Shown here piece by piece: positions 1 through 64,000 of a stretch of DNA of 64,000 nt. How positions within the stretch are numbered: position 1 is the stretch's first letter; each line of letters starts with the position of its first letter. Under the pieces are notes generated by a model, which ran no database searches, had not been told where the DNA came from, and saw only the letters and a list, made by a program, of their open reading frames with translations. The DNA comes from Saprospirales bacterium (GTDB lineage Bacteria; Bacteroidota; Bacteroidia; Chitinophagales; Saprospiraceae): positions 1 to 64,000 of the forward strand of contig REEO01000060.1 in the NCBI GenBank assembly GCA_007695035.1, written 5' to 3'. Both the position numbers and the translations under genes were made by a program.

Positions 1-79
1 CGTTACCACCATTTCCTTCAACATATTCAAGCAACACCGCCCTCAATGGAATTTATGTAGATAACGCTTGAAGCCTCTC

Positions 80-1453
80 CTACACAAACAAGCTCGAATA
101 AAGCTCATCCACCTTGCCCAATGGAATTAGCTCGAGTTCAATTTCTTTCTTGATGGCCTTGAGGTTGTTGTACTTCGAGTAGTACATGTACTTGAATCCG
201 AGTCGAGCGGCCTCCTGAATGCGCTGTTCAATGCGCCCAACCGCCCTTATTTCTCCCGACAGCCCAATCTCTCCACAAAAGCAGATGTTCTCGGGAACGG
301 GAATGTCTTCCAGGGAACTAAGCAGAGCGGCTGCCACGGATAAGTCCATTGCAGGGTCCATGATTTTTATACCGCCTGCCAGATTCAGGAAGACGTCTTT
401 GGTGCCGAATTGGTGGCCTCCTTTTTTCTCCAAAACAGCGAGTAGCATGCTGAGCCTTCGGAGATCAAAACCAGTGGGTGAACGCTGAGGATTACCGTAG
501 ATGGCCGGAGAGACCAGTGCCTGGGTCTCGATCAACAGGGGCCGTATCCCCTCTATGGCGGCGGAAATGGTGCTTCCCGACAGCTCATCTTCACTCTGCC
601 GCAACATAAACCGGGAAGGGTTCTCGACAGCCTCCAGACCCGTGGCATTCATTTCGTAGATGCCCAACTCATCGGTGGATCCAAACCTGTTTTTCTGCGT
701 TCGGAGGATGCGGTACATGTAGTTGCGGTCACCCTCGAAGTTGAGGACCGTATCTACGATGTGCTCCAGTACCTTTGGGCCCGCGATGGTGCCTTCTTTG
801 GTGATGTGACCGACCAGTATCACCGGAATTCCTTTTGATTTGGCGTATTGCTGAAGGGTGGCTGCGCATTCCCTGACCTGGGAAATGGTACCTGCCGCGG
901 AGTCCAAATAGGAGCTGGTGATGGTTTGCACGGAATCAATAATTACGATGCCGGGTTTCACTTTGTTGGCTACTTTGAGCACATTGTCCAATCGAGTTTC
1001 GGGGAGAATCCAGCCTTCATTTTCACCCAGCCCCATGCGATTAGCCCTCATTTTGATTTGCTCGGCACTCTCCTCACCGGACACATAAAGCGCTTTTTTG
1101 TCAAATTTGGCAGAAAAGGCTATTTTCAACAGCAGAGTGGATTTCCCAATGCCCGGCTCTCCACCGATTAGCACCACCGATCCGGGAACCAGTCCACCTC
1201 CCAGTACGCGGTCAAATTCCCTGTCGGAGGTTGGGACTCTTTTCATTTCACCCATTTCGATGTCGGAGAGTTCCACGGGAGCGGTCCGGGTTGAAGGGGA
1301 TTTGTCGTATTTTTCCAGTGAAGTGGGTGCGCCCTCATTGACGATTTCCTCGGTCATCGTATTCCAACTTCCGCAGGCACTGCACTTGCCCGACCACTTA
1401 GCGTGGGAGGCTCCGCATTGGTTGCAAACAAATACTTTCTTAGGCTTGGCCAT
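80..1453 (-). CDS. radA: DNA repair protein RadA/Sms
   Basis: RadA is a RecA-like ATPase that processes recombination intermediates and drives branch migration in the cytoplasm. The 457-residue product has the full family layout: an N-terminal C4 zinc ribbon (Cys10, Cys13, Cys24, Cys27), a RecA-type ATPase core with Walker A GGEPGIGKST at 97-106, the RadA-specific KNRFG motif near residue 255, and a C-terminal Lon-protease-like domain. An in-frame ATG lies 33 nt upstream, but the family begins at MAKPKK, so I use the ATG at 1453. The gene sits 13 nt after the DksA-like gene and is probably co-transcribed with it. It is the last gene of the long minus-strand run that starts at panC. Confidence 0.96.
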   Translation of the reverse strand: MAKPKKVFVCNQCGASHAKWSGKCSACGSWNTMTEEIVNEGAPTSLEKYDKSPSTRTAPVELSDIEMGEMKRVPTSDREFDRVLGGGLVPGSVVLIGGEPGIGKSTLLLKIAFSAKFDKKALYVSGEESAEQIKMRANRMGLGENEGWILPETRLDNVLKVANKVKPGIVIIDSVQTITSSYLDSAAGTISQVRECAATLQQYAKSKGIPVILVGHITKEGTIAGPKVLEHIVDTVLNFEGDRNYMYRILRTQKNRFGSTDELGIYEMNATGLEAVENPSRFMLRQSEDELSGSTISAAIEGIRPLLIETQALVSPAIYGNPQRSPTGFDLRRLSMLLAVLEKKGGHQFGTKDVFLNLAGGIKIMDPAMDLSVAAALLSSLEDIPVPENICFCGEIGLSGEIRAVGRIEQRIQEAARLGFKYMYYSKYNNLKAIKKEIELELIPLGKVDELYSSLFV

Positions 1454-1466
1454 GGTAAAAGGTGAT

Positions 1467-1808
1467 TTATCGGGCACAGTGAACACAACTATCGCTCTCG
1501 GGCATATACATCAACCGGGGAAGGGCGATGGCATTTCCGCATCTGTCACAAATGCCAAAATTGGGTTCATCGATTTTAGAGAGGGCCATTTTTAACTTAG
1601 CCAGCCTGGATTTGCGGTTGCTTAGGGCGGCATCCGAAACGCCTTTGTTGTTGATGGCATCCATGCGGCTGACCCTGCCAATGGAATTTTCAGGGCTAAT
1701 GGGTTGGGTGTTGGTTTGGAGTTGAGCAATTTGTTCTTCCAACTCCGCAATGGCTTCGGTAATCTTTTTTGCTATAGAAGCACGCTCCTCTTTTCCCGGA
1801 TTTTTCAC
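1467..1808 (-). CDS. TraR/DksA family zinc-finger protein
   Basis: This 113-residue protein has a helical N-terminal half (predicted coiled coil, roughly residues 5-32) and a C-terminal C4 zinc finger (Cys87, Cys90, Cys108, Cys111). That is the layout of the TraR/DksA family, which binds in the RNA polymerase secondary channel. It is shorter than E. coli DksA (about 150 residues), as is usual for Bacteroidota members. The start is GTG at 1808; an in-frame TGA lies two codons upstream, so it cannot extend further. All four cysteines are kept, so it is not the zinc-independent DksA2 form. The role in transcription control is inferred from the family. Confidence 0.88.
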   Translation of the reverse strand: MKNPGKEERASIAKKITEAIAELEEQIAQLQTNTQPISPENSIGRVSRMDAINNKGVSDAALSNRKSRLAKLKMALSKIDEPNFGICDRCGNAIALPRLMYMPESDSCVHCAR

Positions 1809-1913
1809 GGTTCAAAAATTTTATTGCGTCGGCCTTCCCAATGGAAAAGTCTCACATTGCAAAGATGAATGAGGGCTGACTTATGCTTAAAACAGAAGGT
1901 TCAGGGGGGTGGC
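1809..1913 (-). promoter_or_regulatory. Possible promoter of the dksA-like/radA pair
   Basis: This 105-bp gap is the largest spacing between panD and radA. On the minus strand it holds CATCTTTG (1860-1867), a 7/8 match to the Bacteroidota -7 element TAnnTTTG. A TTTT lies 21 nt upstream in the -33 position. The match is imperfect, so this is a weak call that the last two genes can be transcribed separately. Confidence 0.28.
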
Positions 1914-2666
1914 TTACTTAGCACCCGACACCAGCAATTCCTCATCCACCAAAATTCGACCGCAGTTTTCGCAGACGACGATCTTTTTGGCCATGCCCAC
2001 CTCGATCTGAATCTGTGGTGGAACCATGTTGTAGCAACCGCCGCAAGCATCTCTTTCAATGGTCACCACAGCGAGGCCGTTACGGTAACTTTTTCTAATC
2101 TTGTCGTAGGATTTCATCAGGCGCTCATCAATTTTTTTACGAGCCTTTTCAGACTCCTTGAGCAACTTGGTTTCCTCCTTTTCAGTCTTTTTGATGATCC
2201 CCTTGAGTTCTTTCTGCTTATCCTCGAGATTTTTCACGCGCTTATCGCGTTTATCAGTGGCCTCACCGAGAGTAGTTTCTTTTACTTCAATCTGGTCTTT
2301 GGCCTCCCGGATTTTCTTTTCAGACAACTGAATCTCCAATTTCTGATACTCAATTTCCTTGTTGAGCGCATCGAACTCCCGGTTGTTTTTCACCTGCTTA
2401 AGTTGTTCTAGATACCGCTCAATGAGGGAGTTGCTGTCAGCAATATTGGCTTCGTGTTTGGAAACCTGATCTTTGACCTCATCGATGGCATCCTGCATTT
2501 TCTGCATTCTGGTCTCCAGACCGGCCACTTCATCCTCCAAATCACTCACTTCCACGGGGAGTTCACCTTTAAGAACATGAATCTTATCGATCTCACTATC
2601 AATAAGTTGCAACCTATATAAGTCTTTGAGCCTGTCCTCAACACTCACTTCTTTCTTGGTAGCCAT
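1914..2666 (-). CDS. Coiled-coil C4 zinc-ribbon protein (DUF164/CdsZ-like)
   Basis: This 250-residue protein has a long, highly charged coiled coil (about residues 10-190). A C-terminal zinc ribbon follows, with Cys208, Cys211, Cys232 and Cys235. The architecture is that of the C4-type zinc-ribbon family typified by Helicobacter HP0958 (FlgZ), proposed to bind RNA or partner proteins through the ribbon. The start ATG is 1 nt past the stop of the Nif3-like gene, implying translational coupling. The zinc-ribbon/Nif3 pairing is conserved across distant bacteria, which supports a shared but unknown housekeeping job. No flagellar genes are present here, so a flagellar role is unlikely. Confidence 0.88.
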   Translation of the reverse strand: MATKKEVSVEDRLKDLYRLQLIDSEIDKIHVLKGELPVEVSDLEDEVAGLETRMQKMQDAIDEVKDQVSKHEANIADSNSLIERYLEQLKQVKNNREFDALNKEIEYQKLEIQLSEKKIREAKDQIEVKETTLGEATDKRDKRVKNLEDKQKELKGIIKKTEKEETKLLKESEKARKKIDERLMKSYDKIRKSYRNGLAVVTIERDACGGCYNMVPPQIQIEVGMAKKIVVCENCGRILVDEELLVSGAK

Positions 2667-2667
2667 A

Positions 2668-3693
2668 TCAAAAATATTTTACCGGATTTGTATTCACTTT
2701 GCTACAATGGAGCGCAAAGGTACTAAATTTATTACTAATAGTATCAAACAGCAGGTCGATGGTAAATTGTTCGGATTCGTAATGTCCGGTATCTGCTATG
2801 AGTATTTTTCCATCGGCCTCAAAAAATTCGTGGTATTTAAAATCCCCGGTGATGTAGGCATCTGCTCCCTGTGCTATTGCGCTACTCAACAAAAAGGAAC
2901 CGGCACCTCCACACACTGCCACTTTAGTGATAGAATGGTCTCTTCTCGCCGTATGCCTGATTAGCGGTGTGTTCAACTTTTCCTTTACAAACTCCAGAAA
3001 ATAATCCTCCACCTTGGGCATGTCGAACTCTCCTATCACACCCGAGCCCCAGTTGGGATGGGTATTCTGCGTCTCCCAAAAGCTCAGTGGAATGCGGTGC
3101 CGGGAGGCAATGCGATGAACCGCACTCCGCAGGTGGGGCATAATTTCTCCGGCAACCTGCAATTCAGGCTGGGATCCATCGAAGGGTAAGCGGTAATCGA
3201 TTTTACTTTCGCGAAGGCCGATGGTTTCGATTTCCTCCAGGGCTTCCCGGATATTGTCCACCAGCAACCCGGGGACCAGCATGGAAAAAGCCAACAGTCC
3301 TTTTTTGGGAGCCAGTACCCTGATGTTCTGCAACTCCAAGCGCTCTGCAATTTTTCCATTCACTCCCTTCCTGAGCACATTGTCCAGATTGGTGTGTATT
3401 GCGTAGATGGCAATATCGGATTTGATGGCACGCCTCACCACCCTGCCGATCCAATGATCATCTGTAATGGATTTCAATCCTTTAAAAATGAGTGGGTGGT
3501 GGGCGATAACGAGATTACAATTGAGCGCTTCGGCTTCCTCGATGACGGATTCGGTTACGTCCAGGGACACCAGGGCACCAAAAACTTCATCGCCTTTATT
3601 TCCTACCAGCAAACCAGAATTGTCGTAACTCTCCTGGTACATGGGAGGAGCAATGTTCTCAAGTTCTGCGATTACTTCAGCGATTTTTGTCAT
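2668..3693 (-). CDS. Nif3-like dinuclear metal centre protein
   Basis: This is a 341-residue member of the Nif3/YbgI (GTP cyclohydrolase I type 2) family, toroidal hexamers with a two-metal centre. The metal-ligand motifs are visible: HHPLIF near residue 66, the AIHTNLDN segment near 98, and the C-terminal ITGDFKYHEF and DTGHYESEQ motifs. The central 100 or so residues form the extra PII/CutA-like insertion found in longer family members. The substrate is unknown. The gene lies 2 nt after rfaE2 and 1 nt before the zinc-ribbon gene, so all three are probably translated from one message. Confidence 0.9.
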   Translation of the reverse strand: MTKIAEVIAELENIAPPMYQESYDNSGLLVGNKGDEVFGALVSLDVTESVIEEAEALNCNLVIAHHPLIFKGLKSITDDHWIGRVVRRAIKSDIAIYAIHTNLDNVLRKGVNGKIAERLELQNIRVLAPKKGLLAFSMLVPGLLVDNIREALEEIETIGLRESKIDYRLPFDGSQPELQVAGEIMPHLRSAVHRIASRHRIPLSFWETQNTHPNWGSGVIGEFDMPKVEDYFLEFVKEKLNTPLIRHTARRDHSITKVAVCGGAGSFLLSSAIAQGADAYITGDFKYHEFFEADGKILIADTGHYESEQFTIDLLFDTISNKFSTFALHCSKVNTNPVKYF

Positions 3694-3695
3694 GC

Positions 3696-4217
3696 TTATT
3701 CTTCTCTTATTTTTTTCAATAAACGGGAAGATGAGTAACCCTCTATAAATCCGAGGGTATAAACTTTTCCTCCATTTTTAAGTACTGTTTCAGCACCGGC
3801 GATTTCTCCCGGAAGGTAATCTCCACCTTTCACCAGCACATCGGGGAGAACAGCCTCTATGAGTTTTCCGGGATCTTCCTCGTCAAAAGGCACTACCAAA
3901 TCCACCCAACGCACGGCCGCCAACATGGATATTCTGTCTTCAAGAGGAATGATGGGTCTCTTCACTCCTTTGAGTTTCCGCACGGATTCGTCCGAGTTGA
4001 GTCCCACTACCAATTTATCACCAAAACTACGGGCCTCCATAAGGGAGTGCATGTGGCCGGGGTGCAGGAGGTCAAAGCAGCCGTTGGTAAAGGAGACTAC
4101 CAGGCCTTCTTTCTTCCATTGCCGTACACGTCCGGCTGCAGAATCAAAATCCGGGACAACTCTTCCCCGCCAGTACTCCCTCAACCGGTTCAACTTGTTT
4201 TTTTGAGAATCACTCAT
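3696..4217 (-). CDS. rfaE2: RfaE2-type ADP-heptose synthase nucleotidyltransferase domain
   Basis: This is a 173-residue stand-alone cytidylyltransferase-fold protein equivalent to the C-terminal half of HldE/RfaE. It would transfer AMP to D-glycero-D-manno-heptose 1-phosphate for lipopolysaccharide core synthesis. The nucleotidyltransferase signature NGCFDLLHPGH (HxGH type) is near residue 45, with VKGGDYLPGE further on. The frame stays open upstream of 4217, but that extension runs inside the preceding gene and does not resemble the family. The ATG at 4217 follows the upstream TAG by 1 nt. No partner kinase (HldE domain I) is in the window. Confidence 0.88.
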   Translation of the reverse strand: MSDSQKNKLNRLREYWRGRVVPDFDSAAGRVRQWKKEGLVVSFTNGCFDLLHPGHMHSLMEARSFGDKLVVGLNSDESVRKLKGVKRPIIPLEDRISMLAAVRWVDLVVPFDEEDPGKLIEAVLPDVLVKGGDYLPGEIAGAETVLKNGGKVYTLGFIEGYSSSRLLKKIREE

Positions 4218-4218
4218 A

Positions 4219-5295
4219 CTATTTGGTTTGCACAGGGGTCCTTGTTTCAACTTCTCCCTTGCCAGGTTTATTGATAATGGGCAGCAAAATAAGTGCCAGT
4301 AGTCCAAAGGTAACATTGCATCCAATCTGCACACTGAAAAAAAGCACATTGGCGAGTGAAAAGCCATCGGAGGGCAATATACCGTACAGGCTGAGACCTA
4401 TGACAGCGAGGTAGTGAAAAGACCCCATTCCGCCGGGAGTGGGAATAAGCATTCCCAGGGTGCCCAGGGTAAAAACCATCAGGGCGGCGGGTACACCCAA
4501 ATGGGCCGTCGGCGCAAAGGAATTGAAGGCGAGATAGGTCATAAAAAAGTACATGACCCAAATGGTCACAGAGTGAAAGACAAACAGCCCCGGGCGTTTC
4601 AGGTTCTTAATGGTTTTTATACCCTCTAGAAAGCCCTTTCCCAGTGCAATCAGGTAATCCGCCAGGGCGGGCTTGTAAAGTCTTATGATGCGAAAAATCA
4701 ACAAGGCCAATCCCGCAGCGAAAACCATTGCGCCAAACAGGATTAATACCCCTTTCCAACTCAGTGCAAACTCGGCATTTTCCCGCAGGAAAGAAACCAT
4801 TAAATCGTATTGCATGACCAGGGTAAAAAGAACCAGCAACACCATCAGTATCATATCGGTGACCCTATCCATAAAAACCGTGCCCACCACTTTTTCCATA
4901 GGGATTTTCTCGTACTTTGAAAGCGCGCCGCAGCGGACGACCTCTCCCATGCGCGGCAATCCCAAATTGGCAAAATATCCAAGCATGACAGAGAGGAAAG
5001 CATTGAGGCCCGACACTTTATACCCCATCGGTTCTAACAGCATTCTCCACTTGATGGTGCGGCTGACATTACTGAGGAGGAATGCGACAAAGACGAGCAT
5101 TATCCAGAAGTAATTGACCGTTTTGAAATCGGATATAACCTTCCTGATGAGGTTGCACTCCTCTGCTGGTATCCCGTCCAGTTTGCACTGTTCCTGATAG
5201 GACTGGTCGAAGTTGAGATAGACCAGATACAGGACCAGTAAACCCGCGCCCAGAAAAAGCAACATTCTCAGTATATGGCGGGTTAATTTGGTCAA
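4219..5295 (-). CDS. UPF0104 / flippase-like integral membrane protein
   Basis: The 358-residue protein has about eight hydrophobic segments and belongs to the lysylphosphatidylglycerol-synthase transmembrane (UPF0104) family. It has only the membrane half; the cytosolic aminoacyl-transferase domain of MprF is absent. It therefore cannot make lysyl-phosphatidylglycerol and may act as a lipid flippase, though the substrate is unknown. A conserved GMLIPTPGGMGSFHY-type loop is visible near residue 285. The start appears to be TTG at 5295, 2 nt past panD; the first in-frame ATG is ten codons in (5265). The panC-panD-UPF0104 order is common in Bacteroidota. Confidence 0.87.
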   Translation of the reverse strand: MTKLTRHILRMLLFLGAGLLVLYLVYLNFDQSYQEQCKLDGIPAEECNLIRKVISDFKTVNYFWIMLVFVAFLLSNVSRTIKWRMLLEPMGYKVSGLNAFLSVMLGYFANLGLPRMGEVVRCGALSKYEKIPMEKVVGTVFMDRVTDMILMVLLVLFTLVMQYDLMVSFLRENAEFALSWKGVLILFGAMVFAAGLALLIFRIIRLYKPALADYLIALGKGFLEGIKTIKNLKRPGLFVFHSVTIWVMYFFMTYLAFNSFAPTAHLGVPAALMVFTLGTLGMLIPTPGGMGSFHYLAVIGLSLYGILPSDGFSLANVLFFSVQIGCNVTFGLLALILLPIINKPGKGEVETRTPVQTK

Positions 5296-5297
5296 TT

Positions 5298-5648
5298 TTA
5301 ATCCGTTAGTTTGTTGTTGGGTCCGGGAAAAATGGTGGTGGGCTTAAATCCTCTTGCTTCTTCGGGAGTCATGTACGCATACGAAATGACAATGATGACA
5401 TCTCCCGGTTGAACCCTCCTGGCGGCGGCGCCATTCAGACAAATGGAGCCACTGCCCCGCTCTCCTTTAATTACATAGGTCTCGAGGCGTTCCCCATTAT
5501 TGTTGTTCACAATCTGAACCCGCTCACCTTCCTGAATTTTGGAAGCTTCTAAAAGGTCCTCATCTATGGTAATACTGCCGACATAATTGAGGTTGGCTTC
5601 GGTTACCACAGCCCGGTGTATTTTCGATTTAAAAACCTGTATCCACAT
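5298..5648 (-). CDS. panD: Aspartate 1-decarboxylase proenzyme
   Basis: PanD converts L-aspartate to beta-alanine, the precursor joined to pantoate by PanC. The 116-residue length is typical. The self-cleavage site Gly24-Ser25 is present in YVGSITID; cleavage leaves a pyruvoyl group on Ser25. The substrate-binding segment near Lys9 and the catalytic region around Tyr22 are also conserved. The gene follows panC by 54 nt and precedes the UPF0104 gene by 2 nt. With panC it gives the window the last two steps to pantothenate; panB and panE are not here. Confidence 0.96.
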
Positions 5649-5702
5649 AAGCGGCGCAAAATTAATAATTTTTGAAGAAATGGGAGAAAGTGCGGGGTGA
5701 CA

Positions 5703-6572
5703 CTAACCGGCAAAATAACACACACCCTGTTTGATCACCAGATTATCTATCAACCGGACACCACCGGCTTTAGCTGCAACGCAGGCGACCACTTTGTCTC
5801 TAACCATCCCACTATTTAAAGGCAACAGGGATTCGGGTGCTGCGAGTTCAAAATACTCCGGTTCGAGACCACGCTCCCTGATTTGCTTCAGTGCCATTTC
5901 TCTGACTTCTTCAACCGGATGGGTTTTTATCCATTTGCTACAATCCATTAGCGTTTGGAAAATTACCGGTGCGCGCTTTCTCATTTCGGAGCTTAAACGA
6001 ATATTTCGGGAACTCATTGCCAATCCATCTGCTTCCCGCACTGTTTCCACAGGCACCAAATCAACCTTTAATCCCAGGTCTTTTATCAACTTGTTAACTA
6101 CAACCACCTGTTGGAAATCTTTCAATCCCATGTAAATGGCATCCGGTTCAATCAGTTCCAAAAATCGGTGCACCACCTGGGCCACTCCCCTGAAATGGCC
6201 AGGCCTGAACTCACCCTCCATCACACCGTCCAATCTTCCGAGGTCAAAATTGAGCGTGTATTCGCGTCCGTTCGGGTAAATTTCCCTTTCCCCGGGAAAA
6301 AACACAAGATCGCAGCCTGCCTTTCTAAGCATATCCACATCGCCATCAATATCCCGTGGATAGTTCTCAAGGTCGTTTGGGTCGTTAAATTGTGTAGGGT
6401 TGACAAATACTGAGCAAACAGTTCTGTCGCACTGCTTCACTGACTTTTCAATAAGTGCAATATGTCCACGATGAAGAGCTCCCATGGTAGGCACAAAGCC
6501 GATCCGCTTGCCTGCCCTTTTCCATTTTTGAATAATTTCGCAAAGTTCTGAGCCCTTTTCTATCACATCCAT
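5703..6572 (-). CDS. panC: Pantothenate synthetase
   Basis: PanC is the ATP-dependent ligase that joins pantoate and beta-alanine in coenzyme A biosynthesis. The 289-residue product begins MDVIEKGSEL. It shows the nucleotide-binding PTMGALHRGH motif (HxGH) near residue 33, FVNPTQFN near 60, the GLKDFQQ segment near 155, and MSSRN near 185, which replaces the KMSKS loop. An in-frame extension of 17 codons upstream does not look like the family, so I place the start at the ATG at 6572. It heads the long minus-strand gene run. Confidence 0.95.
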   Translation of the reverse strand: MDVIEKGSELCEIIQKWKRAGKRIGFVPTMGALHRGHIALIEKSVKQCDRTVCSVFVNPTQFNDPNDLENYPRDIDGDVDMLRKAGCDLVFFPGEREIYPNGREYTLNFDLGRLDGVMEGEFRPGHFRGVAQVVHRFLELIEPDAIYMGLKDFQQVVVVNKLIKDLGLKVDLVPVETVREADGLAMSSRNIRLSSEMRKRAPVIFQTLMDCSKWIKTHPVEEVREMALKQIRERGLEPEYFELAAPESLLPLNSGMVRDKVVACVAAKAGGVRLIDNLVIKQGVCYFAG

Positions 6573-6748
6573 AATCCCGATATTTAGTTGAATTACACTT
6601 TCCCAATAGCAGTCTAAAATCACCAGTGACAGCCCAACATCTGTTTAGGGTATTGAGCGAATATAAATCCGGCCCCGATTCACCTCTTGAGAAAGTGGGG
6701 ATTCCCGGTGGGTGATCACGGGCCTGCTTACTTTTTTTTCCAAAAAAC

Positions 6749-8767
6749 TCACTCTCCCAAATACCTGTCTAACCAATCGACAAACTCATCGTACCAGTAA
6801 ATGCTGTTTTGGGGGCTGAGTATCCAGTGGTTTTCATCGGGGAAATAGACCAGTCGGGCATCGAGACCCATTTCTTTATAAATTCCGTACACCAGCAAGC
6901 CGTGTCCGACAGGCACCCTGTAGTCCAATTCTCCGTGAATGACCAGCATGGGCGTTTCGAAATTTTCGGCAAACATGGCCGGGTTGGCATCCATGAGATT
7001 GTCAAAATTCTCCCAGGGGGATCCGTCGTACTGGTACTTTCGATTTGCCGTGTAATCTGCAGAAAACTGCATGTGAATATTGTAAACTCCGGCGTGGTTG
7101 ATCAGTGCGCGGTAGCGATCGGTGTGACCGGCTATCCAACTCACCATATAACCTCCGTAGCTACCACCCGCTGCCGCAGTTCTGTCAGCATCGATATAGT
7201 CTTTCTCTTCCATAAAATCGGTGGCCTTCATAATATCCCGGAATGGCAAGTCCGCATGCGAACCGTGAATGGACTGGGCAAATTCCTGTCCAAAACTGGT
7301 GGAACCGTGGAAATTCGGCATGGCTACGACGTAACCGGCCGCAGCAAAAACCTTCGCATTCCAGCGGTAGTGCCACGAATCCCCAAAAATACCGTGTGGC
7401 CCTCCGTGAATCAACATCACCAGCGGATATTCTTCCTCCTCATCAAATTCGGGTGGGTAGATTACAAACATCTGAATATCCACATCATTGGCTCCAGTGT
7501 AAACCACATCCTCCACACCGCCCAACACGACATCCTCAAGAATATGAGAATTGGCATTGGTAAGGCGGGAAACATTCTCTCCATCCTTATCCATCGCATA
7601 GACATCCACGGGATCCTTCAGGCTGTGGTTCAAAAAGAGCAGCCTGTCACCCGCCACAGAAACCCCTGAAGAAGATCCTCCCGGAAATAGGAGTTCGGCC
7701 TCACCACCTGCGACAGGCAGAGACCAAAGCGCTGTTCTGGCGTTGTGCTGAGCGTGGAAAAACAGTCTATTCTCATCCGCTGACCACTTCCAACCACTGG
7801 CTGAGAGGTCAATACCTGAACCGATGTTCTTCCTGCTACCGTTCTCAAGGTCGTAAATCACGATCTCGACATTGTCGGCATAAAAATGGTATAGGTTCTG
7901 CATTCCATACGCCAACTTATCTCCGGAAGGACTGAAAACCGGGTTCAGGTCCGAGGCCTCATTGTCAGGGGTGATGTTTTCCATGTTCCCACTGCCATCT
8001 GTATCCAACAAGAAAATATCGTAGTTGAGCCGGTCAAAGGGCGGTGGTGTTGAATTCATAGAAACGGCTATGCGGTCACCATCAGGGGCGATGTCGTAAG
8101 AAACGCCGCCCATCATGTTGAAGTAATTTGAAGTGTTGGGCATCAGATCGGTCACTTTCTCAGACTCCAGGTCCACTGTAAAAAGCCGGGGAAAAAAACC
8201 ATTGGTCAGCCATCGGTCCCAAAAACGGTACATGTAGTGCTCCGTGCTTTTGGCGGTGACTTTAGATTCGTTTTGCTCGTCGATAATTTCTTGCATAGTT
8301 GTCCAACAACCATCGTAATCGGGGTGAATATTCGCACCAAAGGCAATTTTACTTCCATCGGGAAACCAACGGGGAGAGAAAACCCCCACAGGAAGGTCGG
8401 TAACCTTTCTGGCCTCGCCCCAACCATGTTCCAGGATGTAGAGTTGACCGGGACCATCAGCTCTTCTGCTGACAAAACCGATTCTCTCTCCTTTCGGGCA
8501 CCAAAAAGGCGAACTCTCCTTTCCGTTGAAAGTGATTTTTCGACTCTCTCCGGTGACATTGTCCAGGAGGAAAATGTAGGTCGATGGGCTGTTCTCCTCA
8601 ATGTCATAACGCGTCACCTGGTAAAGGCTTTGCGATCCATCCGGTGAAACAGTCAGATTGGAGATTCGATCGAGTTTCCACAAGTGCTCGGCGGTCAAAA
8701 ACTCCTGGGCAGTTCCCGTGGTCCAGATCAATGTGGCAATAATGGTGGTAAAAATTATTCTCAACAT
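6749..8767 (-). CDS. S9 family prolyl oligopeptidase-like peptidase, secreted
   Basis: This is a 672-residue alpha/beta-hydrolase peptidase of the S9 family, probably periplasmic: a signal peptide (about residues 1-20, ending TGTAQ) precedes the mature chain. Residues 25-410 contain WD40/beta-propeller-like repeats (recurring SPDG, FPDG, SPSGD turns) that gate the active site. The catalytic domain occupies about 430-672. The triad reads Ser536 in GGSYGG, Asp615 in GELDYRVP and His647 in ENHW. Such enzymes cut short peptides, often dipeptides from the N terminus; the exact specificity cannot be read from sequence. The minus strand has TATTTTTG at 8791-8798, a good -7 element, about 25 nt before the ATG. 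Confidence 0.92.
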   Translation of the reverse strand: MLRIIFTTIIATLIWTTGTAQEFLTAEHLWKLDRISNLTVSPDGSQSLYQVTRYDIEENSPSTYIFLLDNVTGESRKITFNGKESSPFWCPKGERIGFVSRRADGPGQLYILEHGWGEARKVTDLPVGVFSPRWFPDGSKIAFGANIHPDYDGCWTTMQEIIDEQNESKVTAKSTEHYMYRFWDRWLTNGFFPRLFTVDLESEKVTDLMPNTSNYFNMMGGVSYDIAPDGDRIAVSMNSTPPPFDRLNYDIFLLDTDGSGNMENITPDNEASDLNPVFSPSGDKLAYGMQNLYHFYADNVEIVIYDLENGSRKNIGSGIDLSASGWKWSADENRLFFHAQHNARTALWSLPVAGGEAELLFPGGSSSGVSVAGDRLLFLNHSLKDPVDVYAMDKDGENVSRLTNANSHILEDVVLGGVEDVVYTGANDVDIQMFVIYPPEFDEEEEYPLVMLIHGGPHGIFGDSWHYRWNAKVFAAAGYVVAMPNFHGSTSFGQEFAQSIHGSHADLPFRDIMKATDFMEEKDYIDADRTAAAGGSYGGYMVSWIAGHTDRYRALINHAGVYNIHMQFSADYTANRKYQYDGSPWENFDNLMDANPAMFAENFETPMLVIHGELDYRVPVGHGLLVYGIYKEMGLDARLVYFPDENHWILSPQNSIYWYDEFVDWLDRYLGE

Positions 8768-9479
8768 ATCGCGATAGTTTGGTTTGGATACAAAAATAGC
8801 GAATTATTGGAAAACTTCCGCATTCCCCCGAAATTACCGTCGAAAAATGGCGGGTGAAGTCACTGCTTTTGCAGGATAGATTTCCCATCACATTGACTGG
8901 TTGTAAGTTGAGTATTTTTTCTGCCTCTATTCAGAATTCGGTTCCTGGGGGTGCTTGAGGCTGGTGTAGAGGAATGGTAGTAATGTCGGAGGCCCTACAT
9001 CTTTTCTCGCTTTAGGTGAAAGACTGTAGCGGGAATTAGAATATTGAGGATGCCATGGTATCAATTTGAGTATGACCCATTTCTCTTTGTGCTCCGTTTA
9101 TTTCGACTGTCGCTTACTTCGGCAAGCACTTCGACTATCACTCAGCACGACGCTCAGTACATCGCAATGCAGCGCTCTGTGGTGAGTCAAAAATGGTTTA
9201 CCAAAGGAGAATGGAGATTGTATAGAAGGTGGTTTACCTCAGCAACAAAGAGCACGGATAATCTTTAAAAAACAGGTTATTTTTTATGCGTAAAGTTCAT
9301 TAATCATTTGCCTACAGCCCGATCCTGGATTTTAAGGAAAAAACTGCTTCGCTACCCACAGCGTATTCCTTATTTGCTTCAAGGCTATGTGAAAATGAAA
9401 TCACCCACTGCCTGAAAACCTGGAAAGACAAACTGAGGAAATGCGACAATTCTAGTAGATGTCAACAGGAGCTGTGCGA
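8768..9479. other. Gene-free stretch with dispersed-repeat segment
   Basis: About 710 bp with no gene I can support. Around 9081-9165 there is a low-complexity segment with phrases such as CTCCGTTTATTTCGACTG and CTCAGTACATCGC. Related phrases recur near 12367, 50508 and 50771, so this looks like a member of a dispersed intergenic repeat. The rest has no recognisable motif. The first 30 bp form the promoter of the S9 peptidase. Confidence 0.45.
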
Positions 9480-9695
9480 TTAACCCCCGCTAATCTTTCG
9501 CACAATGTAGATGATACCCATGATGAGCAAGCTCAGTAAAATGCCTGTGGTTAGGGGAAAGTAGAAGGTGAAATTCTCGCGCTGGATTAAAATGTCACCG
9601 GGTAGTCTTCCAATCCAGGGGATGCGGACACCGTAGTGGATTCCAAGCCCGATAGCGATGATGATAATTCCTATTATCACGATAACTTTTCCCAT
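9480..9695 (-). CDS. DUF2905 small membrane protein
   Basis: This 71-residue protein has two hydrophobic segments (about residues 3-20 and 42-64) around the conserved loop IPWIGRLPGDILIQREN. That loop and size identify the DUF2905 family of uncharacterised inner-membrane proteins. The frame is open further upstream to 9749, but the family starts at MGKVI, so I chose the ATG at 9695. It follows the neighbouring membrane-protein gene by about 50 nt. The function is unknown. Confidence 0.85.
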   Translation of the reverse strand: MGKVIVIIGIIIIAIGLGIHYGVRIPWIGRLPGDILIQRENFTFYFPLTTGILLSLLIMGIIYIVRKISGG

Positions 9696-9748
9696 AAAAC
9701 TGCTTTTTGAATAAACGTCAATCCCTGTCCAGCCTATTGTACCGGGCA

Positions 9749-10357
9749 TTAAATCCTGTTTTCATAGGGTTTTAACCACAGCCGCAGCAGGGCTAAAAAA
9801 GCCGAAATAGACAGGAAGAAAAACAACTCAAAGATGCCAGTATTCCCCACGAAGTAAAACAACCCCAAAGAACCGAACAATACGATAAAAAGCATCCAAC
9901 CGGACCAGTGAAACAAGCTTTTGTCTATCTCCCCCAGGTAGCGGATGAATAAATACAGCGATGCCAGCAAACTGAGTGCAAAAAGGACTGCCATTAGGGC
10001 GTGCAGTCGTCTCAGGAATGGGAGCGTTTCCACTGCGGGTATTAGTACGGTGAGCACTAGAAAAATATGAGACCAGAGTAAAAGCCGGTGCGCTCTTTTG
10101 TGATAAAAAGATTTCATCATGTACAATCTACCGATGTAAAAAGTAATCAGAAAGCCCGTTACCACTCCCCACACTATAAAATCGACGCGGTAATCGCCCA
10201 TATTCCCAATCATACTCAGGGTGTAGTAAAAAGGGGATTCCTTAGTCGCGAAAAGGTAGGTGTACAGCGGGATAATGACCAGTGCAAAAAGGGCAAGGTA
10301 CTTAATGTATCCCCTGCCCCACTTTTCCTTTGACCATTTTTTCCACAACATCGGCAT
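9749..10357 (-). CDS. Polytopic membrane protein of unknown function
   Basis: The approximately 202-residue product has five or six hydrophobic helices separated by short basic loops and no soluble domain. I do not recognise the family. The longest frame begins with GTG at 10375; ATG codons at 10357 and 10351 are more likely starts. It lies just upstream of the DUF2905 gene in the same direction. The hybrid kinase gene ends 17 nt upstream of the longest possible start, so all three genes could share a transcript. Confidence 0.65.
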   Translation of the reverse strand: MPMLWKKWSKEKWGRGYIKYLALFALVIIPLYTYLFATKESPFYYTLSMIGNMGDYRVDFIVWGVVTGFLITFYIGRLYMMKSFYHKRAHRLLLWSHIFLVLTVLIPAVETLPFLRRLHALMAVLFALSLLASLYLFIRYLGEIDKSLFHWSGWMLFIVLFGSLGLFYFVGNTGIFELFFFLSISAFLALLRLWLKPYENRI

Positions 10358-10391
10358 AATGAGGCAATTATACACAAAAAATCCCAGTCCC

Positions 10392-12248
10392 TCACAAATC
10401 CCTCACTTGTTTTTTCCTGAATTTACTGGGAGCAATGCCGTATTTTTCGCTAAACTTTCTCGAAAAATAATTGGGGCTGGAAAATCCGACCTGCAAAGAC
10501 ACCTCCCCCACTTTCATTTTGCGGTCAACCAACAAACTCCTGGCTTTTTCCAATCGGTAATTCCGGATGTAAATGGAAGCGGAATGCCCGGAGACGGCCT
10601 TTAGTTTTCGGTAGAGTTGCATTCTGCTCAAAAACAGCTTTTTCGACAAAAGCTCTGCTCCCAAATTTTCATCCATGATGTTTTCGTCAATTGCGGAATT
10701 GATCCGCTTTATGAAGTTCGCATCGTGCCTTGGCTCAACTTCATCATCCTTCGATAAGGCATCATTCTCCTCAAATTTGTTGATTATGGTTTTGCGGTTG
10801 CTAATCATACTTTCGATGCGCGTGAGCAATTCCCTCGCATGAAAGGGCTTGGTAAGATAACAGTCTGCCCCTGCCCTCAACCCATGGAGCCTATCATCCA
10901 GGGAGACTTTAGCAGTGAGGATGAGCACGGGGATGTGACAACTGATCTCGTGCTTACGAAGCGCTCTGGTCATTGCCAGACCATCCAAACCGGGCATCAT
11001 CAAGTCTGTAACAATCAAATCCGGCACCTCTTCAATCGCCTTTTTCAAACCACTCGTACCGTCCTCGGCCTCGGCAAACCTGTACCCGGGTTCAATAATG
11101 GTCCTTATGTAGTTTCTCAGGTCCGCGTTGTCCTCGACCACCAAAATAAGTTCCTTGTCATCGCCCTCTATATCCCGTTCACTTTCAACCATTGCTTCGC
11201 GGGTTGATTGATTGGCATGAGGCGCCCTGGAAACAGAATGTGCCATTTCACCGGAGAGCTGGTCCAGAAAAAAGGAGGCTTCGATCAAAAGGCTGTCCTC
11301 ATCCGGTCGCTCAGTTTTGAGGTTGCCACCCATCTTTTCCAGGATTTCACCCGCCATCAGGAGCTCTGTCTTCTTTTTCCCCGGCAGGTCGGTATTGCTG
11401 AACCTGGTAGTAATATAACTTTTTGAATCTGAATTGGGGCAATAGCTTTCGGAGCAGTGAAAAGCCAGTTTCAGCTTTTTTCTCCCATTCAAAACAATGG
11501 ATATAATCTGCAACTCAGCGTTGATCTTTCCTTCCGTGGGCACCGCATTGACTGCATTGCTAAATAGGAGGTAAAAAACCTGTTTTAAGGAAGCGCTATC
11601 AGCCAAAAATTGAATATCTCCTCCAGGAAGTTCCTGTCTGAAATCTATGCCCTTTCGCTCGAGTATGGGCATAAAATTGTCGGCGATGGCCAGGAGAATT
11701 TTTTTAAGGTCAACAGCGGTCTTAATACCGGATTCCACCGTTTCGTTGAGGTTGGAAAGCTGTTCGAAGTGATTGAGGGTATTGAGCATTTGAACGCAAC
11801 TCTCATCCGCCATTTTCAACTTTTCACGAATGGAGGGGTCAGAGACTCTTTTGGCAGCATTTCTCACCGGTTCAATGACGATGGACATATGGGATCTCAT
11901 CTCGTGAATAAAGGCATTCAACCTTTGGTTTTTCAACAACTGCAGTTTACTAGCTTTTTCCGCGCCCTCCGGATTTTCCCTCTTTTCATCCGGTTCGGCC
12001 TGCTCCTCCCCTTTTACCCGAAAAAAATACCAGGACACTGCAAAACCGGTCGCGAAAAGCAGCCCGCCCGTCAACAAAACCACAATCCAGGTCGTAAGTG
12101 AAATCGCACTGTACAGGTAAAGAGGTTCAGAACTTGGTACCCCGGCACCAATCGTTACGAGCTGCCACCCATTTGTCACAAAAGAGGTTGCCGGCACCAG
12201 AGATAGCAGGCCAGAGATTATTGCAGTACCGGTTACACAGTTTGACAT
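10392..12248 (-). CDS. Hybrid histidine kinase-like / receiver / AraC regulator with degenerate ATPase domain
   Basis: This 618-residue regulator has, in order: a hydrophobic N-terminal segment (about 8-25), a second membrane helix (about 50-77), and a dimerisation helix with a candidate phosphoacceptor His115 in IHEMRSHM. A HATPase-like region (about 185-330), a receiver domain (about 367-485; Asp415 in VTDLMMPG, Lys467 in LTKP) and a C-terminal AraC-type helix-turn-helix (about 512-615) follow. This is the tail of a Bacteroidota hybrid two-component system without the usual large periplasmic sensor. In the HATPase region the N-box Asn231 survives, but the DxGxG and GxGxG ATP-binding motifs are not recognisable. 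The receiver and DNA-binding domains look intact. The start is the ATG at 12248; TTG codons lie just upstream. Confidence 0.85.
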   Translation of the reverse strand: MSNCVTGTAIISGLLSLVPATSFVTNGWQLVTIGAGVPSSEPLYLYSAISLTTWIVVLLTGGLLFATGFAVSWYFFRVKGEEQAEPDEKRENPEGAEKASKLQLLKNQRLNAFIHEMRSHMSIVIEPVRNAAKRVSDPSIREKLKMADESCVQMLNTLNHFEQLSNLNETVESGIKTAVDLKKILLAIADNFMPILERKGIDFRQELPGGDIQFLADSASLKQVFYLLFSNAVNAVPTEGKINAELQIISIVLNGRKKLKLAFHCSESYCPNSDSKSYITTRFSNTDLPGKKKTELLMAGEILEKMGGNLKTERPDEDSLLIEASFFLDQLSGEMAHSVSRAPHANQSTREAMVESERDIEGDDKELILVVEDNADLRNYIRTIIEPGYRFAEAEDGTSGLKKAIEEVPDLIVTDLMMPGLDGLAMTRALRKHEISCHIPVLILTAKVSLDDRLHGLRAGADCYLTKPFHARELLTRIESMISNRKTIINKFEENDALSKDDEVEPRHDANFIKRINSAIDENIMDENLGAELLSKKLFLSRMQLYRKLKAVSGHSASIYIRNYRLEKARSLLVDRKMKVGEVSLQVGFSSPNYFSRKFSEKYGIAPSKFRKKQVRDL

Positions 12249-12512
12249 ACACAACAAATATAGTAATTGTGTGGGAAATGATGGGGTCTGGGTGCCGGTT
12301 CATTGTCTGAATGAAGGATTTAAAGGGATTGCACGGATTTTCACTTTAGTCGTAAGTTTCTATGGAGATTCTCTCTTTGTCCTCCGTTCATTTCGACAAA
12401 GTCAATGTCCACCTCTGTGGGGGGACAGGCCATTTTCGGCGAAAGTACCAAATGGAGTATTATATAACCAATTTTTGAGGGGATTAAAGGTCGGGATAAT
12501 TTTTGGCGAGGG
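12249..12512. other. Short intergenic stretch with repeat-like segment
   Basis: About 260 bp between two minus-strand genes. The segment around 12367-12400 (CTCTTTGTCCTCCGTTCATTTCGAC) resembles the one at 9081-9105, suggesting a dispersed non-coding repeat. I see no gene or terminator here. Confidence 0.4.
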
Positions 12513-13115
12513 TTATCTCATTTTGGGTCGTTTTCTCTTACCACCTGGCCTGTGCATACCCTGGTTGCCCATGCCGGCCGTTTTGAGTACGCCCCTGTTA
12601 GCCAGTGCTTTTTCGTAGGTTCTCATTTGTTCCCTCAGATTGGGATCGGTGACCTTAAATTTTTTGGCCTTTCTGAAGTGCAGCACAGCGCCCTGCCAGT
12701 TGTTCTTTCCGGCGGCCAAATTTGCGAGTTGGAGATGCACCATTGCTTTTTCGTTGCCGGTAGCCAGCCCGGTATCCTTGGCCAATTGCAGATATTTCTC
12801 CGCTTTTTCATTCTCCTTGAGGTTCAGGGCAATGGTACCTTTCAACATAAAGAAATAAGCCCTGTTGGTCTTAAATAGCAACTTGGGGCTGAGTGTCAGG
12901 CCCAGCCGTTTTTCCGCTCCGAGAAAATCCATTTTCTCCATTTTCTTGGCTGCAGACTGTACAGTACCCAGCATAAGATAGGCCACCACCATTCCCACCC
13001 ATATTATGTAGAAGGGAAAGCTGTACCAAAATCCAAATAGAATGGAGGTGTAAATGGCCAGCGGCAGCAGGACCACAATCAGTACAAATCTCAGATATAT
13101 ATTTACTGTAAACAT
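12513..13115 (-). CDS. Membrane-anchored TPR-like protein
   Basis: The 200-residue protein starts with two membrane helices (about residues 7-28 and 30-50). About 110 residues of helical, TPR-like repeats follow (phrases such as GTIALNLKENEKAEKYLQLA and AKKMEKMDFLGAEKRL), then a basic C-terminal tail rich in Arg, Lys and Gly (about 175-200). The soluble part would face the cytoplasm if the N terminus is inside. I do not recognise a named family. The composition suggests a scaffold rather than an enzyme. Confidence 0.68.
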   Translation of the reverse strand: MFTVNIYLRFVLIVVLLPLAIYTSILFGFWYSFPFYIIWVGMVVAYLMLGTVQSAAKKMEKMDFLGAEKRLGLTLSPKLLFKTNRAYFFMLKGTIALNLKENEKAEKYLQLAKDTGLATGNEKAMVHLQLANLAAGKNNWQGAVLHFRKAKKFKVTDPNLREQMRTYEKALANRGVLKTAGMGNQGMHRPGGKRKRPKMR

Positions 13116-13453
13116 ATTTTACCGGTTTTAGCCCGCAAAGATAAGGAATATTTGACGCATCAGCGACTTGCAGCATCTGTAATTGATGGTGCGGGATTTC
13201 CTACAAATTATCCTTTTTGCTCGTGTCAAACGGGTATTGGCGGGTAAAAATTCTTTTGGGGTTGGTCGGAGTCAGTTTTGAATTGGTGAGTCGGGACGGC
13301 TGATGGCTTTCTCCAGTTGTGAATTGGTGAGTCTACGGAATTTCCCCAATTCCCCTTTGTGTCTTTTTCTCCGTGATCTCCGTGATCTCCGTGATCTCCG
13401 TGAACCTCCTCAAAAAAAGTATACGGACCTCCAGTAACACAATAATATCAACC
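13116..13453. repeat. Intergenic region with 9-bp tandem repeat and a 20-bp direct repeat
   Basis: This roughly 340-bp gap holds two repeats. CTCCGTGAT is repeated in tandem at 13369-13404: three exact copies and a fourth ending in A. CAGTTTTGAATTGGTGAGTC (13273-13292) recurs with one mismatch at 13314-13333. No gene fits here. Both look like non-coding, slippage- or copy-prone sequence. Confidence 0.75.
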
Positions 13454-14584
13454 TCACTCCACCACCATCATTTCACTGGAAATATAATCTGCCATTAATT
13501 TACCTTGCCTGCTGAGCGCATAATTACCACCATCCCGAATCTTCATATATCCCAATTTTAAAAAGTACTCAACCGTAGATTTCAACTCTTTTTCAGCACC
13601 GGGATACAGCTCCAATGCTCTTTCAAGAGAAATACCCTCTATCAGACGCAGCCCGGTAAGTACATATTCATTGTACCTGTCTTTGGGACTCAAATTTTCC
13701 ATCTCCAGGGGAAGCTGACCATTCTCTATGCTTTTCATGTAGAGGGCGTTGTTGGAGATGTTCCAGTAGCGTTTTTCTCCGTCAAAGGAATGGGCCGAGG
13801 GTCCACAACCGAGATATTTTAAACCCTTCCAATACGAACTGTTGTGTACAGCCCGGCAGCCGTTTTTAGCAAAATTGGATATTTCATACTGCTCATATTG
13901 ATTATTTTCCGCCCACCCCATCAACAATTCAAACTGTTGAGCCGAAGCTTCTTCATGCAATGGCTGCATTTTCCCGGTTTTGATTTGATGGTCCAAAACA
14001 GTTTTGGGCTCTACGGTCAGGGCATAGGCCGAAAAATGACGAAGACCCCAATTCTTAAACTGCTCCAGGTCCGAGAGCAGGTCCGCAGACTTTCGATGAG
14101 GAAGACCAAAGATCAAATCTGCAGTGAGCTTGTTGAATCCGAGTTCCAGGGCATTTTCCACGCTGGAGATAGCCTGATGCAAGTTGTGGCTCCTGTTCAT
14201 CCAGCGCAGATACTCCTCATCGAGGCACTGAATTCCGATACTCAATCTGTTAACCGGGGTTTCAGAAAGCATTTTTAGATAATCCCGGTTGAGGTCATCC
14301 GGATTGGACTCCAGAGTAATTTCCGAATCTGCATCCACCTCAAAGAGGTCGTAAATTTTACTAAAAAGCCGTTCCAATTCTCTCTCCCCAAGTACCGAGG
14401 GCGTTCCACCACCCAGATAGATGCTCCGGACTGTCTTTTCTTCTAAAAAATCGCATCTCTGTTCCAACTCTGCCAAAATGCAATCCAGCATTTCGCTACG
14501 CCGGATGAGATTGGTCGAAAAGTGAAAATTGCAGTAAGTGCAGGCCTTCCGGCAAAATGGTATGTGTATGTATATCCCGCTCAT
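13454..14584 (-). CDS. hemW: Radical SAM heme chaperone HemW
   Basis: This 376-residue protein is HemW, formerly called an oxygen-independent coproporphyrinogen III oxidase-like protein. It inserts heme into target proteins rather than oxidising the porphyrin. The radical-SAM iron-sulfur motif CxxxCxxC is at Cys11, Cys15 and Cys18. The YLGGGTPS motif that follows binds SAM, and a C-terminal HemW-type domain is present (about 300-376). In-frame ATG/GTG codons upstream of 14584 do not fit the family; MSGIYIHIPFC is the standard start. It is divergent from the ATP-PPase gene at 14776. Confidence 0.93.
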   Translation of the reverse strand: MSGIYIHIPFCRKACTYCNFHFSTNLIRRSEMLDCILAELEQRCDFLEEKTVRSIYLGGGTPSVLGERELERLFSKIYDLFEVDADSEITLESNPDDLNRDYLKMLSETPVNRLSIGIQCLDEEYLRWMNRSHNLHQAISSVENALELGFNKLTADLIFGLPHRKSADLLSDLEQFKNWGLRHFSAYALTVEPKTVLDHQIKTGKMQPLHEEASAQQFELLMGWAENNQYEQYEISNFAKNGCRAVHNSSYWKGLKYLGCGPSAHSFDGEKRYWNISNNALYMKSIENGQLPLEMENLSPKDRYNEYVLTGLRLIEGISLERALELYPGAEKELKSTVEYFLKLGYMKIRDGGNYALSRQGKLMADYISSEMMVVE

Positions 14585-14775
14585 GTCATTCAAAGATACG
14601 GAAATGGTAACGACATCGGGAGCGAATATTTTATCCCAGCCGTTCCCCATGGAGTGTTTTCTCAAAACACCATCCCATTCCCCTGATTTCTAGTTGCAAA
14701 CAGCGAACAGGATTGTTGTTAAAGGGTTCTAAACAATAAGCCGTAAAAGATCACTTTGAAGAAAACAGCAATGGA

Positions 14776-15477
14776 ATGAAAAACAATGACAGAACATTTC
14801 TCAGTTGGAGCAGTGGCAAGGATTCCGCCTTTGCCCTTGATATGCTTAATAAAAATGGCATACGGATTCCCGATTTGCTACTGACAGCCGTGGACGAAAA
14901 AAGCCTCAGAGTGCCGATTCACCAAATTCCCGTGGACTTGATTAAAGAGCAATTCAGAGCAACCGGAGTCAAAGGTGAAATCCTGGAATTACCGGCCAAT
15001 GCCACCAATCGCGAATACGAACACACCTGGTCCGAAAAACTGACTCAACTCCGGGGCGATGGATATCGCTTCGCGGCTTTTGGAGATATTTTTCTCGAAG
15101 ACATCAAAGTATACAGAGAAAAACAGTACAGTGGTACCGCCATCCGGCCGATTTTTCCGATTTGGGGAATGGACAGCCATGAATATATGCACAATTTTAT
15201 CGATCTGGGATTTAGGGCTGTGGTGGTTTCCCTCGACCTTTCAAAAATGGATGCTTCATTTCTGGGAAGGGAAATTGACCATGCGTTTTTAAATGACCTT
15301 CCCCCGGGAGTGGATCCCGCCGGAGAAAATGGGGAATTCCACACATTCTGCTTCGATGGCCCGTGTTTTAAAAAGCCCGTACTTTTTGAGAAGGGAGATA
15401 AAAGTACCGTGGTTGAGGGAAGTGGGCCATATGCAATGGAAATGGCGCAATTGGAGATTGGACCTTTGGCCAAATAG
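14776..15477 (+). CDS. Diphthine-ammonia ligase-like ATP-PPase (DUF71/COG2102)
   Basis: This 233-residue protein has the PP-loop SSGKDS at residues 12-17 and the C-terminal family signature GENGEFHTFCFDGPCF near 200. Both are diagnostic of the adenine-nucleotide alpha-hydrolase family that includes eukaryotic and archaeal diphthine-ammonia ligase. Bacteria lack diphthamide, so the true substrate here is unknown; an ATP-dependent amidation or thiolation is likely from the fold. The gene is probably monocistronic: about 220 bp separate it from the next gene, which has its own promoter. Confidence 0.88.
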   Translation: MKNNDRTFLSWSSGKDSAFALDMLNKNGIRIPDLLLTAVDEKSLRVPIHQIPVDLIKEQFRATGVKGEILELPANATNREYEHTWSEKLTQLRGDGYRFAAFGDIFLEDIKVYREKQYSGTAIRPIFPIWGMDSHEYMHNFIDLGFRAVVVSLDLSKMDASFLGREIDHAFLNDLPPGVDPAGENGEFHTFCFDGPCFKKPVLFEKGDKSTVVEGSGPYAMEMAQLEIGPLAK

Positions 15478-15572
15478 CCATAATTCTACAAGTTAATACT
15501 AAATCTTTCACGCTCAACCAATGGCAGTAAAACCAGGACACTCTTTTCGGTAAAGAAGTAACAATATGTTTT

Positions 15573-15612
15573 TGCAACATTGTTGCATTTATGAAATCTT
15601 TACCTATATTTG
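15573..15612 (+). promoter_or_regulatory. Promoter with overlapping palindromic operator of the DUF1826-COG0523 operon
   Basis: The perfect inverted repeat TGCAACA-T-TGTTGCA lies at 15573-15587. A -7 element TATATTTG (15605-15612) fits the Bacteroidota consensus TAnnTTTG exactly. Counting 19 nt back from it gives TTG at 15583-15585, inside the right half of the palindrome, as the -33 element. A repressor bound there would block RNA polymerase. The same 19-mer, TTTTTGCAACATTGTTGCA, recurs in the promoter of the DUF4625 lipoprotein. The expected transcript has a leader of about 80 nt. Confidence 0.75.
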
Positions 15613-15700
15613 CATCATCAGCGTAATAAGGAGGGTCAAACTAATTTAGAGCCGGCTGATATAATTTTTTCACAACTGTAATCATAAAACGATATTGACA

Positions 15701-16351
15701 ATGATAAAAAATGAGTCTTTGGTTGTTAAGAATGCCTCGATCGGCAACTCCTCGAAAAACTTATTTGAGATTCACGAGGAGGACAAAAACATCGCGATTT
15801 ATCAAAGGGATACCTCTGGGTTAAAGCAAGAGTTAGAAAATTTGGCCGGTCAAAAAATTGAGTTTAGGAAAAGCGGAACTCCCCGCCAAATTGTGGACGC
15901 CTTAAAGGAGTATCTTACAGCCTTTCCGTTCGAAACTTCCGCCATGAGAAGCGACATTGAATATCTTTTAGATCTTTTTCAGAAAGTATCTGAATCAGAA
16001 ACCTTCAAAGTGTTTTTGGCCACCATTAACAACAACATGTGCAGACGCTTTCATACCGATGTCAATGATTTGCGCCTTTTGTGCACCTACATAGGAGAGG
16101 GAACTCTGTGGCTTCCGGAGGAGAATCTCAATCGAAATGCCCTTGACAGTATGAAGGACAACGAGAATATAGTAAAAGATGAATCCATGATTGGGAAAGT
16201 CTCATCAGGGGATGTAGCCATTTTGAAAGGATGTATCTATCCGGCTGAAGGAACCAGGGCCGTGGTCCATCGCAGTCCGACCATTGAAGAATCCGGCCGG
16301 GAGCGTCTTTTATTGAGAATTGACACTGAGGAATTTATGACTTCACTTTGA
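15701..16351 (+). CDS. DUF1826 protein, probable metal-homeostasis partner
   Basis: The 216-residue protein matches the DUF1826 family: about 40 variable N-terminal residues, then a conserved core. The core includes MCRRFHTDVNDLRLLCTY-like sequence near 113 and the C-terminal HRSPTIEESGRERLLLRID segment. It has no signal peptide or membrane helix, so it is cytoplasmic. From my knowledge of the family, DUF1826 genes often sit beside COG0523 GTPases in zinc-responsive loci, as here (60 nt upstream of one). The biochemical role is unknown. The start is ATG at 15701; a TTG two codons upstream is in frame but less likely. Confidence 0.84.
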   Translation: MIKNESLVVKNASIGNSSKNLFEIHEEDKNIAIYQRDTSGLKQELENLAGQKIEFRKSGTPRQIVDALKEYLTAFPFETSAMRSDIEYLLDLFQKVSESETFKVFLATINNNMCRRFHTDVNDLRLLCTYIGEGTLWLPEENLNRNALDSMKDNENIVKDESMIGKVSSGDVAILKGCIYPAEGTRAVVHRSPTIEESGRERLLLRIDTEEFMTSL

Positions 16352-16410
16352 TTGTCAGCTACTGCTTTTAAGGAAAAAACCTGCACACTTTAAAAAATTA
16401 ATACAAGAAC

Positions 16411-17622
16411 ATGAATAGTATTCAACAAAAGTTACCGGTAACTGTACTCAGCGGATTTTTGGGAGCAGGAAAGACCACCCTGCTCAATCACATACTACAC
16501 AACAAAGAGGGCTTGAGAGTTGCAGTTATTGTAAACGACATGAGTGAAGTGAATGTGGATGCAAAACTGGTTGAAAACGAAAACACACTTTCGCGCACTG
16601 ATGAGAAGCTTGTAGAGATGAGTAACGGTTGTATTTGCTGCACGCTTCGAGAAGATCTGATGATTGAAGTTGAGAAATTGGCCAGGGAAAAAAGGTTTGA
16701 CTATTTACTGATTGAGAGTACAGGCATAAGTGAGCCGGTGCCGGTTGCACAAACCTTCTATTACGTGGACGAAGAAAATGGGATCGATCTGTCTCGTTTT
16801 AGCTATGTGGACACCATGGTTACTGTAGTTGACTGTTTAAACTTTTTCAAGGATTTCGGAACGAATGAACTCCTCCGGGACCGGGATCTGACTGATATAG
16901 AGGGTGACTTTCGAACAATAGTAAACCTGCTGGTTGATCAGGTAGAGTTTGCCAATATCATCATCCTGAATAAAACCGACCTGGTGGATGAAAAGACCAA
17001 AGGATTGTTGAAGGCAGCAATAAAAAAGCTGAATCCAACTGCGCGAATAATCTATTCAGAATTTGCCAGGGTACATCCTGAACACATTCTCAATACAGGA
17101 TTGTTCGACTTTGAAAAAGCACTGACATCAGCCGGCTGGCAAAAAGAATTGGAAGCTGAGAGCCACAACCCTGAAACCGAAGAATACGGGATTGGCTCTT
17201 TCGTCTTCCGCGACCAAAGACCTTTTCACCCTGAGCGTTTTTGGAACTATCTAAATAATCACTACCCGGCAACTGTTATCAGGGCCAAGGGTTTGTTTTG
17301 GTTAGCCTCGAGACCGGCCGAGGCACTAAACTTTTCACAGGCAGGAGGTTCTTCCCGTCTGGAAAAAGCGGGTGTATGGTGGTGCAGCATGCCTTTCGAC
17401 CAACGAATTCAGTATGAAGCCTTTATCGAAAACAAGGATTATATCGAGAGTAAATGGAGTGAAAAATGGGGTGATCGCATCAATGAACTGGTTTTCATAG
17501 GGCAGGATATTGACAAGGACAAGATGATAGCTGACCTAAGTGGCTGTTTGTTACAAGAAAGTGAGTACCCGATTTTTGAAAACAGAATGGGATTCAATGA
17601 TCCCTTTCCGATAGAACAGTGA
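16411..17622 (+). CDS. COG0523 (CobW/ZigA-type) metallochaperone GTPase
   Basis: This 403-residue G3E-family GTPase probably moves zinc (or another metal) to client proteins when the metal is scarce. The features are clear: Walker A GFLGAGKT at 15-22; the CxCC metal site at Cys74, Cys76 and Cys77; the NKTD guanine-specificity motif near residue 187; and a C-terminal CobW_C domain (about 265-385) containing WWCSMP. There is no cobalamin gene nearby, so a CobW role is unlikely. The DUF1826 partner and the palindromic promoter point to zinc starvation. It is convergent with the TspO-like gene, 9 nt away. Confidence 0.9.
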
Positions 17623-17631
17623 AACGCCGGG

Positions 17632-18426
17632 TCAAATCTCCCCCCTCTTCCATTTTTCAATAGGGGAGGTATCGTGATTTTTCATCCCGTGGTACAAACC
17701 AACTCCAAACACAATTACGCTTACGAGCAGAGCCGTCCACCAAACCAGCATCTGATCATCAGGAAGGTTGAAAACTATGGCAATGAGTCCCCAGGCCGCG
17801 ACAAAGGTCGTTTCTCTCATATTGCGGTGGAGGGTGAGGAAAATGTAAATAGTCCCGGCAGCGATGAGTATCAAAGCCGCCCAAATAGACTCACCGGCTC
17901 CTCCTCCTTCCCAACCGGAGGCTTTTAGAAATACAGCAACGTTTATAACGGATGCCAAAATCACCCAGCCGGTGTAAATACAAATGGGCCACCATACCAG
18001 TGAAATTTGCCGAACTGGTGCATCCCAAATTTCCAACCGCAGATTGATACAGAGCTTAATAAGCGAAAACAACAAAACGAAGATGAGTAGCAGTGAAACC
18101 ATAATTTGATCACCGGTCCAGGCAATTATCCATCCTGCATTTGCCAGGTTGGAGATAAAGAACCAAATCCCCGCCGGCTGCAGCGACTGAGGATCCTTTT
18201 CCGAACTTCTGCCCACCCATTGATATACCACAAAGCCGATTAAGAAAAGGTATATCAGTCCCCAAATGGAGAAAGCGTAACCGGCCGGTGTGATAAGGGT
18301 AGGATACTTTGCGCTTATTTCTCCCACGGTGTTTTCTACCATGCTGCCTGAACCGTATAGGTAATTCACCACGAGGACAAGCAAGAGAGAAACCGTATTA
18401 AGCCAAAGAAGCAGCGTGTTTTTCAT
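17632..18426 (-). CDS. TspO/MBR-like tryptophan-rich membrane protein
   Basis: The 264-residue protein has about seven hydrophobic helices and is rich in Trp. The segments TPAGYAFSIWGLIYLFL near 45 and the later WWPICIYTGWVILA resemble TspO/MBR proteins, but the chain is about 100 residues longer than classical TspO. The Bacteroidota form is usually annotated as a tryptophan-rich sensory protein. Its ligand, a tetrapyrrole or sterol in TspO, is unproven here. It is convergent with the COG0523 gene. A degenerate copy of the shared palindrome lies about 60 bp upstream (18486-18500). Confidence 0.8.
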   Translation of the reverse strand: MKNTLLLWLNTVSLLLVLVVNYLYGSGSMVENTVGEISAKYPTLITPAGYAFSIWGLIYLFLIGFVVYQWVGRSSEKDPQSLQPAGIWFFISNLANAGWIIAWTGDQIMVSLLLIFVLLFSLIKLCINLRLEIWDAPVRQISLVWWPICIYTGWVILASVINVAVFLKASGWEGGGAGESIWAALILIAAGTIYIFLTLHRNMRETTFVAAWGLIAIVFNLPDDQMLVWWTALLVSVIVFGVGLYHGMKNHDTSPIEKWKRGEI

Positions 18427-18485
18427 TCGTTTATTTTTCTATCGGGAGCAGGAAAACAACCAACACTTTATCATCTTCCGTCTTG

Positions 18486-18500
18486 TGCGACAATGTTTTA
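18486..18500. promoter_or_regulatory. Possible degenerate copy of the TGCAACAATGTTGCA operator
   Basis: The plus strand reads TGCGACAATGTTTTA, matching 12 of 15 positions of the palindrome found at 20548-20562. One half site is nearly intact and the other is degraded. It lies upstream of the TspO-like gene. It may be a weak third site or chance. Confidence 0.25.
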
Positions 18501-18629
18501 TGTACTATGTGATCCGGATCCTATTTTTGAACCAGACCACAGAAAAACACAGACTCCGGTCAATTGTTGCGGGAACACAGGTTTTATAGGTCAGCATTTA
18601 AATGCTTAGTTTTGCTTAAAATCAGCGCG

Positions 18630-19352
18630 ATGGCTCAATTTATAAAGTTCCTTTTCCGGTCGGTTTTGATTGCAATCCTGTTTTGTGCCCTGGGATGCTC
18701 AACCGGGGGCATAACCGGGACCGTTATTCAGGTTACAGATGGAGACTCTTTCCATATAGCTGCCGAGGGCAAGCGGTATGAAGTGCGATTAAACGGAATT
18801 GATTGTCCCGAACTGGACCAGGCATATGGGTATGAAGCCACCGCTTTTGCGGCCGAATACCTCTATCAACTCGTAGAATTTAAAATACGCGATATGGACC
18901 GATATGGCAGATATATTGCAGACGTGTACAAGGATGGAACGTGGCTAAACCGCGAACTGGTGGAACAGGGACTGGCCTGGCACTACAAACAGTATTCCGA
19001 TGACCAGCGGCTGGCGCGTTCGGAGGAGGCTGCCCGTTCTGCAAAACTCGGTCTTTGGGCGGAGGAAGATCCCACTCCACCCTGGGAATGGCGAAGAAAG
19101 GGCGGAAATGCTACCCGCCAAACCGGTGATTATCCGGCACCCAGTCCAGCATTTCTCCAATGGGCCACCTCAAACAATTCTGAAGTGCAGAACACTGCCT
19201 TTATTTGCAACAGTCCCGGTGCCAGTGCCTACCACCTGAACCACATGTGCAGATTTCTACAAAACTGCAGCAGGGAAATATACTGGAAAACAACTGAAAT
19301 GGCCCGGGAGAAAGAAAGAACGCTCTGTAATTATTGCCGCAGGAATTACTAA
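18630..19352 (+). CDS. Staphylococcal-nuclease-like lipoprotein with Cys/His-rich tail
   Basis: This is a 240-residue lipoprotein: an N-terminal hydrophobic segment ends in the lipobox ALGC with Cys23 as the acylation site. The SNase (thermonuclease) domain spans about 27-150. It keeps DGDSFHI, the RLNGIDCPE motif that supplies the catalytic Arg and Glu, and DRYGRYIADVY with the second catalytic Arg, so calcium-dependent endonuclease activity is plausible. A Pro-rich linker follows. The last 50 residues form a Cys/His-rich module (YHLNHMCRFLQNC and LCNYC) that may bind zinc; it is common in Bacteroidota surface proteins. TTG codons open the frame earlier, but the ATG at 18630 fits the signal peptide. 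Confidence 0.86.
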   Translation: MAQFIKFLFRSVLIAILFCALGCSTGGITGTVIQVTDGDSFHIAAEGKRYEVRLNGIDCPELDQAYGYEATAFAAEYLYQLVEFKIRDMDRYGRYIADVYKDGTWLNRELVEQGLAWHYKQYSDDQRLARSEEAARSAKLGLWAEEDPTPPWEWRRKGGNATRQTGDYPAPSPAFLQWATSNNSEVQNTAFICNSPGASAYHLNHMCRFLQNCSREIYWKTTEMAREKERTLCNYCRRNY

Positions 19353-19544
19353 CTCCGATCCATGAAATAGTAAATGATCAAATTTTTAGTAGCTAGAAAA
19401 TAGGTTTGTGAGTAATCACTTACTATAAAAAGAAACTTTTGTTAAATCTTTTCCGGAAGAGAAAGAATGCCTGGCTAATTGCAGAAACTATATATACAAT
19501 ACACTCAAGTGGATTATATCGGTTGAAGGGGTTGTGGCATTAAA
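19353..19544. other. Intergenic region, no gene seen
   Basis: This AT-rich stretch lies between convergent genes. I see no ORF, tRNA or repeat. It ends at the terminator of the DUF4625 gene. Confidence 0.4.
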
Positions 19545-19569
19545 AAAGGGGGCCATTCCGACCCCCTTT
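19545..19569 (-). terminator. Rho-independent terminator of the DUF4625 gene
   Basis: On the minus strand an 8-bp stem AAAGGGGG/CCCCCTTT encloses a 9-nt loop and is followed by further T residues (19542-19544). It lies about 30 bp past the stop codon of the DUF4625 gene. Confidence 0.78.
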
Positions 19570-19600
19570 AAAAAACTATCATAACTATATCCAACAACTT

Positions 19601-20527
19601 TTAATCTGCATGCACATGCACTGCGGTCCTGGTCACATTGCCATGAGCGTCTTCAGCCCAAATAATAAGGTCATAGTGTCCATGGCCTTCAGGAAGTACC
19701 ATTTCGTTATCTCCGGTTAGAATTTCCTCAAGATTCAATGAAGCTACAGGTGGCAAATCTGCACCGCTTGCAGCGATTCTTCGGGATTCACCCCATACTG
19801 CCTCCAGTCCATCAACAACCTGACCGGGATCAAAGTCATCGTGCAGGTCTTCATCTACCAATCGAATCCATATAAATGCAAGATCGCCAGCTTCATCACC
19901 TTCTCCCGTTGAAATGGTTCCTTCAACAGAAAGTGCCTCACCCCCGTGTCCGTGGATTTCTCCATCGTGATGGTTGGTAACCTCTACTGCAGGCGCGTAG
20001 GTTCGGTTGATGTAAAACCGGTTGGTTACCATTTCATCACCCGTGGTCTCATTGCCGAAAATATCTCGTGCGGCAACAGTAAAATCGTACGGCCCGGCAA
20101 TAACCTCACCATCAATACGCGAGGTGGACCCCTCCCAGTAAATATCCGTGCGCCAATTATCGACATTCACAAAATTGGCACCCTCATCAATCACGAGATG
20201 TTCTTCGGTAGCAGAAGAACTGTGAACCTCAAGGACATTTAATAGATCAAATCCGTGATCCACCTCACCGATAAATTGGGTAGAAGTCCCAACGTGAATT
20301 TCGTCAATACCGGCAGGATCTTCCACGCTGAATCTAACGTGTATATGATCGGTACTGGCACTTCTGGACTCTCCGTGATCAGGTCGATAGGAATCCCTGT
20401 CCTCTGCAAATCCAATAAGCGGTGCATTACCATCATCACCGGGGCCATTGTCATCGTCATCCCCACAGGCGTAGAACAACACAAGCATACCGGTAAAAAG
20501 CATCAAAATCAATCCATTCTTAATCAT
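19601..20527 (-). CDS. His-rich DUF4625 lipoprotein, candidate metal binder
   Basis: This 308-residue lipoprotein has its signal peptide ending at Cys21, followed by an Asp/Gly-rich linker. The rest resembles two DUF4625-type beta-sandwich domains, a family found mainly in Bacteroidota. I count 17 His, including the cluster HHDGEIHGHGGE and the C-terminal VHVHAD, along with many Asp and Glu, so metal binding at the cell surface is plausible. The gene is probably monocistronic, with its own terminator at 19545-19569. Its promoter carries the same operator as the DUF1826-COG0523 operon, which argues for a role in acquiring or storing a metal, probably zinc. Confidence 0.82.
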   Translation of the reverse strand: MIKNGLILMLFTGMLVLFYACGDDDDNGPGDDGNAPLIGFAEDRDSYRPDHGESRSASTDHIHVRFSVEDPAGIDEIHVGTSTQFIGEVDHGFDLLNVLEVHSSSATEEHLVIDEGANFVNVDNWRTDIYWEGSTSRIDGEVIAGPYDFTVAARDIFGNETTGDEMVTNRFYINRTYAPAVEVTNHHDGEIHGHGGEALSVEGTISTGEGDEAGDLAFIWIRLVDEDLHDDFDPGQVVDGLEAVWGESRRIAASGADLPPVASLNLEEILTGDNEMVLPEGHGHYDLIIWAEDAHGNVTRTAVHVHAD

Positions 20528-20547
20528 AATTTAGTAGTTTTTGTTTG

Positions 20548-20591
20548 TGCAACAATGTTGCAAAAATAGGACAATATTAATTCTCCACAAA
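20548..20591 (-). promoter_or_regulatory. Promoter with overlapping palindromic operator of the DUF4625 gene
   Basis: On the minus strand TTTG (20588-20591), a 19-nt spacer and TATTTTTG (20561-20568) form a perfect Bacteroidota promoter. The palindrome TGCAACATTGTTGCA (20548-20562) overlaps the last two bases of the -7 element and the expected start site. Together with the preceding T residues it is identical, in the same orientation to its gene, to the element at 15569-15587. A repressor bound here would stop initiation. Confidence 0.78.
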
Positions 20592-20805
20592 ATCAAGGCC
20601 GATTTTTTTTCGAAAAAACTACCGAATTGAGGACTTAGACCCGAACTTCAAAAGAAGGAATTATAGGTAAAATTCTATTTACCAGACTATTATAAATTTT
20701 TCATTCGTAGCAAAATCATTTACCAAGATCCACTACATCCTTAGGGCAAGAAGGAAACTCACCCGTCCGATCCTTTTCCTAACCTTTACTCTTCCCTTAC
20801 TTCGC
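20592..20805. other. Intergenic region, no gene seen
   Basis: AT-rich sequence between the DUF4625 promoter and the end of the large T9SS cargo gene. I find no clear terminator or ORF. Confidence 0.4.
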
Positions 20806-23800
20806 TTATTCCGTTATAAAAACTTTTTCCTGCAATTCCACATCACCAGACCGAACTATCATCAGGTACATACCCGGTGCCAAACCATTTGCTTCAACCC
20901 GATTGCCACTTTGGCTGATACTACCGCTGCGGATCATTTTTCCCGCGGTATCGAACAAATAAAATTCGTGCTCATTGCCGTGTAGCTCCTCCAGTCCGGC
21001 GACATAAAAGGTTCCGGTGGAGGGGTTGGGGAATATTTTGAGGGAATGGGCCTGTGGGTCAGTTGTGGAGGTGATACTGTTTCCAAAGACAGCGATATTG
21101 TCGTACCGGTTGTTTCCATTTCCCTGATCGGTATTACCCTCATAGGTGATCCTGACTGCAAAATTGGGATTGTCTTCAGCGCCCTCGACCCCGGTCAGGT
21201 CAATTGTGTGGGTGACATATTCTTCAGTAATCCCGATTTTATCCGGGTAAATTTCCTCATTGTTGAAGTTTATCCCATCCACTGTATATTCAAACCTGTT
21301 ATAAAGCATTCCCTGACCACTTCGATGGACATCAAAAGTAAGCACAATGTCCTTTGCACCGTTGGTTGGAATTTGGATGATCAACGCCCGACCTTCCGAT
21401 CGATTGCGAACGCGCAAAGCAGCACCTGCGGGGTAATCCATTTGGGTATTGAGGTCACTTCCATTTACATAATCATCCATGTATCCTTTGGTCACATTCG
21501 TATCCTCTTCGTAATCCGGTAAAAATCCGTAAAATATAATGGGTTTATCTCCGTGTACATTGGAGTAATCCGCCTCAACTTCCTCTATGGTACCAACTGG
21601 AATACCATTGAAATGCCAGTAGTGTAAAAGCCCAAGGGGGAAATCTGAAAGGTTTATTTCCAGTGTGGTATCCGATTGAATATCCACCAGACGGTCAAAG
21701 GTAATAAAACCCTCTTTTTCAGCCCTCAAATGGTACTCGCCTCTCACTCTTTCAAAGGCCACTGTACCATCCTGATCCGTCAGTTTTAACTCTCCGTCAA
21801 GAGTAACTTCCACATCCTCAAGCGGCCCATCGCTGTCAACCACTCTTACTTCAATCTGCAGATCCTCCAATACTTCCAGCCTTACTGTATCTTCAAAACC
21901 ACCCTCTTCGGTTCTTACTATTATATCAGAAAGTCCCGCAGCAACACCTGTGGCGAGACCATTTTCATCAATGATTGCCACAGATTCGTCTTCCGACCTC
22001 CAGCTCACCTCCTGATTTCCGGCTCCGGGTGGCAATACAATGGCTGTAAAAGAGAATGTCTCTCCCACCGGAATTTCGGCATCGCCTTCATTAATAACCA
22101 CTCCGGATACAGGTTCGTCCAGAGGTGTACCCTCCAGTACCACGTTATCAAAGCGGTTGTTGCCGTTATCAGCTGTATTTTGCTCTAAAAATCGGATTAC
22201 AACAGCAAAATCTTCATTGTCATTGGCTTCAGCTATGTCTGAAAAGTTAAATTCCACCAGACGGTAGTCGGTGACGATGTCAACGGTATCACCAAAGGAC
22301 TCAAAGGTCTCTCCGTCGGTTGTGTAATACAACACTTGCTTCAACATGCCCTGTCCCGACCGCTCGGTGGCATAGCTCAATCGCAGATCTTCGTACCCTC
22401 GTGAATTCAATGTAATCAACAATTCGCCGTTGATTGAGGGGTTGCGCGCTCTGATTCCCCTATCGGCCGGTTCGTTTTTCCTGGCATTGATGTTGGTTCC
22501 TGCCACATCATCCATGATGCCGATATTATCGCCAGCCTCATCGATTTGCCGATATAATATGAAGGGAGCCTCGGCTCCGGAAAAGTAATCTGCATGCACG
22601 GTATCCAGCACTCCATCGGCCTCGTTAAAGTGCCAGTAATGGACCAATTCAATTTCCCGGATGGGGTTACCCTCCAGTGCGATGTTGTCAAAGCGGTTGT
22701 TCCCACTTGTTCCCGTATTTTGACCCAAAAATCTGATCTTTACTCCAAAGTCCGGATTGTCATTGGCCTCGGGTATGTCTGAAAAGTCAAAATACTCCAA
22801 TCTGTAATCAGATGCCACTTCAATGGTATCTCCAAAGGGGTGAAAATTTTGACCATCTGTTGTGTAGTAAAGCAACTGGTAGAGCATGCCGGAACCGGTC
22901 CGCTCCGAGGCATAAGTCAGCAATAAATCTTCATATCCCTCCGAGTTGAGTTCTATGAGGAGCTCCCCGTTTTCAGATGGGTTGCGCGGGCGTATTCCCC
23001 TGCCATCGTCGTATCCAATGCGGGCATTTATATCCGTACCTCCCACATCATCCATGATGCCGATATCGGGACCATCCTCATCAATTTTTTGGTAGCGAAT
23101 GAAAGGTGCATTGTTGCTTTCAAAATAATCAGCCGGCACATCGCCCAAATCTCCGTCGGCTTCATTAAAGTGCCAGTAATTTACCAGCCTTTCGCGAAAG
23201 TCAGCCAAATTAAGCGTAAGTGTTGTATCTGAAGTCAATTCTATCTCCCGGTTCAGGGGTAAAAAGTCGGGGTCATCCACAGTTAATTGGTAAAGACCTG
23301 CGCCGCGATGAAATACAACTGCTCCATCGGATCCTGTTTCCTGGATCTCGCCGTTCAATCCGACTTCAACACCCTCGACCAATCCAAACCTGCTTTCCAA
23401 TTGCACTTCCAACTCAAAGGGCGCAATTACCTCTATAGTTGCCGTATCTTCAAACCCTCCCTCATCGGTAGATACAATTACAAAAGCAACCCCGGGAGAT
23501 TGAGCAGTCACCAGCCCGGAATTGGAAACGGTTACTACAGCTTCATCTTCTGACCTCCATTCAACATTGCGGTTGGTAGCGTGCAGGGGCAAAACCGCTG
23601 CGGTTAACTGCGCACTGTCACCAGTGACGAGAGTCAGTTCTTCAGGGTCTACTTCTACTCCTTCCACATCGGACCCAAGGGGAATGCCGTCGAGGGCGAT
23701 GTTGTCAAACCTGTTGTTGCCACTGTCCCCGGTATTTTGACCCAAAAAACGTATGCGCACTGCAAAATCCGGATTGTCATTGACTTCTGGAATATCCGCA

Positions 23801-24816
23801 AAATCAAACCAGAGAAGATTATAGTCACTGGCCACTTCCACGGTGTCACCGAAGGGCAGGAAGTTCTCCCCATCCACGGTGTAGTACAGCACCTGGTACA
23901 ACATACCGGAGCCAGTTCTCTCCGAGGCATAACTCAGCATTATATCGCTAAATCCAACGGTACTCATTTTTAAAAAGAGTTCCCCGTTGGCAGAGGGATT
24001 TCGCGGACGGATACCACGTCCTGCATCTTCATTGTTTCTTGCATTGATCGAGCTACCACCTACATCGTCCATAATTCCAATGTCATCTCCACTGGAGTCT
24101 ATTTTTTGATAGCGCAAAAAAGACGGGGCATCTGATGGGAAGAAATCAGAGAAAACAGTATCCAGCTCACCATTAACATCATTGAAATGCCAGTAGTGAA
24201 TAAGTCCGGGGGGGTCTAAGATTGGGTCCCCTTCCAATACAATGTTATCAAATCGGTTATTACCATTGCTGATGGCATTTTGCTCCAAAAATCTTATTGC
24301 TACAGCAAAGTGTGGGTTGTCATTGACCTCCTCGATACCTGAGAAATCAAAGTTCACCAATTCATAACTGGTGGTTATACCAACAGTGTCCCCAAAGGGA
24401 ATAAACTCCTCGCCGTCCAGAGTGTAATAGAGCACTTGTCGCAGCATTCCTGAGCCAGAGCGTTCCGTGGCGTAAGAAAGTGTCAAATTCTCGTGACCCT
24501 CACTGTTCAAGTTAATTAGCAATTCGCCATTCACAGAGGGGTTTCTGGCACGAATACCGTTCCCGGCCTCAAATCCCAGGCGGGCATTTACATCCGACCC
24601 ACTCACATCGTCCATAATTCCTATGGGTAGCCCATCGGGTTCAATCTGGCGATAGAGCACAAAAGATGGTTCATTGCTGTGGTAAAAATCCGCATTGACT
24701 GTATCCAATTCGCCGGATTCATCATTGAAGTGCCAATAGTGCAAGATTTCCTGTGCCTGAAGTCCACAAGTAAAAAGCAATCCCGGAAGAAGTAAAAATT
24801 TGATAGCCCTTTTCAT
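20806..24816 (-). CDS. Large repeat-built T9SS cargo protein
   Basis: This 1336-residue secreted protein has a signal peptide (about 1-22, ending LQAQ) and a C-terminal T9SS type A sorting domain (about 1259-1336, opening LKIFPNPSTG). Between them lie five copies of a 175-180-residue domain that begins HYWHFN and ends NNRFDN (starts at about 26, 207, 546, 726 and 1065). Two bacterial Ig-like (BIG2-type) domains (about 384-465, 900-983) and two carboxypeptidase-regulatory-like domains (about 467-540, 985-1060) are interspersed. The order is A-A-Ig-Cp, A-A-Ig-Cp, A, tail, with a period of about 520 residues. The A domain may be a carbohydrate-binding or jelly-roll-like fold, but I do not recognise it. 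There is no catalytic motif. It is likely a surface adhesin or stalk. Confidence 0.88.
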   Translation of the reverse strand: MKRAIKFLLLPGLLFTCGLQAQEILHYWHFNDESGELDTVNADFYHSNEPSFVLYRQIEPDGLPIGIMDDVSGSDVNARLGFEAGNGIRARNPSVNGELLINLNSEGHENLTLSYATERSGSGMLRQVLYYTLDGEEFIPFGDTVGITTSYELVNFDFSGIEEVNDNPHFAVAIRFLEQNAISNGNNRFDNIVLEGDPILDPPGLIHYWHFNDVNGELDTVFSDFFPSDAPSFLRYQKIDSSGDDIGIMDDVGGSSINARNNEDAGRGIRPRNPSANGELFLKMSTVGFSDIMLSYASERTGSGMLYQVLYYTVDGENFLPFGDTVEVASDYNLLWFDFADIPEVNDNPDFAVRIRFLGQNTGDSGNNRFDNIALDGIPLGSDVEGVEVDPEELTLVTGDSAQLTAAVLPLHATNRNVEWRSEDEAVVTVSNSGLVTAQSPGVAFVIVSTDEGGFEDTATIEVIAPFELEVQLESRFGLVEGVEVGLNGEIQETGSDGAVVFHRGAGLYQLTVDDPDFLPLNREIELTSDTTLTLNLADFRERLVNYWHFNEADGDLGDVPADYFESNNAPFIRYQKIDEDGPDIGIMDDVGGTDINARIGYDDGRGIRPRNPSENGELLIELNSEGYEDLLLTYASERTGSGMLYQLLYYTTDGQNFHPFGDTIEVASDYRLEYFDFSDIPEANDNPDFGVKIRFLGQNTGTSGNNRFDNIALEGNPIREIELVHYWHFNEADGVLDTVHADYFSGAEAPFILYRQIDEAGDNIGIMDDVAGTNINARKNEPADRGIRARNPSINGELLITLNSRGYEDLRLSYATERSGQGMLKQVLYYTTDGETFESFGDTVDIVTDYRLVEFNFSDIAEANDNEDFAVVIRFLEQNTADNGNNRFDNVVLEGTPLDEPVSGVVINEGDAEIPVGETFSFTAIVLPPGAGNQEVSWRSEDESVAIIDENGLATGVAAGLSDIIVRTEEGGFEDTVRLEVLEDLQIEVRVVDSDGPLEDVEVTLDGELKLTDQDGTVAFERVRGEYHLRAEKEGFITFDRLVDIQSDTTLEINLSDFPLGLLHYWHFNGIPVGTIEEVEADYSNVHGDKPIIFYGFLPDYEEDTNVTKGYMDDYVNGSDLNTQMDYPAGAALRVRNRSEGRALIIQIPTNGAKDIVLTFDVHRSGQGMLYNRFEYTVDGINFNNEEIYPDKIGITEEYVTHTIDLTGVEGAEDNPNFAVRITYEGNTDQGNGNNRYDNIAVFGNSITSTTDPQAHSLKIFPNPSTGTFYVAGLEELHGNEHEFYLFDTAGKMIRSGSISQSGNRVEANGLAPGMYLMIVRSGDVELQEKVFITE

Positions 24817-25543
24817 ATAGCAAGTGATTTTTGCACAAATATGTAAAAACCCTGGAAAACGATGGATAAATTGTGTGTTAAATCCGGCTGCTGGGGGATA
24901 ATTAATTTCTTCTCAAATGTCTTCGCAAAAACCCAAATCCTGGGACGATTGAATGCGTTACGATATCACACAATTCAGCCAGGTCAATGAGATTGCAACA
25001 AAAGTAACCCTTTTTGAAACATAATGAGGTCCTTTAAGCGAGGCTTTCATCCGATCTTTGCCTCAGATTCTTTTACACAATTGGTGGATCTCTCTGCGCG
25101 AGTAAAAAATGCTCAAGAGAATAGAAAAACGCACAGGCGCATTTTCAATCTCTAGCTCTTTACTCTGGATTAAAACCCCTGGCCTATTACAGGAACTTAC
25201 ATCACAAAAGCAGAGAGGTCCTTTTTTTCTGCTTGTAATTCGGGGTACCTAATTCCATTTAAAATTTGCAATATTTTCCTTCAACCTTGTTTAATCATGA
25301 ACATCAATAAAAATTGGTCATTTTGTTACATAAGTGCACCTTTTTGAAACAATAGTGCAACATACACCCGGCAACTACCCGGATATTTGCGGTGGATTCT
25401 TTTTGATGTAGAGCTGTGTATCCCCGTCTGAAATATCCGGCTTACTTCATTCCAAATAATCCTGAGATATAATTCAATTTGGGTGTAAGCACTTAATGGA
25501 ATGAAATTAAGCCTAATTACGCAGAGCGGGGATACCAGTTCTT
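24817..25543. other. Gene-free stretch with direct repeat and possible structured RNA
   Basis: This 727-bp gap holds no credible ORF. Two short, similar segments, AAGTAACCCTTTTTGAAACA (25004-25023) and AAGTGCACCTTTTTGAAACA (25332-25351), lie about 330 bp apart. Between them is the candidate structured RNA at 25086-25228. The left 30 bp form the promoter region of the T9SS cargo gene. Confidence 0.5.
25086..25228 (+). ncRNA. Candidate small structured RNA ending in a U-tract
   Basis: An outer 12-bp stem pairs GGATCTCTCTGC (25086-25097) with GCAGAGAGGTCC (25210-25221), with one G-U pair. Inside it an imperfect long hairpin is closed by GAGTAAA (25100-25106) and TTTACTC (25159-25165). Within that, AGAGA/TCTCT, GAAAA/TTTTC and CGC/GCG pair further in. 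The 3' arm of the loop can form a small CCTG/CAGG hairpin. Seven T residues directly follow the outer stem, like an intrinsic terminator. The size of about 140-160 nt would suit a housekeeping RNA such as 6S, but I cannot assign a family. The fold was done by eye only. Confidence 0.38.
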
Positions 25544-26779
25544 TTAAAAAATCCCATTATCAACCGTGGTGGACAAAAGATCATCGAGGTTTTCCCTTCT
25601 GCGAATGAGATAATCCTTACCCTTGTAAATTAACACTTCGGCCGGTCTGGGCTTGCTGTTGTAGTTGGACGACATATTGAATGCATAGGCGCCTGCATTT
25701 AAGAAAGCCACCGTATCACCGGGTCTGAGTTCCGGCATTTTTCTACGCTTCGCAAAATTGTCGGTCTCGCATATGTACCCGACCAAATCGTACTCTTTCA
25801 ACCTCCCATCCGGATTGCTCAGATTGAGCATTTCGTGTTCGGTATCGTAAAACATGGGGCGCAAAAAGTGGTTGAAACCGGAATTAAGACCTGCAAAAGT
25901 CCCAACAGGTCCCTTCTTTATGGTGTTTACCGTAGTCAAAAACACACCGCACTCACTGACCAATATTTTTCCTGGTTCCGTGAGTATTTGAATGTCCCTT
26001 TTTAAATGCTTTTCCAGAGTGGTTCTCTTTTCCCTAATAAATTTCCCCAATAATTCCAGGTTCGAGCTGCTTCCACCGCGCCAATAGGGCACTTTAAAGC
26101 CACTTCCAATGTCCAGGTATCGTATATCGGGAAAATGAAGGGCGTGGTCGAACAACACCTCAATGGCCCGGAGGTACTGCTCGTCGTCTTGAATATCCGA
26201 TCCTACGTGAATGTGCAGTCCTTCAACCGGTATGGAGTGTGTTTTTGTCAGGCGAAGGATATCTGGAAGGTGAAAAATCGATATGCCAAATTTGGAATGC
26301 TCGTGGCCGACAGAAATTTTTTCATTGCCCCCGGCGTAAACATGGGGATTCAGCCGGATACAAACGGCTTGACCTGGGTGGTTCTCCCCAATATACTCCA
26401 ATGCCTCAAGGTCTCCTACATTAATTCTTACCCCTTTTTCCACTGCAAAATCATAGTCTTCGGGACCCACCATACTCGGGGTGAAGATGATGTCCTCCGG
26501 TTGAAATCCCGCCATCAATCCCAGTTCTAATTCCTCCACAGAGACCACATCAAGACCGGCACCCAGCTTTTTCATAAACCGGATAATGTTGATGTTGCTC
26601 AGGGCTTTGCAGGCGTACATGATCCTGAGTTTTTCAGGGCCGAGGGTATATTTCAGCCTGTGGTATTGTTCGGCAATTTTTTCCGCTACATACACATAAA
26701 GTGGACTCCCGTATTTGCCAATCAACTCATCGGGGGACACACCTCCTGTTAAGTTACCGTCCTCTCTTTTTTTCATCAT
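25544..26779 (-). CDS. lysA: Diaminopimelate decarboxylase
   Basis: LysA removes CO2 from meso-diaminopimelate to give L-lysine, the last step of the pathway. The 411-residue protein is a fold-III PLP enzyme: an alanine-racemase-like barrel with the PLP lysine Lys58 in YACKALSN, a glycine-rich GSGFK phosphate-binding loop near 225, EPGK near 270, and the C-terminal CETDNFAKRR motif carrying the catalytic Cys near 346. It is about the normal length. No aspartokinase is fused or adjacent. Two ATG codons (26779, 26776) are in tandem. The gene appears to stand alone. Confidence 0.93.
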   Translation of the reverse strand: MMKKREDGNLTGGVSPDELIGKYGSPLYVYVAEKIAEQYHRLKYTLGPEKLRIMYACKALSNINIIRFMKKLGAGLDVVSVEELELGLMAGFQPEDIIFTPSMVGPEDYDFAVEKGVRINVGDLEALEYIGENHPGQAVCIRLNPHVYAGGNEKISVGHEHSKFGISIFHLPDILRLTKTHSIPVEGLHIHVGSDIQDDEQYLRAIEVLFDHALHFPDIRYLDIGSGFKVPYWRGGSSSNLELLGKFIREKRTTLEKHLKRDIQILTEPGKILVSECGVFLTTVNTIKKGPVGTFAGLNSGFNHFLRPMFYDTEHEMLNLSNPDGRLKEYDLVGYICETDNFAKRRKMPELRPGDTVAFLNAGAYAFNMSSNYNSKPRPAEVLIYKGKDYLIRRRENLDDLLSTTVDNGIF

Positions 26780-26959
26780 TCAGCTAGGATTCCTGCAAAG
26801 ATATCCCAAATGCAGCTTTCGGAAGGTATGCTTACAGGCTTCACCCAAAATTTATTGCACAAAGCAGATTAATGGGCGAATCCAGAATACCACAGGAATT
26901 TTAAGAAATAAAGGACCAACAGACAGCCCATTGTGTAGCCCGGAACCCGATGGCCGGAA

Positions 26960-27529
26960 TCACTCAACATCTTCTCTTTGCGAAAATGCCAACTTTTTCA
27001 GTAATACCACATCCACCATCATATGAGCAACTGCAGCACTCAAAATCCCCACCTCCTCCGTCAAATATCCCATGCCGGCAATAAAGAAACACATGGCAAT
27101 GCCGTAAATCGTGATCCTCCAGTTCATGGGATTTAGGTATCCGTGGATGGCTACAAAAATAATGGCCGTAATCCATATGCCGAGCAGCGGTTGCAATCCC
27201 CCTCGAAAGAAGAGCTCTTCACCAAATCCCGCACAGAAGGACAAAAACCACACATCGCCAATACTCAGGTTCAGGCCCCGGATAAGGTCTCTGTACTTCG
27301 TATAGATCCCCCGCATAAAGCGCCTTTGAACAATGAACCAGGCCGCATACCCACACACCAGGCCGTAGATCAGACCTGTTAAAATTTGAACAGGAAAACT
27401 GTAGTGGCCCCGCAAAAATTCAATCACAGACTCCTCCCGCACAAACCAAATCAGCGCAACACCAGAAAGGCCAAACCCTATTATGGTAATGTAACCGAGC
27501 ACTCGCGGATTCCTGAAATCAATTTCCAT
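26960..27529 (-). CDS. CPBP-family intramembrane metalloprotease
   Basis: The 189-residue protein has about five or six hydrophobic helices and the CPBP/ABI signature. GEELFFRGG near 105 supplies the EExxxR motif. A His near 127 (VAIHGYLN) and one near 168 (AVAHMMVDVV) complete the putative metal site. Members act like CAAX prenyl proteases or in bacteriocin self-immunity; the substrate here is unknown. It lies 180 bp upstream of lysA in the same direction, with no sign of a shared operon. Confidence 0.86.
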   Translation of the reverse strand: MEIDFRNPRVLGYITIIGFGLSGVALIWFVREESVIEFLRGHYSFPVQILTGLIYGLVCGYAAWFIVQRRFMRGIYTKYRDLIRGLNLSIGDVWFLSFCAGFGEELFFRGGLQPLLGIWITAIIFVAIHGYLNPMNWRITIYGIAMCFFIAGMGYLTEEVGILSAAVAHMMVDVVLLKKLAFSQREDVE

Positions 27530-27740
27530 CTTGCAAAAGTAAGCAGTAAAAAATTACCCGCGCAAAATGTCCGACTTTTCAGGATCCATCCACTCAATCA
27601 GGCTTGAATGAGAACGAGGGAACCGGAGATTGATGTGACGAAAAGTTGTGAAAGGCTGTCTCTGAAAGGGTTTTGTCGAAAAACCATAGTGCACTATCAA
27701 AAACTCCTTATCTTGACCCTCAAATCAAACTTCAGCAACG

Positions 27741-28454
27741 ATGAAAAACTTCAGCTTTTTATTATTGACGCTCTCAGTGAGCATGGTATCATGCCAGTTT
27801 TTTAATCAAAAAACGGTACATGGCGATGGAGAAATGAGCCGGGAAGCGCGGACAATAGGTGAATTCACGCAGCTTGAAGTAGCGGGCAACTTCACGGTTA
27901 AACATACGCTCTCCTCCGAGCCATCTCTGGAAATCAATGCTGAGTACAATCTGATGGAGCACATTAAAACCGAGCTCATAAACGGCAGATTGGAAATTTC
28001 CACCCCTCAAAATGTTCGTCTCAGACCCAAAAAGGATATAGAGATATTGTTGACCGGCCCGAAATTGGAGGTGTTGTCCCTACTCGGCTCCGGATCTGTT
28101 CTTGTCGATAAAATGGATAGTGAAAAGGTCAGGGTTTCACTCAATGGTTCAGGTAATCTTTTCTCAAATCTAGAGGCCGGAAAAGTTGAGGCTTCCCTAA
28201 ATGGATCTGGGCAAATTACCCTTGACGGAGAGGTGCCCACAGCGGATTTCAGCCTCAACGGATCGGGGACCATACGCGCATCGGGGCTGAGCGTGGGAGA
28301 ACTCAAGGCGGGCATTCGCGGCTCTGGTGAAATTTTTTGCAACGTCATCAGCACACTAGATGCATCCATAACCGGCAATGGAAAAGTGCTCTACAGCGGA
28401 AATCCCGAAGTGAATGAGCGAGTTACCGGATCGGGTAAGGTGGTGAGGAATTGA
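27741..28454 (+). CDS. Head-GIN/DUF2807 lipoprotein
   Basis: The 237-residue protein has a short signal peptide and lipobox-like end at Cys18 (SMVSC). It then contains a DUF2807 (putative auto-transporter adhesin, head-GIN) domain over the rest of the chain. The domain is a right-handed beta-helix-like array; recurring LNGSG, LLGSGS and IRGSGE turns spaced by about 20 residues are visible. The family is common in Bacteroidota, with no proven function; surface or periplasmic binding is assumed. It is probably monocistronic. Confidence 0.87.
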   Translation: MKNFSFLLLTLSVSMVSCQFFNQKTVHGDGEMSREARTIGEFTQLEVAGNFTVKHTLSSEPSLEINAEYNLMEHIKTELINGRLEISTPQNVRLRPKKDIEILLTGPKLEVLSLLGSGSVLVDKMDSEKVRVSLNGSGNLFSNLEAGKVEASLNGSGQITLDGEVPTADFSLNGSGTIRASGLSVGELKAGIRGSGEIFCNVISTLDASITGNGKVLYSGNPEVNERVTGSGKVVRN

Positions 28455-28947
28455 TTGGTGGAGTTAGGAAAACAGGGCTCCTCATTCAAAATCCTTCAAA
28501 CTAAAATTTGAACCGGTCGCTATGGGATTATCGCTTCTATTTATCGGTTCTCTTGTTATAGCAAGACCGATTGGGAGGGTGAGGAGGGGTTTTGAAAATC
28601 TGTGAGGATGTCGTGAATCTATTAAATTCGTTCATTGATACAGTTCATAGTATTTTACTTGAATATAAATTGATGATTTTAGAAAGATTGGTGGTCCTGA
28701 TTGGAATTTAACCCAATTGCCCTTTACCGGGGAGATTATTTAAGGAGAAATACGGCTAAAGTTTACACCGGAGCCAACTAAGTAGATGTAAATTTGATTG
28801 TTGACTAAAGGTTAAAGGTATATGATTGCAGGATGATTGAAGAAAGGTTCTAAGGGTGGCTTGATGAGATTTGATGTAAACTTGATGCATAAATAATTAT
28901 AATCCTTTTTACCTTGCTGGGTTGATTACAGAGTTAAGAGTACTGGA
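28455..28947. other. Gene-free stretch with one imperfect hairpin
   Basis: About 490 bp with no ORF I believe. An imperfect hairpin lies at 28543-28571: ATCGG and TCTTG pair with CAAGA and CCGAT around a 6-nt loop, with a 3-nt bulge. It has no T-run, so it is not a clear terminator. The remainder is AT-rich. Confidence 0.4.
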
Positions 28948-29438
28948 ATGGCCATTAAGTTTGTGAAATCAATAATGACTGACCTGCAATCTGACCGAAT
29001 CGAGCGTACCACCTCTTTTCGAGAAGATGAACTAGGGCCTGCTATGTGTGCCTTAGCCAATAATTTCCCCAATCACAGGAAGCCGGGATATATCCTACTT
29101 GGGGTTGAGGATAATGGGATTGTTGGGGGGATTACCATAACAGATGAGCATCTTCAAAAAATCGGAAATGTTAAACCCAATGGAAATGTCCTACCACAAC
29201 CATCACTAGTTGTCAGTCAGGTTTTTTCTTTGGACGTGGGGATATGGTGGCAATTAGAGCAGATTCATTCAAATAAAAAAGTATTGCAAATTACACGTAC
29301 TGGGCACTGCGGGAATTGATAATGAATGCAATCATGCACCGGAATTACGAGTCAAATTCACCAAATTATATTTATGAGTCTACTCTAAAATCCCATTTCT
29401 ATTCCGAATGGCTACAAAATTCAATCTTTTCGTTATAG
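28948..29438 (+). pseudogene. Decayed AlbA_2/COG2865-type ATP-binding regulator
   Basis: The first 90 or so codons (from 28948) read as an AlbA_2/Schlafen-like domain: TTSFREDELGPAMCALANNFPN, GYILLGVEDNG and GGITITDEHL. The frame breaks in a T6 run at 29222-29227. In the next frame, FGRGDMVAIRADSFK continues the domain up to a stop. Further on, 29316-29438 encodes INAxxHRNYxSNSP-like sequence (MNAIMHRNYESNSPNYIY), typical of the C-terminal HATPase domain of COG2865 proteins. The roughly 200 residues normally between are missing. So this is a gene with a frameshift, a premature stop and an internal deletion. Confidence 0.72.
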
Positions 29439-30010
29439 GGTGAAATCTTTCCTCAACGTAGCTTAGGCTATGCCTGCGGAATAATTCACCCGATGCCTCG
29501 ATCTTGAATTTGCAAGCCCACCCCCCCCAAAGATTTGGGGGGTTCTTAAAAGGAAAGGCTTAAAAAGGCCCGGCAAGGCCAGTAGAAAAGTTACAAGTTA
29601 ATGCTTGAATTGGAACTACAGGCTCGTTGGCGACTTACATAGGAGTGAGCTTTGTTTTGAGGTGTACTTTTAAAGTTGCCATTCAATTTGCTAAAACCTC
29701 TCGCCCGGAAGGTCTTCCATCAAAATGTCTATCAACATTGGAGGCCTCAGCTTGAAAAATTAAATAGATTTTTTGCGAAAAGTATTGAAAAGCGCTACCT
29801 TTCACAAAATTTTACTCTTAACCTCCAGAAAAACCCGCTATACATCATTCGGTCAATTCACCCTGCTTAAAACACTCCGCACCCCCATTCTCTAAAATAT
29901 TTACATATTTGCATGAATAACCCGGTAGGTCAATTTCCCGGAATATTAGATTGTAAAGCAAAGACCCATTGGGAATTCATTTGTAACCGCGGAGAAAAAA
30001 GATCAATGAA
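29439..30010. other. Gene-free stretch
   Basis: About 570 bp with no convincing gene. A 64-codon frame (29676-29870) starts only with TTG and matches nothing I know, so I left it out. A GC-rich inverted repeat lies at 29523-29542. CATATTTG at 29904-29911, a 7/8 match to the -7 element, could serve the epimerase gene. Confidence 0.4.
29523..29542 (+). terminator. Poly-C/poly-G hairpin, possible terminator
   Basis: CCCCCCAAA and TTTGGGGGG flank a 2-bp centre; a stem of about 8 bp with a small loop is likely. It lies 85 bp after the decayed AlbA_2 gene. The downstream sequence has only a few T residues, so termination is uncertain. Confidence 0.4.
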
Positions 30011-31120
30011 ATGAAAATACGGGAAATAGGAATCTATCCACTGGAGATTCCACTAAATGAGCCGTTTGTAATCAGTCTTGGAACCATTACCCACGCGCGA
30101 AACCTGCTGGTGGAGATTCGTGCTGATGGAGGTTTGAAGGGTCAGGGTGAGTGCTCACCTTATTCGTTTATCAACGGCGAAATGCTGGAGGGACAACTGG
30201 CACTGGCACCTTTGCTCGCGCGCTTGTGGATAGGTAAGGATTGCAGGGAGATAGAGGCCCGGATGACGGAGTTGGATGGCTTGTTGTCGGGAAATTACGC
30301 CCTTAAATCCGCATTTGACATGGCGCTCTACGACCTGAATGCGCGCGCTGCAAACTTGCCTTTGTTTCGATTTCTCGGCGGAACAAACCGAAGCCCCCTC
30401 TGGAGTGACCGAACCGTATCGGTTGGAAATCCGGCTACTATGGCGGTAGAAGCTGTCCGCTATCTGGAAATGGGCTTTAGGTCCATAAAGGTGAAACTGG
30501 GTGGTCCCTTTGAGTCTGATGTGGCGCGAATTAGGACCATCAGGGAATCCATTGGAGAGGATACGCCCCTTCGTTTGGACGCCAATCAGGCCTGGTCGGT
30601 CAGTCAGGCGGTGAGGACCTTGAGGGCTCTCGAAACTTACAATATAGAACACTGTGAAGAACCCATTGCAGCAGGTGACCTGACCGGACTCCGTTTTGTG
30701 CGCCAAAACAGCCCCATTCCAATAATGGCAGACGAGAGTCTTTTCACTCACCGTGATGCTGCCAATCTCCTGCAAATGCAGGCATGCGACTATTTCAATA
30801 TCAAGCTCTCCAAGTCCGGGGGGATTTCCAATGCACTGAAAATTGCTGCCATTGCAGAGTCTGCCGGCATTCCCTGCCAGGTCGGGTGTTTTTCAGAAAC
30901 GCGGCTGGCCATTTCCGCCCTGGTTCATTTTGTCATGGCAAGGGATATCGTCATTCATTACGACCTCGACAGCCCCCTTATGCTGAGTGAGGATCCCGTA
31001 TCCGGTGGTGTATCACTTAAAAGCAATGGCCGGGCAACAATCCCCGATGAAAAACCCGGTCATGGAGCAGAGATCAAAAAGGAGTTTTTGGATGAGGAGC
31101 GGGTTGTGGTTGTGGAGTAA
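30011..31120 (+). CDS. Dipeptide epimerase-like enolase-superfamily enzyme
   Basis: This 369-residue protein belongs to the mandelate racemase/muconate-lactonising branch of the enolase superfamily, most like L-Ala-D/L-Glu epimerases that recycle murein peptides. The barrel shows the KxK motif (Lys160, Lys162), metal ligands Asp190 (RLDANQAW), Glu216 or Glu217 (HCEEPI) and Asp241 (MADES), and the opposite lysine in KLSKSGG (265-268). The N-terminal capping domain covers about 1-125. Substrate specificity cannot be fixed from sequence alone. It is convergent with egtB, with 17 bp between the ends. Confidence 0.88.
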   Translation: MKIREIGIYPLEIPLNEPFVISLGTITHARNLLVEIRADGGLKGQGECSPYSFINGEMLEGQLALAPLLARLWIGKDCREIEARMTELDGLLSGNYALKSAFDMALYDLNARAANLPLFRFLGGTNRSPLWSDRTVSVGNPATMAVEAVRYLEMGFRSIKVKLGGPFESDVARIRTIRESIGEDTPLRLDANQAWSVSQAVRTLRALETYNIEHCEEPIAAGDLTGLRFVRQNSPIPIMADESLFTHRDAANLLQMQACDYFNIKLSKSGGISNALKIAAIAESAGIPCQVGCFSETRLAISALVHFVMARDIVIHYDLDSPLMLSEDPVSGGVSLKSNGRATIPDEKPGHGAEIKKEFLDEERVVVVE

Positions 31121-31137
31121 TTGGTAAAACCCCCTTT

Positions 31138-32310
31138 TCACCCATCCCCCGCAAGTCTAATTCCGGTAAACTGCCAGCGCATCTCCGGGTGAAAGAAATT
31201 TCGGTACGTCCGGCGGCTGTGGCCCTTTGGGGTTGCCACACTGTGACCGCGGCAAACCATTTGGTTTATCATAAACTTTCCATTGTACTCTCCTATGGCT
31301 CCCTCCGGCTTTTGATATCCGGGATAGGGTGTGTAGGGACTTGAGGTGTGCTCCCACCTGAGACCCGTTTTAAGCTCAGGAGCTGCCACTTCCCACTCGG
31401 CCTCCGTGGGTAGTCGCTTGCCACTCCATTCAGCAAATGCAAAGGCCTCGTAATGACTGATGTGAGTCACCGGTTCGTGGTTCTTCAGCTTTACCAGCCC
31501 CGCAAGACTGAATCTGTGCCATTCTCCATCCTTTTCCACCCAGTAAAGGGGCTTTTTAATACCCCGGTTTTCGATAAATTCTCGCGCATCGCTGTGCCAG
31601 AACCCGGTTTTCTCGTAACCGCCATCTTTCACGAATTGCAGATATTCGCCATTGGTGACCAACTTCCGGGCAATTTTAAAATCTCGAAGCATTACCTCGT
31701 GTCTAGGTTTTTCATTGTCGTACAAAAACAAGGCCGTATCCGCACCGATCTGATGTACACCACCGGAAATACTTAAAAAATCATAATCGGGTTCCGCCTC
31801 ATATCCTTCTTTGAAATCCTTTCTGTAAACTGGATATAGCGGGTGCTGAGCGAGAATGTACTTGATGTCCGTGAGCATCAACTCCTGGTGCTGTTGCTCG
31901 TGATTTATACCGGTTTTTATAAAAAACAGCGATTCTTCAGGTGGGTCGATCAAAAAGGACTCCATGGCTTCATCCACGTGCTCGCGGTATTCCATAATAG
32001 TCTTAACCGTGGGACGGGTCATAAATCCTCTGCAGTCTCTCTCAGGCACATCACCTACTTTCAGGTAGTAGCTGTTGAACAAAAATTTAAACTCCGGGTG
32101 AAAGCACTGATACCCTTCTACAAAACGCTCCAGCACAAACTGCTCGAAAAACCAGGTCGTGTGCGCCAAATGCCATTTAGGGGGACTGACAAACCTGGCG
32201 GGCTGAACCACAAAATCTTCAATCTCCAGTGGTTCTGTTATTCTTTTGGTTAGTGCACGAGTGGTTTTGTACATCGATTGAATGCTGACCTCACTTGCTG
32301 TAATCTCCAT
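31138..32310 (-). CDS. egtB: Ergothioneine biosynthesis sulfoxide synthase EgtB
   Basis: EgtB is a non-heme iron enzyme that joins a thiol (cysteine or gamma-glutamylcysteine) to trimethylhistidine with O2. The 390-residue protein has an N-terminal DinB-like domain with the iron ligands HxxxHxE (His137, His141, Glu143) and an upstream His in HLAHTTWFFE (47-56). A C-terminal FGE-sulfatase-like domain (about 175-390) carries GKRLPTEAEWE and ends GIRLAG. Length and motifs are normal. The histidine methyltransferase EgtD, which supplies its substrate, is not adjacent, so the pathway must be completed elsewhere. It is followed on the same strand, upstream, by the DUF427 gene. Confidence 0.92.
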   Translation of the reverse strand: MEITASEVSIQSMYKTTRALTKRITEPLEIEDFVVQPARFVSPPKWHLAHTTWFFEQFVLERFVEGYQCFHPEFKFLFNSYYLKVGDVPERDCRGFMTRPTVKTIMEYREHVDEAMESFLIDPPEESLFFIKTGINHEQQHQELMLTDIKYILAQHPLYPVYRKDFKEGYEAEPDYDFLSISGGVHQIGADTALFLYDNEKPRHEVMLRDFKIARKLVTNGEYLQFVKDGGYEKTGFWHSDAREFIENRGIKKPLYWVEKDGEWHRFSLAGLVKLKNHEPVTHISHYEAFAFAEWSGKRLPTEAEWEVAAPELKTGLRWEHTSSPYTPYPGYQKPEGAIGEYNGKFMINQMVCRGHSVATPKGHSRRTYRNFFHPEMRWQFTGIRLAGDG

Positions 32311-32346
32311 TTTGATCTGTTTTTAAAATGATTAAGCCCCAAGGGT

Positions 32347-32631
32347 TTAGGATATTTCCACATCCTTCCAAAAGGCTACGTGATTTTTAATATTTTCAGC
32401 TGCCTTTTTGGGATTGGGATAATACCAGGCAGCATCCTTACTGACTTCACCACCTTCCTTTACAAGATCGTAATAATGAGCAGTTCCTTTCCATGGGCAC
32501 CAGGTAGTGGTTTTACTTTCTCTAAAATATTTCCTGTTCAGTGACTCCACGGGAAAGTAGTGATTGCCCTCAACTCTTACGGTGTTTTCCGCGCTCGCGA
32601 GCAATACACCCTGCCATTTAGCCTCGATCAT
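32347..32631 (-). CDS. DUF427 small protein
   Basis: The 94-residue protein contains the DUF427 motif: YFPVESLNRKYFRES, TWCPWKGTAHYY and AAWYYPNP. The family is a small beta-fold of unknown role, sometimes fused in tandem in other bacteria. It sits 36 nt upstream of egtB in the same direction and is probably its operon partner. The function remains unknown. Confidence 0.88.
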   Translation of the reverse strand: MIEAKWQGVLLASAENTVRVEGNHYFPVESLNRKYFRESKTTTWCPWKGTAHYYDLVKEGGEVSKDAAWYYPNPKKAAENIKNHVAFWKDVEIS

Positions 32632-33212
32632 TCTTAATTGTCTTTGTTAGTAAAAAATCACATTGAATTAATGATTCGGCATGAATTTGTGTTCATTCAT
32701 TCAGCTTGATTCTCTCCGGGATCTAAAAATGGTCCTGCCAAAGCAACTATTTTAGTTGGTTGGAGTGACCGTGGAGGGGAAGTAGGTTTTTAGGGTGGAA
32801 TTGTTGACTCAATGGGAAATAAAATTATGCAACCATTTAGACCAACGGCGATTTTTGTTGTCACTCGCTCGTCGGTAGGTGTTATTCCGAAAAATTAATT
32901 GAAGCCCCTGGCAGCCAAATAATTCCCTGATGTAAGTTTTTACTGTCATTCTCGTGTAAACCCGCGAGAGTGGATTTGATTAAAATCAATCAAAAAGCGG
33001 TTGTTGCTTTGGACTGTTAACAACCCCACACTTTGTTAAAACTCGTCGGGAAGCGGATGGCGGTTTCACATCAATGGCCGAATAAAAGCAGTTTAAGATT
33101 GGTCTTTATTTAGGCTGCCTGCTTATATGTTTTCACTATCCTGTCGAGAGAGTTGAATTAGATGAGCCCAAGTGACTCGTCTCGCATTTTTAAAAAATTA
33201 AAATCTGATATC
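32632..33212. other. Gene-free stretch before the oxidoreductase
   Basis: About 580 bp with no ORF or RNA I can support. It contains the divergent promoters of the DUF427-egtB pair and the oxidoreductase. A small inverted pair, ATGAAT/ATTCAT, lies near 32681-32702. I saw no exact TTTG-N19-TAnnTTTG promoter. Confidence 0.35.
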
Positions 33213-34586
33213 ATGAAAAAATTTGATGCAATTATCATTGGTTCCGGTCAGGCTGGAACGCCCCTGGCTTTTCGCCTCGCTTCCGAAGGGTGGAAGGTGG
33301 CCTTTATTGAAAAAGAAAAGGTGGGAGGAACCTGTCTTAATACGGGATGCACACCGACCAAAGCTTATGTGGCCAGTGCCCGCCGAATGTGGGATGCTAG
33401 CAATGGCGCCGACCTGGGAGTAAACATACCCGGAGGAGTCTCAGTGGACCTGAAGAAAGTAAAACACCGAAAAGACGAGATAATCAAAGGCTCGGTAGAT
33501 GGCATTACCTCCGGCATAAATTCCAATGATAACATCCAATTTTTCCCGGAAAAAGCCAGGTTTCTGTCTGACAAAGTGGTCGAAGTCAAAGGAGAGGAAA
33601 TCACCGCAGACAAAATCTTTATCAATGTGGGGGGAAGTGCTTTTATTCCCGACGGTTTCCAAGATGTCAATTATCTCACCAATAAGACCATCCTGGAACT
33701 TGAAGAAGTCCCAGAGCACCTGATTGTAGTGGGTGGCAGTTACATCGGTTTGGAATTTGGTCAAATGTTTCGTCGCTTTGGCAGTAAAGTCACCATTGTT
33801 GAGCGCGGAATTGGCCTTATCACAAGAGAAGACGAAGATGTTAGCGCCGCCATCGAAGAGTTTTTGAAGGAAGAGGGAGTCGATATCCGCTTGAACTCGG
33901 ATTGCATCACCGGAGAAGCTGGACAAAATGGGCGGATTAGGGTCCAGATGAACTGCATTGGCGAAACCAGGCATATTGAGGGATCTCACTTGCTGCTCGC
34001 AACGGGCAGAAAACCAAATACAGCAGACCTGGGTCTGGACAACACCTCCCTGAAAGTTGATGATGCAGGAAATATTGTAGTGGATGACAAACTGCAAACC
34101 AATGTAGATGGTGTTTATGCACTGGGAGATTGCAATGGTAAGGGAGCGTTCACTCACACTGCTTACAATGACTTTGAAATAGTTGCTGCCAATCTGCTGG
34201 AGGGAGGTGATAGAAAGGTTTCCGACCGCATACTCATCTACGGCCTTTTTGTGGATCCCCCTCTTGGAAGGGTGGGACTTACTAAAGCTCAGGCACTTGA
34301 GAAAGGTTATGAAATTTTGGAAGCATACCGGCCAATGAGCAAGGTAGCGAGGGCTAAAGAAAAGGGGGAAACCCGCGGATTCATGAGGATAATCATCGAT
34401 AAAAATACAGAGAAAATTCTCGGGGCTTCCATCCTCGGAGTGGGCGGCGATGAGGTTGTCGGATCCATTGCAAACCTCATGTATGCAGATGCGCCTTACA
34501 CGGTCCTAAGGGATTCGGTGCAGGTTCACCCCACTGTATCTGAACTCTTGCCGACCATGCTGGAAAATCCCCAACTGGTTGATTGA
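33213..34586 (+). CDS. FAD-dependent pyridine nucleotide-disulfide oxidoreductase
   Basis: The 457-residue flavoprotein has the FAD-binding GSGQAG (residues 10-15), the redox-active CLNTGC pair at Cys41 and Cys46, a central NAD(P)-binding GGSYIG near 174, and the C-terminal HPTVSE motif near 443 that supplies the active-site His and Glu. This is the glutathione reductase/lipoamide dehydrogenase/mercuric reductase family. The C-terminal vicinal Cys pair of true mercuric reductases is absent, as is an N-terminal metal domain. So mercury reduction is unlikely, and a dihydrolipoamide-dehydrogenase-like or other disulfide reductase is more plausible. An ATG at 33162 is in frame, but the family starts at MKKFDA. 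Confidence 0.88.
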   Translation: MKKFDAIIIGSGQAGTPLAFRLASEGWKVAFIEKEKVGGTCLNTGCTPTKAYVASARRMWDASNGADLGVNIPGGVSVDLKKVKHRKDEIIKGSVDGITSGINSNDNIQFFPEKARFLSDKVVEVKGEEITADKIFINVGGSAFIPDGFQDVNYLTNKTILELEEVPEHLIVVGGSYIGLEFGQMFRRFGSKVTIVERGIGLITREDEDVSAAIEEFLKEEGVDIRLNSDCITGEAGQNGRIRVQMNCIGETRHIEGSHLLLATGRKPNTADLGLDNTSLKVDDAGNIVVDDKLQTNVDGVYALGDCNGKGAFTHTAYNDFEIVAANLLEGGDRKVSDRILIYGLFVDPPLGRVGLTKAQALEKGYEILEAYRPMSKVARAKEKGETRGFMRIIIDKNTEKILGASILGVGGDEVVGSIANLMYADAPYTVLRDSVQVHPTVSELLPTMLENPQLVD

Positions 34587-35051
34587 CCTGCGAATGGAAA
34601 CAGGACCTTTTGTTGCAAATCATCATTTAACGGTATTTGGCTGACCGATCTATTTTCCCTGTTGATCGATTTATTGACTGTCGTACGTTTTATCGGTTCT
34701 ATGCATTTTTGAGTCCACTCTAAAAAGCGCTTTATACAACACGGTCGATTCCTGTAAAAATACTTTTATTTAAAGAATCAAAACAGTGATAAAACTTTTG
34801 AAACACTGGCTAATGTTAAGAAGAATAATATCAATAGTTGCAAACCGTTCAGGAATTATTATCTTTGGCCAAAGCCGCGGTGTCATTAAAAACATGCGGT
34901 ATCTGGCTTGAGTCTCGTTTTTTTTGGTTTTTTCCTGACCCGGAAAAAGATAATATGCTTGCGACTTAGCCGAAATATAGCACTTGACATGACATCGGTT
35001 TCGGTCCTTTTTAGTAAATTTGGTCCGGGTTAATTCTGATTGACAGTTAAA
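34587..35051 (+). promoter_or_regulatory. Upstream region of the copper/silver operon
   Basis: This 465-bp gap has a good -7 element TAAATTTG at 35015-35022, about 30 bp before the ATG of the HYC_CC_PP gene. No TTTG sits at the right distance for a -33 element; TTG at 34984-34986 is too far (28 nt). I did not find a convincing operator palindrome. The rest is AT-rich without a gene. Confidence 0.4.
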
Positions 35052-35477
35052 ATGGGTAAATCACTTCACATATCTCTGGCAATTCTGCTGTACATTAGTT
35101 CGGCCGGGGTGTTGGTTCATAAGCACCTATGTCAGGGTAAAGTGATAAACGTGGCATTTTGGTCGCCCGCTAATTCCTGTCATGAAGAAGACGAAGCCAC
35201 TTGTAGTTCTTCAGCTAATTCTTGTACCATTCCATCCGGAGAAAAGAGCGAGAAGGAATGCTGTGATGATGATCTGAGTTTTGAGGTAGCTGACTGGGAT
35301 TACGTTCCAGACAACCACCAGAAAATCAATTTCGATCAGCACTTTTCAGCCTGTTTGCCCAATCCGGTTTTTGTAATTTCTCAGGATTTACGGGAAAACC
35401 CATCGGACCGAAATTACAGGCCACCCCCACTTAAACTGGTTCCCCTACCCATTTTATACTGCTCATTCCGCTGTTAG
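35052..35477 (+). CDS. HYC_CC_PP family protein, first gene of copper/silver operon
   Basis: The 141-residue protein has an N-terminal hydrophobic segment (about 6-22) followed by the HKHLC motif (His23, His25, Cys27). A Cys-rich stretch (Cys43, Cys51, Cys58, with His44), the CC pair at Cys70-Cys71, and a C-terminal PPP motif follow. These are the features that name the HYC_CC_PP family. The many soft ligands and the neighbouring CusA, CusB and TolC genes suggest periplasmic copper or silver binding. An earlier TTG start is in frame, but ATG at 35052 is better. It lies 95 bp before cusA and probably shares its promoter. Confidence 0.83.
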   Translation: MGKSLHISLAILLYISSAGVLVHKHLCQGKVINVAFWSPANSCHEEDEATCSSSANSCTIPSGEKSEKECCDDDLSFEVADWDYVPDNHQKINFDQHFSACLPNPVFVISQDLRENPSDRNYRPPPLKLVPLPILYCSFRC

Positions 35478-35572
35478 ATTTCATCAAGTTGGATTCATTG
35501 CCCTGTCCAGTATTCCGGGCATGAGGAGATTCCGAAATTTTATATTAATTTACCTGATGAAATCTAATCGAT

Positions 35573-38500
35573 ATGTTGTCATCACTGGTCCGATTTTGTT
35601 TGGACAATAAACTCATTGTAGGTCTTCTTTTACTGGGCCTGATAATATGGGGTCTCATCCATTCTCCCTTTGATACAGGGATAGATATTTTGCCCAAAGA
35701 CCCCATAGCTGTAGATGCCATTCCCAATCTGGGTGAAAATCAGCAAATAATATTTACAGAGTGGGCGGGTCGTTCACCTCAGGACATAGAGGATCAGATT
35801 ACCTATCCTCTTAGCACTGCATTGTTAGGGCTTAGCGGAGTGAGGGAGGTCCGCTCCAACTCCATGTTTGGGTTTTCGAGCATTTATGTGATTTTTGAGG
35901 AAGGGGTCGAATTTTATTGGAGTCGCGCGCGACTTTTAGAAAAACTCAACTCACTGCCAGCCGGTCTTCTACCCGCCGGAGTCCAACCAGCTCTGGGACC
36001 AGATGCCACTGCTCTTGGCCAAATTTTTTGGTACACCCTGGAGGGCAGAGATTCCAATGGCAACCCCACCGGAGGGTGGAGTTTAGAGGAGATAAGGTCC
36101 ATCCAGGATTTTCAGGTGGGATATGCCCTGGCTGCAGTGGAGGGCGTTGCTGAGGTAGCCTCAGTAGGTGGTCATGTAAAGGAATATCTCGTTGAGGCAG
36201 ACCCACAAAAGATGCGACAATACGATATATCGCTACTGGACCTGAGGAAGGCGGTTGCCGAATCCAATCTGGACATCGGCGCTCAAACCATGGAAATCAA
36301 CCAGGTGGAATATTTTATCCGCGGCCTTGGTTATGTGCAGAGCCTTGAAGATATTGAAAAGGCAGTGATCAGATCTACCGATCAGCAACCCATTGTGGTA
36401 GGGGATGTGGCGAGGGTTTCTTCAGGACCTGCTACCAGACGCGGAGCACTCGACAAATCAGGTGCTGAGGTGGCCGGAGGTGTCGTCGTTGCAGCTTATG
36501 GCAGCAACCCCATGCAGGTCATTGAAAATGTCAAGTCCAAAATCGAGGACATTGCCCCATCTCTTCCATCAAAGACACTGGCGGATGGAACAACTTCCCA
36601 ACTCGAAATCGTCCCCTTCTACGACCGATCTGAATTGATCCGGGAGACCATCGGCACCCTGGAAGAAGCCCTGCTTTTGCAGATCATCATCACTACCATA
36701 GTGATTCTACTGCTCTTACTCAGCCTCAAAGCATCCATACTTGTGGCCGGTGTATTGCCGGTCTCGGTTTTGTTTTGCTTTATCGCAATGAAAGCCATGG
36801 GAATTGAAGCCAATATCGTCGCCTTAACCGGTATTGCCATTGCCATTGGCACCATGGTAGATATGAGTATTGTACTTGTGGAAAGTATTGTGCATAAACT
36901 CGAAAGGGCGGGTGAAGACAGTCGATTGTTTAATCTGGTGTATGATGGCACCCGCGAGGTAGGTAGTGCCGTTCTCACCGCTGTAGCAACCACAGTGATC
37001 AGTTTTTTACCGGTTTTTACCATGGTGGGTGCTGAGGGGAAGATGTTTACCCCACTTGCCTACACCAAGACTTTTGCCTTGATCGCTGCCATAACGCTTA
37101 CTCTTTTTGTCGTCCCACCTGCTGCCCAGAGACTATACAGTAAGGGGAAAAACGGCCCCTGGTTGACCCATGCTGCCCATATAGCATTAATAATTCTGGG
37201 GGTGTATGGGCTGATCAACGGATTTTTGTATTGGCCTGCACTCGTACTTCTAATTGGAGCAGTCGGTATTGGGTCGGCCATCCTGATTAAGTATTTTCCT
37301 TCCTGGAAGCAACTCATTTTGCGGACCACAGTACTGCTGTATGCGGTTTGGATTACCTTTATTTTGACTCAAATTTGGATGCCGCTCGGGGTAGAACAAG
37401 GCCTAATCCCCAATTTTATTTTTGCTGCTGTCCTTATCTGTATTTTTTATGGTTTTTCTTCTGTGGTGATTTATTACTACGAACACATTCTCAGGTTTTT
37501 ACTAAAGGTTCCATGGCTGTTTTTCGCGTTGATTATTGGTATGTTTTACGGAGGATTCCAAGTTTACAAATCAACCCAGACCCAATTTCTACCCGACCTG
37601 GACGAGGGCTCTTTTCTATTGATGCCCACCTCCATGCCACATTCCGGTATGGAAGAAAATATGCGAAACCTCAGATTGCTCGATATGGCCGTGAGTGCAA
37701 TCCCCGAGGTGGAAATGGTGGTGGGAAAACTCGGGCGGGTCGAAAGCCCTCTTGACCCCGCTCCAATATCTATGTATGAAAATGTAATCATCTACAAACC
37801 GGAGTTCAAACTGGATGAAAGGGGGCGCCGTTTGCGTTTTGCTGTGGATGGTTCCGGAGAATTTAAAAGAGATAGCGATGACGAACTCATTCCGGACCGA
37901 AGGGGTAAATACTACCGCAATTGGCGCGACGAAATCCGAAGCCCGGACGATATTTGGAGTGAAATATCCAGGGTGACCAATATCCCGGGAATAACAGCGG
38001 CACCAAAACTGCAGCCCATCGAAACCAGGCTTGTCATGTTACAAACTGGTATGCGCGCTCCAATGGGAATAAAAGTGAGGGGGCCGGATCTTGAAACTAT
38101 TGAAGAAGCCAGTCAGGCTTTAGAGGAGGTGCTTAGGAATGTAGAAGGGGTCAATGCCCCGGCCGTTTTTGCTGAAAGAGTGGTCGGCAAACCCTATTTA
38201 CACATCAATATTGACAGAGATGAAATCGCCCGCCACGGCCTCAGCATTCAAACTGTTCAGGCGTACATTCAAACGGCTATTGGCGGAGCGGTGACAGGAA
38301 CCACAGTGGAGGGTCGTGAGCGATACAATATTCGGGTCCGGTATCCCAGGGAATTAAGGTCCCATCCGGTTGCTATTGAAGAGGTGTTGGTCCGTACCCC
38401 GGGAGGTGCTCATATTCCCCTTAAAGAAATTGCCTCCCTTGAATACGTACAAGGACCCCAATCGATCAAAAGTGAAAATGGCTTCCTGGTCTCTTATGTG

Positions 38501-39226
38501 CTTTTTGACCGGGAGAGTGGTTACGGTGAGTTTGACGTTGTGGATAGGGCCAAAAGGACGATAAGTGAAATGCGCAGCCACGGTGAACTGACGCTGCCGG
38601 ATGGCATTTACATTGAATTTGCCGGAAATTACCAACAACAGATCAGGGCCAATGAGAGACTGGCAATTGCAGTGCCTCTCGCCCTTGGATTGATCTTTAT
38701 CATTCTGTATCTCCAATTTCGGTCCACGCCTATTACACTTATGGTTTTTTCTGGGGTCGCGGTGGCCTTTGCAGGTGGCTTCCTGATGATTGGGCTCTAC
38801 AATATGGAGGGCTTCCTCGATTTTTCCGTTTGGGGGTCCAATATGCGGGACGTTTTCAATATTCAGACCGTGTATCTAAGCGTGGCCGTTTGGGTTGGAT
38901 TTTTGGCCCTTTTCGGCATTGCCACGGATGATGGGGTGTTGATGGCCACATTCCTCAGAGACAGTTTTCGCCAGAATACACCCCAAACTCTTGAAGAGTT
39001 GAAGGAGGCTGTGGTCAAGGGAGGCCTTAGGAGGGTTCGCCCTGCAATGATGACCACGGCTACCACACTTTTGGCCCTTTTACCGGTTCTGAGTTCTACC
39101 GGGAAAGGAGCTGATGTAATGATCCCAATGGCAATCCCCACTTTTGGAGGAATGATGTTGCAGATTGTCACCATGTTTACTGTACCATTGCTTTTTTACA
39201 TCTGGAAATCTTACAAAATGAAATAA
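35573..39226 (+). CDS. cusA: CusA-type heavy-metal RND efflux pump, long form
   Basis: This is a 1217-residue inner-membrane RND transporter. Proton-driven efflux of Cu(I)/Ag(I) is indicated by GIAIAIGTMVDMSIVLVES in TM4, with Asp430 aligned with the essential Asp of E. coli CusA. The N-terminal FTEWAGRSPQDIEDQITYPL motif is standard for the heavy-metal subfamily. It is about 170 residues longer than E. coli CusA. Most of the excess is an insertion at about 519-645 that adds four hydrophobic helices between TM6 and TM7. A second insertion lies before the last helices (near 1085). The long form is known in Bacteroidota. Its last base is the first base of the tolC gene. Confidence 0.93.
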   Translation: MLSSLVRFCLDNKLIVGLLLLGLIIWGLIHSPFDTGIDILPKDPIAVDAIPNLGENQQIIFTEWAGRSPQDIEDQITYPLSTALLGLSGVREVRSNSMFGFSSIYVIFEEGVEFYWSRARLLEKLNSLPAGLLPAGVQPALGPDATALGQIFWYTLEGRDSNGNPTGGWSLEEIRSIQDFQVGYALAAVEGVAEVASVGGHVKEYLVEADPQKMRQYDISLLDLRKAVAESNLDIGAQTMEINQVEYFIRGLGYVQSLEDIEKAVIRSTDQQPIVVGDVARVSSGPATRRGALDKSGAEVAGGVVVAAYGSNPMQVIENVKSKIEDIAPSLPSKTLADGTTSQLEIVPFYDRSELIRETIGTLEEALLLQIIITTIVILLLLLSLKASILVAGVLPVSVLFCFIAMKAMGIEANIVALTGIAIAIGTMVDMSIVLVESIVHKLERAGEDSRLFNLVYDGTREVGSAVLTAVATTVISFLPVFTMVGAEGKMFTPLAYTKTFALIAAITLTLFVVPPAAQRLYSKGKNGPWLTHAAHIALIILGVYGLINGFLYWPALVLLIGAVGIGSAILIKYFPSWKQLILRTTVLLYAVWITFILTQIWMPLGVEQGLIPNFIFAAVLICIFYGFSSVVIYYYEHILRFLLKVPWLFFALIIGMFYGGFQVYKSTQTQFLPDLDEGSFLLMPTSMPHSGMEENMRNLRLLDMAVSAIPEVEMVVGKLGRVESPLDPAPISMYENVIIYKPEFKLDERGRRLRFAVDGSGEFKRDSDDELIPDRRGKYYRNWRDEIRSPDDIWSEISRVTNIPGITAAPKLQPIETRLVMLQTGMRAPMGIKVRGPDLETIEEASQALEEVLRNVEGVNAPAVFAERVVGKPYLHINIDRDEIARHGLSIQTVQAYIQTAIGGAVTGTTVEGRERYNIRVRYPRELRSHPVAIEEVLVRTPGGAHIPLKEIASLEYVQGPQSIKSENGFLVSYVLFDRESGYGEFDVVDRAKRTISEMRSHGELTLPDGIYIEFAGNYQQQIRANERLAIAVPLALGLIFIILYLQFRSTPITLMVFSGVAVAFAGGFLMIGLYNMEGFLDFSVWGSNMRDVFNIQTVYLSVAVWVGFLALFGIATDDGVLMATFLRDSFRQNTPQTLEELKEAVVKGGLRRVRPAMMTTATTLLALLPVLSSTGKGADVMIPMAIPTFGGMMLQIVTMFTVPLLFYIWKSYKMK

Positions 39227-40455
39227 TGATGCGAACAGCCATTTTAATATTAGGAATGTGTTATTTGCTCCCTGGAACCATCCATGCTCAAACCCTGGAT
39301 TCTATGGTGCAAAAAGCCCTGGAATCGCACCTCAGTCTGGATGCATTGGCCGAATCCCGGCTGGCAACTGAATCAACGGAAAAACTTCAGGATGTTTGGA
39401 CACCTCCTGTCTTTAGCGCAGGCGTGGGATTGAGGCCGGTGGAAACGCGGGTAGGACCGCAGCGTTTGAGATTGGGTGTGCAGCAGCGCATCCCATACAG
39501 CGGGGCTCAACAAGCGCGCAGGGAGGTCGTTCAGGCCAGACGCTATGGAATCGATATGGAGGAGGAGCAGACCAAAATCGAACTCCGATACCAGGTGCAA
39601 AAAAATTATTACGCCCTCCATGTAATCCGCGAGAAAGAAGTGTTGGTAAATCGCATGTTGGAATCTCTTAATGAACAGAAAAATGATCGCATAAGACAGA
39701 TGGAGGTGGGCGAGGGAAAATACTCACAAGTTCTTTTGATTAGGCGTATAATGAGACGATATGAAGAGGAGATCAATCAACTGGGGTATCAACACCAAAC
39801 TGCTCTCCGCCAACTCAGTTATTGGGTGGGTGTGGATAGTTTACCCAATTTTAAGTTGGAAACTGAATTCCCAACAATTATTTCGTCGGAAGATTTGCCA
39901 GTGGAGCTGCTTTCTGAACACCATCCGTACTTGCAGTCCTATGATGCATTGTCCAGAGAATATACTGCCGAAAAGGAGGTGGCCCGGATGGACAATTACC
40001 CGCAATTTACCATCGGACTTGATTACATTATCAACAGTCAGAGAAGGGATGTGGAATTGCCCGATAACGGAAAAAATGCACTCATGCCCATGATCGGTGT
40101 CCAAATGCCGTTTCTCACCCCGCGTTACAGTTTAAAGAGGCAGGAATTAGAGCGAAATATTAGGGCCACGGAATTGAACAGAGAGGATGAATTTAACCGC
40201 CTGAACTCTGTTGTTCGCTCAGTTTTGGATGAGCTTTTGCAAAATATTTCCAGGTATAGGAACATCCAGCAGCAGATTGCCGACACTGAGGACATTTTGC
40301 AAATGATCGAACTCGAAATTGAGTCCAACACAGCTACTTTTTACGATTACTGGCAATTGCAGGAAGAAATCATCAATTACAAATGGGCGAAATTGGATGT
40401 GGCCCATAGAGCACAGGAAGCCTGGTATTTTATTCAAAAATTTAAAAACCCGTAA
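39226..40455 (+). CDS. TolC-family outer-membrane factor of the copper/silver pump
   Basis: This 409-residue outer-membrane efflux protein has a signal peptide (about 1-21, ending IHAQ) and two TolC-type repeats. Each is rich in long amphipathic helices and ends in a membrane beta-strand segment. Its ATG overlaps the cusA stop by one base (TAATG), so translation is coupled. cusB starts 2 nt after it. It should form the outer-membrane channel of the CusABC complex. The order CusA-TolC-CusB differs from the E. coli cusCFBA order. Confidence 0.9.
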   Translation: MMRTAILILGMCYLLPGTIHAQTLDSMVQKALESHLSLDALAESRLATESTEKLQDVWTPPVFSAGVGLRPVETRVGPQRLRLGVQQRIPYSGAQQARREVVQARRYGIDMEEEQTKIELRYQVQKNYYALHVIREKEVLVNRMLESLNEQKNDRIRQMEVGEGKYSQVLLIRRIMRRYEEEINQLGYQHQTALRQLSYWVGVDSLPNFKLETEFPTIISSEDLPVELLSEHHPYLQSYDALSREYTAEKEVARMDNYPQFTIGLDYIINSQRRDVELPDNGKNALMPMIGVQMPFLTPRYSLKRQELERNIRATELNREDEFNRLNSVVRSVLDELLQNISRYRNIQQQIADTEDILQMIELEIESNTATFYDYWQLQEEIINYKWAKLDVAHRAQEAWYFIQKFKNP

Positions 40456-40457
40456 TC

Positions 40458-42176
40458 ATGAAAAAACGTGAAATAATAATCGCATTAATCGCTCTGGCTT
40501 TGGGAGCTGGTTTGGTGTATTTTATGATGCCCTCCCCCGACCATGAGCACCCCACAGAAACTGCCCCTAAAAACGGTTCTGAAGAATCGACCATTTACAC
40601 TTGCTCTATGCACCCCCAGGTGGAACGAGATGAACCGGGAATCTGTCCGATTTGTGAAATGGACCTGGTCCCAAAATCTGCCGTGGAATCTGATGATCCC
40701 CACCTGCTTCAGATGACGGAGAATGCAGTGCGCCTCTCGCAACTTGAAACAAGCGAAGCCTTGCCGGTGGGTGTCGACGGAGGTGAAACAATCTCCTTCA
40801 GTGGAAAAATGAGAGAAGACCGGGACCGCTCCGCCCGCCTAATCACCTACGTACCGGGGGAAATAATTAATCTCAATGTCAAGTACGAAGGTCAAAGGGT
40901 TCGCAAGGGGCAGCACATGGCTGATATCTTTTCCCCCGAATTGCGCTTGCAGCAGGAGGAATTGATCCAAGCCCACAAGCGACGCGATGAATCACCCGGA
41001 TTGTACCGCGCTACCAGGCGAAAGTTGGATAATTGGAGGATGGATTCCAGCCTGGTGGAAAAGATCATTGAAACCGGGCATGCACTGGACATCCTTCCCG
41101 TTTACGCAACCGCTTCCGGTACTGTGCGCACTCTGAATGTATCTGAGGGTGATATGGTAAGCAGAGGTGCTTCGCTGGGTCGGGTCGCTGACTTGAGTTC
41201 ACTTTGGGCCGAATTTGAGGTGCCAGAGACAGACCTGGACCAGGTTAGAATTGGCAGTGAACTGACATTTACGACCCTTTCTGTTCCCGGCCACCAGTTT
41301 TCAGCCACCGTTTACTATATTGACCCACAGGTTGACCCGGTAAAGCGAACCGTAATCGCTCGTGCAAGGGTTTCCGCTGAACAACGACTCAAGCCGGAGA
41401 TGCTCATCCGAGCCTATCTTTATTCCGATCAGTCCGAAGAGGAGGCCCTGGTACAAATCCCTGCTTCAGCAGTGCTCTGGACCGGTCCGCGTTCGGTAGT
41501 TTGGGTGAAAGTGCCCGACAGGGACATCCCCTCCTTTGAATACAGGGAAGTGGTCCTGCAGAGATTATCGACCAGGCGCGCCATTATCAAGGAAGGACTC
41601 GAGGTCGGTGAGCAGGTGGTGAGCCAGGGAGCTTTTGTAATAGATGCAGCTGCTCAACTGAACAATCAACGCAGCATGATGAACAGACTGGTGGGGGAAG
41701 ATGGGGTGCATGTGCATCGAGAAAGCATTAATCCACACCACAATGAAGCTGCAGTTGCCTTTATACAAGAATACCTGCGGGTAAAAGCTGCACTGGTGGA
41801 ATCCCATGCTGAAGATGCGAGGTACATGACCAGGGCTTTGGGAGAAAAGCTGGAAAATATTCCCGGCACCATTGATGATTCTTCAATCAGAGACAATTGG
41901 ATGAGATGGCACGAGCGTGCTGTAGAAGCGATCCAAACACTGGCAGAAAGTGACGATATCTCCATTCAGCGGGAGGCTTTTGAAAATATTTCACGGGCAC
42001 TCATATACTGGCTCAGGCATTTTGAAATAGATACTGACGCTCTCTACCTTCAGCATTGCCCCATGGCATTTGATAATGAGGGAGCTGACTGGATCAGTAC
42101 AGAAGAAGAAATCCTCAATCCCTACTTTGGAGATCAAATGCTGCACTGTGGACTGGTTGAAGAAGTTTTTCAGTAA
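40458..42176 (+). CDS. cusB: CusB-type periplasmic adaptor with heavy-metal-binding and DUF3347 domains
   Basis: This is a 572-residue periplasmic adaptor of the CusABC pump. After an N-terminal signal anchor (about 5-24) comes a heavy-metal-binding domain with YTCSMHP (Cys49, Met51, His52) and CPICEMDL (Cys63, Cys66, Met68). The barrel-sandwich, hairpin and beta-barrel adaptor region spans about 75-415. The C-terminal 140 residues form a DUF3347 domain (about 430-570), also linked to copper proteins. It would hand metal to the pump and bridge it to TolC. Translation follows tolC by 2 nt. Confidence 0.92.
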   Translation: MKKREIIIALIALALGAGLVYFMMPSPDHEHPTETAPKNGSEESTIYTCSMHPQVERDEPGICPICEMDLVPKSAVESDDPHLLQMTENAVRLSQLETSEALPVGVDGGETISFSGKMREDRDRSARLITYVPGEIINLNVKYEGQRVRKGQHMADIFSPELRLQQEELIQAHKRRDESPGLYRATRRKLDNWRMDSSLVEKIIETGHALDILPVYATASGTVRTLNVSEGDMVSRGASLGRVADLSSLWAEFEVPETDLDQVRIGSELTFTTLSVPGHQFSATVYYIDPQVDPVKRTVIARARVSAEQRLKPEMLIRAYLYSDQSEEEALVQIPASAVLWTGPRSVVWVKVPDRDIPSFEYREVVLQRLSTRRAIIKEGLEVGEQVVSQGAFVIDAAAQLNNQRSMMNRLVGEDGVHVHRESINPHHNEAAVAFIQEYLRVKAALVESHAEDARYMTRALGEKLENIPGTIDDSSIRDNWMRWHERAVEAIQTLAESDDISIQREAFENISRALIYWLRHFEIDTDALYLQHCPMAFDNEGADWISTEEEILNPYFGDQMLHCGLVEEVFQ

Positions 42177-42191
42177 TTTTGCGAAAAAAGT

Positions 42192-42836
42192 ATGAAGGGA
42201 TTGCCCACCCCTTTTCCGGTTATGGGAGAGGAAATACCTGCAGAAAAATTGGTGCCCGTTGACTTGTCAACCGACAGGACCGGCCCTGTGGTCGAAGACC
42301 CTTATTACGGTTTGAAATACTGGGTGGACCTGACCTCGCAAGATGGCAAGTACTGCTGCTATGGCGGTTATCTGGAGAAAAGGGGTATTTACACTGCAGG
42401 GCAGTATGTAAAAAAACCCGGTTCAGCTCGAAATATCCACATAGGTGTCGATGTCTGGTGGCATCCCGGAACCCCGGTATTTGCACCCTACACCGGGAAG
42501 GTTCACAGTTTCGCCTACAATGACAAGCCCCTTGATTACGGTGGCACCATTGTTTTGGAACACCGGGTGAACGATCTGTTGTTCTACACCCTGTACGGTC
42601 ATTTGAGTAAGGAATCTCTAAGTGGATTAAAAGCCGGGGTGATAATTAATCGCGGTCAGCAATTTTGCCGACTGGGAGCCAGGGAGGAAAATGGAGGATG
42701 GTATCCGCACCTGCATCTGCAAATGATAAAAAGTATGATGAATTTCAGCGGGGATTATCCTGGAGTGGTAGCTGCTAAAAACCGCAGAATTATTGAAAAT
42801 TGTCCCAACCCGGAGTTTATGGTGAAAGCTCCATGA
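42192..42836 (+). CDS. M23-family metallopeptidase-like protein without signal peptide
   Basis: The 214-residue protein contains a LytM/M23 domain with HIGVD (His83, Asp87), YGHLS near 133 and HLHLQ near 180. These supply the zinc ligands and catalytic His of Gly-Gly endopeptidases. No signal peptide is visible: the N terminus is MKGLPTPFPV, so it would stay in the cytoplasm unless a start is missed. It begins 15 nt after cusB and is probably the last gene of the operon. The substrate is unknown, and its link to metal efflux is unexplained. Confidence 0.82.
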   Translation: MKGLPTPFPVMGEEIPAEKLVPVDLSTDRTGPVVEDPYYGLKYWVDLTSQDGKYCCYGGYLEKRGIYTAGQYVKKPGSARNIHIGVDVWWHPGTPVFAPYTGKVHSFAYNDKPLDYGGTIVLEHRVNDLLFYTLYGHLSKESLSGLKAGVIINRGQQFCRLGAREENGGWYPHLHLQMIKSMMNFSGDYPGVVAAKNRRIIENCPNPEFMVKAP

Positions 42837-42846
42837 TATTTTATTT

Positions 42847-43017
42847 ATGAAAAAACACTACCTGGGGTTTCGGATTGGTACGGTCTTTGTTTTAAAATCG
42901 GTGATTGATGATTCAGTCAACAGTTTTTTTACAAAAAGACTTAATCCCATGATATTTTTATTCTTCCTACTGACTGTAATCCTGTTGTTGGGAAGTGAAT
43001 TGCAACAGGAGGCCTAG
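42847..43017 (+). CDS. Possible small membrane protein of 56 residues
   Basis: An ATG frame starts 10 nt after the M23 gene and encodes 56 residues. The C-terminal half is a single hydrophobic helix (PMIFLFFLLTVILLLG) followed by a short polar tail. It could be a small membrane protein of the copper/silver operon. There is no family match or codon evidence, so it may be chance. Confidence 0.25.
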   Translation: MKKHYLGFRIGTVFVLKSVIDDSVNSFFTKRLNPMIFLFFLLTVILLLGSELQQEA

Positions 43018-43170
43018 GGGTAAAGGAGTCACAGCAATTAACCAAACCGATTGTTCAATCAACCGCCCCGGGTCTCCTTTTGCATAAGGAGAACGCAACT
43101 TTCCCATCAGGATAAAACCAATATCGCTTACTAAACAGGGTAAGATAGGGTAATTTCGAGTGCTTGCCCA
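43018..43170. other. Intergenic region, no gene seen
   Basis: About 150 bp between the possible small ORF and the convergent lipoprotein gene. No motif seen. Confidence 0.3.
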
Positions 43171-43656
43171 TCAAGGTATCACAGCCTCAAACATATTCAT
43201 GGCCTGCTCCTTATCGAAAATCCTACCCATGGCATTTTGGATGATGTATTCATAATCTCCCTGTAGTTTCACCCTGCGGAATCCAAAGTTAGACCTTTCC
43301 GGCCCAAACTTAAATTCATAGACAAAGCCATCTTCTTGCTCGTGAACTATTTCATGAAAGGCAGAATTGTTTTCAATTGAAGTGCGAAGTTCAGCTACAA
43401 TATTTGCCACGCTACCACCCGAGCGTTCAGCGACAAATACCTGCACACCGTAATCATCTCCACCATCTATGGTAAAGTCTTGCTGAAGTCCGAGTTCTGA
43501 CTTTTTCACGGTTACGTCATCCGGCACCAGCATTTTAATAGGCAAGCCATACTGCATCAAATCCTTTTCTGACCATCCATCGGCAGGGTCTGAAGCGCAG
43601 GAGAAGAATATCAGGGCGGAGAGCACCATCCAAAAAAAGATACTTAATGACTTCAT
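43171..43656 (-). CDS. Lipoprotein of unknown function
   Basis: The 161-residue protein has a signal peptide and lipobox-like end at Cys20 (FFSC). The mature part is a mixed alpha/beta domain with no motif I recognise. A C-terminal segment, YIIQNAMGRIFDKEQAMNMF, looks helical. It is probably periplasmic or on the outer membrane. It lies about 100 bp after the thioredoxin gene on the same strand. Confidence 0.68.
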   Translation of the reverse strand: MKSLSIFFWMVLSALIFFSCASDPADGWSEKDLMQYGLPIKMLVPDDVTVKKSELGLQQDFTIDGGDDYGVQVFVAERSGGSVANIVAELRTSIENNSAFHEIVHEQEDGFVYEFKFGPERSNFGFRRVKLQGDYEYIIQNAMGRIFDKEQAMNMFEAVIP

Positions 43657-43758
43657 GGTTGTAGAATTATGTTAAGTGGATTCATTTCCACCTCGTACAA
43701 AGATACATTTCTCACTAGACCTGAATATTCCAGATTATAAAAAAACAGGTAGCTTTAT

Positions 43759-44382
43759 TTACTCCTGTACCTTAATGGTGCAACCAATGGCTCTGGTTTC
43801 AGCCGGATTCGGTCTTTCTCCTCGCTCTATAGCTGAAATGGCATTTTCAAGATACTTCTCTTCAACCTGGTCCGCATCACGGTGGTTATCATCAATGGCA
43901 CCAATGTAGTGGACAACACGGTCGCTGTCAAGCAAAAAGACATGGGGGGTGCGCGTAGCTCCGTATTTTGGAAAAATTCTCTGGCCATCGTCAAATACAT
44001 ATGGAAATTTAAATCGTTTCTCCCGGGCGCGTTCCTGCATGTTTTCAAAACTGTCTTCCGGTACCACAACAGGATCGTTGGGATTGATGGCTATTAAATG
44101 CCAGCCCCTGGGAGCGTATTTTTCGTGCAACTCGTTATACCGATCCTCATACGCCACTACGAATGGGCAGTGATTGCAGGAAAAAATAATGATAAACCCA
44201 TTGGCATCTTCGTAATCGCTCATGGATACGTAATTCCCGTCCACATTTTTCAGGGAAAAGTCCGGCGCTACATCTCCAATCGATAAACCATCCCCGCCAG
44301 TGGATTCAATAGCCGGATCGGCAAATGAAAAGAACATGAGCGCCGCTGAGAGCAGACTGAGTTGTAATAAATTCTTGATCAT
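43759..44382 (-). CDS. Secreted thioredoxin-fold protein (redoxin type)
   Basis: This is a 207-residue periplasmic redoxin. A signal peptide (about 1-21) is followed by an AhpC/TSA-like thioredoxin fold. The active site is CNHC (Cys69, Cys72) in FSCNHCPFVVAYEDRY. The family usually reduces or senses peroxides or disulfides, but the substrate is unknown. It sits 19 nt after the TlpA-type gene on the same strand and is likely in one operon with it. Confidence 0.86.
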   Translation of the reverse strand: MIKNLLQLSLLSAALMFFSFADPAIESTGGDGLSIGDVAPDFSLKNVDGNYVSMSDYEDANGFIIIFSCNHCPFVVAYEDRYNELHEKYAPRGWHLIAINPNDPVVVPEDSFENMQERAREKRFKFPYVFDDGQRIFPKYGATRTPHVFLLDSDRVVHYIGAIDDNHRDADQVEEKYLENAISAIERGERPNPAETRAIGCTIKVQE

Positions 44383-44401
44383 AGTTTATTTGATTTAATT
44401 T

Positions 44402-44920
44402 TTAGTTGAAAAGTAAAGGGTCCACCACTTCTTTGAGTTCACCGGTGTTGTGAAATTCTCGTTCGTAAAACTTGCGGACTTCCCCGTTGCAAACAATGGT
44501 TGCCGGTATGGAACCCGACCAGTCCTCGCTCACTTTGGGAATCCAGTAATTTTGGCGGGTGTCGTCCAGCAAATAGACTTCCACTTCGATATTATTTTCT
44601 TCTATAAAGGGCAGCAGTCTGGATTCCAGGTGTTGTGGGAAGTCAAGACTGACTATGATAAATCGCAGACCCTCTTCTCTATACTCTTCGTAGAGTTCGA
44701 GGAAGTAGGGCATTTCTTTTACGCAGGGTTGGCACCAGGTCGCGAAAAAGTTGACCACCATGGTCTCCTCTCCTGCGCGCTCAGGACAGAGCATTGGTTC
44801 GAGTTCATCGAAATTGAGCACGTCGACCTTTGATACTCTATCTGCTTTTTGTGCAAAATCCCCGGCATCGCTGAAATTAGCGCCAAGGAGAAGTCCCAAT
44901 GCTACCAAAATAATTTTCAT
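44402..44920 (-). CDS. TlpA-family disulfide reductase
   Basis: This 172-residue periplasmic thioredoxin-fold protein has a signal peptide (about 1-20) and the active site CQPC (Cys63, Cys66) in FFATWCQPCVKEMPYF. TlpA/ResA-type proteins reduce disulfides in cytochromes and other envelope proteins. It is the first gene of a pair with the redoxin. The pair is independent of the nearby copper operon by strand, though both concern thiol and metal handling. Confidence 0.88.
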   Translation of the reverse strand: MKIILVALGLLLGANFSDAGDFAQKADRVSKVDVLNFDELEPMLCPERAGEETMVVNFFATWCQPCVKEMPYFLELYEEYREEGLRFIIVSLDFPQHLESRLLPFIEENNIEVEVYLLDDTRQNYWIPKVSEDWSGSIPATIVCNGEVRKFYEREFHNTGELKEVVDPLLFN

Positions 44921-45039
44921 ACTAACTGATTGCCAAACTTACGTTCGCTATTCGCTCAAACACAAGTACTAACGCAAAAAACTTCACTTTGGTTAAGATA
45001 CTCCGGGATATATATTTATTAGTCAAAAAATGCAGCCTC

Positions 45040-48000
45040 TCAATTCAGTGTGCATTTGACTTTTAGGTTCTCCAATTCCCTTATCATATCATTGTCCACG
45101 GTGATTTTGGTGTTGAGAGATTTCAATTCCAGTTCCAACTTGTTTTTGGGTTCCAAAACCCTGACGCGGAGGTCTTGCTCTCCTTTGTATTTGCCGGTAA
45201 TGGAACGGATTTCTGAGACCAGTTGGTCATCGATTTGCTGGATTTGCAGGTTGAGTGTGAGTGATTTAATTTTTTCCTCTGCCACAGAGCTAAGCAACTT
45301 GATTGATTGAATCTGAAATCGCAACTCACCGGAATTGAATCGCTTTTTGAACATACCGGTAATATGTAGCACCTGTCCTTCCGAAACCAGTGAACCATAT
45401 CGTTGGTATTCCTCAGAAAAGAGCGCAAAATCATAGGAACCATGGTAGTCTTCCAGGGTAAAAAAGCAGTATCCGTTGCCTTTTTTGTCGATCCCGTGCC
45501 GCGCAGTGGAAACTTTACCGGCCACTTTGCCCCTGGCGCCGTCACGCTTGACTTTTTCGAGATGCCGCAGTTCGCAGTCCGTGAAATTTTTCAACTCCAC
45601 TTCGTACATATCCAATGGGTGTCCGCTGAGATAGATGCCCACCACCTCTTTTTCCTTTTCCAGCTCTATCAATTTATCCCAGGGTTTGGCTTCGGGTACG
45701 GAGGGTTCGTCCAGCATATCCTCCATTCCCCCTCCAAACAGACTGTTAACATTTTGGGCTTTTTGTTCCTGATATTTTTGCCCAAAACGGAGCAGGTGTT
45801 CGATATAAGTGGTGTACTTGCCCGAGTTTTCGAAATAGGCTGACCTCGTCAATCCAAAGTTATCAAGAGCCCCCGAGAGTACGAGGCTATCAAAGACCTT
45901 TTTGTTAAAATGCCTCAGATTCAGTCGCTTGACGACATCCACCTGATCTTCAAACGGACCGTTTTTTCTTCTCTCCTCGATGATGCCTTCCACCGGACCC
46001 TGACCAACCCCTTTGATCGCTTTGAGGCCAACCCTGATTTCACCCTCTTTTTTGACCGTAAAATCCGGGTCACTCTCGTTGATATCCGGTCCGAGCACTT
46101 CGACATCCATGCGCTTGGCTTCGCGGAGGAAAAAGTTGACTTTGCTGATGTCGTTGTTGTTGTGACTGAGGACAGATGCCATGAATTCCTCGGGGTAATT
46201 GGCTTTCAGGTAGGCCGTTTGAAAGGCGACAAAGGCATAGCAGGTGGAGTGGGATTTGTTGAATGCGTATTGAGCAAATTTTTCCCAGTCTCCCCAGATC
46301 TTCTGCACCACTTTTTCCGGGTGACCGTTAGTTTTACAACCTTCCAGAAACTTGGGGTAAAGCTGGTCGATAATCTCCTTTTTCTTTTTCCCCATCGCCT
46401 TCCTCAGCGCATCCGCCTCGCCTTTGGTAAAACCGGCGAGTTTCTGTGAAAGCAGCATCACCTGCTCCTGGTACACGGTTATGCCGTAGGTTTCCGCCAG
46501 GTATTCCTCCATTTCCGGGAGGTCGTAACTGATGGGTTCTTTTCCGTGTTTTCGTGCAATGAAGGAAGGGATGTACTCCAAAGGACCGGGTCTGTAAAGC
46601 GCATTCATGGCTATCAGGTCCTCAAATTTATTGGGCTTTAGCTCTTTGAGTGCTTTTTGCATCCCGTCGGATTCGTACTGGAATATACCGACTGTCTCTC
46701 CGCGCTGAAAGAGTTCATAGGTTTTGGGGTCATCCAGGGGAACCTCTTCGGGGTCCATGTCAATACCCCTGTTTTCTTTAACCAACCGGACCGCATCTTT
46801 AATTATGCTGAGGGTGCGCAGTCCCAGGAAGTCCATTTTCAACAAGCCGGCTCGCTCCGCCACTTCGTTGTCAAACTGCGATACGTAGAGGTCGGAACCC
46901 TTGCCGAGAGAGACGGGCACGTAATCGGTGATATCTGTAGGGGTAATAACCACAGCACATGCATGGATGCCAGAGTTTCGAACCGAACCCTCCAGTTTTT
47001 TGGCGCTTTCAAGCATTTTGGAAATGGGACTGTTGCCCTGCGCCAACTCTCTGAACTTAACTGCTTTCTCCTTGTCGTCAGACCGCATGCTTTCCATCAA
47101 TCCCTGATCGACGCCATTCTCACCCAGTATTTTATTGAGACTTGCACCCATGTGGGTGGGAAACATCTTCGTGATGCGATCCACATCTCTGAGCTCCAGA
47201 TCCATCACCCGACCGACGTCCCTGATGGAGGATTTGGCAGCCATGGTTCCGTAGGTGATAATCTGGGCCACCTGATTGCGACCGTACTTTTCAATTACAT
47301 AATCTATGATTTTGGATCTGCCCTCATCGTCAAAATCGATGTCGATATCCGGCATGGAAACCCGTTCGGGATTGAGAAATCGCTCAAACAGCAGCTTGTA
47401 CTTAATGGGATCCACATTGGTTATCCCGATGCAGTAGGCCACGGCAGAACCCGCCGCTGAACCCCGGCCCGGACCCACGGAAACGCCCATTTCTCTGGCC
47501 ACATTGGTAAAATCCTGGACGATGAGAAAGTAGCCGGGGTAGCCCGAGTCGTTAATTACTTTTAACTCAAAGTCCAGCCGCTCGACTATTTCCTGGGTCA
47601 ATTCACCATACCGCTTTTTGGCCCCTTCAAAAGCCAGGTGTCTAAGGTAGTCTTCCTGATTTTCAAATCCCGGTGGCAGGGGGTATGCCGGCAGCAAAAC
47701 ATCCCTTTCCAATTGAAGGGGTTCTACCTTGTCGAGGATTTCATTGGTGTTATCCAGTGCTTCGGGGATGTCGCTGAAGACTTCGCCCATCTCGCTTTGG
47801 GTTTTGAAGAAGAAATCGTCGCTGGCAAACTTGAATCGCTTTTCTTCTGTCAGTTTTTTCCCTGTGTTAATACAAAGCAAAATATCATGAGAGACCGCGT
47901 CGTCTTTATCCAGATAATGGCTGTCATTGGTTGCAATGACTTTGATGTCGTACTTTTTTGCAAATCCAAGAAGGACCTGATTGACATCTTCCTGGCTGTA

Positions 48001-48573
48001 GCCCGTATTATCGACATTTTCCATGCCACAGTGGCGCTGCAACTCGATGTAGTAATCATCACCGAAGATATTCAACCACCACTTGAGTTTTTCCTCAGCC
48101 TCGGCAATTTTTCCCTTCAGGATAGTCTGTGGCACCTCTGCACCAATGCAACAAGAGGTCGCAATGACGCCCTCGTGGTATTTTTCAACCAGTGTTTTAT
48201 CGATTCTGGGAAAATCGCTGTAAAGCCCGTCGATGTAACCCAGCGAACACATTTTTATCAGATTGGTGTAGCCCGTTTTGTTTTTGGCGAGCATCAACTG
48301 ATGGTACCTGACATCCTTTTCACCCGCTTTTCGCGAAAATGATTTTTTGAAGCGGTCCTCCACCAGATAAAACTCACAACCGATGACCGGCTTGATTCCA
48401 TGCTTTGTGGTTTCGGCGACCAACTTAAAGGCACCGAACATATTTCCGTGGTCGGTTAGGGCCACTCCTTTTTGGTTATCCTCGCTGGCTTTCTTAACCA
48501 TATCTTCAATGGAAGAAGCACCGTCGAGGAGCGAAAACTGGGAGTGGTTGTGTAAATGGACAAATTCAGGCAT
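45040..48573 (-). CDS. dnaE: DNA polymerase III alpha subunit
   Basis: DnaE is the replicative polymerase. The 1177-residue protein starts MPEFVHLHNHSQFSLLDG, the PHP domain metal motif. The polymerase palm carries PDIDIDF (catalytic acidic residues near 408). A helix-hairpin-helix region (about 800-900) and a C-terminal OB fold (about 960-1060) follow. The length is typical of Bacteroidota DnaE. An upstream in-frame extension to 48612 (starting MGMPIL) lacks family features. The gene is alone on the minus strand; the next plus-strand gene starts at 48845. Confidence 0.96.
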   Translation of the reverse strand: MPEFVHLHNHSQFSLLDGASSIEDMVKKASEDNQKGVALTDHGNMFGAFKLVAETTKHGIKPVIGCEFYLVEDRFKKSFSRKAGEKDVRYHQLMLAKNKTGYTNLIKMCSLGYIDGLYSDFPRIDKTLVEKYHEGVIATSCCIGAEVPQTILKGKIAEAEEKLKWWLNIFGDDYYIELQRHCGMENVDNTGYSQEDVNQVLLGFAKKYDIKVIATNDSHYLDKDDAVSHDILLCINTGKKLTEEKRFKFASDDFFFKTQSEMGEVFSDIPEALDNTNEILDKVEPLQLERDVLLPAYPLPPGFENQEDYLRHLAFEGAKKRYGELTQEIVERLDFELKVINDSGYPGYFLIVQDFTNVAREMGVSVGPGRGSAAGSAVAYCIGITNVDPIKYKLLFERFLNPERVSMPDIDIDFDDEGRSKIIDYVIEKYGRNQVAQIITYGTMAAKSSIRDVGRVMDLELRDVDRITKMFPTHMGASLNKILGENGVDQGLMESMRSDDKEKAVKFRELAQGNSPISKMLESAKKLEGSVRNSGIHACAVVITPTDITDYVPVSLGKGSDLYVSQFDNEVAERAGLLKMDFLGLRTLSIIKDAVRLVKENRGIDMDPEEVPLDDPKTYELFQRGETVGIFQYESDGMQKALKELKPNKFEDLIAMNALYRPGPLEYIPSFIARKHGKEPISYDLPEMEEYLAETYGITVYQEQVMLLSQKLAGFTKGEADALRKAMGKKKKEIIDQLYPKFLEGCKTNGHPEKVVQKIWGDWEKFAQYAFNKSHSTCYAFVAFQTAYLKANYPEEFMASVLSHNNNDISKVNFFLREAKRMDVEVLGPDINESDPDFTVKKEGEIRVGLKAIKGVGQGPVEGIIEERRKNGPFEDQVDVVKRLNLRHFNKKVFDSLVLSGALDNFGLTRSAYFENSGKYTTYIEHLLRFGQKYQEQKAQNVNSLFGGGMEDMLDEPSVPEAKPWDKLIELEKEKEVVGIYLSGHPLDMYEVELKNFTDCELRHLEKVKRDGARGKVAGKVSTARHGIDKKGNGYCFFTLEDYHGSYDFALFSEEYQRYGSLVSEGQVLHITGMFKKRFNSGELRFQIQSIKLLSSVAEEKIKSLTLNLQIQQIDDQLVSEIRSITGKYKGEQDLRVRVLEPKNKLELELKSLNTKITVDNDMIRELENLKVKCTLN

Positions 48574-48844
48574 GGCAAAGGATTTAATAACTAATAAAAT
48601 GGGCATTCCCAATCAGATTTTTGCCCGGAATAAAACGGATTACAAAGTTAACAATATGAACCACCGAATTGGTATGGCCGGGGCAAAATCTCAAAGACTT
48701 TTTGAGTTCATCGATAATTTATACTGGTTAGTCTAACACCAAAATTATCGAGTAACCTTTCATCGAATATTCACGTCTTATAGTCGTAAAAAACAAAACA
48801 CAACGGACCATTCTCCGTATTTTTGCAATGAAAATAATGAAGAT
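48574..48844. other. Divergent promoter region of dnaE and a serine hydrolase
   Basis: About 270 bp between divergent genes. On the plus strand TATTTTTG (48818-48825) is a perfect -7 element, 20 bp before the ATG of the serine hydrolase. No TTTG is found at the -33 position. I see no gene here. Confidence 0.45.
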
Positions 48845-50209
48845 ATGAGATATACAAAATTTTATTCGACTATTGCACTGATGTTGATGTGCGCTGTAAC
48901 TTTTTCTCAAACTGCAGGTGATTTTTCCGGTCTGGATGAATACCTGCAAAAATTGGATGGTCAGGACCGGATAAAGGGTTCCGTTGTTGTAAGTTCAGGA
49001 GGTGAACCTGTTTATGAATGGAGTGCCGGTTCTGCCTGGTACAAAGAGGGAGAAGAGAGGAAAATGGATTCCAACACCCCACTGGCTATTGGCTCAGCTA
49101 CCAAAATGATGACTTCGGCTCTGGTTTTGCAAATGTATGAAGAGGGCTCGCTGAGTCTGGATCAGTCGCTGGTCGATTTTTTCCCAAATATGCCCGGAGC
49201 AGAAAAAATTCAGATTACTGATCTTCTGGGGCATTCCAGTGGTATTACTAATTTTACTGCTGAGCATGAGTTCCTGTATTGGATGCACAGAGAAAAGGAC
49301 CGAGGCGAAATGTTGGGGTGGTTTGAAGGTTTTGACCTGGATTTTGAGCCCGGGACTGAGGTGTCATATAGTAATACCAATTACGTGTTGCTCGGGTACA
49401 TACTCGAGGATGTCTCGGGATATTCTTTTGGGGAATTGCTCAACCACCGAATAATTGAACCCCTGGGCCTGGAGAATACATTTTTCACCAGAGGTGAGGT
49501 TCCCGGCCATTTACAGAGCACCTCTTTTATCAAGACCGATTGGGACTGGGTGCCCATGGTGCCAGAGATGAATCTGACCAATGCACACGCTGCCGGAGGT
49601 GTTTTATCTACCGGAAGGGATTTAAATGTATTTATGAATGCTTTGTTCAATGACAAATTGATCGGTGCAGAATCTCTCCAATTGATGCTTGAAACGCGTG
49701 AGGGTTTTGGTTATGGACTCTTGGAAACTCCATTCTATCACCATCTCGGTTATGGTCATTACGGCAGCCTTGATGAGAACTACAGTTTTGTAGCACATTA
49801 CCCGGATGCCGGTATTGAGATAGCGGTACTTTGCAATGGTTTGGATGAGAATTTCACAAGGGTATTGGACAAAGTGCTTTCGCGGGTACTGGAAAAGGGT
49901 TCAAAAACGGACACCTCGGTGAGTATTTTTATTGGTGAGGATGAACTCCGGATGCTGACAGGCTCTTATTTTAATCTGGAGAAAGGTGTGAAATTGAATA
50001 TTACCGTAGAGAGTGGTCACTTGAAAATAAGTGGAATTGAGGGTCAATCCTTTTATCCGGTTCCTGTCCACAATTTTCTGTTTGAAGATCAAAGTCAGGA
50101 TACCCGATTCAGTTTCTTGTTCGATGGCCGTGGTGGGGTTGAGTCTCTTCTAATCAAAAACTCTAGCGACATCATTTTACTCGATCGCAACAAGATTCCC
50201 GGGTCATAA
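48845..50209 (+). CDS. Secreted beta-lactamase-family serine hydrolase
   Basis: This is a 454-residue periplasmic serine hydrolase of the class C/D-alanyl-D-alanine carboxypeptidase family. A signal peptide (about 1-22) precedes the SATK motif (Ser84, Lys87), the YSN motif (Tyr175, Asn177) and HYG near 300. The last 95 or so residues form a lipocalin-like beta domain found in many such esterases. It may be a peptidase, esterase or broad hydrolase; beta-lactam resistance cannot be claimed from sequence. It is monocistronic, with a terminator at 50241-50263. Confidence 0.87.
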   Translation: MRYTKFYSTIALMLMCAVTFSQTAGDFSGLDEYLQKLDGQDRIKGSVVVSSGGEPVYEWSAGSAWYKEGEERKMDSNTPLAIGSATKMMTSALVLQMYEEGSLSLDQSLVDFFPNMPGAEKIQITDLLGHSSGITNFTAEHEFLYWMHREKDRGEMLGWFEGFDLDFEPGTEVSYSNTNYVLLGYILEDVSGYSFGELLNHRIIEPLGLENTFFTRGEVPGHLQSTSFIKTDWDWVPMVPEMNLTNAHAAGGVLSTGRDLNVFMNALFNDKLIGAESLQLMLETREGFGYGLLETPFYHHLGYGHYGSLDENYSFVAHYPDAGIEIAVLCNGLDENFTRVLDKVLSRVLEKGSKTDTSVSIFIGEDELRMLTGSYFNLEKGVKLNITVESGHLKISGIEGQSFYPVPVHNFLFEDQSQDTRFSFLFDGRGGVESLLIKNSSDIILLDRNKIPGS

Positions 50210-50240
50210 GACCCTGGATCGGATGCCCTTACTAAGTTTT

Positions 50241-50263
50241 AACGCTATCGCAACAGCGTTTTT
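50241..50263 (+). terminator. Rho-independent terminator of the serine hydrolase
   Basis: AACGCT (50241-50246) and AGCGTT (50255-50260) form a 6-bp stem around an 8-nt loop, followed by TTT. It lies 31 bp after the stop codon. Confidence 0.6.
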
Positions 50264-50468
50264 CATAAGTTGACTATTTTGGCTAACGCCTGAAGTTGCC
50301 CGTGTGTAAAGACATTGCGGGCAGCTTTCTTTTTAGGGGTTAAATATAGGAGTTTTTTTAGAGTTTGATAAAAAACGCTCGAATTTGCAGTGATTGAGCC
50401 CGGTCCGCAGGATGGATTTACCGAAAGTATCATTGTCTCTCAACCTCGAAGGGATGGCATTATTCCAG

Positions 50469-50801
50469 TGGGCAGTTCGCAGTATGCACTGTATGTCTTG
50501 CGGATTAGCGCTGTTTCGACTGCCGCTCAACACATCGCTTTGCGCGAAACCCAATAGTAGGCAGTTCGCAGCAGCAGTGCGCAGTCGACAGATCGCAGTA
50601 GGCAGTTATAGTTCGCATTTTATCTTCGGTCGAAGATTTTCCCGCACGCAACGAAATTAGTCCATTGCGAGGTCAGCGCACGTCACAGTCGGCAGTTGGC
50701 AGTCCCCAGTTTCACAGTTCGCAGTGGGTTGATGCCTAAATAGCGTTTACTAAATAGGCGTTAGGACTTAGCGCTGGATTCGACAGACTCATCACATCGC
50801 C
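50469..50801. repeat. Cluster of degenerate GGCAGTTCGCAGT repeats and a TTCGAC-type dispersed repeat
   Basis: Units close to GGCAGTTCGCAGT occur at 50470-50482, 50559-50570, 50600-50615 (degenerate), 50690-50702 and 50714-50724. Two segments (50508-50537 and 50771-50799) share GCGCTG, TTCGAC and ACATCGC, and resemble 9097-9163. These are non-coding, dispersed or tandem-like repeats of unknown origin. They occupy a gap of over 650 bp with no gene. Confidence 0.65.
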
Positions 50802-50868
50802 TGATGAGAAACCTTTAAGTAAATAGTGCACAGTATTCAGTTCAAAAAACGCCCAAATCCCTACAAAT

Positions 50869-51050
50869 CTATTTACTCAAAACCACCTGCACCCCATAAA
50901 ACACCCGCTCAGCATTATCCTCCGGATACAACTCTATATGATAAACCCCGACTGGCAAATGACCGATATCCAAAGTAAACTGCTCCTGCGGATGGCTCAG
51001 CTTTTGCCGATGGACCGTGCCCTCTGTTCCATTTCGAAGCCGAAATAAAC
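50869..51050 (-). pseudogene. Remnant of a T9SS C-terminal sorting domain
   Basis: The frame ending at 50869 translates to VHRQKLSHPQEQ, FTLDIGHLPVGVYHIEL and FYGVQVVLSK. This is the layout of the last beta strands of a T9SS type A sorting domain (lpxGvYxvxl then a final strand). Upstream the frame has no signal peptide, cargo domain or credible start before it runs into the DUF2064 gene. It is probably the broken end of a secreted cargo gene. Confidence 0.5.
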
Positions 51051-51125
51051 AAAGAACAAACACACCAAAACCCACAAACCAGATCTGCTGCAAAAGGAAT
51101 CCCGACCTGATCGAACTGGACCCAA

Positions 51126-51737
51126 TTATTTGTCCCCCTCTTCCATATACCTCTCCCAATCCTCGTAGTGATCCACATCGTAGAGTTCTTCCAGCAGATG
51201 GACTCTAAAGTTTGCCCCGCTAGCTTTTTCCATGGTTTTTTCCAAAACCGAAGAGGTGCTCCACTCTATATTCCGGAAAAGTTGCGGTTGGTGCTTGTTC
51301 ATTCCTATGAGGTAATAGCCTCCGTCGTCAGCGGGACCGAGGACCAGGTCGTTTGCTTGAAGGGCTTTACGGGCTTTATTCAGATGTGCGGAGCTGAGGA
51401 GCGGGCAATCGCTTCCGATCAGAATAACCCCCTTATGGGTTTCACATAGCTCTTCTATGGCCCCGGACATTTTCTCACCTAGATCGCTTCCACGTTGCAA
51501 TCGCTTAGAATATTGGGTTAGAAAGGGGAATTGGTCTGGTTGGGGCAGGTAGTTGTTGAAAAAGACATACACCTCGCCCCGGTAACCGGCTACGACTTTC
51601 TCTGTCAATTTCAGCAATTCAACGTACACATCGCGGGCGACATCTATTCCCCTTTCCCGGGCTATTCGGGTTTTGTAGGTTCCCGGATCCAGATTTTTTA
51701 CAAATACGGCCAGTGCAGGCAAATCAATTTCTGTCAT
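51126..51737 (-). CDS. DUF2064/TIGR04282 nucleotidyl/glycosyltransferase-like protein
   Basis: This 203-residue protein has a GT-A-like fold. The family motifs are present: FVKNLDPGTYKTRI-like N terminus, GSDCPLLS near 120 and LGPADDGGYYLIG near 150, which carries the metal-binding acidic residues. TIGR04282 members are linked to arsenosugar synthesis in some bacteria, but no arsenic gene is present here. It overlaps the end of the HlyD gene by 14 nt, so the two are translationally coupled. The link to the export system is unknown. Confidence 0.85.
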   Translation of the reverse strand: MTEIDLPALAVFVKNLDPGTYKTRIARERGIDVARDVYVELLKLTEKVVAGYRGEVYVFFNNYLPQPDQFPFLTQYSKRLQRGSDLGEKMSGAIEELCETHKGVILIGSDCPLLSSAHLNKARKALQANDLVLGPADDGGYYLIGMNKHQPQLFRNIEWSTSSVLEKTMEKASGANFRVHLLEELYDVDHYEDWERYMEEGDK

Positions 51738-53046
51738 CAGACCTCCGCGTAGATCGGTTTACTTCATCTCCATCTGAGAGGCGGCGGGAAACGGCGGTAA
51801 ACGGTCCGGTGATAACCTCCTGGCCTTCCTCCAGTCCCGAGAGGATCTGAATGTAGCGATCGTCCTGAATTCCTGTCTCCACCTGTTTCATTTTAGCAGT
51901 TCCATCGTCAAAGAGAAATACTACCTCGTTGAACTCCCCTGTATCCTCATCCTCTCTGGTAGTTACTGCCTGAATGGGAAGCGAAAGCACATCCTCTTCT
52001 ATGTTAGTAATGATATCAACTGCTGCAGACATACCGGGGCGGAGAGGGAATGGTCGTCCTTCTCGCACCATGTCCATGTAGGATTCGGGATTAATGCGGA
52101 CTTTTACAATAAAATTGGTGACCTGGTCGGTGGAGAGGGATTGTCCGGTTTGCATCACATTGGCGGCCGAATTGGCAATTTCCGTTACGCGTCCATAAAA
52201 AACGCGATCGACATATGCATCCACCTCTATTTCTACGGAATCTCTAAGAGACACCCGCAAAATGTCGTTTTCGCTCACTTCTACCTGCACTTCCATGGCA
52301 TCAAAGTTGGCTATGCGCATCATTTCTGTACCGGCCATTTGCATGGTCCCTACCACTCTTTCTCCGAGTTCGACATCAAGTCGCGATATTATTCCTGATA
52401 CAGGGGCGAAAATGGTGGTTCTCCGGAGGTTGGACTGCAACTCATTCAAATTGGCCTCGGCCCCTCTGATGTTGTACTCAGCGGCCTGCACATTCTGTTC
52501 AGAAGATGATATGGATGCAATGGCGGCCTCGAGATTGGCTCTGGCCGATTCGTAATTGGCCAGGGAGTTGTCAAATTCAGACTCTGATATAATACCGTCC
52601 TCTAGTAGGCTGGTATTGCGCTCGTGAGTTCTCTTGGCATTGTTGTATTGAGCTCGAACCTGTTCCATTTGAGCCTTCGCATTTTCGACAGAGGCCATTG
52701 CCACAGCTTTTTGTGCGCGCGCATTGTTGAGATTGGCCTCGCCCCGCTCAACGGCAGAAATATAAGTATCGGGATTGATGCGGGCGAGCATTTGACCCTG
52801 CTGGACTGAATCACCTTCCGACACTTTGAGTTCGACTATCTCTCCGGAAACATCTGAGCTTATCTTAACCTCCCTTTCCGGAAAAATCCTCCCGCTGGCC
52901 GTTACCCGCTCCACGATGGTCCTTTCTTTAACCTCTTCGGTAGTGACACGTTCGGTGTATCCCGCATCGCAACCTGGGAGGAGAAATGCCATTGCGACCA
53001 TGGCTGGCACGAGAAATATTTGGAAGATTTTTGTAATTGATTTCAT
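51724..53046 (-). CDS. HlyD/AcrA-type periplasmic adaptor lipoprotein
   Basis: This is a 440-residue periplasmic adaptor subunit. A signal peptide ends in a lipobox at Cys26 (LLPGC). The biotinyl-lipoyl barrel comes next (about 45-95 and 215-240), with a long coiled-coil hairpin between (about 95-210) and then the beta-barrel and membrane-proximal domains. It would join a TolC channel to an inner-membrane pump. It follows the TolC gene by 52 nt, but no ABC or RND permease is adjacent, unlike the usual TolC-HlyD-MacB order. The downstream gene is a DUF2064 protein. Confidence 0.9.
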   Translation of the reverse strand: MKSITKIFQIFLVPAMVAMAFLLPGCDAGYTERVTTEEVKERTIVERVTASGRIFPEREVKISSDVSGEIVELKVSEGDSVQQGQMLARINPDTYISAVERGEANLNNARAQKAVAMASVENAKAQMEQVRAQYNNAKRTHERNTSLLEDGIISESEFDNSLANYESARANLEAAIASISSSEQNVQAAEYNIRGAEANLNELQSNLRRTTIFAPVSGIISRLDVELGERVVGTMQMAGTEMMRIANFDAMEVQVEVSENDILRVSLRDSVEIEVDAYVDRVFYGRVTEIANSAANVMQTGQSLSTDQVTNFIVKVRINPESYMDMVREGRPFPLRPGMSAAVDIITNIEEDVLSLPIQAVTTREDEDTGEFNEVVFLFDDGTAKMKQVETGIQDDRYIQILSGLEEGQEVITGPFTAVSRRLSDGDEVNRSTRRSDDRN

Positions 53047-53073
53047 CTTGTTAGGTATTTCTGTATGGAAAAC

Positions 53074-53089
53074 GCCGGTTTAAGCCGGC
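53074..53089 (-). terminator. Weak hairpin between TolC and adaptor genes
   Basis: On the minus strand GCCGG and CCGGC form a 5-bp GC-rich stem with a 6-nt loop, followed by G and TTTT. It may reduce transcription of the adaptor relative to TolC. Confidence 0.4.
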
Positions 53090-53098
53090 CTGTTTTTA

Positions 53099-54529
53099 TT
53101 ATTCAAGGGTCAGTGGATTACCGAGGTAGTAATCGATGACCTTCAGTTTAAAAATAAAGTCGTATTTCGCCTGCAGCAGATTGTTTCTGGAGTTGTTCAG
53201 CAGATTCTGTGAATTGATAAGGTCGAAAGTGGTGGCAGTTCCGGTTTCCAGTTTTCGCTCTGCATTATTGAGGGCGATTTGACTGGCTTCCAGTGAGCGC
53301 TCTGCTGCTCGATAAGCTTGCAGTGCAGCTCTCGCATTGGCCCTGGCCTCAGAGACATTGGTCCGTAGGTTTTGCCTAATTTGTTCGCTGGCATTTTCTG
53401 CCTGTATGGTATTGAGTCGCGCACGCTGATGATTAATTCTGTTGCTTAAATTGTTGTAAATGGGAATGCTCACCGTAATTCCCACACCGTATCCAAAATT
53501 TTCATCCAATTGGCTGAAATACGGGTTGTCCTCCAAAACGGGCATTTCACTAGGTAAGGTGAGCACTACAGGCACGCCGTTGACTGCAACTGGTAAATTT
53601 TGCGGGACGATCTCAATATCTGTAATTCGCTGTGCTCTGTTGGAGTAGTTGGTAGATATGGAACCCCCAAAAGAAACGGAAGGAAGCATCCCACCGGAAG
53701 CGATTTTTTCTCCAAGCCTGGCTGCCTCAATTTGACGCTCGCTGCTCTTAACAATGGATTGACTCTCCAGCGCCCTGTTGTAAAGGGTTTGGAAATCCAC
53801 GGCCAGGAGTGGGTCCGAATCCGGTATCTCCAGATCGGGCCTGTCCAACTCAATCTCTTTGGTAGGGTCGAGCTGCAAAAGGTTTTTCAGTTCTATCAGA
53901 CTTTGCTCGACAGCATTTTCTGCCTGAACAAGCCGCTCCTCATCCAAAGCCACCTGGACCTCCAAATCATATCGCTCGGATGCGGGAGCCGCCCCAGCGC
54001 GTATCATTGCGTTCATGCGTTCCAATTGGCGTGTGCTAATCTCCAGTTGATTGTTAGCATTCGCGAGATTGTCTTCGGCAAATAATACATTGAGGTAAAA
54101 GGTGACTACATTGAGTTGTATATCGTCCTTCGTTTGCTTTGTATCGAATTGACTGGCCTCCAACTCAGCTCTGGCCTGTTTTATGCGATTGCTGATGGCA
54201 AAGCCATTGAAAATCGGCATATTGAAGTTTAGGGACCAACTGTTGAATGTGAGATTTTGGGCGCGAAACTGATTAGTCGCAGGGTCAATCGTCCGACCGA
54301 AGTTATTTCCAAAATTGGTGTTGGCATTGAGGGAGGGGTAGCGATTGTGACCGGCCTGATTTTTATTCAGTAACGCCATTTGCTCATTGAGCAGGGCATT
54401 TTTAATGCTGAGATTGTTTTCCAATGCGTGCCTGACACATTGCTCCAGTGTCCAAACCTCCTGTCCATCAGCCTTAAACCCGACTAGCATCACTACAGAA
54501 GCAATCAAAATAAATTTTGTAATTTTCAT
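53099..54529 (-). CDS. TolC-family outer-membrane efflux protein
   Basis: This 476-residue outer-membrane channel protein has a signal peptide (about 1-22) and two TolC repeats. Each has long helices and short membrane strands; typical phrases include NLSIKNALLNEQMALLNKNQAG and TATTFDLINSQNLLNNSRNNL. It opens the TolC-HlyD-DUF2064 operon. The exported compound is unknown because no pump is encoded here. Confidence 0.9.
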   Translation of the reverse strand: MKITKFILIASVVMLVGFKADGQEVWTLEQCVRHALENNLSIKNALLNEQMALLNKNQAGHNRYPSLNANTNFGNNFGRTIDPATNQFRAQNLTFNSWSLNFNMPIFNGFAISNRIKQARAELEASQFDTKQTKDDIQLNVVTFYLNVLFAEDNLANANNQLEISTRQLERMNAMIRAGAAPASERYDLEVQVALDEERLVQAENAVEQSLIELKNLLQLDPTKEIELDRPDLEIPDSDPLLAVDFQTLYNRALESQSIVKSSERQIEAARLGEKIASGGMLPSVSFGGSISTNYSNRAQRITDIEIVPQNLPVAVNGVPVVLTLPSEMPVLEDNPYFSQLDENFGYGVGITVSIPIYNNLSNRINHQRARLNTIQAENASEQIRQNLRTNVSEARANARAALQAYRAAERSLEASQIALNNAERKLETGTATTFDLINSQNLLNNSRNNLLQAKYDFIFKLKVIDYYLGNPLTLE

Positions 54530-55103
54530 AATTTATACCTTATTCCACAAGGCAATATTAACCAATTCTCATGGGTGTGAACAGCTTTTTTATATCAAAT
54601 CACCGATTATTTGGATAAAAGGGCTCACCAGCGCTGACTTAAAACGTATCCCCTAAAGCAAAATGGCTTAGCTTACTGTTAATTTCCAGGTTCAATCCAA
54701 CTGATAATCACAATCAGCAATTCCCTCTGTTTGCGATAGAGAATCAATATCTTTGAATATTGCTCAATGTCTTTAATAAATGGTTACAAACTTTTGTTTA
54801 ACAAGCCCATGCACAACAACTTACAAGATTTTATTAAACATCAATAAAGTTTGTTTATCGCTTATTAAGGGCAACTTAATAAATCTTAACCTGCAGTTCT
54901 CATTTCAAAAAAAATTTGTACTTTGAGCCTTGGTTGACTATATCGCTTTGGAAAGAGGACTTTTTCCGCAATGATGGTTGGTAAGGTTTTAAAAATTTAA
55001 ACCAGATGGACATTGTAAAGTGCCGAATTCAATTGATCCACCAGTAACGCAGGCAGGCGAGAAATTCCTTCTTGTGATTAAACTTAATGAAAATCACTGA
55101 GCA
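54530..55103 (+). promoter_or_regulatory. Divergent upstream region of TolC operon and glucan synthase
   Basis: About 570 bp, AT-rich, with no gene. On the plus strand TACTTTG (54919-54925), preceded by TTTG (54915-54918), is close to the -7 element but one base short. It would give a leader of about 175 nt for the glucan synthase. I found no operator or structured RNA by eye. Confidence 0.3.
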
Positions 55104-58100
55104 ATGGGAGAAAAACTAACCGTATCGTTTAACATCCGCTTTTTGAAGGAGAGCGCCATTAGTCTGGCTAAAATTCACAAGGCTTCACCTCCTTCCGGCG
55201 AAATGAAACCGATTAAGCCGATTCTGAAAGAGTCCAAACAGGTACTCATTGATACCTACCGAACACTTTCAAAAATAGTAAAATCTGAGAGGGAAATATC
55301 CCCCGCTTCAGAATGGCTGATGGACAACTTTTATATTATCCAGGAGCAGATTGTGCAAATTGGCGTCGATTTTCCCAAAGCGTATCAAAAAAGCATTCCT
55401 CTACTGTCAATAGGTGAGCACAAGGGTTTTCCAAGAGTATATGAAATAGTGCTCAACATGCTCACTCATACCGACAATGTTTTAGACAATGAAGTCCTCA
55501 CGGAATACATTCAAAGTTATCAGGAAGAGCAGCCGCTTCAACTTGGAGAGCTTTGGGCCACACCCATTATGGTGCGTTTGTTTCTCATACAAATACTGGC
55601 GGAAAAAGCTTCCCGGATATTGTATTACAAGAAGATCAAGGGTGAAGTTGAAAAATTCGTAGTTGAGATTGAAAAGGAAGATTTGCAGGAACCCGGGTCC
55701 TTTTCACATGCCATATCCGGTTGGGCTAAAGTCCATTCAGAAAAATCGGGTTTGTTGTATCTTTTGGAGTTGTTCAATCAACTCCAGTCTGCCGGCCTAC
55801 TGCACGACGAGCAAAAACGCTGGTTCAATTACCAAATCAACCAATACGAAACAACCCTGGAAGATGCTATGCGACTGGAGGCACAAAAGCAGTCGAGGCT
55901 TCAGGTCACCATTCAAAATGCGATTATCTCCCTACGGCAGGTCACAGAGACGGACTGGTCGGATTTTGTGGAGGATTGTTCTGCAATTGACAGTATTCTG
56001 AAACAGGATCCTGCCGGGATTTATACAGCCATGGACTTTCAAACAAGGGACAGGTACAGAAGGACTGTAGAGAGATTGAGCAGACGCAGTAATTTATCTG
56101 AGAGCGCGGTATCGAACTGCGCGTTGAAACTCGCAAGAGCACATGAAAATACCTCAACTGAAAATCCCGATGATTTAATTCAGGACAACAGTCGCGTAAA
56201 GCAGCATATTGGTTACTTCCTTGTGGGAGAGGGATACAGTGAACTCATTGAAAATGTCGGATATTCAATGCCACTCAGGGAGCGGATCCTCAGGGCTTTT
56301 GAGGCTCATTTCTCGCTCTACCTGATTATCACTTTTCTCTTCACCCTCACATTTCTCGGGATTTTGTGGTTAGCAACCGGGGCGGTTAGTTATTCTCCGG
56401 TAGTGATAATCGCTGTAATACTCATTGCTTTTTTCCCGGCACTCGATCTGTCAATTACAGTAGTAAATCGCTTTTTTGCTTTTTTCGTTCCTCCACGCGT
56501 CCTGCCCAAAATGAATTACAAGGAGGCAATTCCCGATGAATCAAGGACACTGGTTGTGGTTCCAACTATGTTGTCTTCTCCTGAAGATGCCTTGCGTCAG
56601 ATTGAAAATATTGAAACTCACTCCCTGGCCAATCCCGCGCCCGGACTTCAGTACGCATTGCTTACAGATTTTAATGATGCCAATGAGAAAAACCTGGAGG
56701 GAGAAGAAACCATCCTCCGGGAGGCTGAAAATGCTATAGCTAAACTCAATAAAAAGTACTCCTCCCGCTATGGCGACCGATTTTTTATGCTCCATCGCGA
56801 ACGTCAGTGGAATGAATCTGAAAATGCGTGGATGGGTTGGGAGAGAAAGCGGGGAAAACTCGAAGAATTGAACACCTTAATTTGCGATCCAACTTCGGAG
56901 ACATCCTATCGGTTTTTCGCGGGTGATTTTCACAAATCAATAAGTTCCAACACGGTACAATTCGTGATCACACTTGACGCAGACACGAAACTACCCCCCG
57001 GATCTGCAAGAAAACTGATCAGCACCATTGCCCATCCACTTAACCGGGCCAGGTACGATGATGTCCGTCAAAGGGTTACCAAGGGATACTCCATTATCCA
57101 GCCCCGCATTTCCTTCTCTCCTGAATCAGCAAGGAGGACCTGGTTTGCAAAGATATTCTCCGGAAATGTGGGAATAGACCCCTACTCAGCCGCCGTTTCG
57201 GACATTTATCAGGACCTGACAGGAGAGGCCATTTTTACAGGCAAGGGAATCTATGATGTCAGGGCTTTTCACGGGGTTTTATACAAGAAATTCCCGGAGA
57301 ACAGAATCCTCTCACACGATCTCATTGAAAGTGCTTACCTGAGAGCGGGCCTGGCTACCGACATCGAATTGTTTGACGACTTCCCAAACACCTATATCAG
57401 TTTTACCAAAAGAAATCATCGTTGGACCAGGGGTGATTGGCAAATTGCCTCCTGGCTTTTTCCTAAAGTTCCGGGACCAAATGGGAAGAACCGGAATCCG
57501 ATTGACCTTTTGTCCAAATGGAAAATATTCGACAATCTGCGAAGGTCGCTGAACTTCTTTTTCCTGATCATCTTCTTAATCGCGGGTTTGTTTTGGCTGC
57601 CGGGCTCTGGTTGGATATGGGTAGCTGCCGCTCTGGGAATTTTGGCATTTCCCACCTATGTCAGTCTGTCCAGCGATCTGTTAAACCGACCGGCCAGGGT
57701 AAGGTGGAAGATCTACATGGCGAAAGTCCGCAACAATCTGAAAATAAATACAATTCAGGCTATTTCCACGATAATTATACTGCCTCACCAGGCATTTGTT
57801 CAACTGGATGCGGTTTGCAGAACCCTGTACCGCTTAACCATTTCCAAAAAGTGGTTGCTCGAGTGGACTACTGCATCTCATATGGAGCGCACCAGTCCCA
57901 ATTCGCTCAGTGCCTATTTTCGCTTGCTGATGGTTTCGGTTGTATTGGGTTTTGCCATCTTAATCACTGCTGTGGTTCTGGCTCCCAATTACCTGTGGAT
58001 AGTCGTACCGGTTTTTCTGTTGTGGTCAGGTTCACCCCTCTATGTGTGGTTCATCAGCCAGCCTGTAAAAAAGCGTCCGGTTATTCTTTCAGAAGAGGAG

Positions 58101-61100
58101 CGAATGAAACTCCGCATGTACGCCAGACGCACCTGGTTCTATTTTGAGCGATTTGTAAACGAGGAGCACTATTGGCTTCCGCCGGACAACTACCAGGAAG
58201 ACCCGCCTCTGCACGTGGTAGAGAGGACTTCACCTACCAATATTGGTTTGGCACTGGTATCCAGTCAGGTGGCCTATAATATGGGATACATCACCCTTGG
58301 CGGATTACTGGAGCGCCAACAAAAATCACTGTATGCGATCCGGGAGCTCGAAAAATACCGCGGCCATCTCTTCAACTGGTACGAAACGCGACTGGGAGAG
58401 GCTTTGAATCCCAAATATATTTCGACTGTCGATTCGGGAAATCTCGCCGCGAGTTTAATGGTCACCAAAGAAGCCTTAAAGCAGATAATGGAAACCAAAG
58501 GTATCAACAAAAATTTCACTGCCGGATTGCGGGATACCCTCCTGACCATTCCAAGGGTTTTTAGGGATAAATGTACCGGGGAAGAGTTGAAGATGCCCTT
58601 TTACGATCAGATTTTGATTTGTACAAAGTTGATGCTCAATAAACTCAATCCTGAAGGAGACCAGCCTCCCTCTGTCGATCTCGATTTATTGAAGACTTTA
58701 AAACAGGATGCCGTAAAACTTTGTGCCACCAATCTTTTGCCACTCGGCAGCAATTTGGATGACCAAACCATGAGTCATCTCCTTTTCTGGATAGAAAGTC
58801 CTCTGAAGCATATCGAAAGGGCCATTGATGAATACAAATGCATGACCCTTCCGGACGAGCTCGATATCAATGACTATTCGCCCAACGAATTGAGCATCTT
58901 ACTCAGGGAAAAATACAGGCATCACAGTTGCTTTCTACTCATGGAAAAATGGCAATCCCAAGCGGATGAAATCGCATTTCTTACTGAAAAAATGATAGAT
59001 GAAATGGATTTCTCATTTCTCTATCAAAAAAAGAGGGGTTTGTTCAGCATTGGATACAATCTGGATTCTGCACAGTTCGACAATAGCACTTATGACCTGC
59101 TGGCCAGTGAGGCGAGAATTGCCTCTTATATTGCTATTTCTAAAGGAGATGTACCCGTTGAACACTGGTTCCGGCTGAGCAGAAGACTAACCAGTATTAA
59201 CCGAGAAGAAATTTTACTTTCCTGGGGCGGAACTATGTTTGAGTACCTGATGCCCTTGCTCTTTCTCAAGTCTTATCCGGAAACTCTGATGGATCACACC
59301 TATCAGAATGTAATAAACTGGCAAAAAACGTACGGCGACAGCCGGGGCCTTCCGTGGGGATTTTCTGAAAGTGCGTATTACTTTCTCAATATCGATTTGC
59401 ACTATCAATACCGCACATTCGGCGTGCCCGGGCTCGGTTTAAAACGCGGTTTGGCTGACGAGTATGTGGTTGCACCCTATGCCACCATACTCGCCCTTAT
59501 GGTGAAATCAAAAGTATCCATTCAAAACCTGAAGCAGATCGAAAAGGCTGGGGGATTGGGTATTTTAGGGTTTTACGACGCCATTGATTACACCCCTTCA
59601 CACTTCGATGCAGACGTGCCCTTTAAAATAGTAAAAACCTATATGGTTCACCATCACGGTATGAGTTTGATCGCACTTGAGAACTTGCTTAATGACTGGA
59701 CGATCAGTAACAACTTCCACGAAGACCCCCGCATAAAAAGTTGTGAGCTGTTGCTGCAGGAAAGGATTCCAAGAGGGGTCCCCATCAAAGAGCCGCACCC
59801 GATCGATGCCGAACTCGAACCCGGCGAAAAATCCTCTGTTCAAAACATTGCAGAACATTCCGGAATCAATGAACTCGATGCCAGTCCGCCCAGGTTGCAC
59901 ACCCTTTCCAATGGAAATTTCTCTGCGATGATAACCCATGCGGGAACCGGGTATTCCAGTTCAAAAGGAATTGTATTGAACGCCTGGAAACCAGACCCTG
60001 CAATTGATCCGCTCGGTTTGTTCTTTTATATAAAAGACAGGGAGAGCAATGTGTTCTGGTCTGCCATGCACCAGCCCGTAAAGCGCAGACCCGACAGATA
60101 CGACACCTGGTTTCACAACGGCAAAGTGGTGTGCTCCCGGGTGGACGAATGGATTGAAACCACCACAGAGATCTGTGTTTCACCCGACCATCAAATCGAA
60201 CTCAGAAAGCTGACTCTTACCAACTACTCCGACCGCAAGCGCATCCTGGAGGTAACCAGTTACGCCGAAGTGGTACTGAACAGCCCGACAGACCACAATT
60301 CGCATCCGGCATTCTCCAGGCTATTTGTAGAAACTGAATACATGAAATGGAACCGATCCATTTTCGCCAAGCGAAGACCGCGCAGCAAGGGAGAAAAGCC
60401 GATTTGGCTGATTCACACCTTTGCAGGAAATTTCCTGGATCAACCAAAAGAGACCCTATATTTTGAAACAGAGAGATCTAATTTCATCGGTAAAGGCAGG
60501 TCACTGAGTAATCCCGAAGCCATGGACGACGGGTACAAACTCAATGGATCTCAGGGAAATGTATCGGATCCCATTGTCAGTTTCAGGAAAAAAATCACCC
60601 TCAAACCGGGAGAAAAAGTTCAGCTCACCTTTGGACTTGGCTATGCCGAATCGAGGGAAGATGCTATTCAGATTGCCAATATGTACGACAACCAACTCTC
60701 TGTGAACAGGGCTTTTGACCTCGCCACCATATACGGATCCGTGGAGTTGATCCATCTCGGGATCAAAACCAGACAGGCACACTACTTCCACAAACTGGCC
60801 TCCTATATCTTCTACGCCGACTCAGCTTATCGAACAGAGGAACAACGCCTTTTGCTGAATCGCAAAAAACAGAAAGACCTGTGGGCCTATGGAATATCGG
60901 GAGATTATCCACTGGTCGTTTTCCGGATTAATGACCTCCACCAACTCAAGCAAGTGAAGACCTTGCTCAAAGCGCACACCTTTTGGCGAATGCGGGGGAT
61001 TGAATCAGAATTACTCATAATCAATGAACACCCTCCCGGTTATATTGACGAAGTACAGGAGGCCATTCAGGTGGCGATTGAATCCTCACTCGAGAGGGAT

Positions 61101-63806
61101 GTAATCAATCAAAGAGGGGGTGTTTTTATTTACAGGGCAGACAAAATTCAACAGGAGGACTTAACGCTTTTATTGAGCGTGGCACATGTTGTTTTTGATA
61201 AACAACTCCCAGACCTGTCAAAAGTCAACCGGAATGTGGAAACAAATTCGTGGTACAGCGGTGGTCGGGAGTCGGTTTATCTGCCGGTAAAAGAACAAGA
61301 GACAGACATAGGAGATTTGTATGATCAGAAAAAGCAGGAACTGCAATTCTTCAACGGATACGGTGGATTTTCAGCAGACGGCAATGAGTATCACATATTG
61401 ATAAAAAGAGATCCAGAAACAGGATTTCCCGTATTTCCACCTGTGCCCTGGATCAATGTAATTGCCAACTCAAAATTTGGTTTCACGGTATCAGAGCGGG
61501 GTGGTGGATACACCTGGAGTGAAAACAGCCGGGAAAACAAACTCACCTCCTGGTCGAATGATCCGGTACTCGATGTGCACTCTGAAGCTTTTTACATTCG
61601 GGACGAAGTGAAAAAGAAATACTGGTCTCCCTCCCCCGGACCAGTTATAGGATCGGGCTTTTACCGGGTTATCCACGGCTTTGGGTTTGCCGCATTTGAA
61701 CACTCTTCCAGTGAGCTCGACCAAAAGCTCGTGCAATTTGTGCCGGAAAATGAATCGGTAAAAATTTCAAAACTCGTATTGAAAAACAGGGGCAGTGAAG
61801 CCCGAAACCTCTCTGTGTTCAGGTATCTTGACAGAGTGCTGGGCGTGGAAAGGACCCTTTCTTCGAGATATATCAATCAGGAGGCGTCCGCAGATGGAAA
61901 AAGCCTGTTTGCCAGAAACAATTACAACAATGAGTTTGCTGGGCGAACTGTATTTTGCTCTGTTGTCAATCCCCTTGAAAATGCAACCTTTCGGTACACT
62001 ACCGACCGACTGCGGTTTATCGGGCGAAATCGCTCCCTGAACAAGCCCCTTGCAATCACTTCAGAAAAACTGCTCGACAACAGGTTGGTTATTGGCGGAG
62101 ACCCCTGTGCAGCAATACAGACAGTTTTTGAACTGGCACCGGGCGAAAGCGTAACCCTGGTTTTTCTGGAGGGAGAAACCAAAAACCAAAAAGAGGCTGA
62201 ATCAATCATTCACAGGTATTCTGATACCGCACAAGCCGATGCAGAACTCGATAATATCCGGGATTTTTGGAAAAAAAACCTTTCAAAAATAAGGGTCTCC
62301 ACGCCCGATCAATCACTAGATCTCTTGGTAAACGGATGGTTGATGTATCAGAATTTATCCAGCCGGATGTGGGCGCGTACCGCCTTTTATCAATCAGGAG
62401 GAGCCTATGGTTTTCGGGATCAATTGCAGGACGCCACAGCAGCATTGTATGTGGATCCCAAAATATGCCGGGATCAGATTTTGCTGCATGCTGAAAAACA
62501 ATTCAAAGAGGGGGATGTGCTTCACTGGTGGCACCCGCCCACCGGAAGGGGAATACGCTCCAAAATTACCGATGACCGGCTCTGGCTTCCCTATGTGGTT
62601 GAGTTCTACATACTATCCACCGGCGACGAAACAATCCTGAAGGAGTATGCAACTTACATTGGCTCGAGAAAACTCGAACCCTCAGAACACGAAGCCTATC
62701 TGCATCCAAATGTCCTGCGTGATAAAGGGACAATTTACGAACATTGCTGCAAGGCCATTGATATTTCACTGCAATTCGGCACACATGGTTTACCCCTGAT
62801 CGGAGGGGGAGACTGGAACGACGGAATGAACCGCGTGGGCGAAGAAGGAAAGGGAGAAAGTGTCTGGCTCGGTTTTTTCATCTACCATATTCTCACCGGT
62901 TTTGAAAAAATATGCCGGATAATGGACGATGAAGCAAGAGCAGAAAGGTACCTGTCCGTAGCAGAAGAACTGAAACAAAGACTGAATAAAGAGGGATGGG
63001 ATGGAGAGTGGTATCTGAGGGCTTTTTACGACGACGGAACACCGCTGGGGTCCTCCAAAAACGACGAGTGCAGGATCGATGCCATCTCTCAGGCGTGGTC
63101 CATTATTTCCGGAGTCGCTTCCGGGGATAGAGGCAAACAGGTATTGGGTGCCGTGGAAGAACATCTCGTTTCTGAAAAGGACAAGGTCATTCGCCTGCTG
63201 GCCCCGCCCTTTGATAAAACGGATAAAGATCCCGGCTACATCAAGGGTTACATTCCGGGTGTAAGAGAAAATGGAGGGCAATATACGCACGCTGCTCTCT
63301 GGACTATAAAAGCATTTGCAGAAACGGGTATGGGGGAAAAGGCCGTTCACTATTTGAATATGATCAATCCGGTAAACCACTCCCTTGACCGGGCATCTGC
63401 CGACCAGTACAAAGTGGAGCCCTTTGTAGTAGCCGCGGATGTTTACGGAGAAAAGCCCCTGACCGGTCAAGGTGGATGGAGCTGGTACACAGGATCTGCC
63501 GGCTGGATGTACAGAGTGGCCCTGGAGTCTGTTCTCGGCCTGCAATTGCATGGGGATTCCATTGTATTGAAACCTTCAATTTCAAAGAGCTGGCAGGGGT
63601 ACAGCATCGACCTTATTTTAGATGACGATACAACCACCTATCATATCCGGATTGACAATCCCGATGGGCTGCAGTCGGGCATGCTCGAAGGTACTGTGGA
63701 TGGAGAGAAGGTGCAATTCGATACCTCCGCGGCCATTGTTCCCATAAAAAAGGATAAACTGAAACACGAGGTTTTACTGAAAATCACAAATCCAGGTTCG
63801 CAATAA
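55104..63806 (+). CDS. Cyclic beta-1,2-glucan synthase (NdvB-like)
   Basis: This 2900-residue membrane enzyme would build cyclic beta-1,2-glucan from UDP-glucose and export it to the periplasm, where it serves in osmoprotection or host contact. An N-terminal helical region (1-395) precedes two membrane helices (about 401-456). A GT84 glycosyltransferase domain (about 480-790) has LDADTKLPPG near 622 and RNHRWTRGDWQ near 770. More membrane helices follow (about 816-850 and 941-983), then a glucoamylase-like domain (about 1080-1520, with HHHGMS near 1515). Two GT36-associated beta domains (about 1600-1865, 2080-2380) and a GH94 phosphorylase domain (about 2425-2830, with DWNDGMN near 2570) complete it. 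All expected NdvB modules are present. It stands alone. Confidence 0.92.
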   Translation: MGEKLTVSFNIRFLKESAISLAKIHKASPPSGEMKPIKPILKESKQVLIDTYRTLSKIVKSEREISPASEWLMDNFYIIQEQIVQIGVDFPKAYQKSIPLLSIGEHKGFPRVYEIVLNMLTHTDNVLDNEVLTEYIQSYQEEQPLQLGELWATPIMVRLFLIQILAEKASRILYYKKIKGEVEKFVVEIEKEDLQEPGSFSHAISGWAKVHSEKSGLLYLLELFNQLQSAGLLHDEQKRWFNYQINQYETTLEDAMRLEAQKQSRLQVTIQNAIISLRQVTETDWSDFVEDCSAIDSILKQDPAGIYTAMDFQTRDRYRRTVERLSRRSNLSESAVSNCALKLARAHENTSTENPDDLIQDNSRVKQHIGYFLVGEGYSELIENVGYSMPLRERILRAFEAHFSLYLIITFLFTLTFLGILWLATGAVSYSPVVIIAVILIAFFPALDLSITVVNRFFAFFVPPRVLPKMNYKEAIPDESRTLVVVPTMLSSPEDALRQIENIETHSLANPAPGLQYALLTDFNDANEKNLEGEETILREAENAIAKLNKKYSSRYGDRFFMLHRERQWNESENAWMGWERKRGKLEELNTLICDPTSETSYRFFAGDFHKSISSNTVQFVITLDADTKLPPGSARKLISTIAHPLNRARYDDVRQRVTKGYSIIQPRISFSPESARRTWFAKIFSGNVGIDPYSAAVSDIYQDLTGEAIFTGKGIYDVRAFHGVLYKKFPENRILSHDLIESAYLRAGLATDIELFDDFPNTYISFTKRNHRWTRGDWQIASWLFPKVPGPNGKNRNPIDLLSKWKIFDNLRRSLNFFFLIIFLIAGLFWLPGSGWIWVAAALGILAFPTYVSLSSDLLNRPARVRWKIYMAKVRNNLKINTIQAISTIIILPHQAFVQLDAVCRTLYRLTISKKWLLEWTTASHMERTSPNSLSAYFRLLMVSVVLGFAILITAVVLAPNYLWIVVPVFLLWSGSPLYVWFISQPVKKRPVILSEEERMKLRMYARRTWFYFERFVNEEHYWLPPDNYQEDPPLHVVERTSPTNIGLALVSSQVAYNMGYITLGGLLERQQKSLYAIRELEKYRGHLFNWYETRLGEALNPKYISTVDSGNLAASLMVTKEALKQIMETKGINKNFTAGLRDTLLTIPRVFRDKCTGEELKMPFYDQILICTKLMLNKLNPEGDQPPSVDLDLLKTLKQDAVKLCATNLLPLGSNLDDQTMSHLLFWIESPLKHIERAIDEYKCMTLPDELDINDYSPNELSILLREKYRHHSCFLLMEKWQSQADEIAFLTEKMIDEMDFSFLYQKKRGLFSIGYNLDSAQFDNSTYDLLASEARIASYIAISKGDVPVEHWFRLSRRLTSINREEILLSWGGTMFEYLMPLLFLKSYPETLMDHTYQNVINWQKTYGDSRGLPWGFSESAYYFLNIDLHYQYRTFGVPGLGLKRGLADEYVVAPYATILALMVKSKVSIQNLKQIEKAGGLGILGFYDAIDYTPSHFDADVPFKIVKTYMVHHHGMSLIALENLLNDWTISNNFHEDPRIKSCELLLQERIPRGVPIKEPHPIDAELEPGEKSSVQNIAEHSGINELDASPPRLHTLSNGNFSAMITHAGTGYSSSKGIVLNAWKPDPAIDPLGLFFYIKDRESNVFWSAMHQPVKRRPDRYDTWFHNGKVVCSRVDEWIETTTEICVSPDHQIELRKLTLTNYSDRKRILEVTSYAEVVLNSPTDHNSHPAFSRLFVETEYMKWNRSIFAKRRPRSKGEKPIWLIHTFAGNFLDQPKETLYFETERSNFIGKGRSLSNPEAMDDGYKLNGSQGNVSDPIVSFRKKITLKPGEKVQLTFGLGYAESREDAIQIANMYDNQLSVNRAFDLATIYGSVELIHLGIKTRQAHYFHKLASYIFYADSAYRTEEQRLLLNRKKQKDLWAYGISGDYPLVVFRINDLHQLKQVKTLLKAHTFWRMRGIESELLIINEHPPGYIDEVQEAIQVAIESSLERDVINQRGGVFIYRADKIQQEDLTLLLSVAHVVFDKQLPDLSKVNRNVETNSWYSGGRESVYLPVKEQETDIGDLYDQKKQELQFFNGYGGFSADGNEYHILIKRDPETGFPVFPPVPWINVIANSKFGFTVSERGGGYTWSENSRENKLTSWSNDPVLDVHSEAFYIRDEVKKKYWSPSPGPVIGSGFYRVIHGFGFAAFEHSSSELDQKLVQFVPENESVKISKLVLKNRGSEARNLSVFRYLDRVLGVERTLSSRYINQEASADGKSLFARNNYNNEFAGRTVFCSVVNPLENATFRYTTDRLRFIGRNRSLNKPLAITSEKLLDNRLVIGGDPCAAIQTVFELAPGESVTLVFLEGETKNQKEAESIIHRYSDTAQADAELDNIRDFWKKNLSKIRVSTPDQSLDLLVNGWLMYQNLSSRMWARTAFYQSGGAYGFRDQLQDATAALYVDPKICRDQILLHAEKQFKEGDVLHWWHPPTGRGIRSKITDDRLWLPYVVEFYILSTGDETILKEYATYIGSRKLEPSEHEAYLHPNVLRDKGTIYEHCCKAIDISLQFGTHGLPLIGGGDWNDGMNRVGEEGKGESVWLGFFIYHILTGFEKICRIMDDEARAERYLSVAEELKQRLNKEGWDGEWYLRAFYDDGTPLGSSKNDECRIDAISQAWSIISGVASGDRGKQVLGAVEEHLVSEKDKVIRLLAPPFDKTDKDPGYIKGYIPGVRENGGQYTHAALWTIKAFAETGMGEKAVHYLNMINPVNHSLDRASADQYKVEPFVVAADVYGEKPLTGQGGWSWYTGSAGWMYRVALESVLGLQLHGDSIVLKPSISKSWQGYSIDLILDDDTTTYHIRIDNPDGLQSGMLEGTVDGEKVQFDTSAAIVPIKKDKLKHEVLLKITNPGSQ

Positions 63807-63916
63807 CAGGCAAAATTACAACCGACTATCAAGGAGTAATAGTTTTATAGTACTACACTAAATATTGCTTGTTGCCACTGGTCAAAATTGAGGAATGCTG
63901 TTGGGCTGAGTGCGCG

Positions 63917-64000
63917 TCACATCAGCAGCACATTGCGGTAGTACCGCTTCCTGTCCTGAAAATGATTGACAACCTCCATTCCGGCCTCAGATGCGAGGTC
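63917..64000 (-). CDS. C-terminal end of a minus-strand protein, truncated by the window edge
   Basis: The last 27 codons of an open frame on the minus strand end in TGA at 63917. The residues DLASEAGMEVVNHFQDRKRYY then RNVLLM resemble the C terminus of a SAM-dependent methyltransferase (xxAGFxVVxxFxDxxxYFxxxLL). EgtD, the partner of the EgtB seen at 31138, has a similar ending, but 27 residues are too few to decide. Confidence 0.4.
   Translation of the reverse strand, partial: DLASEAGMEVVNHFQDRKRYYRNVLLM

Follow-up and report, generated by a model that had tools for sequence, protein, structure and literature searches.

Does the gap between two genes of a Saprospirales bacterium, in which a sequence-only reading had noticed a large fold closed by a long stem and ending in a run of T residues, hold the gene for an RNA, and if so, of what kind? 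The stretch of DNA that was analysed (the window; 64,000 nucleotides) places the gap between a secreted-protein gene (20806-24816, - strand; Big_2, Por_Secre_tail, PEGA) and a PLP-dependent decarboxylase gene (25544-26779, - strand; Orn_Arg_deC_N, Orn_DAP_Arg_deC). As judged from sequence, the existence of two tandem, free-standing small-RNA genes on the + strand of 24990-25545 is well supported: each has, as sequence features, a promoter and a terminator of its own, and a regulator site is common to both. The two RNAs, referred to here as RNA1 and RNA2 (Table 1), probably have a regulatory role; we infer their transcription, mechanism and targets from the elements described below.

Structure and ends of the two RNAs

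RNA1 is the element that had already been noticed. The outer 12-bp stem, the nested imperfect hairpin, the small 3' hairpin and the T7 tract ascribed to it are all present on the + strand: GGATCTCTCTGC pairs with GCAGAGAGGTCC (12 pairs, one of them U-G) and the small hairpin is CCTG/CAGG. The minimum free energy (MFE) is -46.7 kcal/mol, as against -26.6 (sd 3.39) in 200 dinucleotide shuffles (z -5.93, with 0/200 as low), so that RNA1 passes comparison with the controls that the sequence-only reading had named. The reverse strand of the locus also folds (z -4.73, with no shuffle as low). RNA1 is assigned to the + strand, with which its U-G pair, its T-tract and the promoter-like elements upstream of it agree. 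As to the description of the region as lacking an ORF, no frame of at least 80 codons lies over RNA1; a 47-codon ATG frame begins at about 25109. The corresponding place in G003, the genome of the closest relative, has no ATG, and the N-terminal part of the frame is different there. An ortholog in G003, a counterpart alike in architecture only, beside the same gene of a third genome (G004), conserved upstream elements and the lack of any Rfam match bear out the proposal of an uncharacterised structured RNA gene with a terminator-like end.

Table 1. Features of the intergenic region, in order of position
Feature	Coordinates	Strand	Remarks
Operator 1	24994..25026	+	two direct repeats TGnAACAnnAGT, ~21 bp apart; 2 mismatches to the operator pattern
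-7-like box GATCTTTG, RNA1	25053..25060	+	likeness to the Bacteroidota TAnnTTTG element (as given in PMC7366714)
Common leader GATTCTTTT, RNA1	25066..25074	+	5 bases after TTTG; mean unpaired probability 0.96
RNA1 body	25086..25221	+	closing stem 25086-25097/25210-25221; hairpin 25100-25165; small hairpin 25178-25193
T7 terminator-like tract, RNA1	25222..25228	+	
Operator 2	25324..25356	+	two direct repeats; 1 mismatch to the operator pattern
-7-like box GATATTTG, RNA2	25382..25389	+	
Common leader GATTCTTTT, RNA2	25395..25403	+	mean unpaired probability 0.65 when the fold takes in the A-run that follows the T-run
RNA2 body	25410..25542	+	closing stem 25410-25429/25525-25542, small bulges; rod-like interior
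TTCTTTT terminator-like tract, RNA2	25539..25545	+	overlaps the decarboxylase stop codon (25544-25546, - strand)

The sequence-only reading had overlooked the promoter-like elements upstream of RNA1 and the second RNA downstream. The fold of RNA2 (25398-25548; z -7.10) is more extreme than that of RNA1. When 899 stretches, each 143 nt long, were sampled on a grid along the + strand and compared with 25 shuffles apiece (mean z -0.16, sd 1.09), RNA2 had the lowest z of all (-6.18); that grid missed the exact ends of RNA1, for which the frame starting at 25124 gave only z -2.8. RNA2 is convergent with the decarboxylase gene and reaches its stop codon; since the T-run of RNA2 overlaps that codon, the predicted transcripts of the two may converge at their 3' ends.

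Both strands of the window were also scanned for stems of at least 10 bp with at most 2 G-U and at least 5 G-C pairs, arms about 60-230 bases apart and a T-run at the end. The scan returned the RNA1 locus and one weaker place, 28478-28586, where a 10-bp long-range stem (CTCCTCATTC/GGGTGAGGAG) is followed by GGGTTTTG, directly behind a DUF2807 gene.

Operator, -7-like box and leader

Five upstream regions can be aligned: those of RNA1 and RNA2 in the genome of the window (G000), of both RNAs in G003 and of the single RNA in G004. Forty of the 92 columns are invariant and the spacing is fixed. Common to all five RNA genes are an operator of two direct-repeat sites, a TTTG box and an unvarying leader, the last two arranged as TTTG-N5-GATTCTTTT. 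The two sites are repeats of the TGnnACAnnAGT kind, with a ~21-bp period; 41-42 bases separate the second TGAAA from TTTG, which is part of a GATnTTTGY box, and 5 further bases lead to GATTCTTTT. The GATnTTTGY box resembles TAnnTTTG, the form in which the Bacteroidota -7 element is presented in PMC7366714.

A sequence-only promoter model finds the five RNA loci at E <= 1.1e-20, the next best match among 119 genomes standing at 2.4e-6; the model is loose, with some match at E <= 1 in 111/119 genomes, and only the top ones were followed. A search of contigs with the promoter pattern yielded 55 stretches. The promoter model was run on 23 of these and on the window; among the stretches, only the G003 and G004 contigs exceeded 70 bits. 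The stem scan was run on all 55 and failed to detect RNA2 of G003, whose stem is bulged; the stems that it gave in L122, L132 and L156, which come from unrelated phyla, are rich in A/T and G·U and were taken as chance, as was a promoter-model match in L147 that by eye is thioredoxin-reductase coding sequence. The leader pattern TTTG-N5-GATTCTTTT is by itself not diagnostic, occurring in 62/100 genomes; among the matches listed, the operator stands upstream at the RNA loci only, and many of the others look coding by eye.

The operator extends beyond these RNAs. Its pattern, TGnAACAnnAGTnnnCCTTTTTGnAACAnnAGT, with up to 3 mismatches, has 21 matches in 11/80 genomes (L188-L208, L174-L182), as against 0 for the reversed pattern; the pattern was drawn in part from promoter-model hits, and those matches are not independent of it. 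The RNA promoters account for five of the 21, and G000 has two matches only, those of RNA1 and RNA2. Several of the other 16 precede frames that read as histidine kinase, response regulator, lipoprotein and secreted proteins (names read off the printed sequence and not taken from a profile search), and some stand near no 70-codon frame. In genera elsewhere in the order the operator is often followed by a TTTG box and a protein gene. None of these 16 has the leader at its expected place, and the leader is therefore not part of the operator promoter generally. As a set, the operator matches look like the regulon of one activator. LytTR was considered as the activator on account of the direct repeats and was set aside, the half-site being unlike the LytTR consensus. 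With the operator recognisable, also before genes read as sensor-kinase, response-regulator and secreted-protein genes elsewhere in the order, a search for the activator and its putative regulon is now possible.

Conservation, distribution and unlike bodies

By DNA similarity RNA1 is found in 2/60 genomes, G000 itself and G003 (88% identity). RNA2 is found in the same two (94%), and has in addition a 23-base match in G039 that lies inside a 538-aa frame and was taken as chance. Covariance models, each built from two sequences, find RNA1 and RNA2 in the same 2/60 genomes. The G003 ortholog of RNA1 folds comparably (z -5.39). A profile of identity along the aligned G000 and G003 intergenic regions, taken over bins of 25 columns, has two islands, 24992-25238 (0.68-1.0) and 25314-25538 (0.64-1.0), each composed of operator, box, leader and RNA. 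Identity between the islands is 0.20-0.56; upstream of them it is 0.36-0.72, apart from a first bin at 0.84, and in the last partial bin it is 0.28. Within each RNA the 3' half is better conserved than the 5' half (0.94 vs 0.82 for RNA1, 0.99 vs 0.90 for RNA2).

How much these two genomes say about the exact fold is another matter. All 36 (RNA1) and 49 (RNA2) pairs of the RNAalifold consensus, a procedure that favours pairs open to both sequences, are kept in G000 and G003, with one double change in each RNA; for RNA1 the covariation thus amounts to 1 double change in 36 consensus pairs, between two sequences only. With random substitutions in paired columns as the expectation, the G000 folds have 5/44 (RNA1) and 3/53 (RNA2) pairs broken in G003 (expected 8.4 and 5.6); for the G003 folds the broken pairs are 5/41 and 1/49 (expected 6.3 and 3.2). 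This two-sequence comparison gives the exact folds weak support.

The genes occur in 3/8 genomes of the genus (G000, G003 and G004) and in none of the other genomes searched. In the remaining five of the genus (G001, G002, G005, G006 and G007; three of them only 67-74% complete) the best promoter-model matches have E 0.0023 or weaker. As to a mobile origin, two body pieces and the promoter pattern have no exact match in viral contigs, and 24990-25550 has no match in plasmids.

G004 has one RNA, on the same side of a decarboxylase gene whose product is 59% identical. It reads GATATTTGTGTCAGATTCTTTTTTGAT, then ACCGGTCACTG ... CAGTGGCCGGT and a T-run, and is closed by an 11-bp stem of new sequence (z -4.25). 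Its body is recognisable neither by the RNA1 and RNA2 covariance models, which do not find it, nor by local alignment: pairwise comparison of the RNA1, RNA2 and G004 bodies gives shuffle P values of 0.87, 0.24 and 0.06, none significant, the last two being those of the G004 body with RNA1 and RNA2, respectively. No 6-mer is common to the three. The G004 RNA thus repeats the design, with leader, closing stem and T-run around an unrelated body and the stem itself new in sequence. Visual inspection showed an RGCCUR motif towards the 3' side of each of the three RNAs; it was given no weight. By eye, no RNA was seen beside the decarboxylase gene in G005, G006 and G019.

Possible modes of action

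The reading that we prefer, and on which our own judgement is evenly balanced, is that the tandem genes encode sibling regulatory RNAs under one activator, with the common 5' leader as a possible seed, in the manner of OmrA and OmrB. Each gene would be made up of a two-site operator, a Bacteroidota -7-like box, the leader GAUUCUUUU, a stem-closed body and a terminator-like T-run. A signal would turn the activator on and both RNAs would be produced together; closing stem and terminator would end both transcripts and stabilise and protect them; the common leader would base-pair with target mRNAs at A-rich stretches; and the unlike bodies would give each RNA its own partners or its own stability. 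The elements and their conservation are read directly from sequence; transcription, activator and pairing belong to the conditional part of this scheme. The leader, on average 65-96% unpaired and common to the five RNAs, is the best candidate seed, but it could instead belong to transcription initiation. The sibling-RNA reading is favoured by folds that lie far below their shuffles (z -5.93, -7.10, -5.39 and -4.25), by the two conservation islands and the alignable upstream regions, by the recurrence of the design in G004, by the absence of the leader from the other operator matches and by the lack of any reading frame kept throughout; against it stand the restriction to three genomes, the unlikeness of the RNA1, RNA2 and G004 bodies, the small number of compensatory changes and the G000 pairs that are broken in G003. 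The stronger conservation of the 3' halves is unexplained by a model based on the leader alone and would fit protein binding. Unlike bodies behind like promoters also make it testable whether leader or body is the working part.

OmrA and OmrB of E. coli are described in PMC4211561 as tandem, with the first 21 nt and last 35 nt near-identical and the middle divergent. What RNA1 and RNA2 have in common with them is the layout (tandem genes, a common 5' end and a differing middle), and no sequence relation is claimed. The differences are that RNA1 and RNA2 do not share the last 35 nt and that the leader is common over 9 nt in all five RNAs here, in place of 21. The RNAs themselves seem new, and none such was found in the literature on Saprospiraceae small RNA, as represented by titles and the opening parts of abstracts; their kind, activator-controlled sibling RNAs, is already known. 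To our knowledge, what has been learnt of regulatory small RNAs in the phylum comes mainly from Bacteroides and Flavobacterium.

Like promoters before unlike bodies are also what one would expect if the bodies soaked up an RNA-binding protein, as decoys of the RsmY/RsmZ or CsrB type, with only the promoter and short motifs staying alike. RsmX, RsmY and RsmZ likewise have like promoters before unlike bodies. They are also several RNAs under one activator, GacA. Many GGA motifs in loops are the mark of the Csr/Rsm class; the RNAs here have 2-4 GGA each (counted regardless of loops) where 1.3-1.8 are expected. That excess is small and the motif, unlike that of the Rsm RNAs, not clearly enriched; with no 6-mer common to the three RNAs besides, we regard decoys as unlikely. 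That there are no RNA genes here at all, and that the islands are paired terminators or other DNA-level intergenic elements, or a cis-acting antisense end of the decarboxylase mRNA, is very improbable. The folding of reverse strands (as at the RNA1 locus), the match of the RNA2 model to its own reverse strand (E 1.6e-8) and the position of RNA2 against the decarboxylase stop codon speak for it, but each RNA is preceded by promoter-like elements at fixed spacing, the T-runs are on the + strand, and RNA1 and the G004 RNA stand off from the decarboxylase gene. Small-peptide mRNAs are scarcely credible: frames in the conserved 3' parts do read alike in G000 and G003 (SLLWIKTPGLLQELTS in RNA1, MKLSLITQ in RNA2), but they do so because the DNA there is near-identical. 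Start codons, lengths and N-terminal parts are not the same in the two genomes, and the G004 RNA contains nothing comparable.

The resemblance to 6S RNA that the sequence-only reading had pointed to is not supported on closer inspection. Size, a long closing stem and the rod-like shape of RNA2 would be in keeping with 6S-type RNAs of this order that lie beyond the reach of the Rfam models and act as open-promoter mimics that hold RNA polymerase. Bacteroides and Flavobacterium possess 6S RNA, according to PMC7366714 and PMC9723704, and 6S-Flavo is given as a Bacteroidetes motif in PMC2864571; none was recognised in the relatives here. The window has no Rfam match at the gathering threshold, and neither 24800-25560 (E up to 10) nor the G003 and G004 loci (E up to 5) yielded 6S or 6S-Flavo, the only matches below threshold being to the unrelated eukaryotic families MIR5565, SNORD87 and PART1_3. 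Genome searches found 6S (RF00013) in 0/40 relatives and in 5/14 control genomes, and 6S-Flavo (RF01685) in 0/40 relatives and also in 0/14 controls, so that the silence of the latter model alone proves little. By the definition in PMC4211561, 6S RNA is a rod, double-stranded for the most part, that is opened by a large bulge at its centre. RNA1 branches, and the 5' strand of its would-be bubble is just 2 nt long; RNA2, though rod-like, has small internal loops only. With bodies confined to 2/60 genomes and a gene-specific operator common to the two RNAs, a 6S-type function is quite improbable. The end-closing stem, 3' U-run and variable interior are traits of bacterial Y RNA as well; this candidate was rejected, the TROVE (Ro) protein being found in 0/8 genomes of the genus and in 1/14 control genomes.

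One further scheme, which we consider unlikely, is a cassette in which operator, start box and 9-nt leader stay fixed while the body is replaced, or diverges beyond recognition, from one neighbouring gene or related species to the next, and only the closing stem is remade. Two of the five RNAs carry in the body an exact 10-nt antisense copy of their own -7 region, which could point to self-directed control. The copy is absent from the other three, the G003 RNA2 included. In the RNA2 of G000 it involves ~25377-25386 with ~25431-25440 (P 0.0075), and in the G004 RNA, positions of L077 near 1230-1240 with 1350-1360 (P 0.0025).
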